Shown: positions 1-43,332 of the stretch, one piece after another
How positions within the stretch are numbered: the stretch's first letter is position 1
How the letters are laid out: the number at the start of each line of letters is the position of its first letter
Source of the DNA: an uncultured Ectothiorhodospiraceae bacterium
Lineage (GTDB): Bacteria; Pseudomonadota; Gammaproteobacteria; Nevskiales; Oceanococcaceae
Assembly (NCBI GenBank): GCA_937141935.1
Contig: CAKZQS010000011.1
Coordinates: forward strand, 1 to 43,332
Reading direction: 5' to 3'
Length of the DNA: 43,332 bases
Notes under the pieces: model-generated
Databases searched by the model: none
The model's input: only the letters and a program-made list of their open reading frames with translations
Told to the model about the DNA's origin: nothing
Position numbers and translations under genes: made by a program

Positions 1-243
1 CAGGCCGAGGGCGTGCACAAGCAGTTGCATGTCGAGCTGCGCTACTTCGAAGGCAAGCCTGTCATCGAAGACCTGCGCCGCGTGTCCAAGCCCTCGCTGC
101 GCGTGTTCAAGTCCTGCAAGGACCTGCCCAGCGTGCTGGGTGGTCTGGGCGTGGCCATCATTTCCACTTCCAAGGGCGTCGTCGCCGATCGCCGGGCCCG
201 TGAACTCGGGCAGGGCGGCGAAGTGCTCTGCATCGTTTCCTAA
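1..243 (+). CDS. rpsH: 30S ribosomal protein S8, C-terminal part
   Basis: The window opens inside this gene, so the 5' end is missing; 80 codons remain in frame from base 1. The protein is a primary binder of 16S rRNA in the small-subunit platform. The visible part carries the family's C-terminal signature around [14 protein letters not shown] and ends with EVLCIVS, typical for S8. It is followed after 10 bases by rplF, the normal spc-operon order. In E. coli S8 also represses translation of this operon; no such site can be checked here because the upstream leader lies outside the window. Confidence 0.97.
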
Positions 244-253
244 GGGGCGCAGC

Positions 254-781
254 ATGTCACGCGTAGCCAACAAGGAAATTCCGCTGCCGAAGGGCGTCGA
301 ATTTCGCGCCAACGGCCAGGCGGTCACGATCAAGGGCAGCAAGGGCGAGTTGTCGCTCGAGCTGAACCCGGCGGTCGAGGTGGCCCAGGACGAGCAGACG
401 CTCAAGGTCTCCAGCCGGACCTCCGGCAGCGTGGCCCAGGCCGGCACGGCCCGGGCGCTGCTGGCCAACATGGTGCACGGCGTCAGCGAAGGTTTCGAGC
501 GCAAGCTGGAACTGGTCGGCGTGGGTTACCGCGCGCAGGCCAAGGGCCGCACGCTGAGCCTGAACCTGGGTTATTCGCACCCCGTGGACTATGCCGTTCC
601 CGAGGGCGTCACCGCCGAGACCCCCAGCCAGACGGAAATCGTGCTCAAGGGCGCCGACAAGCAGCAGCTGGGTCAGGTGGCCGCCGAGATCCGCGCCTGG
701 CGTCCGCCCGAGCCCTACAAGGGCAAGGGGATCAAGTACGCCGGCGAGCGCATCCGCCGCAAAGAAGCCAAGAAGAAGTAG
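254..781 (+). CDS. rplF: 50S ribosomal protein L6
   Basis: A 175-residue protein of normal length for L6. It begins [17 protein letters not shown] and carries the two-repeat L6 fold. The C-terminal repeat contains the conserved stretch around [11 protein letters not shown] (about residues 154-164), which contacts 23S rRNA near the sarcin-ricin loop. The ATG at 254 is chosen because it follows rpsH closely and gives the conserved N-terminus; an open frame extends upstream through rpsH but has no family similarity there. It is part of the co-transcribed spc operon, with 7 bases to rplR. Confidence 0.98.
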
Positions 782-788
782 GTCTGCA

Positions 789-1136
789 ATGAACAAGAAG
801 CAAACGCGCCTGCGGCGCGCGCGTCGCACGCGGGCCCGCATTCACGAAACCGGCAAGGTTCGCCTGACGGTTTACCGCTCCCCGCGGCACATCTACGCCC
901 AGATCATCGCCCCCGGCGGTGGTCAGACGCTGGTCAGCGCCTCGACGGTCGAGAAGGACTTCCGTGGCCAGGCCACCGGCAATGTCGACGCGGCCAAGAA
1001 AATCGGTGCGCTGATTGCCGAGCGGGCCAAGGCCGCCGGCGTCGAGGTCGTGGCTTTCGACCGCGGCGGTTTCAAGTACCACGGCCGGGTTCAGGCCCTC
1101 GCCGATGCCGCGCGCGAAGCCGGCCTCAAGTTCTAA
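789..1136 (+). CDS. rplR: 50S ribosomal protein L18
   Basis: A 115-residue protein, close to the usual 116-120. The basic N-terminus ([18 protein letters not shown]) and the C-terminal [26 protein letters not shown]-type tail are diagnostic of L18, which with L5 and L25 binds 5S rRNA in the central protuberance. The ATG at 789 restores the standard N-terminus. It sits in normal spc order between rplF and rpsE. Confidence 0.98.
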
Positions 1137-1155
1137 GAGATACGGAAGAGTCACT

Positions 1156-1662
1156 ATGGCACGGACGGATACAGACAACGGCGATCTCGTCGAAAAGCTG
1201 GTTGCCATCAACCGCGTCGCCAAGGTGGTCAAAGGTGGCCGCCAATTCGGCTTCACCGCGCTGACGGTCGTCGGTGACGGCGCCGGCCGCGTGGGTTTTG
1301 GTTACGGCAAGGCCCGCGAGGTTCCCGCCGCCATTCAAAAGGCGATGGAACGGGCCCGCAAGAACATGGTCAGTGTCCCGCTCAAGGGCGACACCATCCA
1401 CCACCGCGTGCTCGGCACCCACGGCGCCACCCAGGTGCTGATGCGTCCGGCCTCCAGCGGTACCGGCGTTATCGCCGGGGGCGCGATGCGCGCCGTGCTG
1501 GAAGCGGCGGGTGTCTCCAACGTGCTGGCCAAGTCCTATGGCTCGCGCAACCCGCTGAACATCGTTCGCGCCACGGTGAACGCGCTGACTTCGGTCCATG
1601 ATCCGGAGTACATCGCGGCCAAGCGCGGCAAGACCGTCGCCGACATCGTCGGCGCCGCCTGA
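1156..1662 (+). CDS. rpsE: 30S ribosomal protein S5
   Basis: A 168-residue protein. The N-terminal double-stranded-RNA-binding-like domain contains [19 protein letters not shown] (about residues 25-43), and the C-terminal half has the conserved [16 protein letters not shown] region. S5 lines the mRNA entry tunnel and affects decoding accuracy. The ATG at 1156 is preceded by GGAAGAG, a reasonable ribosome binding site. It is followed by rpmD after 12 bases. Confidence 0.98.
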
Positions 1663-1674
1663 AGGATCTAAACG

Positions 1675-1860
1675 ATGGCTGACAAGCAAATCCGGATCAC
1701 GCTCGTGCGCAGCCTGGCCAAGCGCCTGGCCTCGCACAAGGCCTGCGCCCATGGGCTGGGCCTGCGCAAGATGCACCAGACGGTGGTGCGCGAGGCCACG
1801 CCCGAGAACATGGGCATGGTCAACAAGATCTCCTACATGCTCAAAGTGGAGTCGGTCTGA
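1675..1860 (+). CDS. rpmD: 50S ribosomal protein L30
   Basis: A 61-residue protein matching the short bacterial L30 family. The motif [24 protein letters not shown] (about residues 24-47) is the family core. It is a small peripheral large-subunit protein encoded between S5 and L15 in most proteobacteria. Its TGA stop shares one base with the rplO ATG (TGATG at 1858-1862), which suggests translational coupling. Confidence 0.97.
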
Positions 1861-2291
1861 TGAAACTGAATGACCTCTCTCCTGACGAAGGTTCGCGTCC
1901 GAGCGCCAAGCGCGTCGGCCGGGGCCCCGGTTCGGGCCTGGGCAAGACCAGCGGTCGCGGCGTCAAGGGCCAGAAGGCCCGCAGCGGCGGCTTCAGCAAG
2001 GTCGGCTTCGAAGGCGGCCAGATGCCGATCTACCGGCGTCTGCCCAAGCGTGGCTTCCGCAGCGCCAAGGCCGGCCTGCGCGCCGAAGTGGGCACCGCCC
2101 AGCTGGCGCGCTTTGCCGACCAGACCGTCGATCTGGCCGCGCTGAAGACCGCGGGCCTGGTGCCCGGCCATGCCGAACTGGTCAAGATCATCCGCAACGG
2201 CGAGCTGAGCGTGGCCGTGACCGTGTCCGGCATTCCGGCCTCGGCTGGCGCCAAGGCGGACATCGAAGCGGCTGGCGGGAAGGTCGAGTAA
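1860..2291 (+). CDS. rplO: 50S ribosomal protein L15
   Basis: A 143-residue protein of normal length. The N-terminal Gly/Lys/Arg-rich extension ([22 protein letters not shown], about residues 17-38) threads into 23S rRNA and is diagnostic of L15. The C-terminus has the conserved globular domain, ending in an IEAAGGKVE tail. The start codon overlaps the rpmD stop by one base. Two bases separate its stop from secY. Confidence 0.98.
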
Positions 2292-2293
2292 CT

Positions 2294-3619
2294 ATGGCTA
2301 AAGGGCCCGCCATGCCGGACTTCGGTCGCCTGCAGGACCTGCGCAACCGCATCTTCTTCGTGCTGGGTGCGCTGCTCGTGTTCCGCATTGGCACCTTCAT
2401 TCCTGTGCCGGGTATCGACCCGGTGCAGCTGGAGGCGCTGTTTGACCAGCAGGCTGGAACGATCCTCGACCTGGGCGTGATGTTTACCGGCGGTGCGCTG
2501 GAGCGCCTGTCGATCTTCGCGCTGGGGATCATGCCCTACATCTCGGCCTCCATCATCATGCAGTTGATGACGGCCGTGACGCCGAGCCTGAAGGAGATGC
2601 GCAAGGAAGGCGAAGCCGGCCGGCGCAAGATCACCAAGTACACGCGCTACGGCACGTTGGCCCTGGCGACCTTCCAGGCGGTGGGCGCCACGGTGGCCCT
2701 CCAGTCGAACAACATCGCGATCAACCCGGGCCCGGCCTTCGTCTTTACGGCGACGATCTCGCTGGTCACCGGCACGATGTTCCTGATGTGGCTGGGCGAG
2801 CAGATCTCCGAGCGTGGCATCGGCAACGGCATCTCCCTGCTGATTTTCGCCAGCATCGTGTCGGGCCTGCCCTCGGCGCTGGGCGGCACCGCGCAGATGG
2901 TCAGCGATGGCTCGCTGGCGGGCTGGCAGCTGCTGGCCATCGCCTTCGCCACGCTGGGCGTGACCGCGATCGTGGTCTATGTCGAGCGTGCGCAGCGCCG
3001 GATTCCGATCCACTATGCGCGCCGCCAGCAGGGCCGTCGTGTATACGCCGCCCCCTCGCAGCACATGCCGCTGAAGATCAACATGGCGGGTGTGATTCCG
3101 CCGATCTTCGCGTCGAGCCTGATCCTGTTCCCGGCCTCGATGGTGCGCTTCTTCGGCGAAGAGGGCGGGGGGCTGGTGCAGACGGTGGCGAACACGCTGT
3201 CGCCGGGTCAGCCGCTGTACGTGTTGCTGTACGCGCTGCTGATCATCTTTTTCTGCTTCTTCTACACCGCGATCGTCTTTGATTCCAAGGACACCGCGGA
3301 CAACCTGAAGCGCTCCAACGCCTACGTGCCGGGCGTGCGTCCCGGTCGTTCGACGGCGCAGTACATCGACAAGGTGCTGACCCGCCTGACGGTGTTCGGC
3401 GCCTTCTACATCACCGCGGTCTGTCTGCTGCCGGAGTTCCTGATCCTGGGCTGGAATGTGCCCTTCTATTTCGGGGGCACCTCGCTGCTGATCATCGTGG
3501 TCGTGGTGATGGACTTCATGGCGCAGTTGCAGGCGCACATGATGTCGCACCAGTACGACGGCCTGATGAAGAAGGCCAACCTCAAGGGACCCACCCGACC
3601 GGGCACGGTCCGTAGCTGA
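2294..3619 (+). CDS. secY: Protein translocase subunit SecY
   Basis: A 441-residue inner membrane protein and the channel of the SecYEG translocon. The N-terminus ([19 protein letters not shown]), the [15 protein letters not shown] segment and the C-terminal half with [25 protein letters not shown]-type sequence are all characteristic. About ten hydrophobic helices can be counted. In gammaproteobacteria secY normally follows rplO in the spc operon, as here. The length equals that of E. coli SecY within a few residues, and nothing is unusual. Confidence 0.98.
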
Positions 3620-3636
3620 CATTTCGGAGTTTCACC

Positions 3637-3753
3637 ATGAAGGTTCGTGCATCGGTCAAGAAGATCTGCCGCAACTGCAAGGTCGTCCGTCGCAACGGTG
3701 TTGTGCGCGTGATCTGCAGCAGCGACGCGCGCCACAAGCAGCGCCAGGGCTGA
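3637..3753 (+). CDS. rpmJ: 50S ribosomal protein L36 (zinc-binding form)
   Basis: A 38-residue protein, the smallest ribosomal protein. It starts [21 protein letters not shown] and keeps all four zinc ligands of the C+ form: Cys11, Cys14, Cys27 and His33. It lies between secY and rpsM, the standard place at the end of the spc operon. The ATG is preceded by a CGGAG motif (3625-3629). Confidence 0.97.
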
Positions 3754-3758
3754 TCGGC

Positions 3759-3821
3759 TTGCTTCAGCCCCGCCAAACCCGTTAATATTCGCGGTTTTCC
3801 CGCGCTCCTTTAGACTTGGAG
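3759..3821 (+). promoter_or_regulatory. Possible alpha-operon promoter and leader hairpins before rpsM
   Basis: The 76-base gap between rpmJ and rpsM is rich in signals. TTGCTT (3759-3764) and TAATAT (3783-3788) are 18 bases apart and resemble a sigma70 promoter. Next, CGCGG (3790-3794) can pair with CCGCG (3800-3804). CTCC (3805-3808) can then pair with GGAG (3818-3821), the likely rpsM ribosome binding site. In E. coli the alpha operon has a promoter near here and an S4-binding leader at rpsM. The hairpins are visible; regulation by S4 is inference. Confidence 0.4.
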
Positions 3822-3829
3822 ATCTGACC

Positions 3830-4186
<357 letters not shown>

Positions 4187-4202
4187 ACCCGGTAACTGAT
4201 AC

Positions 4203-4601
4203 ATGGCTCAAGCGAAGACCGCGGCCCGTGGCACCCGCAAGCGCGTCCGCAAAAACATTGCGGAAGGCATTGCGCATATCCACGCCACCTTCAACAACAC
4301 GATCGTCATGATCACCGACCGTCAGGGCAATGCCCTGTCCTGGGCAACCAGCGGTGGTTCTGGCTTCAAGGGCTCGCGCAAGAGCACGCCCTTTGCCGCG
4401 CAGATGGCCGCCGAGAAGGCGGGCGTCGCCGCGCAGGAGCATGGCGTGAAGAATCTCGAGGTGCGGGTCAAGGGCCCCGGCCCCGGCCGTGAGTCGGCCG
4501 TGCGCTCGCTGAACGCCGTCGGTTTCCGCATTACCAACATCACCGATGTGACCCCGATCCCGCATAACGGCTGCCGCCCTCCGAAGCGGCGCCGGGTCTA
4601 A
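4203..4601 (+). CDS. rpsK: 30S ribosomal protein S11
   Basis: A 132-residue protein. [20 protein letters not shown] (about residues 22-41) and the C-terminal [15 protein letters not shown] are family signatures. S11 forms part of the small-subunit platform near the mRNA exit. It has 16 bases to rpsM and 9 to rpsD, consistent with co-transcription. Confidence 0.98.
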
Positions 4602-4610
4602 GGAGCCCCC

Positions 4611-5237
4611 ATGGCCAAGTACACCGGACCCAAGTGCAAGCAGGCGCGCCGCGTTGGCACCGACCTGTTTCTGAAGAGCCGCGGTCGCAGCCTGGACGGC
4701 AAGTGCCGCCTGGACACGCCCCCGGGGCAGCATGGCGCCGCCGCCAAGCGCTCCAAGTCCAGCGACTACAAGACCCAGCTGCGCGAAAAGCAAAAGCTGC
4801 GCTACACCTACGGCGTGCTCGAGCGGCAGTTCCGTAACTATTACCGCGCGGCGGCCAAGCAGAAGGGCTCCACCGGCGAGCTGCTGCTGCAGATGCTGGA
4901 GCGCCGCCTGGACAACGTTGTCTACCGCATGGGCTTTGCCACCACCCGCGCCGAAGCGCGGCAGCTGGTGTCGCACAAGGCGATCATGGTCAACGGCCGC
5001 AGCGTCAACATCGCGTCCTTCCAGGTTTCGGCCGAGGATGTCGTGTCGGTGCGCGAGCGGGCCAAGAACCAGCTGCGGATCAAGGAAGCCCTGGATGTGG
5101 CCCAACAGGTCGGCATCAAGGAATGGCTCGAGGTGGACGACAAGAAGCTCGAAGGCGTCTTCAAGCGCATCCCCGACCGGGATGAATACCTCGAGGACGT
5201 GAACGAAAACCTCGTCGTCGAGTTGTACTCGAAGTAA
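4611..5237 (+). CDS. rpsD: 30S ribosomal protein S4
   Basis: A 208-residue protein of standard length. The N-terminal [21 protein letters not shown] is typical of the form without the four-Cys zinc cluster. The S4 RNA-binding domain lies at about residues 99-160 ([34 protein letters not shown] region). S4 nucleates 30S assembly and in E. coli represses the alpha operon. The ATG is preceded by AAGGAG (4600-4605). Confidence 0.98.
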
Positions 5238-5260
5238 TCGACGAAGGAGAGATACATAGC

Positions 5261-6241
5261 ATGGTCGGAGTTGCCGAACTACTGGTCCCGAAGGTCAGCG
5301 CGATCGAGGAAATCGGTCCGCACCGCGGGCGCATCGTGCTCGAGCCGCTCGAGCGCGGCTTTGGCCACACGCTGGGCAACGCGCTGCGCCGCACGCTGCT
5401 GTCCTCGATTCCCGGTGCCGCCATCACGCAGGTGGAGATCGCCGGCGTGGTCCACGAGTACTCGACGATCGAGGGCGTCAAGGAAGACGTGCTCGACATC
5501 CTGCTCAACCTCAAGAACATTGCCGTACGCATGAGCGGCCGGCAAAGCGCCAAGCTGCACCTGAAGAAGGACGGCAAGGGCGAGGTGACCGCCGCGGACA
5601 TCGCCCTCGACCATGACGTCGAGGTGATGAACCCGGAGGCCTACATCGCCACGCTGACCGGCGGCGCGCTGGACATGGTGCTGACCGTGACCCGCGGCCG
5701 GGGCTACCAGCCCGCGGCCAGCCGTGCGCACCTGTCGGAAGAGGAAGCCGACCTGGTCGGCGGCCTGCCGCTGGACGCCAGCTTCTCGCCGGTGCGTCGC
5801 GTCAGCTATGGCGTCGAGGCCGCGCGTGTTGAGCAGCGCACCAACCTCGACAAGCTGGTTCTCGACGTGGCCACCAACGGCGGGATCTCGCCGGCCGACG
5901 CCGTGCGCGCCGCCGCCAAGATCCTGTCCGAGCAGCTGGAGGTCTTCGTGGGCCTGCAGCAGGAAGGCGGTGCCGCCGAGGACGAGGAAGAGGCCATCAA
6001 CCCGATGCTGCTGCGCCCGATCGAGGAGCTGGAGCTGACGGTGCGCAGTGCGAACTGCCTGAAGGCCGAAAACATTCACTTCATCGGGGACCTGGTGCGC
6101 CGCACCGAGGCCGACCTGCTGAAGACCCCGAACCTGGGCAAGAAGTCGCTGACCGAGATCAAGGACGTGCTGGCGTCGCACGATCTGGGCCTGGGCATGA
6201 CCCTGGAAAACTGGCAAAGCCCGCAGGCCGAGTCGGCCTGA
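5261..6241 (+). CDS. rpoA: DNA-directed RNA polymerase alpha subunit
   Basis: A 326-residue protein. The N-terminal domain (about 1-235), which dimerises and holds beta and beta-prime, includes [20 protein letters not shown] short acidic linker with EDEEEAINP precedes the C-terminal domain (about 250-326). That domain carries the [15 protein letters not shown] segment used to bind UP elements and activators. Length and architecture are normal. It follows rpsD by 23 bases with a GAAGGAGAG ribosome binding site and precedes rplQ. Confidence 0.98.
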
Positions 6242-6260
6242 GCATCCAAAGGAAGCACCG

Positions 6261-6662
6261 ATGCGCCATCGTAATTCCGGTCGTCAGCTTGGTCGCGAAA
6301 GCTCGCACCGCAAGGCCATGCTGCAGAACCTGACCAATTCGCTCTTCGAGCACGAGCTGATCAAGACGACTCTGCCGCGTGCCAAGGAACTGCGCCGCCT
6401 GGCCGAGCCGCTGATCACGCGCGCCGCCGAGGATTCCGTCGCCAACCGCCGGCTGGTCTTCGCGCGCCTGCGCAACAAGGAGATCGTGGGCAAGCTGTTC
6501 AACGAGCTGGGTCCGCGTTACAAGGCGCGCCCGGGCGGCTACCTGCGCATCCTGAAGGCCGGCTACCGCGCCGGTGACAATGCGCCGATGGCCTATGTCG
6601 AGCTGGTCGGTCGCGATGACGTGGCCGAGCCGGCCGGCGCCGAGGCCAGCAGCGAAAGCTGA
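6261..6662 (+). CDS. rplQ: 50S ribosomal protein L17
   Basis: A 133-residue protein beginning [20 protein letters not shown], the L17 signature, with the conserved [25 protein letters not shown] near residues 93-117. L17 lies near the peptide exit tunnel. It is the last gene of the alpha operon and is followed 18 bases later by a strong intrinsic terminator. The Ala/Glu/Ser-rich tail of about 15 residues is a common variable feature. Confidence 0.97.
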
Positions 6663-6680
6663 GCCTGACGGCGTCGACGA

Positions 6681-6705
6681 AAACCCCGCTCCGGCGGGGT
6701 TTTTT
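6681..6705 (+). terminator. Intrinsic terminator after the alpha operon
   Basis: AAACCCCGC (6681-6689) pairs perfectly with GCGGGGTTT (6694-6702) around a TCCG tetraloop, and the T run extends to 6705. This is a textbook rho-independent terminator 18 bases after rplQ. Confidence 0.93.
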
Positions 6706-6743
6706 GTGCCTGGCGCCCGTGGCCGGCACACGCGCGTTGTGCG

Positions 6744-6749
6744 TACAAT
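6744..6749 (+). promoter_or_regulatory. Possible -10 box upstream of the DUF1302 gene
   Basis: TACAAT lies 70 bases before the chosen start of the DUF1302 gene and after the alpha-operon terminator. A promoter is expected here because the terminator isolates the gene. No convincing -35 element is seen 16-18 bases upstream. Confidence 0.25.
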
Positions 6750-6819
6750 GCAGGCGGGCGGCGCCGGTGGACCGGCCCGTAGGGAGATCACGGTGACAGC
6801 AAGAGGAGACCACCGCGTC

Positions 6820-9384
6820 ATGCGTCGAATCATTCTGGCCCTGGGGGGGCTTGTGTGCGCCTGGCCCGCGTTGGCGGTGCAGTTCGAGCTGGACTACTTC
6901 GACGGCATCGACGGCACGCTGAACACCAACATGACGCTCGGCGCGGCGATCCGCATGCAGAAGCGCTCGAACGACCTGCTGGGCAAGGCCAACATCAACC
7001 CGCAGCTCTGCGGTACGCAGCCCGACGGCAGCAACAACAACAGCTGCCAGGGCATCAACCAGAATGACACCGGGCCCGCCGAAGCGCTGGTCGCAGGCGC
7101 TGGGCAGTTCTCGCCGAACTTCGATGACGGCAACTGGAACTACGAGCAGTACGACCTGATCCAGGCGCCGTTCAAGATCACCCAGGATCTGACGCTGGAC
7201 GCCGGCGATTACGGCCTGTTTTCCCGCTGGATCTATTTCTACGACTTCGTCAACAACGACTTCGAGGAATACCACCCCAACCGCATTGACTGCACCGGCC
7301 CGGACATCGAGGACTGCACGCCGCCCTCGGAGCCCAACTACCTGGGCACGCCGGTCAACCTGACCGGCACCACTTATGGCGCCGGCGAGGTGGTGCGCAA
7401 CCGCCGCACCAACGCCGAAATCCTGCGTCAGGCCGGCACCGACTTCCAGCTGCTGGACCTGTTCTTCTATTCCTACATCGACCTGCCCTGGGAGCGTGAG
7501 CTGAGCCTGAAGATCGGCCGCCAGAGCATCTCCTGGGGCGAATCGACGCTGCTGGTGCTGGGTTCGCTGAACTCCTCGAACCCGGTCAATGCGAACAACT
7601 TCTTCCGCGTGGGCTTCACACCGGAGGAGGTCTTCGTGCCGGTGAATACGATCTACGCCTCGACCGGGCTGACCGACAATCTGTCGATCGAGACCTTCTA
7701 CCAGCTTGAGTGGGAGCCGCTGGAGGCGCCGACCCCAGGCACCTTCTTCTCCTTTGCCGACTTCGGCACCAACAACCCGGTCAATTACGCCTCGATCTCC
7801 TTTGGCGGCCCGGCCGAGGATCCCTACAAGATCGGCACGCCGTTGAACAACCCGCTGGCCGCGCTGACGGACTCGACGACCACCATCTACAAGCGCCCGG
7901 ACAACGAGCCCAGTGACAGCGGCCAGTTCGGCGTCTCCTTCAAGTACTACGCCGAGTCCCTGAACGACGGGACCGACCTCGGCTTTTACTTCATGAACTA
8001 CCACTCGAAGCTGCCCTATGCCAGCTTCTTTTCTGCCGACCTGTCCTGTGCGCGCACGCACCCGCAGGCGCCCGAAGGGCAGGGCAGCAATACGGGGGTG
8101 GACGCTTTCAACCTCGCCACGCTGGTGCTGGCCTGCCCGAACCTGCCGATTGCCGAACAGATCACCGACCTGAACCTGGGCGGGCTGGGCGACGCGGTGC
8201 TTGACCCCACCGGCGCGGCCGCGCAGGCGATCACGGACGTCATCGGCAACGTGATTCCGATCCCGGTCTTCCAGAACGGCTTGCAGCTGCTCGGCACTGG
8301 GCCCGTCACCGATGCCGTCCCGCTGGACGAAGTGGAGTTCGTGCTCGAGTACCCCGAGGACATCCGCCTCTACGGCATGAGCTTCAACACCGCCTTTGGC
8401 GATCTGTCGCTGCAGGGCGAGTTCGCCTACAGGCCGAACATGCCGGTGCAGGTGGACGCCGAGGACCTGACCTTCGCAGCTTTGGGCACGACGCTGGCGA
8501 GCTGCCACCGCCCTCTGGCCACCGATGCGCCGGCCGGCACGCCGACCTGCGCCACGCTGGCGCCGGTTCCGGGCGCGCCCGAGCTGGTCAGCCAGTCCGG
8601 CGACAACACCTTCAACCTGATTCCGCCCACCGGCAGCGGCGAGAACGGCGACGGCGGCGACGCACCCTCGGTGCAGCGCAGCTTCCCCGCCTTCATCACC
8701 AGCTACCGCGGCATCACGCTGGGCGAGAACGAGCCCAATGCCTACATTCGCGGCTATGAGCGCATCCAGGCCCTGCAGTTCAACCTGGGGGCGACCTACA
8801 TCCTGGGCGCCACGCAAAACCCCATCGGGGCCGACCAGATCATCCTGTTGTTTGAGGCCGGCGCCAACCGCCTGCTGAACCCGCCGGATCGCTCGCTGTA
8901 CCAGATCGAGGCCCCGGGCACCTATCGCCATGCCTCGGCCGGCGTGGTCGACGAGGATTCGCTGGCGCCGGGCGACCCCAATGCCACGCCCGAGCAGATC
9001 CGCCAGGATGCGCCGGGCTGCTACGAGGGCATCTGCGTTGCCGGCAGCGACGGCCTGCGCTTCAACCCGCAGCAGGAGACGCGCCAGTACACGACGACCT
9101 CGGCCTGGGGCTATCGGGTCATCGGCATCGTGCGCTATGAGTCGGTGCTGCCGGGCATTTCGATCCAGCCCTTCTTCATCGTCGCCCACGACGTCAACGG
9201 CATCTCGCCGGGGCCTGGCGAGAACTTCGTCGAGGGTCGCAAGCAGTTCTACCTGAACGTCGAAACCCGCTACAAGAGCTCCTGGTCGCTGAACACCGGC
9301 TACGGCTGGTTCACCGGCGGCGGCTCGCAGAACCTGCTGCGCGACCGCGACTTCGCCTCGCTCTACGTCCGCTACCAGTTCTAA
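6820..9384 (+). CDS. DUF1302 family outer membrane protein
   Basis: An 854-residue secreted protein. A signal peptide ends near residue 19 (MRRIILALGGLVCAWPALA). The mature start VQFELDYFDGIDGTLNTNMTLG is the DUF1302 hallmark, followed by ISWGES near residue 237 and a C-terminal FASLYVRYQF that ends in Phe, as in beta-barrel outer membrane proteins. The ATG at 6820 is chosen because GAGGAG lies 10 bases upstream; a GTG at 6793 would add nine residues. DUF1302 genes usually precede a DUF1329 gene and often RND/MMPL exporters, in systems proposed to move hydrophobic compounds. None is present here; the next gene is a convergent symporter. The substrate is unknown. Confidence 0.85.
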   Translation: MRRIILALGGLVCAWPALAVQFELDYFDGIDGTLNTNMTLGAAIRMQKRSNDLLGKANINPQLCGTQPDGSNNNSCQGINQNDTGPAEALVAGAGQFSPNFDDGNWNYEQYDLIQAPFKITQDLTLDAGDYGLFSRWIYFYDFVNNDFEEYHPNRIDCTGPDIEDCTPPSEPNYLGTPVNLTGTTYGAGEVVRNRRTNAEILRQAGTDFQLLDLFFYSYIDLPWERELSLKIGRQSISWGESTLLVLGSLNSSNPVNANNFFRVGFTPEEVFVPVNTIYASTGLTDNLSIETFYQLEWEPLEAPTPGTFFSFADFGTNNPVNYASISFGGPAEDPYKIGTPLNNPLAALTDSTTTIYKRPDNEPSDSGQFGVSFKYYAESLNDGTDLGFYFMNYHSKLPYASFFSADLSCARTHPQAPEGQGSNTGVDAFNLATLVLACPNLPIAEQITDLNLGGLGDAVLDPTGAAAQAITDVIGNVIPIPVFQNGLQLLGTGPVTDAVPLDEVEFVLEYPEDIRLYGMSFNTAFGDLSLQGEFAYRPNMPVQVDAEDLTFAALGTTLASCHRPLATDAPAGTPTCATLAPVPGAPELVSQSGDNTFNLIPPTGSGENGDGGDAPSVQRSFPAFITSYRGITLGENEPNAYIRGYERIQALQFNLGATYILGATQNPIGADQIILLFEAGANRLLNPPDRSLYQIEAPGTYRHASAGVVDEDSLAPGDPNATPEQIRQDAPGCYEGICVAGSDGLRFNPQQETRQYTTTSAWGYRVIGIVRYESVLPGISIQPFFIVAHDVNGISPGPGENFVEGRKQFYLNVETRYKSSWSLNTGYGWFTGGGSQNLLRDRDFASLYVRYQF

Positions 9385-9395
9385 GCCTTCCCGCG

Positions 9396-9424
9396 GTCGC
9401 CGCCCTCAACGTGGGGGCGGCGAC
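9396..9424 (+). terminator. Strong hairpin after the DUF1302 gene
   Basis: GTCGCCGCCC (9396-9405) pairs perfectly with GGGCGGCGAC (9415-9424) around a nine-base loop, 12 bases after the stop codon. There is no T run directly after it, so termination may be inefficient or rho-assisted. A GGGGG-TTTTTT stretch follows about 30 bases later (9453-9463). Confidence 0.45.
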
Positions 9425-9463
9425 GCGCGCGGCGTTGGGCGCATGGGCGAGCGGGGGTTTTTT

Positions 9464-9764
9464 AACCGCAGATTTCGCAGATTGCGCAGATTTTTTGGGT
9501 GCGCTCTGGGACCGATGGCCACGAAAGGGGCCATGGGTGCGGTGCCAGCCGGCATGGGGCGGTAGGGAAGTGCGCCTTCGGTTTGCGGTGGCTGTGCGGC
9601 GCCTCTGCTGTACACAGTCGCTAGGGACTGCTTAGCGGGTCGGCAAGCCGACGCGAAGCTAACTGCGGCGACCCGAGCGCCATCGTCTTAAGAGGCGTCT
9701 AGGCCCAGCCCCAGCCCCAGCCCCAGCAAATCAATTTGCGCAAATCTGTGTAAATCTGTGGTTG
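9464..9764. repeat. About 300-bp element bounded by imperfect inverted repeats
   Basis: The left end (9464-9492) holds three copies of CGCAGATT at nine-base spacing after AACC. The right end (9736-9764), read on the minus strand, starts AACCACAGATTT and continues ACACAGATTTGCG, matching the left end at most positions. Between them are a hairpin with GTCGG/CCGAC (9639-9652) and outer TTAGC/GCTAA arms (9632-9662), and four CCCCAG hexamers (about 9704-9726). No gene fits inside. CGCAGATT/CACAGATT arrays of this style occur between genes in many proteobacteria; this may be a short, non-autonomous or decayed copy. Together with its flanks it fills the convergent gap 9385-9777. Confidence 0.5.
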
Positions 9765-9777
9765 ATTTCACCCGCCA

Positions 9778-11139
9778 CTAAGCAGCCGCGTTGGGCGTCT
9801 GCGTGGGCGCCGTGTCGCTGGCCTCATCGGGTGCATAACGGGTGATGATGCGGGCGCCGACGGCGTCGCCCCAGACGTTGACGGTGGTGCGGCACATGTC
9901 CAGCAGGCGGTCGATGCCCAGGATCAGGCCCACGGCGGCCAGCGGCAGGGCCGGCACGCCCTGCAGGCTGGCGTTGACGGCTTCGACCACAATCACCATC
10001 GTCACCAGACCCGCCGAGGGAATGCCGGCGGCGCCGACCGCCGCCAGCGTAGCGGTGATGGCGACGATGGCCAGCTGCGTGGGGCCCAGCGCGATGCCAT
10101 AGGCCTGGAATAAAAAGACCACCGCCACCGCTTCGTAGAGCGCCGTGCCGTCCATGTTGATCGTGGCGCCCAGCGGCAACACGAAGCGGCTGGCGCGACG
10201 CGAACTGCCGCCGTCCTCGGCGCATTCGAGCGTGACCGGCAGCGTGGCGGAACTCGAGTCCGTGCCAAAGGCCGTCAGCAGCGCCGGGCGCATCGCGCGG
10301 GCGTAGGCGAGCGGGGAGGCCCCGCCCCACCAGCGCAGGATCAGCGGCAGGGTGAGCGTGGCGTGGACCAGCAGCCCGACAATCACGGCCAGCACGTACC
10401 AAAGCAGTGGCCCGAACAGGGCGGCCAGGCCGATGCGGGCCACCGTCCAGGCCACCAGTGCGAACACGCCGAGCGGCGCCAGGCGCAGGATCCAGTCGAC
10501 CAGCGTCATCACCGCGGCGAACAGGCCCTCGAAGAACTGCCGCGCCGGCCGGGCGCGTTCGCCCGTGCTGACGATGGCCAGCCCGAGCAGGATGGAGAAG
10601 GCGATGACCGGCAGCAGCTGAAAGTCGGCGGCGGCCCCCAGCGGGTTGGCCGGCACCAGCTGGCGCAGCAGGTTTTGCGCGGCCGCGCCAAGGCCGGCCT
10701 GGCCGGTTTGCTCGATGCGCTCGCGGCGTTCGGCGTCGGACTGCGCATAGCTTTGCTCGCCGGCCTGGGTCAGCGCGCTGCCCAGCCCGCTGCCATCGCC
10801 GTTCGGGTCGCCGGGCTGGATCAGGTTGACCACCGCCAGGCCCGTCAATACGGCGACCAGCATCGTGCCGAAGTAATACAGCACGGTGCGCCCGCCGACC
10901 CGGCCCAGGTTGCGTGGGTCGCCAATGCTGCATACGCCGACGATGACGCTGGACAGCACCAGCGGCACCAGGATCATCTTCAGCAGGCCCATGAAGACCG
11001 TATTGCCCAGCAGGGACAGGCCGGTGATCCAGCCGGCGGGCACGGCGCCCGCGTAGGCCCGATAGAGGGCCTCGCCTAACACGGCGCCGGCCACCAGGCC
11101 AGCCAGGATCCAGATGGTCAGTCGGCGGTGTGGGTTCAT
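9778..11139 (-). CDS. Dicarboxylate/amino acid:cation symporter (DAACS family)
   Basis: A 453-residue inner membrane transporter. The serine-rich motif TDSSSATLPVTL, the NMDGTALYEA motif and the C-terminal IDRLLDMCRTTVNVWGD are the DAACS/GltP/DctA signatures that form the two re-entrant loops and the substrate and sodium sites. About eight membrane helices begin directly after MNPHRRLTIW. The ATG at 11139 is chosen because GGGAGGG lies eight bases upstream; the open frame continues further but is not transporter-like. An Asn/Asp/Gln-rich insert near residues 115-150 is the usual variable loop. Glutamate, aspartate, C4-dicarboxylates or neutral amino acids are all possible substrates. It is divergent from the SDR gene. 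Confidence 0.9.
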   Translation of the reverse strand: MNPHRRLTIWILAGLVAGAVLGEALYRAYAGAVPAGWITGLSLLGNTVFMGLLKMILVPLVLSSVIVGVCSIGDPRNLGRVGGRTVLYYFGTMLVAVLTGLAVVNLIQPGDPNGDGSGLGSALTQAGEQSYAQSDAERRERIEQTGQAGLGAAAQNLLRQLVPANPLGAAADFQLLPVIAFSILLGLAIVSTGERARPARQFFEGLFAAVMTLVDWILRLAPLGVFALVAWTVARIGLAALFGPLLWYVLAVIVGLLVHATLTLPLILRWWGGASPLAYARAMRPALLTAFGTDSSSATLPVTLECAEDGGSSRRASRFVLPLGATINMDGTALYEAVAVVFLFQAYGIALGPTQLAIVAITATLAAVGAAGIPSAGLVTMVIVVEAVNASLQGVPALPLAAVGLILGIDRLLDMCRTTVNVWGDAVGARIITRYAPDEASDTAPTQTPNAAA

Positions 11140-11284
11140 GCAGGCCCTCCCATGCAGGCCCTCGGCGGTACCGCAGCAGGGTAGCAGGCGCGGGCCCCCG
11201 CGCTGCGCTAGGCTAGCCCCCTGGCCGCGTGCCGGGCCGTCGCCGCGGCCGGCCACGCGCGCAACCCCACCCGAGGAGACCCCC

Positions 11285-12133
11285 ATGAGCCTGTCCGGCA
11301 AGACCCTGTTCATCACCGGCGCCTCGCGCGGCATTGGCCTCGCCATCGCGCTGCGCGCCGCCCGCGACGGCGCCAACGTGGCCATCGCCGCGAAGACCGA
11401 CAAGCCTCACCCCAAGCTGGAGGGCACCATCCACACCGCCGCCGAGCACATCGAGGCGGCCGGCGGCCACGCGCTGCCGCTGGTCTGCGATATCCGCGAG
11501 GAGGAGCAGGTGCTGGCGGCCATCAATGCCACCGTTGAACGCTTCGGTGGCCTGGACATCTGCGTCAACAACGCCAGCGCCATCAATCTGAGCAGCTCCG
11601 AGGAGCTGCCGATGAAGCGCTATGACCTGATGCACCAGATCAACGCCCGCGGCACGTTTCTCGTCTCGCGCAGCTGTGTGCCGCACCTGCGCAAGGCCAG
11701 CAACCCGCATGTGCTGAACATCTCCCCGCCGCTGGACTGGGACAGCCAATGGTTCGAGCGCCACCCCGCCTACAGCCTGGCGAAGTACGCGATGAGCGTG
11801 TATGCCTGGGCCATGGCGGCCGAGTTCCGCCGCGACGGCATCGCCTTCAACTGCCTGTGGCCGCGCACGACCATCGCCACGGCGGCGGTGCGCAACCTGC
11901 TCGGTGGCGAGCAGATGGTGGCCGCCAGCCGCAAGCCCGATATCATGGGCGACGCCGCCTGGCACATCCTGACCCGGCCGGCGCGCGAGGCCAGCGGGCA
12001 GTTCTTCATCGATGACCTGGTGCTCGAGGCCGCCGGCGAAACCGACTTCGAGCAGTACGCCGTCACCCCGGGGGCCGAGCTGATGCCGGACTTTTTTGTG
12101 CCCACATCCACCCCGCCGCTGGGCGCCAAGTGA
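11285..12133 (+). CDS. Short-chain dehydrogenase, HSDL2-like
   Basis: A 282-residue NAD(P)-dependent oxidoreductase of the SDR superfamily. The cofactor motif is TGASRGIG (about residues 10-17), NNAS follows near residue 97, and the catalytic YSLAK is near residue 163. The LNISPPL stretch and the post-catalytic AFNCLWPRTTIATAAV segment are typical of the HSDL2 branch, which includes human HSDL2. The C-terminal SCP2 lipid-binding domain of eukaryotic HSDL2 is absent. The substrate is probably a fatty or hydrophobic carbonyl, but this is inference. GAGGAG lies nine bases before the ATG. Confidence 0.88.
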   Translation: MSLSGKTLFITGASRGIGLAIALRAARDGANVAIAAKTDKPHPKLEGTIHTAAEHIEAAGGHALPLVCDIREEEQVLAAINATVERFGGLDICVNNASAINLSSSEELPMKRYDLMHQINARGTFLVSRSCVPHLRKASNPHVLNISPPLDWDSQWFERHPAYSLAKYAMSVYAWAMAAEFRRDGIAFNCLWPRTTIATAAVRNLLGGEQMVAASRKPDIMGDAAWHILTRPAREASGQFFIDDLVLEAAGETDFEQYAVTPGAELMPDFFVPTSTPPLGAK

Positions 12134-12148
12134 TCCCGACAATCGCCG

Positions 12149-12177
12149 CTATTGCAAATGAAAATCGTTCGCAATAG
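12149..12177 (+). promoter_or_regulatory. Fur-box-like palindrome
   Basis: A 29-base near-palindrome: left arm CTATTGCAAATGA (12149-12161), centre AAA, right arm TCGTTCGCAATAG (12165-12177). The arms match at 11 of 13 positions when one is inverted. The core AAATGAAAATCGTT resembles the proteobacterial Fur consensus of alternating GATAAT hexamers. It lies 33 bases before the GTG of the following small ORF, where a Fur repressor would block transcription. It is also 15 bases after the SDR stop, so it cannot act as that gene's operator. Confidence 0.6.
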
Positions 12178-12209
12178 GATCGGGGCTCCACTCGCATCCG
12201 GAGCCCGCC

Positions 12210-12524
12210 GTGAGCACCGCCCCCGTACACGTCTGCCTGGAGGACGGGCAGCCCTGCCTGCAGATCATTGATGCCGATACCGCCAGCGTGCGCCTGGCCT
12301 GGCGCGCGCCCGCCGAGGGCGAGGACCTGGACCGCCTGGGTCTGCGAGATTTCTGCCGCGAATGCTTGCTGATGCAGGCGGCCGCCGCGTGGTGGCAGGA
12401 CGATGAGCCGGCCCGCGTGGCTGACGGCCGCCGGCTTTCGCCGCTTGCGCGACGAACATCAGGCGCTGTGGCAGCGGCGGCGCGAGGTGGTGGCCGCGCT
12501 GTCCGCCGCCGCCGCCGAGGGTGA
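12210..12524 (+). CDS. Small protein of unknown function, possibly Fur-regulated
   Basis: The frame opens with GTG at 12210, about six bases after CGGAG, and reads MSTAPVHVCLEDGQPCLQII, then DADTASVRLAWRAP and a region with CRECLLM. These first 65 residues look like a real soluble protein with four Cys. From about residue 65 the frame overlaps greB in another register, and residues 70-104 become an Arg/Ala/Gly run typical of an out-of-frame reading. The stop at 12524 is 122 bases inside greB. Either the tail is genuine overlap, or a frameshift or sequence error hides an earlier stop. I do not recognise the family. A role in iron or oxidative stress is suggested only by the upstream Fur-like box. 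Confidence 0.45.
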   Translation: MSTAPVHVCLEDGQPCLQIIDADTASVRLAWRAPAEGEDLDRLGLRDFCRECLLMQAAAAWWQDDEPARVADGRRLSPLARRTSGAVAAAARGGGRAVRRRRRG

Positions 12525-12891
12525 TCGCTCGGAAAACGCCGAGTACATCTATCGCAAGAAGGAGCTGCGCGAGGTCGACCGCCGGCTGCGCTACCTGGGG
12601 CGCACGCTGGAGCAGGCCGAGGTCGTGCGCGAGGCGCCGGCCGACCCCAGCCGCGCGCGCTTCGGCGCCTGGGTCACGCTGGAGGACGAAGCGGGCCAGC
12701 CGCACCGCCTGCGCATTGTCGGCGCCTACGAGGCCGACCCCGCGCAGGGGCTGATCAGCCTGGACGCCCCCCTGGCGCGTGCGGTGCTGGGAAAGTCCGT
12801 CGGCGACGAGATCGTGTTCGAGGCCGCCGGCCAGCGCCGCGAGTGGTGGCTTTGCGCTATCGAGTACGAGACCGTGGCGGAGGGCGATTAA
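12403..12891 (+). CDS. greB: Transcription elongation factor GreB
   Basis: A 162-residue Gre-family factor. The N-terminal coiled coil includes TAAGFRRLRDEH and the tip motif EGDRSENAEYIYRKKELREVDRRLRYL (about residues 39-65). Its acidic residues place Mg2+ in the RNA polymerase secondary channel for transcript cleavage. The C-terminal FKBP-like domain ends at GDEIVFEAAGQRREW. The spacing after the tip and the -YRKK- sequence favour GreB over GreA. The ATG at 12403 gives a normal N-terminus; a TGA in this frame at 12370 excludes a longer form. The start lies inside the preceding small ORF in another frame. It is convergent with purH. Confidence 0.92.
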   Translation: MSRPAWLTAAGFRRLRDEHQALWQRRREVVAALSAAAAEGDRSENAEYIYRKKELREVDRRLRYLGRTLEQAEVVREAPADPSRARFGAWVTLEDEAGQPHRLRIVGAYEADPAQGLISLDAPLARAVLGKSVGDEIVFEAAGQRREWWLCAIEYETVAEGD

Positions 12892-13232
12892 GTCGCGACA
12901 GCTGGGGCCCGGCACATGCGGTGAAAGTCGGCTATGGCGCGCGCGCGGCGGTGCGGCTCCGCGGGCTACGCTGGGCTGATCCTCCCTCCGGCGGGGCCGG
13001 CCGGGCGGGGCTCCTGCCCCGTCGGCCGGGGCGCGCGTCCCTGCGCGCCCCCTGCGGGCTGTTCCCGCCTCCACTCGGGCCTGCGCTCATGCCCGCTCCG
13101 CCGCCCCGCCGCGCCGTTTCGCGATGTCGTAGCGACCAAGCCGTCGGCGCTTTGTTGCCGCTATGCCGCGCCGATGGCTTAGCTCCGCCCGGGTTTGGAG
13201 GAAAGGCGTACTCGAAGCGTCGAGGGGCAGGC
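12892..13232. other. GC-rich gap between convergent greB and purH
   Basis: This 341-base stretch has no gene I can support. It contains strong potential hairpins, notably GGGGCGCGC (13028-13036) pairing perfectly with GCGCGCCCC (13043-13051), and GGGG/CCCC arms around CTCCTG just upstream. No T-rich intrinsic terminator is evident, although both genes must end here. Open frames crossing it have no coding character. It may be a species-specific repeat; only a genome-wide comparison would show that. Confidence 0.4.
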
Positions 13233-14816
13233 TTAGTGGCGGAAGTGCCGGCGGCCGGTCAGCGCCATCGCCACGCCCTCGGCGTCGGCGGCCTCGATGA
13301 CGGCGTCGTCGCGCATCGAGCCGCCAGGCTGCACCACCACCTTGGCGCCGGCTTCGATGCCGGCCAGCATCGCGTCGGGGAAGGGGAAGAAGGCATCCGA
13401 GGCCATCACGCTGCCTTCCAGCGACAGCCCGGCGTCCTCGGCCTTGCGCACGGCGATGCGCACGCTGTCCAGCCGGCTCATTTGCCCGGCGCCGATGGCC
13501 AGGGTGCGGCCGTCACGCACGAAGACGATGGCGTTGGACTTGACCATCTTGACCACCGACCAGGCGAAGCGGATGTCGTCGCGGGCCGCGTCGGGCACGG
13601 CGCGCTCGGTCACGCTGCGGATCTCGTCCTCGGCCAGGCGCGGCAGGTCCGCCTGCTGCACCAGCACGCCGCCCGAGACGCTGCGCATGTCCAGCCGGTC
13701 CTGCTGCGGCAGCTCGCCATGGGTCTGCAGCACACGCACATTGGGCTTGTCGGCCAGCCGCTCCAGCGCATCGGCGGCGAAGCTCGGCGCGATCAGCACC
13801 TCCAGGAACTGGCGCTCCAGAATCATCGCGGCCAGGTCGGCATTGACCTCGCTGTTGAAGGCGATGATGCCGCCAAAGGCGGAGGTCGGGTCGCAAGCGT
13901 AGGCGCCCTCGTAGGCCGCCACCAAATCGGCGCCCAGCGCCACGCCGCAGGGGTTGGCGTGCTTGACGATGACGCAGGCCGGCTCATCGAATTCGTTGAC
14001 GGCCTGCCAGGCCGCGTCGGCGTCGGCGATGTTGTTATAGGACAGCGCCTTGCCCTGGCGCAGCGTCGCGCGCGCCAGCGTGCCCTCGGCGGCGCCGGCG
14101 TCGGCATAAAAGCCGGCGGCCTGGTGCGGGTTTTCGCCATAGCGCAGGGCGGTGTGCAGCTGCCACTGGCCGCCATAGACGGGCGGCAGCGTCAGCGCGC
14201 GCTGGGTCTCGCCTTCGCAGCGGCCCAGCCAGTCGACGATCGCGGCGTCGTAGGCCGCCGTGTGGGCATAGGCCTTCAGCGCCAGGCGTTGGCGCAGCGC
14301 GAAGTCGGGGCCCTCGCCCTGTTGCGCCGCCAGCACGGCCGGGAAATCGGCCGGGTCGACAACGACGGTCACGTCGCGGTGGTTCTTGGCGGCGGCGCGC
14401 AGCATGGCCGGCCCGCCGATGTCGATGTTCTCGATGGCGGTGGCGTAGTCGGCGCCGCCGGCAATCGTTTCGCGGAAGGGGTACAGGTTCACCACCACGA
14501 GGTCGATGGCCGTGATGCCCTGTTCGTCCAGCGTGGCCTCATCGGTGCCGCGGCGGGCCAGGATGCCGCCGTGGATTTTCGGGTGCAGCGTTTTGACCCG
14601 CCCGCCAAGAATCTCCGGCGCGCCGGTGTGCTCGGCGACCTCGGTGACTGCGATACCGGCCTCGCGCAACGCGCGCGCCGTGCCGCCGGAGCTCAGCAGG
14701 GTGATGCCGGCCGCCTGCAGCTCACGGGCGAAGTCGACGATGCCCGTCTTGTCGGAAACCGAGAGCAGGGCGGTGCGGATCGGGCGCGGGTGGGCAGCGG
14801 GCTTCGGGTCGGTCAT
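13233..14816 (-). CDS. purH: Bifunctional AICAR formyltransferase / IMP cyclohydrolase
   Basis: A 527-residue enzyme for the last two steps of IMP synthesis, of normal length. The N-terminal IMP cyclohydrolase domain (about 1-200) has ALLSVSDKTGIVDFA, LLSSGGTARALREAG and GGRVKTLHPKIHGGILARR. The C-terminal formyltransferase domain has YGENPHQAAGF, the catalytic KHANPCGVALG and ASDAFFPFPD. It lies downstream of fis on the same strand, with an 81-base gap that includes the end of fis. In many gammaproteobacteria purD follows purH; here greB converges instead. Confidence 0.97.
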   Translation of the reverse strand: MTDPKPAAHPRPIRTALLSVSDKTGIVDFARELQAAGITLLSSGGTARALREAGIAVTEVAEHTGAPEILGGRVKTLHPKIHGGILARRGTDEATLDEQGITAIDLVVVNLYPFRETIAGGADYATAIENIDIGGPAMLRAAAKNHRDVTVVVDPADFPAVLAAQQGEGPDFALRQRLALKAYAHTAAYDAAIVDWLGRCEGETQRALTLPPVYGGQWQLHTALRYGENPHQAAGFYADAGAAEGTLARATLRQGKALSYNNIADADAAWQAVNEFDEPACVIVKHANPCGVALGADLVAAYEGAYACDPTSAFGGIIAFNSEVNADLAAMILERQFLEVLIAPSFAADALERLADKPNVRVLQTHGELPQQDRLDMRSVSGGVLVQQADLPRLAEDEIRSVTERAVPDAARDDIRFAWSVVKMVKSNAIVFVRDGRTLAIGAGQMSRLDSVRIAVRKAEDAGLSLEGSVMASDAFFPFPDAMLAGIEAGAKVVVQPGGSMRDDAVIEAADAEGVAMALTGRRHFRH

Positions 14817-14897
14817 CGCGGCGGGTCCGGGGGAAAAACGGCGCAGTATGCCAGCCCCGGGCCGCGCTCAGCCCGTCAACCGTCGCCGAGCAGGCAC

Positions 14898-15182
14898 CTA
14901 GCCCTCGTGCAGGTCGTACTTCTGCAGCTTCTTGCGCAGCGTGGCGCGATTGATGCCCAGGATGGCCGAGGCCCGCGTGTTATTGCCCTCGCAGTAGGCC
15001 AGCACCTCGCGCAGCAGCGGTCGCTCAAACTCTTCGATCAGGGTTTCGTAGAGCGGGGCCGGCTTGGCGCCGTTCAGCGTCTGCAGGTAATCGCGGACGC
15101 AGTTTTCGACGTAGTAGCCCAAAGGCCGGTGTTCGGGCTCGAGCTGGGCGTTTTGCTGGGGCTGCGCGGCAGCGTCCGACAT
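14898..15182 (-). CDS. fis: DNA-binding protein Fis
   Basis: A 94-residue nucleoid protein from the ATG at 15182; an in-frame ATG at 15194 would add four residues. The C-terminal half carries the Fis helix-turn-helix: LREVLAYCEGNNTRASAILG then INRATLRKKLQKYDL. The middle has LGYYVENCVRDYLQ, close to the E. coli core. Fis bends DNA and controls rRNA promoters, recombination and supercoiling. It is placed between prmA and purH, a common gammaproteobacterial order (often dusB-fis in enterics, fis-purH in pseudomonads). It probably has its own promoter (15224-15251). Confidence 0.95.
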   Translation of the reverse strand: MSDAAAQPQQNAQLEPEHRPLGYYVENCVRDYLQTLNGAKPAPLYETLIEEFERPLLREVLAYCEGNNTRASAILGINRATLRKKLQKYDLHEG

Positions 15183-15223
15183 GGCGATGCGCAAAGAGCG
15201 ATTGGCGGGCAGTAGGCCGGCGG

Positions 15224-15251
15224 ATGATACGCCCCCGCAGGCAAAAGTCTA
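15224..15251 (-). promoter_or_regulatory. Likely sigma70 promoter of fis-purH
   Basis: On the minus strand TAGACT (15251-15246) and TATCAT (15229-15224) are separated by 16 bases, each matching the consensus at four or more of six positions. The -35 element overlaps the prmA stop codon. Transcription would start near 15217, 35 bases before the fis ATG. Confidence 0.45.
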
Positions 15252-16134
15252 GTCGCGACTTTTACGACGGCCCACCAGCAGCGCCCATTCCTCCTGCACG
15301 CGGCGCTCGAAGCTCCAGCCGGGGAAGGCGGCGGCCACGGCCCCGGCCTGGCTGTCGAGCAGGCCGGCCAGCAGTAGCGTCGCGTCGGGCGTGGCCAGCG
15401 CGTCGAGTTCGCCGGCCAGTTCGATCAGCGTACCGGCCAGGATGTTGGCCAGCACCAGTTCGAAGGGGCCGGCGGCGCGGGCCTGGGCGCAGGGCACCAG
15501 GGCCATCGACACCGCGTTGGCGGCCGCGTTGTCGCCGCTGGCCAGCAGGGCCTGCGGGTCGATGTCGCAGCCGTGCACGCTGCGGGCGCCGAGCTTGGCG
15601 GCGGCGATGCCGAGGATGCCCGAGCCGCAGCCATAGTCGATGACACTGCGGCCGGCCAGCTCGGCCGAGCCCAGCCAGTGCAGGCACAGCGCCGTGCTGG
15701 GGTGGGTGCCGGTGCCGAAAGCCAGGCCGGGGTCCAGACGCAGCAGCACGCGGCCGTCCTCGGGCACGGCGGCCTCCTGCGGGGCCACCCGCAGGCGCTC
15801 GCCGAATGTCATCGGCGCGTAGTGCGCCAGCCAGGCACGCTCCCAGACCTGTTCGGGCAGCGCATCCCATTGCGTGGCCAGGACCCGGTCGCCCGCGCCG
15901 GCGGCCAGGCGCGCCTCGATGTCGGCGCGGTCATCCTGCGCGGCAAACAGCCCGGTCAGGCGCGTGCGCGGCCACAGCGGCGTGGCGCCCGGCGCAGGCT
16001 CCAGCACCGGGTCATCGGCATCGTCTTCAAAGGTCACGGCCAGCGCGCCACAGGCCTCCAGGATCTCGGCCACGGCTTCGGGCTCCCGGCAGCGCAGGCG
16101 CAGCTGCTGCCAGGCCGGCGCCGCGCCCTCGCCC

Positions 16135-16145
<11 letters not shown>
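15249..16145 (-). CDS. prmA: Ribosomal protein L11 methyltransferase
   Basis: A 298-residue S-adenosylmethionine-dependent methyltransferase that trimethylates L11. The N-terminal substrate-recognition domain (about 1-95) precedes the class I methyltransferase fold. It shows [18 protein letters not shown], the SAM-binding [20 protein letters not shown] and the post-motif [11 protein letters not shown] (N-I-L in place of NPPY), all characteristic of PrmA. The ATG at 16145 overlaps the end of accC by 11 bases. It is the last gene of the aroQ-accB-accC-prmA unit. Confidence 0.96.
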
Positions 16146-17495
<1,350 letters not shown>

Positions 17496-17499
<4 letters not shown>

Positions 17500-17969
17500 T
17501 CGATGATGAACAGCGCTTCGTCGTATTCGACCGGCTGCTCGTTCTCGACCAGGATCTCGCGCACCGTGCCGGACACGGGCGACTCGATCTGGTTGAGCAT
17601 CTTCATCGCCTCGATGATGCACAGCGTCTGCCCGGCGGCCACCGTCTGGCCGACCTCGACGAAGGCCTTGGAGCCCGGCGCCGGCGAGCGGTAAAAGGTG
17701 CCGACCATCGGGGCGCGGACCTGGGTGCCGGCGCTGGCGCTGTCGGCGCCGCCGGTACCCGTGCCGGCACCGGCGCGGTCGTTGCTTGGGGGCGCGGCGG
17801 GCGGCGCCGGCGCGGCGGGCGCGGGCGCCGCCACGGGCGCGGCCGCCGGGGCTGCGGCGGCGGTGAAGCGGGCGATGCGGATGGTTTCGTCGGCCGTCGA
17901 GATCTCGATCTCGGCGACGTCCGAGTCCTCGACGACCTCGATCAGCTTCTTGATCTTGCGGATATCCAT
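17496..17969 (-). CDS. accB: Biotin carboxyl carrier protein of acetyl-CoA carboxylase
   Basis: A 157-residue carrier. The N-terminal [20 protein letters not shown] is the AccB dimer segment. An Ala/Pro-rich flexible linker covers about residues 37-62, then a Gly/Ser part to 82. The biotinyl domain has the thumb-type insertion seen in AccB and the EAMKM motif with the biotinylated Lys123. The linker has a stretch of Ala-Pro codons that is highly repetitive in DNA. It starts 10 bases after the aroQ stop and overlaps accC by four bases. Confidence 0.97.
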
Positions 17970-17979
17970 GGGGTCTGGC

Positions 17980-18426
17980 CTAGGCCGGCGGCTGCAACTG
18001 CGCATGGGCGGCGGCCAGGGCCAGCTGGTAGCCCTGGGCGCCCAGGCCGCAGATCACGCCGACGGCGATGTCGGAAAAATAGGAGCGCTGGCGAAAGGCC
18101 TCGCGCCGATAAACATTGGACAGGTGGATCTCGATGAAGCGCAGATCCACCGCCAGCAGTGCGTCGCGCAGGGCGATGCTGGTGTGCGTGTAGGCGGCGG
18201 GGTTGAGCAGCAGGAAGTCCGCGCCGGCATCGGCGGCGGCATGCACGGCGTCGACCAGCGCGCCCTCGCTGTTGGATTGCAGGCAATGCAGCTCATGGCC
18301 GAGTTCGGTTGCCGCCTGCGTCAGCTGCGCCTCGATGTCGGCCAGGCTCAGGCGGCCGTAGACCTCGGGCTCGCGCTGTCCCAGCCGATTGAGGTTGGGC
18401 CCGTTGATCAGGTGGATGCGGCTCAT
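17980..18426 (-). CDS. aroQ: 3-dehydroquinate dehydratase, type II
   Basis: A 148-residue shikimate pathway enzyme. It starts with [24 protein letters not shown], containing the catalytic Arg/Tyr loop. It continues with [31 protein letters not shown] and the [15 protein letters not shown] segment holding the active-site His, all standard for type II. It is first gene of the aroQ-accB-accC-prmA operon, an arrangement common in gammaproteobacteria, with a good promoter 34 bases upstream. Confidence 0.97.
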
Positions 18427-18459
18427 GGCTCGCTGCGCGGGAGATTAAGGCGTGGCGCC

Positions 18460-18489
18460 ACTGTAGCCCGGCGCCGCCGGCTTTGTCAC
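18460..18489 (-). promoter_or_regulatory. Sigma70-type promoter of aroQ-accBC-prmA
   Basis: On the minus strand GTGACA (18489-18484; five of six consensus bases) and TACAGT (18465-18460; four of six) are separated by 18 bases. The predicted start near 18453 is 27 bases before the aroQ ATG. The spacer contains a GCCGGCG palindrome-rich stretch. Confidence 0.6.
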
Positions 18490-18524
18490 GTTCACGGCGA
18501 TTTCGCCGACGATCGCGGCAGGTT

Positions 18525-19058
18525 TCAGTCCGTTGCCGCAGGAACCTGCGCCAGCCACTGCTCCAGGTCGGCCTCGCTCAGCTCGCCCCAGTGGCGCGCG
18601 ACGATCTGCCCCTGCGGGTCGATCAGCACCGAAAAGGGCAGGGCGCCACGGGTGTCGCCCAGCGCGTCCATCCAGCGCGTCACGCCGGTGTCGGAGAGCA
18701 GCACCGGGTAATTGATGCCGGCGCGCTCGGCGTAGGCCTGCGCCAGTTCGATCTGGTCCAGCGCCGGCCCCAGGATCTGCAGCTGCGCGCTGTCGTAGCG
18801 CGCCTGCGTGGCGATCAGCAGCGGGATTTCGCGCACGCAGGGCGGGCACCAGGTCGCCCAGAAATTGACCAGCTGCCAGCGGCCGTCGAACTCCGCGGCC
18901 TCGCGCAGCGTGCCGGAGAGGTCGGGCAGCGCCCAGTCCGGTCGCATCCCGCCGCCTGCACCCGATTCGGCGCCGAAGCGCTGCTGGCCCAGCAGCACGC
19001 CCAGCAGCAGCGCGCCCAGCGCGGCCAGCACCAGCAGCGCCCGGCTCGCCCCGTTCAT
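18525..19058 (-). CDS. TlpA-like periplasmic thioredoxin
   Basis: A 177-residue membrane-anchored protein. An N-terminal hydrophobic helix (about residues 6-24) leads to a periplasmic thioredoxin domain of the TlpA/ResA/AhpC-TSA type, with active site WCPPC (Cys71, Cys74) in NFWATWCPPCVREIP. A conserved cis-Pro region, LPFSVLIDPQGQIV, follows. It probably reduces disulfides in exported proteins or in cytochrome c maturation; the partner is not shown. The ATG at 19058 overlaps the cutA stop (ATGA), which couples the two genes; this cutA-thioredoxin pairing is frequent in gammaproteobacteria. Confidence 0.9.
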   Translation of the reverse strand: MNGASRALLVLAALGALLLGVLLGQQRFGAESGAGGGMRPDWALPDLSGTLREAAEFDGRWQLVNFWATWCPPCVREIPLLIATQARYDSAQLQILGPALDQIELAQAYAERAGINYPVLLSDTGVTRWMDALGDTRGALPFSVLIDPQGQIVARHWGELSEADLEQWLAQVPAATD

Positions 19059-19429
19059 GGTGTGGCGGGCCCGGACTGCGCTTCCGCCTGCTCGTCCGGC
19101 TGGTCCTCCGGTCGGCATTCCGCGCGCACCCAGTCCAGGTAGTCGGGCAGGCCGCCCTCGACCGGCAGGGCCGTGATCTGCGGCAGCTCATAGGGGTGCT
19201 CGGCCCGGACCCAATCCTGCAGCGCCGGCAGGCGGCTCCGCGGGCTCTTGCACAGCAGCAGCACTTCCTCGTCCGACTCGATCTGGTCGCGCCAGCGATA
19301 ATGGGCGGTCATCGGCAGCGTTTGCACGCAGGCCGCCAGCCGCTGCGCCACCAGGCCACGCGCCAGCGCCGGCGCGGCCGCGGGCGGCGCGCTGATCATC
19401 ACGCACATCACGGGGTCGGAGGGATTCAT
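19055..19429 (-). CDS. cutA: Divalent-cation tolerance protein CutA
   Basis: A 124-residue protein of the trimeric CutA family. It has the core ARGLVAQRLAACVQTLPMTAHYRWRDQIESDEEVLLLCKS and the HPYELPQITALPVEGG motif, both diagnostic. The role linked to copper tolerance in E. coli is still unclear; the fold resembles PII signal proteins. The C-terminus has an extra Glu/Asp/Gln-rich tail of about 20 residues. The start codon on the minus strand shares two bases with the MATE gene's ATG on the plus strand (CATG at 19427-19430). An ATG eight codons in is an alternative start. Confidence 0.93.
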   Translation of the reverse strand: MNPSDPVMCVMISAPPAAAPALARGLVAQRLAACVQTLPMTAHYRWRDQIESDEEVLLLCKSPRSRLPALQDWVRAEHPYELPQITALPVEGGLPDYLDWVRAECRPEDQPDEQAEAQSGPATP

Positions 19430-20828
19430 GGAGCGGCATGCTAGCAGCGTCGCGCGCGCGCGGCCCCGGCCCTCGGGCGGCGAGCTGCTGCGCCTGGCCT
19501 GGCCGCTGATGCTGGCGCAGATGGCCTTTCTGGGCATGAGCGCCGTCGACACCTGGGTCGCGGGCCAGTACTCGGCGATCACGCTGGCCGGCGTGGGCCT
19601 GGGCGCCTCGGTCACGATGGTCGGTTTCTCGCTGCTGCTGGGCATTGGCCTGGCCGTGGCGCCGGCCGTGTCGCGGCAGATCGGGGCCGGAACGCCGCAG
19701 GCGCGGATCGGCGCCTGGGTGCGCGGCGCGCTGACCCGCAGCATCTGGCTGTGGACCGGGCTGATGCTGCTGTTGCAGCTGCTGGCCGGGCCGCTGGCGC
19801 GGGCCATCGCGCCGGAGCCCGCGGTGGCGGCGGAACTGGCGGCCTACCTGCGCTGGGCCACGCTGGGCTATCCGCTGGTCGGCGTGTTTTTCGTGCTGCG
19901 CAATGTCATCGAGGCGCATTCCATCTCGCGGCCGGTCATGGTCTGGGGCCTGGCGGCCCTGTGCCTGAATCTGCCGCTGGATCTGGCCTTCGTCTACGGC
20001 TGGGGCCCGTTGCCGGAGATGGGCGCGGCCGGCTGCGGCCTGGCCACCAGCCTGATCCACGCGCTGCTGGGTCTGGGCCTGCTGGCCACGCTGCGCCTGC
20101 ACCCGGCCACCCGCCTCTTGCCCTTGGCGGCGGGGGCGGAAAGCCCGAGCGGCGCGCGCGAGATGCTGCGCCAGGGCCTGCCCATCGGCCTGGCGCTCGT
20201 CGCCGAGACCGGGCTCTTCGCGCTGGGCGGGCTGCTGATGGCGCGCTACGGCACCGCGGCGCTGGGCGCGCATCACATCGTCGTCACGCTGTCGGCGCTG
20301 GGTTTCATGCTGCAGGTGGGCATCGGCCAGGCCACGGCGGTGCTGATCGGCCGGGCACTTGGCCGCGGGAACGCGGCCGAGCTGCGCGCCGCCGCGGTGG
20401 CCGGTCTGCGGCTGTGCCTGGCGCTGGCGCTGGTGGTCGCGCTGATCTATGGCGGCCTGGGCCGGCTGCTGATCGCGCAGTTCAGCCGCGATGTCGAGGT
20501 CCAGGCCATCGGCGCCGCCTTCATGGGCTGGGCCGCGCTGTTTCATGTTTTCGATGCGCTGCAGGCGCTGCACGCCGCGGCGCTACGCGGCGTGCGCGAC
20601 ACGGCCGCGGTGATGCGCCGTACGCTATGCGCCTACATGCTGGTGGGCGCGCCGCTGATGCTGGCCCTGGCGCTGGCCGGCCAGCCTGCCGACCGCGCGA
20701 TCTGGGGGCCGATCACGTTGGCGCTGGCGGTGGCCGCGGCGCTGCTGATGCAGCGCTTCTGGCCGCGGCTGGACCAGGTGCTGCCCCCGAATCCCGACCC
20801 CCACCCGAAGCCGGAGCCACGCCCATGA
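19428..20828 (+). CDS. MATE family efflux transporter (NorM-like)
   Basis: A 466-residue inner membrane protein with about twelve hydrophobic helices in two similar halves. GELLRLAWPLMLAQMAFLGMSAVDTWVAGQYSA near the start and the second-half ETGLFALGGLLMARYGTAALGAHHIV are MATE signatures. Such pumps expel cationic drugs or metabolites using Na+ or H+. GGAGGG at 19418-19423 is a short distance before the ATG at 19428, and no better start is seen. The gene is followed by msrC with a four-base overlap. A Pro/Glu/Asp-rich tail ends the protein. Confidence 0.92.
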   Translation: MERHASSVARARPRPSGGELLRLAWPLMLAQMAFLGMSAVDTWVAGQYSAITLAGVGLGASVTMVGFSLLLGIGLAVAPAVSRQIGAGTPQARIGAWVRGALTRSIWLWTGLMLLLQLLAGPLARAIAPEPAVAAELAAYLRWATLGYPLVGVFFVLRNVIEAHSISRPVMVWGLAALCLNLPLDLAFVYGWGPLPEMGAAGCGLATSLIHALLGLGLLATLRLHPATRLLPLAAGAESPSGAREMLRQGLPIGLALVAETGLFALGGLLMARYGTAALGAHHIVVTLSALGFMLQVGIGQATAVLIGRALGRGNAAELRAAAVAGLRLCLALALVVALIYGGLGRLLIAQFSRDVEVQAIGAAFMGWAALFHVFDALQALHAAALRGVRDTAAVMRRTLCAYMLVGAPLMLALALAGQPADRAIWGPITLALAVAAALLMQRFWPRLDQVLPPNPDPHPKPEPRP

Positions 20829-21286
20829 CCCCGACCTGGATGCCGCAGCTGCGCGCACAGGCCCAAGCCCTGTTCGCGGGCGAAACGGATTTTTTGGCCA
20901 ATGCCGCCAACCTGGCCGCGCTGTGCTGGCTCGAGTGGCCGGACATCAACTGGGTCGGGCTGTACCGGCGGGTGGGGGACGAGTTGCGGCTGGGGCCCTT
21001 CCAGGGCCTGCCGGCCTGCACCCGCATCCCCTGGGGGCAGGGCGTGTGTGGCACGGCCGCGGCGCAGCGGCGCACGCTGGTTGTGCCCGATGTGCACGCC
21101 TTCCCCGGGCATATCGCCTGCGACGGCCGCAGTCGATCGGAGCTGGTGGTGCCGATCATCCGTGGCCCGCGCCTGCTCGGCGTACTGGATTTCGACAGCA
21201 TGCGCCCGGCGCGCTTTGGCGGCGCCGAGGCGCGGCTGGCTGAGGAGCTGGCCGCCCTGCTGGTCGGCGCCAGCCGGCCCGACTGA
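20825..21286 (+). CDS. msrC: Free methionine-(R)-sulfoxide reductase, GAF type
   Basis: A 153-residue GAF-domain enzyme that reduces free methionine-R-sulfoxide with thioredoxin. The conserved three Cys are present at 65, 75 and 99 (in ACTRIPWGQGVCGTAA and DVHAFPGHIACD). Their spacing of 10 and 24 equals that of Cys84, Cys94 and Cys118 in E. coli fRMsr (YebR). GVLDFDS near the end is also typical. The ATG overlaps the MATE stop (ATGA), so the two are probably translated together. This is a cytoplasmic oxidative-stress repair enzyme. Confidence 0.92.
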   Translation: MTPTWMPQLRAQAQALFAGETDFLANAANLAALCWLEWPDINWVGLYRRVGDELRLGPFQGLPACTRIPWGQGVCGTAAAQRRTLVVPDVHAFPGHIACDGRSRSELVVPIIRGPRLLGVLDFDSMRPARFGGAEARLAEELAALLVGASRPD

Positions 21287-21441
21287 GGCGGGCGGCCGCC
21301 GCTCGGCCGCTGCCGGGCCCGCGCGGGTGGCCGCGGCGCCGGCGCTGAGCCTGCCCCGGACCTTGGCGCTGCCGCGCGCAGGCCCGCCGGGTACACTGCG
21401 CGCCCGGCGGCCGCGCCTGGGCCGCAACACCGGAGTCGTCC

Positions 21442-23130
21442 ATGAGCGCCAATCGTCGCAGCCAGACCATCACCGCGGGTGATGCCCGTTCGCCCAACCG
21501 CGCCATGCTGCGCGCCGTGGGTTTCACCGACGCGGACTTTGCCAAGCCCATCGTCGGTATCGCCAACGGCCATTCGACGATGAACCCCTGCAATGCCGGC
21601 CTGGGCCCGCTGGCCGAGCGTGCGGCCGTGGCCATCAAGGCCGCCGGCGGCATGCCGCAGATGTTCGGCTTCCCCACGGTCACCGACGGCATCTCGATGG
21701 GCACCGAAGGCATGAAGTTCTCGCTGGTGTCGCGGGAGGTCATCGCCGACGCCATCGAGACCAGCGTGCAGAGCCAGTGGATGGACGGCGTGCTTTGCGT
21801 CGGCGGCTGCGACAAGAACATGCCCGGCAGCATGATCGCGCTGGCGCGCATGAACGTGCCCGGCATCTTCTGCTACGGCGGCACGATCAAGCCCGGCTGC
21901 TGGAAGGGCGAGGACCTGACCATCGTCTCGACCTTCGAGGCGGTCGGCGCCAAGAGCGCCGGCAAGATGAGCGACGAGGACTTCGACGGCATCGAGCGCA
22001 ATGCCTGCCCCAGCTTCGGCGCCTGCGGCGGCATGTACACCGCCAACACGATGTCCTCCTCCTTCGAGGCCCTGGGCATGAGCCTGCTCGGCGCCTCGCA
22101 GATCGCCAACCCCGACCCGGCGATGGGCGATGCCGTGTCCCGTGCGGCCGAGGTGCTGGTGCGCGCCGTCGAGGCCAACCTGCGCCCGCGCGACATCATC
22201 AGCCGCGAGTCGATCGAGAACGCGGTGGCCGTGGTGATGGCGACCGGCGGCTCGACCAACGCCGTGCTGCATTACCTGGCCATCGCCCATGCCGCGGGCG
22301 TGGAGTGGTCGCTGGACGACTTCGAGCGGGTGCGCCAGCGCACGCCCGTGCTGTGCGACCTCAAGCCCTCCGGCCGCTTCGTGGCGGTGGACCTGCACCG
22401 GGCCGGCGGCGTGCCGCAGGTGCTCAAGATCCTGCTGGAGGCCGGCCTGGTGCACGGCGACTGCATGACGATCACCGGCCGCACGCTGGCCGAAGAACTG
22501 GCCGAGGTGCCGGCGCAGCCGCGTGCGGACCAGGAGGTCATTCGCCCGATCGACCGGCCGATGTACGAGCAGGGCCACCTGGCGATCCTGCGCGGCAACC
22601 TGGCCCCGGCCGGCGCCGTGGCCAAGATCACCGGCCTCAAAAACCCGCAGATCACCGGCCCGGCAAGGGTCTTCGACAGCGAGGACGATGCGATGGCGGC
22701 GATTCTGGATGACCGCATCCAGGCCGGCGACGTGCTGGTGATCCGCTACGAGGGGCCCAAGGGCGGGCCGGGCATGCGCGAGATGCTGGCGCCGACCTCG
22801 GCGATCATCGGCAAGGGTTTGGGCGAGTCGGTGGGCTTCATCACCGATGGCCGCTTCTCCGGCGGCACCTGGGGCATGGTGGTCGGCCACGTGGCGCCCG
22901 AGGCCGCCGTGGGCGGGCCGATTGCGCTGCTGCGCGAGGGCGACATGGTCACCATCGACGCCCGCAGCCAGAAGATCGAGGTGGCGCTCAGCGATGCCGA
23001 GCTGGCCGAGCGGCGCATGGCCTGGGAGCCGCCGGCGCCGCGCCACACCCGCGGTGTGCTGGGCAAGTTCGCGCGGCTGGTGTCCTGCGCCAGCGAGGGC
23101 GCGGTTACCGATCCGACCCGGCAGGGTTAA
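21442..23130 (+). CDS. ilvD: Dihydroxy-acid dehydratase
   Basis: A 562-residue iron-sulfur dehydratase of valine and isoleucine (and pantothenate) synthesis, in the IlvD/Edd family. The three cluster Cys are visible: Cys50 ([10 protein letters not shown]), Cys123 ([11 protein letters not shown]) and Cys195 ([18 protein letters not shown]). This fits the [2Fe-2S] class of about 560 residues. The C-terminus has [19 protein letters not shown]. Upstream (21392-21397) is TACACT, a possible -10 box without a clear -35. Its last 26 bases overlap the convergent histidine kinase gene. Confidence 0.97.
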
Positions 23131-26100
23131 GCACGTCGGCGCGGCCGCTGGCCAGCAGCCGGTTGATCGCCTCGGGCTCGGCCGGCTTGACCAGGTGGGC
23201 GTCAAAGCCCGCCTCGCGGCTGCGCCGCTTGTCCTCGGGCTGACCCCAGCCGCTTAGCGCCACCAGTTCGACCTTGCTGCCCCAGGGGCGGCTGCGGATC
23301 TGCCGCGCCGCCTCGTAGCCGTCCATGCGTGGCATGCCCAGGTCCATCAGGATGATCTCGGGCCGGAAGCCGTCGGCCACGCGCACCGCCTCGGCGCCAT
23401 CGGCCGCCAGCCGCACCTGGTGCCCGGCCGCCTCGACCACCAGCGCCAGCATCTCGGCCGCACCGACGTTGTCATCGGCGATCAGCACGCGGCGCGGCTC
23501 GCCGGCGATCGGTTGCGCCGGCGCCTCGTCGGCCTGGGGCGCCGCCGGCTTGGGGGGCGGCGCCAGCGGCAGCCACACGCCAAAGGTACTGCCGCGGTTG
23601 CGCCCCTCGCTGTGCACATCAATGCGGCCGCCGTGCAGCTCGATCAGCGACTTGACCAGCGTCAGGCCGATGCCCAGGCCGGCCTCGCCGCCCTTGAGCG
23701 GCTGACCCAGCTGGGCGAACATTTCAAAGATGCGCTGGCGCTCCTCGGCGGGGATGCCTATGCCGTTGTCCTGCACCGCCATGCGCACGCCATCCTCCTC
23801 GCGGGACACCTCCAGCACGATGTAGCCGCCGTTGGGGGTGTATTTGGCCGCGTTGTTGAGCAGGTTGGACAGGATCTGCGCCAGCCGATGCGGGTCGGCA
23901 CGCAACGCGATGTCGGCCTCGGGGAAGTTCACCTTCAGCGTGTGGCCGCGCTCGTCGATCACCGGCCTGGAGGCCGCCACGGCATCGTCCACCACCTCGC
24001 GCAGCTCCACCGCCTGCGAGCGCAGCTCCAGCTTGCCGCGGGTGATGCGCGACACGTCCAGCAGGTCGTCGATCAGCGCGACCAGTTGCTGCACCTGGCG
24101 CTCCATGACGCCATAGGCCGTCTGCCGCTTGGCCGCATCGTCGTCCGCGAGGCGCAGCACCTCCAGGCCGGTGCGAATCGGTGCCAGCGGGTTGCGCAGC
24201 TCGTGGGCCAGCGTGGCCAGGAATTCGTCCTTGCGCCGGTCGGCCTCGCGCAGCGCGGCGTAGAGCTGGGCATTATCCAGCGCGATGGCCGCGCGGCTGG
24301 CCAGGTTCAGCGCCATTTCCAGGTCGGCCTCGCCATAGCGCTTGCCCGCATCGCCGCTGGCGAAGGTGATGGCCCCGAGCAGGCGGCCGTGGCTGGCCAC
24401 GGGCACGGTGATCTGCGATTCCAGGCCGATGGCGCGCAGGGCGCGGCGCAGGCCGGCATCCGGCGTCATTGCCTCCAGCGTCGGCTCGTCGACCACCCGC
24501 AGCAGTTCGGATTCGCCGCTGGCCATCACCCGGCCGGCGCCGTGCGGGTCCCCGGCGCTGATCGGCCAGCGCTCGCGCAGCGTCAGCAGGGCGCGCCGCC
24601 AGGCGGTGTCGCGGTGGCTGACTGCCATCAGCTCGGCGCGCTCCAGCGCGCCGTCTTCGGGCAGCAGGTGGATCGTGCACCAGTCGGCGAACTCGGGCAC
24701 CGCGCTGGCGGCGACGCGTTGCAGCGTGCTGCGGGCGTCGGTCAGGTCGGTCAGCTCGGCGCTGGCCGTGGCCAGGAAGCGGGCGCGGTGCTCGGCGGTC
24801 TTGGTCTCGTGGATGTCGGTGGCGGTGCCATACCAGGTGGCGTCCTCGGCCTCGCCGGCGCGGCTGGCACGCACGACGAACCAGCGGTATTCGCCATGCC
24901 GGCTGCGAAAACGCACCTCGATGGCAAAGTTGCGCTGCTCGCGGATGGCGCCGGCCAGTTCGCCGAAATAGCGCTCGCGGTCGTCCGGGTGCACCACCTC
25001 GCGAAAGCGACCGGCCTGACGGGGGTCGCTGGGCATGCCGGTGTAGGTCTGCCAGTGCTCGTTGAGGTAGGTCAGCCGGCCTTGCGCGTCGGCGATGCCG
25101 ACCAGCTGCGGCACCACATCGGCCAGCATGCGAAAGCGCGCCTCGCTGGCGCGCAACCGGGCTTCGGCCTGGCGCCGGTCGGTAATGTCGCGCAGGTAGC
25201 CGGTGAACAGCACCCGCCCGTGCGGGGCGTGGCGCACGATGCTCAGCTCGGCGGGGAACTCATGGCCCTTGGCATGCAGCGCCGGCAGCTCCAGCCGCTG
25301 ACCCAGCACGCGGGATTCGCCGCTGGCCAGATGCCGGTCCAGGCCCTGGCTGTGCGCATCGCGCAGCCGCTCTGGGATGATCAGGTCGGCCAGCGGCTGG
25401 CCGATGACGTCCGCGCTGCGGTGCCCGAGGATCTGCTCGGCGGCGGGGTTGAACTCGACGATCAGGCCCTCGCCGTCCATCGTGACGATGGCGTCGAGCG
25501 CCGCGCCGATGATGGCGGCCTTGCGTGCCTCGCTGTCCTGCACCGCCCGTTCGGCGGCGCGGCGGGCGGTCACGTCGCGGAACACCAGCACGCTGCCCAT
25601 CAGCGTGCCGTCCTCGCGGCGGATCGGGGCGGCGCTCTCGTCGATGGGGGTTTGCCGGCCGTCGCGATGCAGCAGCACCGTGTGCTTGCTCAGTCCGCCG
25701 ATGTAGCCCTCGTGCAGCACCCGCAGCGCCGGGTTGGGTGCCGGCTCCTTGCTGGCCTCGTCGATGATGCGGAAGACCTCGTCCAGCGGCCGGCCGCGGC
25801 TCTGCGCGTCGGACCAGCCGGTCAGGCGCTCGGCGACCGGGTTCACGCTGCTGACGCGGCCCTCCACGTCGGTGGTGATCACCGCGTCGCCGATGCTGGC
25901 CAGGGTGGTATGCAGCCACTCGTGCTGGCGGCGCAGCGCCGACTGCGCCGCGCGCCGTTGCTGCTCGGCCATGTGCAGCAGCCCGGCAAAGCGGTAGACC
26001 AGGCCCGCCGCCAGCGTGATCCCGAGGATCACGACGAAGGCCAGGGCCGTGCGCGGGTCGGCCAGCTGCAGGCTGATCAGCAGCGAGGCCCCGAGCCCGA

Positions 26101-26809
26101 TCAGCAACAAGGTGGCAATGACCGCCGGCAGCAGCTGGCGCACCAGCAGCCCGCCCAGCGAGCGCCAGCGCAGCGCCGCGATCGGCCCCGCCTGTGGCCG
26201 CAGCAGCAAGGTGCCGGCGCCGAGCAGGGCGAAGGTCAGCGTCGTGTGCAGCGCCATGCGCGTGTAAAAGGTCAGGCCGCTGAGTTGCTCGACCCCGTAG
26301 GCGTAGCCGGCCAGCGAGAACAGCGTCAGCAGCAGCGTGGCGATGGCCAGCCATTGCGCCTGCGCCGGCCGCCGCGTCACCACCAGCAGCGCCGCGGCCG
26401 CGAAGACAAAGCCCAGGGCGGTCAACGGCGACATGCGCCCGGGGTGCGAGGTGCCGGTGGCGTCGGGGTGCTCGTGGACCAGGACCTCGTCGATCAGCAG
26501 ATCCAGGCCCAGCGCGTACTCCAGCAGCGTCAGCAAGGCCAGCAGCAGCACGGCCGCGGCCACCGTCTGCACCAGCGGACCGAGCCGGCGCTGGGCGGCC
26601 GCCGCCAGCGCCAGGCCCAGGAGCAGAAAGGCCGCGGCGGAGTTGGCCTTCATGCTGACCTGCCCGGGGATGACTTCGGTGAGCGCCGGCAGGTTGAAGA
26701 ACCAGCCGCACAGCACCGTCAGACCGAAGGCGGCGGTCAGCAGGCCCAGGAGCACGGACGCCCGCTGCGCGCCCGTTATCGCGCGCGGCATGACCCCCAC
26801 CGGCTCCAT
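23105..26809 (-). CDS. Membrane hybrid histidine kinase with three PAS, GAF and receiver domains
   Basis: A 1,234-residue sensor. About eight membrane helices fill residues 17-277, with a periplasmic-side or loop motif [18 protein letters not shown]. Three PAS domains follow (about 297-420, 425-555, 556-680), then a GAF domain (about 690-850). The HisKA domain has phosphoacceptor His869 in [11 protein letters not shown]. The ATPase has [30 protein letters not shown] and [15 protein letters not shown] receiver has acidic Asp1112/Asp1113 and phospho-Asp1156 in [11 protein letters not shown], with Lys in LVKPAE. No response-regulator gene is adjacent, so output probably passes through a remote partner. 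The ATG at 26809 follows GGAG by 11 bases; ATG at 26791 is an alternative. It overlaps ilvD tail to tail. Confidence 0.93.
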
Positions 26810-26920
26810 TGCATGCGCGACTCCAGCTGTCGCCTTGAAGACCGCACACGATAGCGCGGTGCGGGTGGGCGCGGTGGCAGCGATGACCATGGTCACCGGC
26901 GCTGGCCGGATGCTGGGCGC

Positions 26921-26949
26921 TTGGACCACGCAGGCCAGGGGAGTAATCT
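26921..26949 (+). promoter_or_regulatory. Possible promoter of the beta-helix lipoprotein gene
   Basis: TTGGAC (26921-26926) and TAATCT (26944-26949) are exactly 17 bases apart, 68 bases before the chosen lipoprotein start, in the divergent gap after the histidine kinase gene. Hexamer matches are modest (three of six each), so spacing and position carry most of the weight. Confidence 0.35.
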
Positions 26950-27016
26950 TGGCCCACATGCTTCGATGGCCCCGCTGGGGCCGCCGCAAAGGGACGATAT
27001 GCAGGGGCAGCGTTTG

Positions 27017-30000
27017 ATGCACACGGCCGGGTCGCGCCCTCGGGGGGGCGCGCTGTTGCAACTTCGCCACTGGGGGCTGGCTCTCGCTGCCAGCCTGCTG
27101 CTGGGCGCCTGCAGCGAGCAGCCGCCGCGCGAGCCGGTGGCCGGCTCGGTGGTGAAGGGCCTGGTGGAGGGCGCCAGCGTCGAGGTCTACCGCATGGATG
27201 ACTTCGGCCAGCCACAGGGCGAGCCGATCGCCAGCGGCAGCACCGGACCCCAAGGCCGTTTCACGCTCAGCGAACTGCCGGAAGGGGGTCCCTTCTTGCT
27301 GCGGGCCTTCGGCGGCAGTTACATCGACGAGGCCGACCAGACCGGGACGCGCCGCATCTCATTCGGCCCCAACGAGGGGCTCGAGACGCTGCTGCCCGCC
27401 GGGGTCAACACGGTGGCCATCACCCCCTACTCGAACGCGCTGCTGGCCAAGATCCGCAACGAGGCCGCGGCGGATGGCACCTTCTTCGCCCGCGTCGACG
27501 GCGTGCGCGCGCTGTTCGCCGAGGCCTTTGAATTCGACGTGCTGACGACGACCCCGACCGACCCGCAGAACCCGACCGCGGGCGGCGCGGCGCGAAGCTA
27601 TGCGCTGATGCTGGGCGGCGCGGCGACCTGGCTGCACGCCGTGGCCAACGAGCTGGGCTTTGCGCAGCAGACGCCGGCGCTGATCGCGCTGCTGGTGCAG
27701 GACCTGACCGACGGGGCGCTGGATACCGCGCTGCGCGGGCAGCCCCTGAATTACCCCGGCGCGCCGGAGGGCTTCACGCTGCCGGATCTGAATGGCGCCA
27801 TCGAGCGCTTCCGCAACAACAACGACCCCCGCTACACGGGTGTCAGCGCGCCGGAAATCGACATCCCGGTGCTGGCGGCGGTGGGCGCGGTGGATCCCGC
27901 CCTGCTGCCCACGCCCAGCCCGACGCCCACTGCGACGGCCAGCCCCACGCCGACGGCGACCCCGAGCCCGACACCCACCGCGACGGCCAGCCCGACGCCC
28001 ACGCCGACCGCCACGCCGACCGCCACGCTGGCGCCGACGCCCACGGTCACGCCGACACCCACCGCCACACAGGCGCCGACGCCCACGCCAACGGCGCTGC
28101 CCACGCCGACGCCGGTCATCAACCAGCCGCCGGTCAACACCTTGCCGGCCTCGCCCTACGGTGTGGGCACCCAGTTCTCCACCCGTATCGACGGCATCGA
28201 CCTCAACGACCCCGATGCCGGGGCCGGCAATGTTCAGCTGGTGCTGTCGGTCGATGGGGGCAGCCTGTTCCTGGAATCCACCGCCAGCGGTGGGCTGCAG
28301 TCCGGCGACTTCGTGCCGGCGGGGCAGGACAGCGGCAGCACGATCACCGTGCTGGCGCCGCTGAGCCGCATCCGCACGACCCTGCAGGACCCCGATGGCG
28401 GCTTGTTCTTCGTCAACGACGATGCCCAGGCCGGCAGCTTCACGCTGACGATGAGCAGCAACGACCAGGGCAACACCGGCAGCGGTGGGGCGAAGAGCGA
28501 CACGGACACGCTGCTGCTGAGCACGACCGACGACGACAGTGACCAGTTGCCGAACTCCGACGAGGAGCGCTTCGACACCCAAAGCAACTACTGGGATACC
28601 GACGACGACCTGTTCAGCGATTTCGAGGAACTGCTGGCCGATACCGACCCGAACGATCCCGATACCGATAACGATGGCGTGCCCGATCCCTTCGATCGTT
28701 CGCCGACCAGCTTTGACGGGCCCTCCATGGTGGAGCGCAAGAGCGCGGCAGCCCCCGGGCAGACACGCAAGGTGTCCTCGGTGGCGGCCGTTGGCACGCG
28801 GGTGTTCTACGTCGACGGCGGTGCGTCCGGCGGCGGCAGCGGCCAGAGCTGGTGCGACCCGCTGGACAGCATCGCGGCCGGCCTGCAGGCCATCGGCGAC
28901 GCGCGCAGCAATGAAAGCGCCTTTGGCGAGGACTTTTACCTGCTGGTGGCGCCCGGCACCTATTTCGAAAACCTCAACATCAACGACCCGGGTCCGCTGG
29001 TCATCGTGGGCTCGCAGACCCCCACCTGCTTCCAGACGCAACGCAAGAACGGCGTCAGCAATGCGCTGGTCAGTACGGTCATCAATGGTGGCAGCGTCTT
29101 CTTCAAGTCGAGCGTGGACACCATGGCCATCAGCGACGGCGAGGTCGACCTGCACCTGCTGGAACTGCGTGGCGGCGACTACGGCCTGCGGGTGAACAGC
29201 CCCGGCAGCACCACCACGCAGGTCCGCGGCAGCTACCTCGACATCACCGACAACAACTTTGGCGGCGTGGACCTGAGCAACGCTTCGCTGGAACTGTCCT
29301 GGTGTCGCATCCGGCAGAACTCCGGCACCGGCGTGTCGGCCTTCGGCAGCACGCTGACCTTGAAGGATTGCGCGGTCAGCGGCAATGACGGAACCGGGCT
29401 GAATCTGAGCAACACCGAGGCCACGCTGCGCAACAACCTGATCAGTGCCAACACCGGCTCCGATGGCAGCGGCCTGATGGCCACGACCGACCCGGGCACG
29501 CTGCTGCTGCAGAACAACCTGGTCTATGGCAACGGCCCGCAGTTCGGCCAGGCCGCCGGCGTGCTTGTGCAAACGCAGGCCATCTGGCGCAAGGAATTCG
29601 TTGTCCTCGGCTCCCTGGTCGCGCTGGAAGGCAACACGATTGCGCTGAATGCCTCCGGCGAGCCCAGCCAGGGTCAGGACGACGACGAATTTGGCGTGGG
29701 TTTGCGCTTTGTCGTGGACCCGGACGCGCCGGTGTTCTACCAGGTCGTCAACAACATCGTCTGGGGCAATTACCAGGACTACACGCCGACTCCGACCCCG
29801 ACGCCGACACCGACGGGCTCGCCCACGCCCACGCCGACCGCGAGCCCGACTCCCGAGCCCAGCCCGACGCGCCTGCTTGAGGCCGACAACGTCTACATCG
29901 TTGAGCCCAGCACGACGCCCACGGCAAGCCCGACACCGGGGCCCGTGGAGCAGAGCATGTCGCACAACACCTTCGGGCCGGATGATGTCGACGATGTGGA

Positions 30001-30661
30001 CTACACGGCGCAGAAGATTCTGGAGAGCAACCCGCTGTTCCTGCGTGGCTTCCGCCTGGCGGGCAACAGCCCGGCGGTGGATGCCGGCACCAGCGTGACC
30101 GACCCGGCCCGCGGCAGCACGCAGGCCAGCGGCGAGGCGGACGTGGAGCCGCGCGACCAGGGGATTCACGAACTGGGCGCCGAGCCCGGGGCCCCGGCCA
30201 GCGTGCAGCTGGTGTCCAGCGTCATCGAGGACAACTTCTTTGACCAGGCGCTGGTCGCGGTGATTGAGGTCTTCGACAGCGGCGGCAAGAACGTGGGCCC
30301 CGGCCGGGCGCTCTCGGTCTGCGTGGCCACGGGCAACGGTGCCCTGAGCAACGTGCGGATCGCTGAAACCGCAACGCAGCTCTCCGGCGTCAACAGTGAG
30401 GACCCGACCCAGCTGCCGTCCGGCTGCGCGCAGCAGCCGGTGCTGATCGACGACATCGGCGCGTTGCTGGCCTATGACCGGGCCTTCCCCGAGCAGCGGC
30501 TGATGCGTGGGCAGTACCGCTTCGGGGTCTGCGACCCGGACGACGACGTGGGCAACCTGCAACTGCTGCTCTTTGACGGCGGCAACCCGGCCGGTCTGCC
30601 GATGAGCCTGAATGGCGTGCCCGGCTGCAGCGGCGGCGGCAGTAGTGGCCTGGGCCGCTAG
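27017..30661 (+). CDS. Large surface lipoprotein with parallel beta-helix and Thr-Pro linkers
   Basis: A 1,214-residue lipoprotein. The signal ends in LLLGAC (lipidated Cys32). Residues about 43-115 resemble a carboxypeptidase-regulatory-like beta domain (VKGLVEGASVEVYRM... STGPQGRFTLSELPEG). Linker one, Thr-Pro-Ala repeats, is about 298-368. Next come a beta domain, then an Asp-rich thrombospondin type-3-like calcium motif (DTDNDGVPD, about 549-557). A pectin-lyase-type right-handed helix starts at VFYVDGGASGGGSGQSWCDPL (about 596) with APGTYFENL. It contains a second Thr-Pro linker (about 922-976) and a closing NSPAVDAGT as in choice-of-anchor Q domains. A further beta domain ends in GCSGGGSSG. 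Start 27017 has AGGGG nine bases upstream; ATG 26999 is an alternative. Likely a surface carbohydrate-binding, degrading or adhesive protein; activity unknown. Confidence 0.85.
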   Translation: MHTAGSRPRGGALLQLRHWGLALAASLLLGACSEQPPREPVAGSVVKGLVEGASVEVYRMDDFGQPQGEPIASGSTGPQGRFTLSELPEGGPFLLRAFGGSYIDEADQTGTRRISFGPNEGLETLLPAGVNTVAITPYSNALLAKIRNEAAADGTFFARVDGVRALFAEAFEFDVLTTTPTDPQNPTAGGAARSYALMLGGAATWLHAVANELGFAQQTPALIALLVQDLTDGALDTALRGQPLNYPGAPEGFTLPDLNGAIERFRNNNDPRYTGVSAPEIDIPVLAAVGAVDPALLPTPSPTPTATASPTPTATPSPTPTATASPTPTPTATPTATLAPTPTVTPTPTATQAPTPTPTALPTPTPVINQPPVNTLPASPYGVGTQFSTRIDGIDLNDPDAGAGNVQLVLSVDGGSLFLESTASGGLQSGDFVPAGQDSGSTITVLAPLSRIRTTLQDPDGGLFFVNDDAQAGSFTLTMSSNDQGNTGSGGAKSDTDTLLLSTTDDDSDQLPNSDEERFDTQSNYWDTDDDLFSDFEELLADTDPNDPDTDNDGVPDPFDRSPTSFDGPSMVERKSAAAPGQTRKVSSVAAVGTRVFYVDGGASGGGSGQSWCDPLDSIAAGLQAIGDARSNESAFGEDFYLLVAPGTYFENLNINDPGPLVIVGSQTPTCFQTQRKNGVSNALVSTVINGGSVFFKSSVDTMAISDGEVDLHLLELRGGDYGLRVNSPGSTTTQVRGSYLDITDNNFGGVDLSNASLELSWCRIRQNSGTGVSAFGSTLTLKDCAVSGNDGTGLNLSNTEATLRNNLISANTGSDGSGLMATTDPGTLLLQNNLVYGNGPQFGQAAGVLVQTQAIWRKEFVVLGSLVALEGNTIALNASGEPSQGQDDDEFGVGLRFVVDPDAPVFYQVVNNIVWGNYQDYTPTPTPTPTPTGSPTPTPTASPTPEPSPTRLLEADNVYIVEPSTTPTASPTPGPVEQSMSHNTFGPDDVDDVDYTAQKILESNPLFLRGFRLAGNSPAVDAGTSVTDPARGSTQASGEADVEPRDQGIHELGAEPGAPASVQLVSSVIEDNFFDQALVAVIEVFDSGGKNVGPGRALSVCVATGNGALSNVRIAETATQLSGVNSEDPTQLPSGCAQQPVLIDDIGALLAYDRAFPEQRLMRGQYRFGVCDPDDDVGNLQLLLFDGGNPAGLPMSLNGVPGCSGGGSSGLGR
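27908..28128 (+). repeat. Thr-Pro coding repeat tract, first
   Basis: Degenerate CCSACG-type six-base units coding for Thr-Pro, Ser-Pro and Thr-Ala make up this tract inside the lipoprotein gene. The codons vary (ACG/ACC, CCC/CCG), so it is not a perfect microsatellite, but recombination between units could change linker length in frame. Confidence 0.85.
29781..29940 (+). repeat. Thr-Pro coding repeat tract, second
   Basis: A second run of CCGACN six-base units coding for Thr-Pro, interrupted by a short RLLEADNVYIVE stretch and resuming as TTPTASPTPGP. It lies inside the beta-helix region of the lipoprotein, between NNIVWGNYQDY and MSHNTFG. It shares codon pattern with the first tract, so the two could recombine and delete the region between them in frame. 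Confidence 0.8.
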
Positions 30662-30663
30662 CG

Positions 30664-31323
30664 GTGCGCAAGCTCTATGGCGTTCCCGGCACGCGCAGCA
30701 GCCGGGTCAGTTGGGCGCTGGCAGAACTGGAGCTGGACTATGAGTTCGTGCCGGTGCGGCTGCGCGAAGGCGAGGGCCGCAGCCCGGCCTTCCTGCAGCT
30801 CAACCCGGCCGGCAAGGTGCCGGTGCTGGTCGATGGCGATGTGACCCTGGCCGAGTCGCAGGCCATCCTGACCTACCTGGGCGACCGCTATGGCTCCGGG
30901 CAGGCCATTCCGGCCGCCGGCAGCGCGCGGCGCGCGCGCCACGACATGCTGGCCTGCTTTGTGCTCAGCGAGCTGGAGCAGCCGCTGTGGCTGGCGGCAC
31001 GGCACCGCTTTGTGTATCCCGAGAGCCACCGCGTGCCGGCGATCCTGCCCTCCTGCGCGGCCGAATGGCAGCGGGCCAGCACGGCGCTGGCGGCGCTGTT
31101 GGATCCGTTGCCGGACTATGCGCTGGGCGCGCAGTTCACGATGGTCGACATCCTGATTGCGCACACGCTGCAGTGGGCCAAGCAGGCCGAGAATCCCCTG
31201 CCGGACACGCTCGAGGCTTACCGCGCCCGCTGTTATGCGCGCCCCGCCGCCACACGGCACCAGGCCGCCGAGCAGGCGCGCATGGACCAGGCCCGGGCGC
31301 AGGCCGCCGCGGCCGAGGCGTAG
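30664..31323 (+). CDS. Glutathione S-transferase family protein
   Basis: A 219-residue protein with GTG start, two bases after the lipoprotein stop. The N-terminal thioredoxin-like domain (about 1-80) has KLYGVPGTRSSRVSWALAEL, LNPAGKVPVLVDGD and the glutathione gamma-glutamyl-binding AESQAILTYLGDRY (Glu-Ser). The all-helical C-terminal domain has the N-capping box FTMVDILIAHTLQW near residue 159. Ser in the TRSSRVSW position is the likely catalytic residue. The substrate is unknown. The two-base gap suggests co-transcription with the lipoprotein gene, though a functional link is not evident. Its Ala/Gln-rich C-terminus is unremarkable. It is convergent with the PhoD gene over 158 bases. Confidence 0.9.
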   Translation: MRKLYGVPGTRSSRVSWALAELELDYEFVPVRLREGEGRSPAFLQLNPAGKVPVLVDGDVTLAESQAILTYLGDRYGSGQAIPAAGSARRARHDMLACFVLSELEQPLWLAARHRFVYPESHRVPAILPSCAAEWQRASTALAALLDPLPDYALGAQFTMVDILIAHTLQWAKQAENPLPDTLEAYRARCYARPAATRHQAAEQARMDQARAQAAAAEA

Positions 31324-31481
31324 GACCGCCCTGGGCGGGGCCGGCGCGGAAGCGCGGGCGACAGCCCCACTTGAAGACCCCCGCCAGGGCGCACGCCCGC
31401 TTCGGCAATGGCCCGCGCCGGCGCCGGTGACGGCACCGGTGACGGCGTTGGCCGCGGGCTGGGGTCGCGGGCTGCCGCGGC

Positions 31482-33230
31482 TCAGGCCGCGTCCGGATCC
31501 TCGGCCGCGGGCGTGCCCGGGGCGAGCGGCGGCGGGTTGTCCTTGGGCGCCGTGGGGCCGGATTCAGGCAGCTGCGGCACGGTGTTGCTGCCCGTCGCCA
31601 CCCGGTAGCCCGCGGCGAACTCCTCGCTGGCGCCCTCGGCCTGGGTCACGTCGCTGACATACCACCACTCGCTGACGATGGCTTCAGGGGTCAGGTCCAG
31701 CAGCATGTAGCCGCGCCGGGTGCCCTCGACATAGCGCATGTGCGGGTTGACGGCGCGTATCAGGTTGACCGACTCCGGCAGCGTTCCGGTCGGCGGCAGG
31801 ATCTCCTCCAGCCCGGGCGAGGTGACGCTGGTGCAGACGAACTCGACGGCGCGCGAGCCGCTGCCGGTGAGCGGGTTGTAGGCCAGCAGGTTGTCCGGGT
31901 CCTGGGTCAGGTCCATCGCCCAGGAGGTGTGGATGTCGCCGGTCAGCACCACCGCATCGTCGATGCTGTTCTGCTGCAAAAAGTCCAGGATCTGCTTGCG
32001 CTCCCCGGGGTAGCCATCCCACTGGTCGGCGTTGAAAAACACGTCCTGGATACCGGTCTGGTCATTGGCGGGCAGCGGCGTGAACTTGAGCTGGCCCATC
32101 ATCACCTGCTGGCCGATCAGCTTCCACTGCCCGGTGGGGTTGGCCAGCGCATCCTGCAGAAAGGCCATCTGCTCGGGGCCGATCAGCTTGCGCTCGGGGT
32201 CGGCGAAGGTGGCCTCGGGGCACAGCGGTACCGGCGCCGGGTTGCCGCATTCGATCTCGTCGTCGCGGTCAAACAGGCGGGTGTCCAGCAGCGTCAGGTC
32301 GGCCAGATCGCCCATCGCGAAGCGGCGCCAGATGCGGTTGACGTTGCCCGGCTCGGGGTAACGGATCGGCATCCACTCGTCATAGGCCTGCTGGGCAAAA
32401 CCCTTGCGCTCGGCCCAGACCCCTTCCTCGCCCTCGGTGTGGTTGTTGGCGCTGTCGCGGCGCGAGTTGTCGGTGGACTCGTGGTCGTCCCAGATCGCGA
32501 TCACCGGATGCTGGCGGTGCAGTTCCTGCAGATCCACATCGCGCTTGTACTGCGCGTGCCGGGTGCGGTAGTCGTCCAGCGAGATGATCTCGGCGGCCGG
32601 CTCGTACTGGCGCACGCTGCCGTACTCGTCGTTGCCGTATTCATAGATGTAATCGCCCAGGTGCAGCACGACATCCAGGTCGGCGCGCTGGGCCAGGAAG
32701 CGATACGCGTGAAAATAGCCGTGCGCCAGGCTCGAACAGGAGGCCACGCCGATGCGCAGGTGCTCGGTGGGGCCCTGCGGCAGCGTGCGCGTGCGGCCGA
32801 TCATCGAGTCCTCGCCCAGGGCGCGGAACTGGTAGTAGTAGCTGGTGGCCGGCGCCAGGCCGGTGGCGTCGATTTTGACCGTGTAATCGCGGGCCGCCGT
32901 GGCCGTGCCGCTGTAGCTCTGCACGCGCTGGTTCAGGCCGGCGTCGGCGTAAACGACCACCTCGACGGGAATGCTCGCCCCGCTGCTCGCGTCGGGCGTG
33001 ATGCGCGTCCACAGCATGACGCGGTCGGCCTGCGGGTCGCCGGAGGCGACGCCGTGCGCGAAACGCTTGCTGGGGCCGGGCGCGCCGGGTGCGGGCGCCG
33101 GGCCGGCGCCCGTGCCGGGGCCGTTGCTTTCGCAGGCGCCGAGCAGGCCGGCGGACAGGGCGGCGGTGGCGGAGGTCCGCAGGAAGTCGCGACGCGACAG
33201 GCCCTGGCGGCGGCGGAATCTACGACCCAT
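31482..33230 (-). CDS. PhoD-type alkaline phosphatase/phosphodiesterase
   Basis: A 582-residue exported metallophosphatase. A twin-arginine signal (SRRDFL, residues 12-17) is followed by LLGAC, a lipobox with Cys33, so it may be a Tat-exported lipoprotein. The PhoD N-terminal domain (KRFAHGVASGDPQADRVMLWTRI, about 50-72) precedes the catalytic domain. Metal-ligand motifs HLGDYIYEYG, IWDDHES and LTGDIHTSW follow. Enzymes of this family release phosphate from diesters and monoesters using Ca2+ and Fe3+. The C-terminus has a Pro/Gly-rich tail. The start MGRRFRRRQ is chosen for the Tat signal. No Pho box is recognised; a LuxR-type regulator is divergent. Confidence 0.92.
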   Translation of the reverse strand: MGRRFRRRQGLSRRDFLRTSATAALSAGLLGACESNGPGTGAGPAPAPGAPGPSKRFAHGVASGDPQADRVMLWTRITPDASSGASIPVEVVVYADAGLNQRVQSYSGTATAARDYTVKIDATGLAPATSYYYQFRALGEDSMIGRTRTLPQGPTEHLRIGVASCSSLAHGYFHAYRFLAQRADLDVVLHLGDYIYEYGNDEYGSVRQYEPAAEIISLDDYRTRHAQYKRDVDLQELHRQHPVIAIWDDHESTDNSRRDSANNHTEGEEGVWAERKGFAQQAYDEWMPIRYPEPGNVNRIWRRFAMGDLADLTLLDTRLFDRDDEIECGNPAPVPLCPEATFADPERKLIGPEQMAFLQDALANPTGQWKLIGQQVMMGQLKFTPLPANDQTGIQDVFFNADQWDGYPGERKQILDFLQQNSIDDAVVLTGDIHTSWAMDLTQDPDNLLAYNPLTGSGSRAVEFVCTSVTSPGLEEILPPTGTLPESVNLIRAVNPHMRYVEGTRRGYMLLDLTPEAIVSEWWYVSDVTQAEGASEEFAAGYRVATGSNTVPQLPESGPTAPKDNPPPLAPGTPAAEDPDAA

Positions 33231-33325
33231 GACGAACTCCGGTGGCGGGCGGCGGGGCGTGTGGTCCGCCACCGGTCCCCCCGGCCGGCGCCCGACGCCC
33301 ACCCGGCATTGTGCCGGCCGCTCTC

Positions 33326-33354
33326 TTACATCGATGTGAAGACGTGTGTATTGT
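33326..33354 (+). promoter_or_regulatory. Palindrome and possible promoter between PhoD and LuxR genes
   Basis: A perfect ACATCGATGT palindrome (33328-33337) lies between outer TT and AA. It overlaps TTACAT (33326-33331), which is 17 bases from TATTGT (33349-33354), a fair -10 box, 38 bases before the regulator ATG. The palindrome could be an operator for the regulator itself, acting on both divergent genes. The binding protein is inferred. Confidence 0.4.
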
Positions 33355-33391
33355 GCAGGCAAACGCGCAGGGACTCGCGTGCTGGCCTGAC

Positions 33392-34339
33392 ATGACGCCA
33401 CTCGACTGCTTCATTTCGACCATTTACCGCCGCGGCGTGGACGTGCCCACGGGCGATTTCCGCCGCTGGGCGCTGCAGGAGCTGCGCGAGCTGGTGCCCT
33501 TCGATGCGGCCATCTGGGGCTCGGGCCCGGCCAGCAAACCGCACTTCCATACGGTGACCACCGTCGGCGTCTCGCGGGCCTTTGCCCAGGCGCTGGAAGC
33601 CACGATGGGCGAGAACCCGCTGCTGCCGGCCATCGTCGCGCGGCCGGGCACGCCGATTGCGATGGACGACGTGCTGGCCGACCGGCGCTTTTACCGCTCC
33701 GAGCTGTACCACAGCACCTTCCAGCCCTTCGGCATCGAGCGCATTCTGTCCTCGAACAATGTCGAGCCGCGCAGCGGCCTGCACACGCTGCTGACGATCT
33801 ACCGCTTCGACCGCAAGGCCCGCTTCACCCCGGAGGAAAAGGCGCTGCAAACGCGCGCGATCTTCCACCTGGTGCGCGCCGCGTCGCAGGCCTTCTTCCT
33901 CGCCGTGACCCGGCCGCCCAGCAACAGCGCCGGGCGCGAGTTCGGCGCGCTGTGTGATTCCAGCGGCATCTTTCATGAGGTCGAGCCGCCGTTTCTGGAC
34001 CTGCTCGACGCGCACTACGCCAAGCGGCCCAAGAACCGCTTGCCCTTCGACGTGCCCGAGGCCGACTGCGAGGCGGTGGAGGGCGGCCTGCATGTCTCGG
34101 CCGAGGCCTTCGACGACCTGCTGCTGCTGCGCGTGCGCGAAACCAGCCCGCTGGACGCGCTGACCAGCCGCGAGCGCGATGTGGTCGAGCAGGTCTGCGA
34201 CGGGTTGTCGGCCAAGGCCATCGGCCGCGATCTGGGCCTGGCGCCGTCGACGGTGTCGACGCATCTCTACCGCGCCTACCGCAAGCTCGGCGTCGAAAGC
34301 CGCACGGCGCTGGCGCATCTGGTCAAGCGCCTGCGCTAA
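33392..34339 (+). CDS. LuxR-type helix-turn-helix transcriptional regulator
   Basis: A 315-residue cytoplasmic regulator. The C-terminal domain (about 250-313) has the LuxR/FixJ signature LTSRERDVVEQVCDGLSAKAIGRDLGLAPSTVSTHLYRAYRKLGV. The N-terminal 220 residues resemble a GAF-like ligand or protein domain (VPFDAAIWGSG, RFTPEEKALQTRAIFHLVRA), but I do not recognise an acyl-homoserine-lactone site. There is no receiver domain, so it is not a classical two-component regulator. The ATG at 33392 gives the expected N-terminus; upstream open frame is not coding-like. Divergent PhoD gene and a shared palindrome suggest it may regulate that gene. Confidence 0.88.
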   Translation: MTPLDCFISTIYRRGVDVPTGDFRRWALQELRELVPFDAAIWGSGPASKPHFHTVTTVGVSRAFAQALEATMGENPLLPAIVARPGTPIAMDDVLADRRFYRSELYHSTFQPFGIERILSSNNVEPRSGLHTLLTIYRFDRKARFTPEEKALQTRAIFHLVRAASQAFFLAVTRPPSNSAGREFGALCDSSGIFHEVEPPFLDLLDAHYAKRPKNRLPFDVPEADCEAVEGGLHVSAEAFDDLLLLRVRETSPLDALTSRERDVVEQVCDGLSAKAIGRDLGLAPSTVSTHLYRAYRKLGVESRTALAHLVKRLR

Positions 34340-34365
34340 GCGCCGGATTGCGCCGCCGGCGCTGC

Positions 34366-34371
34366 TACCAT
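34366..34371 (+). promoter_or_regulatory. -10 box next to the dnaX start (leaderless transcript?)
   Basis: TACCAT ends seven bases before the dnaX ATG at 34379, and no Shine-Dalgarno is seen. A start of transcription 7-8 bases after the -10 would fall on the ATG, giving a leaderless mRNA. A -35 is not clear. Confidence 0.35.
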
Positions 34372-34378
34372 GCGCGCC

Positions 34379-35995
<1,617 letters not shown>

Positions 35996-36022
35996 GCGCC
36001 GCAGGCGCCAAAGGAACCCGCG

Positions 36023-36346
36023 ATGAAAGGACAGATCGGCCAGCTGATGCAGCAGGCCCAGCAGATGCAGAAGCGCATGCAGGCCATGCAGGAAGAGGTG
36101 GCCGCGATGGAGGTCACCGGCGAGGCCGGCGGCGGCATGGTCAAGGTCACGCTGAACGGCAAGCACGAGGGGCGCAAGGTCGAAATCGACCCCTCGCTGC
36201 TCAGCGAAGACCGCGACATGCTTGAGGATCTGATCGCCGCGGCCATCACCGATGCCGCGCGCAAGGTCTCGGCGCTGAGCGCGGAAAAGATGCAGGGCGT
36301 TGCCGGCGGGCTGAATCTGCCGCCGGGCATGAACCCCTTCGGCTGA
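36023..36346 (+). CDS. ybaB: YbaB/EbfC family nucleoid-associated protein
   Basis: A 107-residue DNA-binding protein. The Gln/Met-rich N-terminal helix [20 protein letters not shown], the core [24 protein letters not shown] and the Gly/Pro-rich end LPPGMNPF are diagnostic. The family forms tweezer-like dimers that bind DNA. The ATG is 27 bases after the dnaX stop with AAAGGAA upstream. The order dnaX-ybaB-recR is conserved across bacteria. Confidence 0.95.
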
Positions 36347-36352
36347 GCCGCA

Positions 36353-36970
36353 ATGGTCTACCCCCCGGCGCTGGAGCGCCTGGTCGGCGCGCTGCGCGGC
36401 CTGCCCGGCGTGGGCCAAAAGTCGGCCCAGCGCATGGCCTTCGCCTTGCTGTCGCGGCGCCGCGAGGCGGCCGAGGAGCTGTCGGCCGCGCTGACGCACG
36501 CGCTGGGCGCGGTGCGGCGCTGCCAGCGCTGCCGGCTGTATTGCGAGGGCGAACTGTGTGAGGTCTGCCGCTCAAGCCGCCGCGATACCCGCCAGCTCTG
36601 CGTCGTGGAATCCGATGCCGACGTCGCGGCCATCGAGCAGGGCGCGCATTACCAGGGCCTGTACTTCGTGCTGGGCGGCCACCTCTCGCCACTGGATGGC
36701 ATCGGGCCGGAGGCCCTGGGCTTGCCGCTGTACGCGCAGCGCCTGCGCGAGGAGGAGCTGGACGAGGTGATTCTGGCCACCAACCCCACGGTCGAGGGCG
36801 AGGCCACGGCGCAGTACCTGGCCGAGCTGGCCGAGTCGGCGGGGGTGGCCGTCAGCCGCATTGCCCACGGCGTGCCGGTGGGTGGCGAGCTGGAATATGT
36901 GGACGGCTCGACCCTGGCCCACGCCTTCGATGGCCGCCGCCGCCTGGGCGCGGCGCGGCGCACGGACTAG
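36353..36970 (+). CDS. recR: Recombination mediator protein RecR
   Basis: A 205-residue protein. The N-terminal helix-hairpin-helix (LRGLPGVGQKSAQRMAFALL), the four-Cys zinc finger (CQRCRLYCEGELCEVC, about residues 57-72) and the Toprim domain (LCVVESDADVAAIE, LATNPTVEGEATAQYL) are all present. RecR acts with RecO and RecF to load RecA on single-stranded DNA gaps. Length and motifs are normal. It follows ybaB by six bases and closes the dnaX-ybaB-recR unit. Confidence 0.97.
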   Translation: MVYPPALERLVGALRGLPGVGQKSAQRMAFALLSRRREAAEELSAALTHALGAVRRCQRCRLYCEGELCEVCRSSRRDTRQLCVVESDADVAAIEQGAHYQGLYFVLGGHLSPLDGIGPEALGLPLYAQRLREEELDEVILATNPTVEGEATAQYLAELAESAGVAVSRIAHGVPVGGELEYVDGSTLAHAFDGRRRLGAARRTD

Positions 36971-37028
36971 ATCCTCGCGGCGCCCACTCGCGGCATAGCA
37001 GGCCGCATCGCGGCCGAGGCTGCGGCCC

Positions 37029-38000
37029 TCAGCGCGCGGGCGCGCCCAAGTCCAGCTGCATGCGCTGGTCGCAGCGCTGCGTAGCCAGCGCGCCGGCAGC
37101 CGGGCGAAAACCGGCCCAGGCGTACAGCGCCCGCGCCTCGCGCAGCGGCGTGGCCGTCTCCAGCACCAGTTCGCGCACGCCGGCGGCGCGCGCATGGGCG
37201 ATGGCGGCGCCCAGCAGCGCGCGCCCCAGCCCGCGACCGCGCAGCGCCGGGGCGAGGTACATGCGCCGCAGCTCCCAGCAGGCAGGGCTTTCCGGCAGCA
37301 GCCCGCAACTGGCCTGCAGCCGGCCCTGCGCACCTTCCTGGTCTTGGGCATCTTCCCGGGCCTGGGTATCTTCCCGGGGCTGGGCATCTTCAAATAGCCA
37401 CAGCACCCCATCGCGGTAGTGCGCCTCCACCTCGGCCAGGTCGCGATCAAAGCCCTCGCGCTCCGGTGCCAGGCCGTAGTCGGCCAGCGCGCCGAAAATC
37501 AGCGCCTCCAAGGCCGCGCGGTCCGCGTCCCGGGCCGGGCGCCGCCGCAGGCCCCAGGGGCGGTAGTCGGCGTGATCGATATTCTTTTCGATGCGCCGGT
37601 GGGGAATCTGCCCGAACAGCGTGGGCGCGGGGCCGGCGTCCCGCCAGCCGGCGGCGCGGTAGAAGGGCAGGGCCGTGCTGCGTGCGTTGGCCCACAGCCG
37701 CGTGCAACCGCGCCCGCGCGCCCGCGCCTCCAGCGCGCCGAGCATCCGCCGCCCCAGCCCGCGGCCGCGGGCCGCTTCCGGCACGGCCATCGCCCGCAGC
37801 TGCGCGGCGCCGTCCGCCGCCACGAACAGGCGCCCGGTCGCCAGCAGCCTGCCGTCCTCGACCAGCGCGAGGTCCTCGGCCGGCGGCGTGTTGTCCGCCT
37901 CCAGGGGCTGGCCCCAGGGCGCGCGCAGCACGGCCAGGCGCAGCGCGCGGGCGGCCTCGGCAAAGGCGGGGTCGGCGGCGGAAACGAGCTGGACCGGCAT
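37029..38000 (-). CDS. Tandem GNAT-domain acetyltransferase
   Basis: A 323-residue protein made of two GCN5-related N-acetyltransferase domains. Domain one (about 1-140) has acetyl-CoA loop RGRGLGRRMLGALEA and the STALPFYRAAGW end. Domain two (about 155-320) has RMYLAPALRGRGLGRALLGAA and EARALYAWAGFRP. Between strands of domain two an acidic insert (EDAQPREDTQAREDAQDQEG, about 205-224) is encoded by tandem 18-base repeats. The substrate is unknown. The second domain resembles GNATs placed beside small metabolic enzymes, but no pathway is implied. The start MPVQLVSAAD at 38000 lies 22 bases from the divergent thioesterase gene. Confidence 0.85.
   Translation of the reverse strand: MPVQLVSAADPAFAEAARALRLAVLRAPWGQPLEADNTPPAEDLALVEDGRLLATGRLFVAADGAAQLRAMAVPEAARGRGLGRRMLGALEARARGRGCTRLWANARSTALPFYRAAGWRDAGPAPTLFGQIPHRRIEKNIDHADYRPWGLRRRPARDADRAALEALIFGALADYGLAPEREGFDRDLAEVEAHYRDGVLWLFEDAQPREDTQAREDAQDQEGAQGRLQASCGLLPESPACWELRRMYLAPALRGRGLGRALLGAAIAHARAAGVRELVLETATPLREARALYAWAGFRPAAGALATQRCDQRMQLDLGAPAR
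37343..37396 (-). repeat. 18-base tandem repeat in the GNAT gene
   Basis: Units at 37343-37360 and 37361-37378 agree at 16 of 18 positions, and a third partial unit occupies 37379-37396 (about 2.7 copies of a TGGGCATCTTCCCGGG-type unit on the plus strand). The repeat encodes Arg-Glu-Asp-Ala/Thr-Gln segments. Change in copy number would be in frame. Confidence 0.8.
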
Positions 38001-38010
38001 CGGCGCACTC

Positions 38011-38016
38011 TACAAT
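38011..38016 (+). promoter_or_regulatory. -10 box next to the thioesterase start (leaderless transcript?)
   Basis: TACAAT (five of six consensus bases) is followed by only six bases before the ATG at 38023, so transcription would begin at the start codon. No ribosome binding site is seen. Upstream TGGACC (37990-37995) is a weak -35 at 15-base spacing, inside the divergent GNAT gene. Confidence 0.4.
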
Positions 38017-38022
38017 GGCGCC

Positions 38023-38478
38023 ATGGATGCCTGGGATTTCAGCGAGCCCTTCGTACACACGGTCGCGGTCACGCAGGACGCGATCGACGTCATGGGGCAC
38101 GTCAACAACGTGCGTTACCTGAATTGGCTCGAGGAGGCGGCCTGGTTGCACAGCCAGGCCCTGGGGCTGGGCTGGGCGGTGTATCAGGAGCTGGGCTGCG
38201 GCGTCGTGGCCCAGCGGCACGAGATCGACTACCTCGCCCCCGCCTTCGCCGGCGATGCGCTGGAGGTCGGCACCTGGTGCACCGGCCATGATGGCCGGCT
38301 GCGGCTGCGCCGCCATTACCAGGTGCGGCGCGTCGCCGATGGCCGCACCTGCGTGCGCGGGCAGACCCTGTGGGTCAGCGTCGACCTGCGCAGCGGCCGC
38401 CCGCGGCGGATGCCGGCGCTGTTCGCCGAACGCTTCGTCGCCCCGCCGGACGCGCCGCCCTTCGCGCCGAAGCGCTAG
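38023..38478 (+). CDS. Acyl-CoA thioesterase, 4HBT hotdog family
   Basis: A 151-residue hotdog-fold enzyme. The signature IDVMGHVNNVRYLNWLEEA (about residues 21-39) holds the active-site Asp/His/Asn positions of the 4-hydroxybenzoyl-CoA thioesterase family. VVAQRHEIDYLAPAFAGDALEV follows as the second strand pair. Cytoplasmic hydrolysis of acyl-CoA esters is likely; the chain is not predicted. The start MDAWDFSEPF matches the family length; the -10 box sits directly upstream. It is convergent with the Bat operon over 39 bases. Confidence 0.9.
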   Translation: MDAWDFSEPFVHTVAVTQDAIDVMGHVNNVRYLNWLEEAAWLHSQALGLGWAVYQELGCGVVAQRHEIDYLAPAFAGDALEVGTWCTGHDGRLRLRRHYQVRRVADGRTCVRGQTLWVSVDLRSGRPRRMPALFAERFVAPPDAPPFAPKR

Positions 38479-38517
38479 CCGGCGCTCCGTTGTGCGCCGG
38501 GCCGGGCGGGGCTGGGC

Positions 38518-40272
38518 TCAGCGCTCCGGCGGGTACAGCGGCGGCAGCGCGGAATCGCGGCCCGCGCGCGGCGTCTTCGGCGGCTGCCAGGCGCGCAGCG
38601 CTGCGGCCAGGGCCTCCGGCGACCAGCTGCCGCGACCGTAGATTTGCGCGCTGAGCCGGCGCAGTTCCGTGGCCAGCGGCGCCTCGCCCACGGCCTCCGC
38701 CAACTGCAGCAGCGCGCCCGGTCCGCAGTGCGGCGGCAGCAGTCCGGCATCGACGCCCCAAGCCAGCAGCGCATCGCGCGCCGCCGGCGCGTCGCCGTCG
38801 CGGATGGCCCGCAGCGCCGCCGCCCGGTCGGCGCGCCGCTGCGCGGCCGGGGCCGCGACGGCCGCTGCGCTGGGGCGCGCCAAGCGGCGCCGCAGCCGCC
38901 ACCAGCCCAGCAGGCTCACCAGCCAGCCCACGCTGGCGGCGATGGCCAGCGCGCGCCACAGGCGCAAATCGGCGGCCAGGGCGGGGTCGGCCTCCGCCTT
39001 GCTGCCCGGGTCGGCCTGGTCGGCCACGCCGTCCGCCGGGCTCGGCGGCGGCGCGGCGTCCGTGGGATTGGGCTCGCTGTACACGCCCAGCGGGCGGCGC
39101 ACGTCCAGCGTTTGCGCCGCCAGCTCGGCCACCTCCCAGCGGCCGCTGTCGATGTTGAACCAGGGCAGGCGCAGCGCCGGCAGCGTCAGGCGGTCGCCTT
39201 GCGGGATGTACACGAAGCGCTGCAGCAGCTCGGCGCGGACGCCGTCGCCCAGGGCCTGGGTCTGGCTCTGCTCCTGCTCCACGTAGCTCTGCGCCTCGGC
39301 CCGTTCGGGCAGCGGCCAGTTCAGGTCCGGGAGCTGCGTGTGCAGCTGGCCCGCCACCCGCAGGCGCACGCTGCGCGAAAAGGCCTGGCCCCGCTCGGGT
39401 TGGCCGCGCGGCAGGTCCAGCGTTTGCTCCAGCGTGACCCGCCGTGCCGGCAGCCAGGCGGCATCGTCCCGGCTCTGGGCCGGGCGCACCTCGAGGCGGA
39501 TGTCCTCCGCGCGCACGCCGATGCGCCGGGTCGGCACCGAGAAACGCGAAAAGGCGCTGCTGCGGCCGTTGCGCCGGTCGATGACCCGGCCGCTGAAGAC
39601 CGGGCCGGGGATGGTGAGCGGGCCGGGATTCTCGGCGAAGGCCACATAGCGGCGGTCGATGACGCGATAGCGCGTGCCGCCGATGATCTCCTCGGCATCG
39701 TTGTTCTCGCTGATCTTTTCGATCAGCAAACCGGGCGCGGCCGGGTCCGGCAGGCTGCCCGACTCCAGCTCGCCGGCGACGTACACGCGCAGGTGCAAGG
39801 CCACCTCGGCGCCGACCCAGGTCTGTTGAGTGTCGGCGGTGAAGCTGGCGAAGACCTCGGCGCTTTGCGCGCTGCCCGGCTGCGGTTGCAGCACCGTCAG
39901 CTCCAGCGAGGGCACCGGCAGGCCGTCCATCGGCGCCACCCTGATGGGGTATTCGCCGGGCCCGTCGGCGGCCAGGGTGATGGTCCAGCGGCGATCGCTG
40001 CTGCGCTGGCCGTTGATGATGCGGGTGTTCTGCGACTGCTGCCGCGAGATCTCGCTGAGCCCCGGCGGCAGCTCCAAACGCGGCCGGTCGCGGCCGGGCG
40101 GCGACTGAACCAGCGTCAGCGTCACCGTTTCTCCGGGCAGTGCCGGGTTGGGCTCCAGGGCCGCCGTGACGTCGGCCAGGGCCGGCAGGCCGAGCAGCAG
40201 CAACAGCGCCGCGAGCAGGCCCTGCACGCCGCTGACGCCGCGGAGACGGGGGTGGGCGGGACGGACGAGCAT
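38518..40272 (-). CDS. batD: BatD family protein (oxygen tolerance)
   Basis: A 584-residue exported membrane protein. A signal peptide covers about residues 1-32 (LLAALLLLLGLPALA). Periplasmic immunoglobulin-like domains follow, with NPALPGETVTLTL, QTWVGAEVALHLRVYVAGELESGSLPDP and FAENPGPLTIPGPVFSG, typical of BatD. One helix (about 463-485, ALAIAASVGWLVSLLGWW) leads to a cytoplasmic Ala/Arg-rich tail. In Bacteroides and other bacteria Bat proteins are linked to oxygen tolerance and cell-envelope function; the biochemical role is unknown. The ATG overlaps the stop of the BatB gene by one base (TGATG). Confidence 0.88.
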   Translation of the reverse strand: MLVRPAHPRLRGVSGVQGLLAALLLLLGLPALADVTAALEPNPALPGETVTLTLVQSPPGRDRPRLELPPGLSEISRQQSQNTRIINGQRSSDRRWTITLAADGPGEYPIRVAPMDGLPVPSLELTVLQPQPGSAQSAEVFASFTADTQQTWVGAEVALHLRVYVAGELESGSLPDPAAPGLLIEKISENNDAEEIIGGTRYRVIDRRYVAFAENPGPLTIPGPVFSGRVIDRRNGRSSAFSRFSVPTRRIGVRAEDIRLEVRPAQSRDDAAWLPARRVTLEQTLDLPRGQPERGQAFSRSVRLRVAGQLHTQLPDLNWPLPERAEAQSYVEQEQSQTQALGDGVRAELLQRFVYIPQGDRLTLPALRLPWFNIDSGRWEVAELAAQTLDVRRPLGVYSEPNPTDAAPPPSPADGVADQADPGSKAEADPALAADLRLWRALAIAASVGWLVSLLGWWRLRRRLARPSAAAVAAPAAQRRADRAAALRAIRDGDAPAARDALLAWGVDAGLLPPHCGPGALLQLAEAVGEAPLATELRRLSAQIYGRGSWSPEALAAALRAWQPPKTPRAGRDSALPPLYPPER

Positions 40273-42239
40273 CAGCGTTGCGCCTCCTGGCGGCGTTCGA
40301 TCTCTAGTTGGCGAAAGCGTTCGCGCAGCAGGGTGGCGGGGTCGGAATCGACCCGGCGCAGCCACTGGCGCAGCGCGCGCTCCGCCTCCTCCTCTTCGGC
40401 CTGGGTCAGGCTGCCGGCCTCGGCCTGCGCCGCCTCCGCTTTCGCGGCGGCGCCGGCGGGGTCGGGTTCCTCCGCGCTCTCGGAGGGCTCAGCCGGCTCG
40501 CCGTCGGCGGCGGACTCCGCCTCGGCTGTGCTGTCGGCGGGCGTGGGCTCCTGCGGCGGCGCCTCGCCGGCATCGGCGCTGGAGGATTCGCCGGCGTCCT
40601 GCTCCCCCGGCTGCGGCGCCGCGTCCTCGCCGGCCTGTTGCTCGCCGCTATCGCCACGGCCGCTTTGCTGTTCCTTCTCGCCCTGCTGGGGCTCGCCCTC
40701 GCTGTCGCCGTCCCCGGCCTGCTGCTGTTGCTGGCGTTGCTGCTCGCGCAACTCGCGCAGCAGCGCCAGGTTGTCGCGGGCGCGCCCGATCTCGGGGTCC
40801 TGTTCCAGCACCGATTCAAAGCCCGCGATGGCCTCGTCCAGCTTGCCCTGGCGGGCCTGCGCCAGCGCGCGGTTGTATTCGGCCGCAATGCCCGCCTGGC
40901 CGGTCAGCGCCTCCTCGGCCAGCGCGTCGGCGCCGTCCTCCGGCGGCGACTGCAGTGCCGCCGCCGCGCGCCAGGCCGGGTCCGGAATCTGCGCCGCGCG
41001 GTCCAGCGAGGGCGCATCGCGCCAGCGGCGCAGCGCGCGTTGGGGCGTGTTCAGCAGCCAGGCCGGCAGGCGCGGGCCGGCCGCTTCCGCGTCCACTTCC
41101 ATGGTCGCCGCCGTGGCCGGCTCGGTCGCGGCGGTATCGGGGGTCGGTATGTCCGGCAGCTCCGGCGCGTCGGCCCAGGCCGGCGTGCTCCGCACGACGC
41201 TGGCGAGCAGCAAGGCCGGCAGCAGTGCCGCGACCCAGGCGGCCAGCACGCCGCGGCGAAAGGCCAGCGCGGCCGCCAGCAACAAGGGCAGCAGCAGCCA
41301 ATAGCCCTCGTCCACCGGCGCCAGGGCCTCGCCCTCGCCACCGGATGGTGTGCCCTGGCCGGCGGTCTGCGCCGGGGCGGCCCAGGCCTGGGCGTCAAAG
41401 CCCTGGGCCCGCTGCCAGTCGCCGGCGCCGGCGCTAGCCAGCGCCCGATGTGCCTCGTGGTCCACCGCGGCCAGTTGCAGCTTGCCGCGTGCGTCGGTGG
41501 CGAAGCGGCCATCGTCCAGCGGCACGGGGGCGCCGCTGGTGGTGCCCACGCTGAGCACCTGCAGCCGGATGCCGGCGCGGGCCAGTGCCCGGGCGGCCTC
41601 CATCGCCGCGGCATCCACCGGGCCGTCGCTCAGCAGCAGCACGCTGCGTTGGGTGCCGCCCGCCGCGTCGTCAAAAAGGCCGCGGGCTTCCGCGAGCGCT
41701 GCCGCGATGTTGTGCCCGCGGGTTGGCATCACATCCGGGCGCAGGGCGTGCAGCATATGGCTGAGGGTCTCGCGGTCCCGGGTCAGCGGGCTGACCCGAT
41801 AGGCGCTGCCCGCGTACGCCACCAGGCCCACCGGGCGTTGCTGCTGCAGCGCCAGCCACTCGTCCAGGGCGATCCGGGCGCGGGTCAGGCGGTCGGGGCT
41901 CAGGTCGGCGGCGCGCATCGAATCGGACAGGCCAAAGGCGATGACGCTCTGCGCGCCGGCCTGCTGGGTCGGTACCGGCAGGCTGCGCCAACTGGGGCCA
42001 GCAAGCGCCAGCGTGGCCAGCAGCCACAGCGCGGATCCAAGAAGGGCGCGCGGGCGCGGCGGCCACAGTCCCCGGCGCTGTGCGGCCCGCGGCCACAGCG
42101 CAGGCAAGAGGCCGGCGTCGATATGCGCGGCCCAGGGGTTGCGCGCGACGCTGCCACGCTGCAGCGCGGCGTACAGCAGCGGCAGGGGCAGCAGCAGCAG
42201 CAGGGCGGCGGGGCGCAGCCAGGTCAGCTCGGCGAACAT
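40272..42239 (-). CDS. batB: BatB-like VWA protein fused to a TPR (BatC-like) region
   Basis: A 655-residue membrane protein. N-terminal helices at about 8-25 and 67-82 flank a VWA domain (about 97-300). The MIDAS motif expected as DxSxS reads GLSDS (Gly103 instead of Asp); the Thr in MPTRGHN and LSDGPVD remain. Further helices lie at about 310-350. A TPR-type repeat follows (AEYNRALAQARQGKLDEAIAGFESVLEQDPEIGRARDNL, about 448-487), then a long Gln/Glu/Asp/Ser-rich tail to 655. Fusion of BatB to BatC is known. Loss of the first MIDAS aspartate should weaken metal binding. It begins directly after the batA stop. Confidence 0.88.
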   Translation of the reverse strand: MFAELTWLRPAALLLLLPLPLLYAALQRGSVARNPWAAHIDAGLLPALWPRAAQRRGLWPPRPRALLGSALWLLATLALAGPSWRSLPVPTQQAGAQSVIAFGLSDSMRAADLSPDRLTRARIALDEWLALQQQRPVGLVAYAGSAYRVSPLTRDRETLSHMLHALRPDVMPTRGHNIAAALAEARGLFDDAAGGTQRSVLLLSDGPVDAAAMEAARALARAGIRLQVLSVGTTSGAPVPLDDGRFATDARGKLQLAAVDHEAHRALASAGAGDWQRAQGFDAQAWAAPAQTAGQGTPSGGEGEALAPVDEGYWLLLPLLLAAALAFRRGVLAAWVAALLPALLLASVVRSTPAWADAPELPDIPTPDTAATEPATAATMEVDAEAAGPRLPAWLLNTPQRALRRWRDAPSLDRAAQIPDPAWRAAAALQSPPEDGADALAEEALTGQAGIAAEYNRALAQARQGKLDEAIAGFESVLEQDPEIGRARDNLALLRELREQQRQQQQQAGDGDSEGEPQQGEKEQQSGRGDSGEQQAGEDAAPQPGEQDAGESSSADAGEAPPQEPTPADSTAEAESAADGEPAEPSESAEEPDPAGAAAKAEAAQAEAGSLTQAEEEEAERALRQWLRRVDSDPATLLRERFRQLEIERRQEAQR

Positions 42240-43199
42240 CTAGCGCCTCAGCAGCGGCAGGGCCGCGAGCAGCGCGCAGAGCAGCGGCAGCCAGTACAGC
42301 GCCCGCGGCGGCAGCCGGGTCTCTTCGGCCACCGGTTCGGGTTCGATGCGGTCCAGCTCCTCATACACTCGGCGCAGTGAGTCGCCGCCGCGGGCGACGA
42401 AGCTTTGCCCGCCGCTGCGCTGGGCCAGCCGGTCCAGCAGCTCGCGGTCGACGCCGCTGCCGCCCAGCCGCCCGAGCAGCCCGCGCCCGCGCGCCTCGCC
42501 GGCCAGGCCGATGGTGTGAATGCGGATCTGTGCGTCGGCGGCCAACTCGGCGGCCTTCAGCGGCGCGATGGCCCCGGCGTTGTTCTCGCCGTCGGTCAGC
42601 AGGATGATGACGCGCTCGCGCGCCGCGCTGTTGTCGAGAAGGTGCTCCAGGCCGATGGCCAGCGCATCGCCGATGGCCGTCTTTTGCCCGGCCAGGCCCA
42701 CCTCGACCTCGCGCAGCATCTCGGCGGCGGTGGCGGTGTCCAGAGACAGGGGCGTGTACAGGTAGGCGCTTTCGCCGAACAGCACCAACGCGATGCGGTC
42801 GCCGCGGCGGCGCTCCAGGAAGGCGCCGGCCGCCGCCTGCACCACCTGCAGCCGGCTGCGCACCTGGCCCTGCCAGAGCACATCCTGCTCGTTCATCGAG
42901 CCGGAGATGTCGACGGCGAGCAGCAGGTCGCGGCCCTCGGCGGGCAGGGCGATGGCCTCGCCGGGCAGCTGCGGCCGCATCGCGGCCAGCAGCAGCGCCA
43001 GCCACACGAGCACCAGCGGCCAGGGCAGCCGACCGCCCGCGCTCGGGCGCCCCTGCGCGGCCTCCAGCGGCACACCCGGCAGCGGCAGCGCGTAGGGCGT
43101 GGACTGCGGCGGCAGCAGCCGGCGCAGCAGCCAGGGCAGCGGCGCCAGCAGCGCCAGCGCCGGCCAGGCGAAATGCAGCGACGCGAGCCCGCTCAGCAT
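42240..43199 (-). CDS. batA: BatA-like VWA domain membrane protein
   Basis: A 319-residue protein with helices at about 9-27 and 58-75, a VWA domain (about 88-290) and a C-terminal helix. The metal-ion-dependent adhesion site is complete: DISGSM (Asp97, Ser99, Ser101), Thr in KTAIGDAL and LTDGENN. The family, next to DUF58, MoxR and BatB/D genes, works in the inner membrane with the VWA domain probably in the periplasm. The ATG at 43199 overlaps the end of the upstream gene by seven bases, suggesting coupling. Its stop directly precedes the batB ATG. Confidence 0.92.
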   Translation of the reverse strand: MLSGLASLHFAWPALALLAPLPWLLRRLLPPQSTPYALPLPGVPLEAAQGRPSAGGRLPWPLVLVWLALLLAAMRPQLPGEAIALPAEGRDLLLAVDISGSMNEQDVLWQGQVRSRLQVVQAAAGAFLERRRGDRIALVLFGESAYLYTPLSLDTATAAEMLREVEVGLAGQKTAIGDALAIGLEHLLDNSAARERVIILLTDGENNAGAIAPLKAAELAADAQIRIHTIGLAGEARGRGLLGRLGGSGVDRELLDRLAQRSGGQSFVARGGDSLRRVYEELDRIEPEPVAEETRLPPRALYWLPLLCALLAALPLLRR

Positions 43200-43332
43200 C
43201 GCCGCACCCAGTGGCGCAGACGGGCCAGGTCCTGCGCGTCGACCTGGACCCGGGGGCGGTGGGCGCAGGCGGCCACAAAGTCCGCCAGCGGTTCATCCGC
43301 GCCGGCCGCCCGGCCGCCCGGCCAGGCGGGGT
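43193..43332 (-). CDS. DUF4381-like protein, C-terminal end
   Basis: The last 45 codons of an upstream gene, which continues beyond the window. On the minus strand it reads ADEPLADFVAACAHRPRVQV then DAQDLARLRHWVRRC and stops at 43193-43195. DUF4381 genes usually precede batA in proteobacteria and end with an R-P-x-V-x-x-D-A-x-x-L pattern like this one. The frame is favoured over a neighbouring open frame because that one yields low-complexity Arg/Ala sequence through batA. The identification rests on position and a short tail. Confidence 0.6.
   Translation of the reverse strand, partial: PAWPGGRAAGADEPLADFVAACAHRPRVQVDAQDLARLRHWVRRC

Follow-up and report, generated by a model that had tools for sequence, protein, structure and literature searches.

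Two described systems lie closest to the locus analysed here: PA4570 of Pseudomonas aeruginosa, which like the protein described below is a small protein encoded behind a Fur box, and DksA2, which like GreB acts in the secondary channel of RNA polymerase. PA4570 is reported to be induced by iron starvation and furnished with a canonical Fur site (PMC13277308), to be less abundant at the protein level when iron is high than when it is low (PMC8534726), and to be a member of a metal-restriction gene set that also includes sodM (PMC10473638); it also appears in a table of PMC4597187. According to a further report, the small RNA RsmW derives from the PA4570 3' UTR, and a weak likeness of the protein to RsmA was proposed, with no complementation (PMC4950607). 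In P. aeruginosa dksA2 is reported to be repressed by Zur, a metal regulator of the Fur family (PMC9213440). For greB, a literature search with iron or Fur returned no case of a Fur- or iron-driven greB among the matches listed, and an array study of Neisseria gonorrhoeae gives a change of -1.8-fold under iron depletion (PMC3032703 Table 2). Gre factors are reported to help Salmonella with oxidative stress (PMC10072461), and a role for GreB under stress is plausible.

The window, by which we mean the whole 43,332-nucleotide stretch of DNA that was analysed, carries a small ORF between a gene for an SDR-family oxidoreductase and greB, with the following features:

11285 to 12133, + strand: gene for an SDR-family oxidoreductase (NF006133, 441 bits), stop codon at 12131 to 12133
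12149 to 12177, no strand: palindrome of 29 bases, a predicted extended Fur box, with its 19-base core at 12154 to 12172
12152 to 12180, + strand: putative sigma-70 promoter, TTGCAA (12152 to 12157), 17 bases, TAGGAT (12175 to 12180), with the Fur box as spacer
12200 to 12203, + strand: GGAG ribosome binding site of the small ORF, six bases before the GTG at 12210
12210 to 12524, + strand: small ORF with a GTG start, 104 aa; residues 1 to 64 conserved and PA4570-like, residues 65 to 104 in the greB overlap and not conserved
12403 to 12891, + strand: greB, 162 aa (PF03449, E 6e-21; PF01272, E 5.7e-20)
12403 to 12524, + strand: out-of-frame overlap of the small ORF and greB, 122 bases

The SDR frame is open from 11114, and the ATG at 11285 is the start that fits its homologues; the palindrome begins 16 bases after the last base of its stop codon. 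The greB start falls within codon 65 of the small ORF, one base off its frame. An earlier reading of this DNA from its letters (hereafter the sequence-only reading) had placed the palindrome, the GTG-started ORF with its ribosome binding site and the greB overlap to within a base of these positions; its palindrome stands where it was put, and the gap from there to the GTG is 32 bases, not the 33 it gave, with 37 bases between the Fur core and the start codon.

The small ORF almost certainly encodes a real protein. A query of its first 64 residues matched 49 of 61 genomes at E <= 1, mostly as noise, with its best matches in G001, a second species of the same genus (E 9.2e-26), G007 (6.4e-7), G006 (4.8e-5) and G019 (2.9e-4). 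Over the 64 residues before greB the window and G001 proteins are 67% identical, their DNA being 66% identical over 192 bases, and codon differences in the ORF number 20, 13 and 33 at first, second and third positions, so that the third position varies most. When a profile of 32 relatives, built without the window genome and G001, was run against all 604 ORFs of the window, this ORF was the sole significant match (E 1.7e-10; the next, 0.44). The claim of the sequence-only reading that the first 65 residues look coding is borne out by both searches. No Pfam family covers the ORF, and two scans of genome contigs found no relative. Plasmid transfer was considered and rejected, a search of plasmids giving no match at E <= 1.

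The distribution of the family is patchy. A profile that included both species recovered relatives from 16 of the 85 genomes in the order, two being the query species, and the sister genus (G002 and G003) has no family match; an earlier profile reached 33 of 369 genomes of the class at E <= 0.01, the weakest rows being doubtful. Of the 30 loci retrieved in that class search (34 matches in 33 genomes, four rows lacking a locus) we used 23 (L034 to L056). Those left outside were three that repeat G008, G001 and G000 (L031 to L033), three that are not family-like by eye (L057, L058 and L060) and the partial L059. Nine order-level loci, some of them near-duplicates, were added (L003, L005, L006, L008, L009, L011, L013, L014 and L016), and three loci of genus g5 (L004, L007 and L015) were excluded from the resulting 32. 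In the g5 loci the PA4570-like ORF overlaps the end of the upstream ORF, with a Fur-like box of 13.4 to 14.4 bits some 740 bases upstream in L004 and L007 and at the matching place in L015. At L048 (G256), an ORF with a ferritin-like start, judged by eye, lies 174 bases after the PA4570-like gene.

The only curated relative is NF050178, the NCBIfam equivalog model for the PA4570 family, with a curated cut-off of 100 bits. In the first alignment that contained the window protein, 9 of 11 rows match this model in the N-terminal strands (best E 1.5e-7), and one relative from the class search (L055) exceeds the cut-off at 114.6 bits. The window protein gives no match to the model at E <= 5, its genome (G000) and G001 give none at E <= 0.01, and none of the 85 genomes of the order rises above the cut-off. 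Judged by these comparisons, the window protein is a distant relative of PA4570 and not a member of its family. What is new here is this distant relative, and the novelty lies in its linkage to greB: where PA4570 yields RsmW from its 3' UTR (PMC4950607), the window gene runs into an overlapping greB instead.

Folded as a single sequence, the protein is predicted to have strands at residues 6 to 11, 14 to 21 and 26 to 32 and a helix at 45 to 63 in the best model (mean pLDDT 82.4, pTM 0.51; pLDDT 53.6 to 63.7 in the other four), and three short strands and a helix probably make up the conserved core of the group. Foldseek on the single-sequence model returned no match to solved structures at E <= 0.001, and a PDB profile search gave one unrelated match (E 0.086). 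An RsmA/CsrA-like protein was considered and gained no support, there being no Pfam family and no match of that kind by PDB profile or by Foldseek on this model. The sequence-only reading had drawn attention to four cysteines in the first 65 residues; they are present (positions 9, 16, 49 and 52), but they are not a family feature, C9 being Gly in G001 and C49 and C52 being Phe or Leu in many other rows, and a common cysteine metal site was rejected because these residues are not conserved. A role in the iron-starvation response would be the likeliest guess for the small protein, judged from regulation only, as for PA4570.

The palindrome is the inverted repeat CTATTGCAAATGA / TCGTTCGCAATAG, with arms at 12149 to 12161 and 12165 to 12177. 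Its symmetry alone is within chance expectation: pairing occurs at 11 of 14 arm positions, and a set of 20 random windows gives 11 to 13. The same is true of simple agreement with the Fur consensus of E. coli type, which is 13 of 19 against 11 to 13 in 20 random windows. We scored it with a symmetric matrix made from 29 sites, which derive from the best box per 150 bases upstream in the 32 relatives, the window genome and G001 being excluded. On this matrix, whose training sites had been selected for likeness to the Fur consensus, the window site at 12154 reaches 23.1 bits, with the next non-overlapping site in the window at 6.4; none of 200 random windows equalled it (maximum 18.3), and the box in G001 scores 24.1 bits. 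Among the relatives themselves, 29 of 32 have a box of at least 12 of 19 matches in the 150 bases searched, and in 27 the shuffle p is 0.05 or below. The five with no significant box are L035, L036, L044 (p 0.06), L045 and L056; the contigs of L045 and L056 leave fewer than 60 bases of upstream DNA, and L035 has a 22.4-bit site at 1209, by our own reckoning 58 bases before its start.

The same type of box occurs elsewhere in the window's own genome. A pattern taken from the window box and run over the whole genome with up to 3 mismatches found 11 matches, and its reversed control none; one match is the box itself and two are a single site read on both strands, so that 9 further sites remain. 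Of these, three lie next to iron-type genes, for a Bfd-domain protein (bfd, 18.6 bits), a TonB-dependent receptor (20.6 bits, with an AraC gene on the opposite side of the box from the TonB-receptor-plug ORF) and an FAD/NAD reductase (20.5 bits), so that these genes have upstream the same box type as the small ORF; their downstream genes aside, none of the three was seen to overlap an unrelated housekeeping gene as the small ORF does. The remaining six sites score 0.9 to 14.3 bits. That TonB-receptor-plug ORF (L077:827-1450, contig C51) ends after 207 aa, and the receptor gene may be interrupted. The genome encodes a Fur protein (E 2.0e-43) and has a second, weaker FUR-family match (6.1e-20). 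We read the palindrome as a Fur-type box, a case that rests on related genes and not on symmetry, and consider it very probable that the small ORF is under Fur control. The Fur-like core proposed in the sequence-only reading was thus upheld by scanning with a weight matrix.

The promoter is less distinct. Its hexamers, TTGCAA-17-TAGGAT, were picked by eye and agree with the sigma-70 consensus at 8 of 12 positions, and a promoter scan at a threshold of 9 of 12 found none; the equivalent reading in G001 is TTGCAA-17-TAATAT. The window pair is probably a sigma-70 promoter with the Fur box as its spacer. As regards membership of the Fur regulon, the matrix test supplies a Fur-type operator, and the promoter that overlaps it consists of weak hexamers read by eye. 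No terminator-like site was found in 11900 to 13250. A terminator scan of our own over the family loci found sites behind 2 of 34 and is too insensitive to use. A perfect 7-base inverted repeat (12183 to 12189 and 12200 to 12206) takes in the small ORF's ribosome binding site; whether this hairpin is present in the RNA depends on the start site, since the assumed start near 12187 removes part of the first arm. In L044, L047, L049 and L052 about 100 bases separate the Fur box from the start, and fewer in L042 and L046; these leaders look alike among several relatives and may contain a structured element or a small RNA. A small RNA as at PA4570 was considered for the window and gained no support, no Rfam family matching anywhere in 10500 to 15500.

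Taken together, it is likely that a Fur-repressed promoter drives both the PA4570-like protein and greB on the same RNA. This reading draws on a predicted Fur-type box like that before most relatives, on a conserved and apparently coding ORF, on a greB start inside that ORF, on the same layout in G001, the other of the two genomes compared from this genus, and on a predicted Fur protein in the genome. With iron present, Fur occupying the spacer of the -35 and -10 hexamers would block the promoter; with iron absent, RNA would begin near 12187, be translated from the GTG at 12210 and continue through greB. The RNA would run on in this way because greB starts inside the small gene, leaving no room for a terminator before it. 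An AGGA lies five bases before the greB ATG, and initiation there may be aided or impeded by ribosomes translating the small ORF.

How far greB itself follows iron is a more tentative matter. The greB product has the N- and C-terminal GreA/GreB domains above their Pfam cut-offs, its two best NCBIfam models are GreB models that it narrowly misses (NF002506, 175.3 bits for a cut-off of 188; another, 169.7 for 171.05), and the genome has no second GreB match at E <= 1e-25. In this it differs from dksA2, which is an extra paralogue and is tied to zinc and not to iron. We consider a clear iron response of greB possible, at somewhat under an even chance. The stronger statement is that in this genus the Fur-controlled PA4570-like cassette has wired GreB, the genome's only match for this transcript-cleavage factor, to iron starvation, GreB rising when iron is short and its translation being coupled to the overlapping small gene; it is put forward tentatively, at below an even chance.

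A substantial alternative, which we would also put at below an even chance, is that the small ORF is Fur-regulated but iron has no practical effect on greB, whose RNA would come mostly by way of the SDR operon or of a promoter inside it, the link between the two being incidental. An SDR homologue stands beside greB at 17 of 30 greB loci, window and G001 included, so that adjacency of the two is the common state; in G002 and G003, of the sister genus, the last base of the SDR stop is also the first of greB and neither the ORF nor the box is present, and in G016 the gap is 12 bases. Only the window genome and G001 have greB some 1.5 kb or less from the family gene, the loci of the 32 other relatives being without it, and the gonococcal figure quoted above (PMC3032703), the sole iron figure found for greB, has the opposite sign. 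An iron effect on greB could be masked or swamped by transcripts that enter from the SDR gene, as in the sister genus, or that start at an internal promoter. Against this, both species carry the Fur-box promoter and its cassette between SDR gene and greB (269 bases in the window, 347 in G001), and any transcript of the Fur promoter long enough to span the small ORF must include the start of greB. We make no claim for a Fur box before greB elsewhere: the close relatives L094 and L096 show 12 and 13 of 19 matches at -186, but their matrix scores are only 11.6 and 9.2 bits, and the best score anywhere in the other 28 greB loci is 13.5 bits, against 23.1 in the window and 24.1 in G001. The Fur promoter and small gene of this genus thus occupy a junction at which SDR gene and greB adjoin elsewhere, the cassette having been either gained in this genus or lost in the sister genus. 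At L110 (G010) the SDR-greB gap of 512 bases holds a pair of small genes, RelB/RelE toxin-antitoxin-like by eye, indicating that the junction has taken other inserts.

The overlap with greB is found in both genomes of the genus searched. The frame of the small ORF begins 193 bases before the greB ATG in the window and 190 in G001, both 1 modulo 3, and in G001 too it passes the ATG and ends near the same greB motif. That the overlap is functional, either through selection on an Arg-rich tail of the small protein or by tuning greB translation, is improbable. In both species the frame does continue beyond the point where greB begins, and where a greB residue is identical its codon is more often unchanged within the overlap (12 of 24) than elsewhere in greB (20 of 64), but the Fisher p is 0.14; the tails share only 6 of 37 residues, synonymous resampling of greB by codon usage gives an open stretch in the other frame no shorter than the real one with probability 0.70 in the window and 0.89 in G001, and past the conserved helix the tails vary in length and sequence across relatives. 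The genuinely overlapping pair suggested by the sequence-only reading therefore holds as anatomy and gains no support as a selected tail: the overlap is common to both species, its second reading bears no sign of selection, and its 122 bases are probably a by-product of there being no stop codon before greB. Elsewhere in the window, an 896-codon open frame (6499 to 9189, - strand) lies antisense to a 936-codon ORF (6574 to 9384, + strand) and is probably a by-product of high G+C.

A sequencing frameshift or a decayed gene, with the true ORF ending at the greB start, is very improbable. It would give the usual look of a coupled pair, as a TGA in another frame overlaps the greB ATG (ATGA), but in G001, at 66% DNA identity over the 192 bases, the two frames are related in the same way and the ORF likewise continues beyond the ATG, so the same error would be needed twice; this excludes a sequencing frameshift in practice, and with it the proposal that the protein's true end is hidden by one. 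A chance ORF beside a chance palindrome, to which the unremarkable symmetry and consensus match, the two contig scans with no relative and the lack of a Pfam family might point, can be dismissed in view of the held-out profile match (E 1.7e-10), the 23.1-bit matrix score and the same-genus homologue.

With this analysis a formerly unannotated ORF gains an identity, distantly related to PA4570 with its reported induction by iron starvation, and the group of Fur-led small genes is seen to extend well beyond the curated PA4570 family. If it is true that greB follows Fur, control of RNA polymerase backtracking would be tied to iron in these bacteria.
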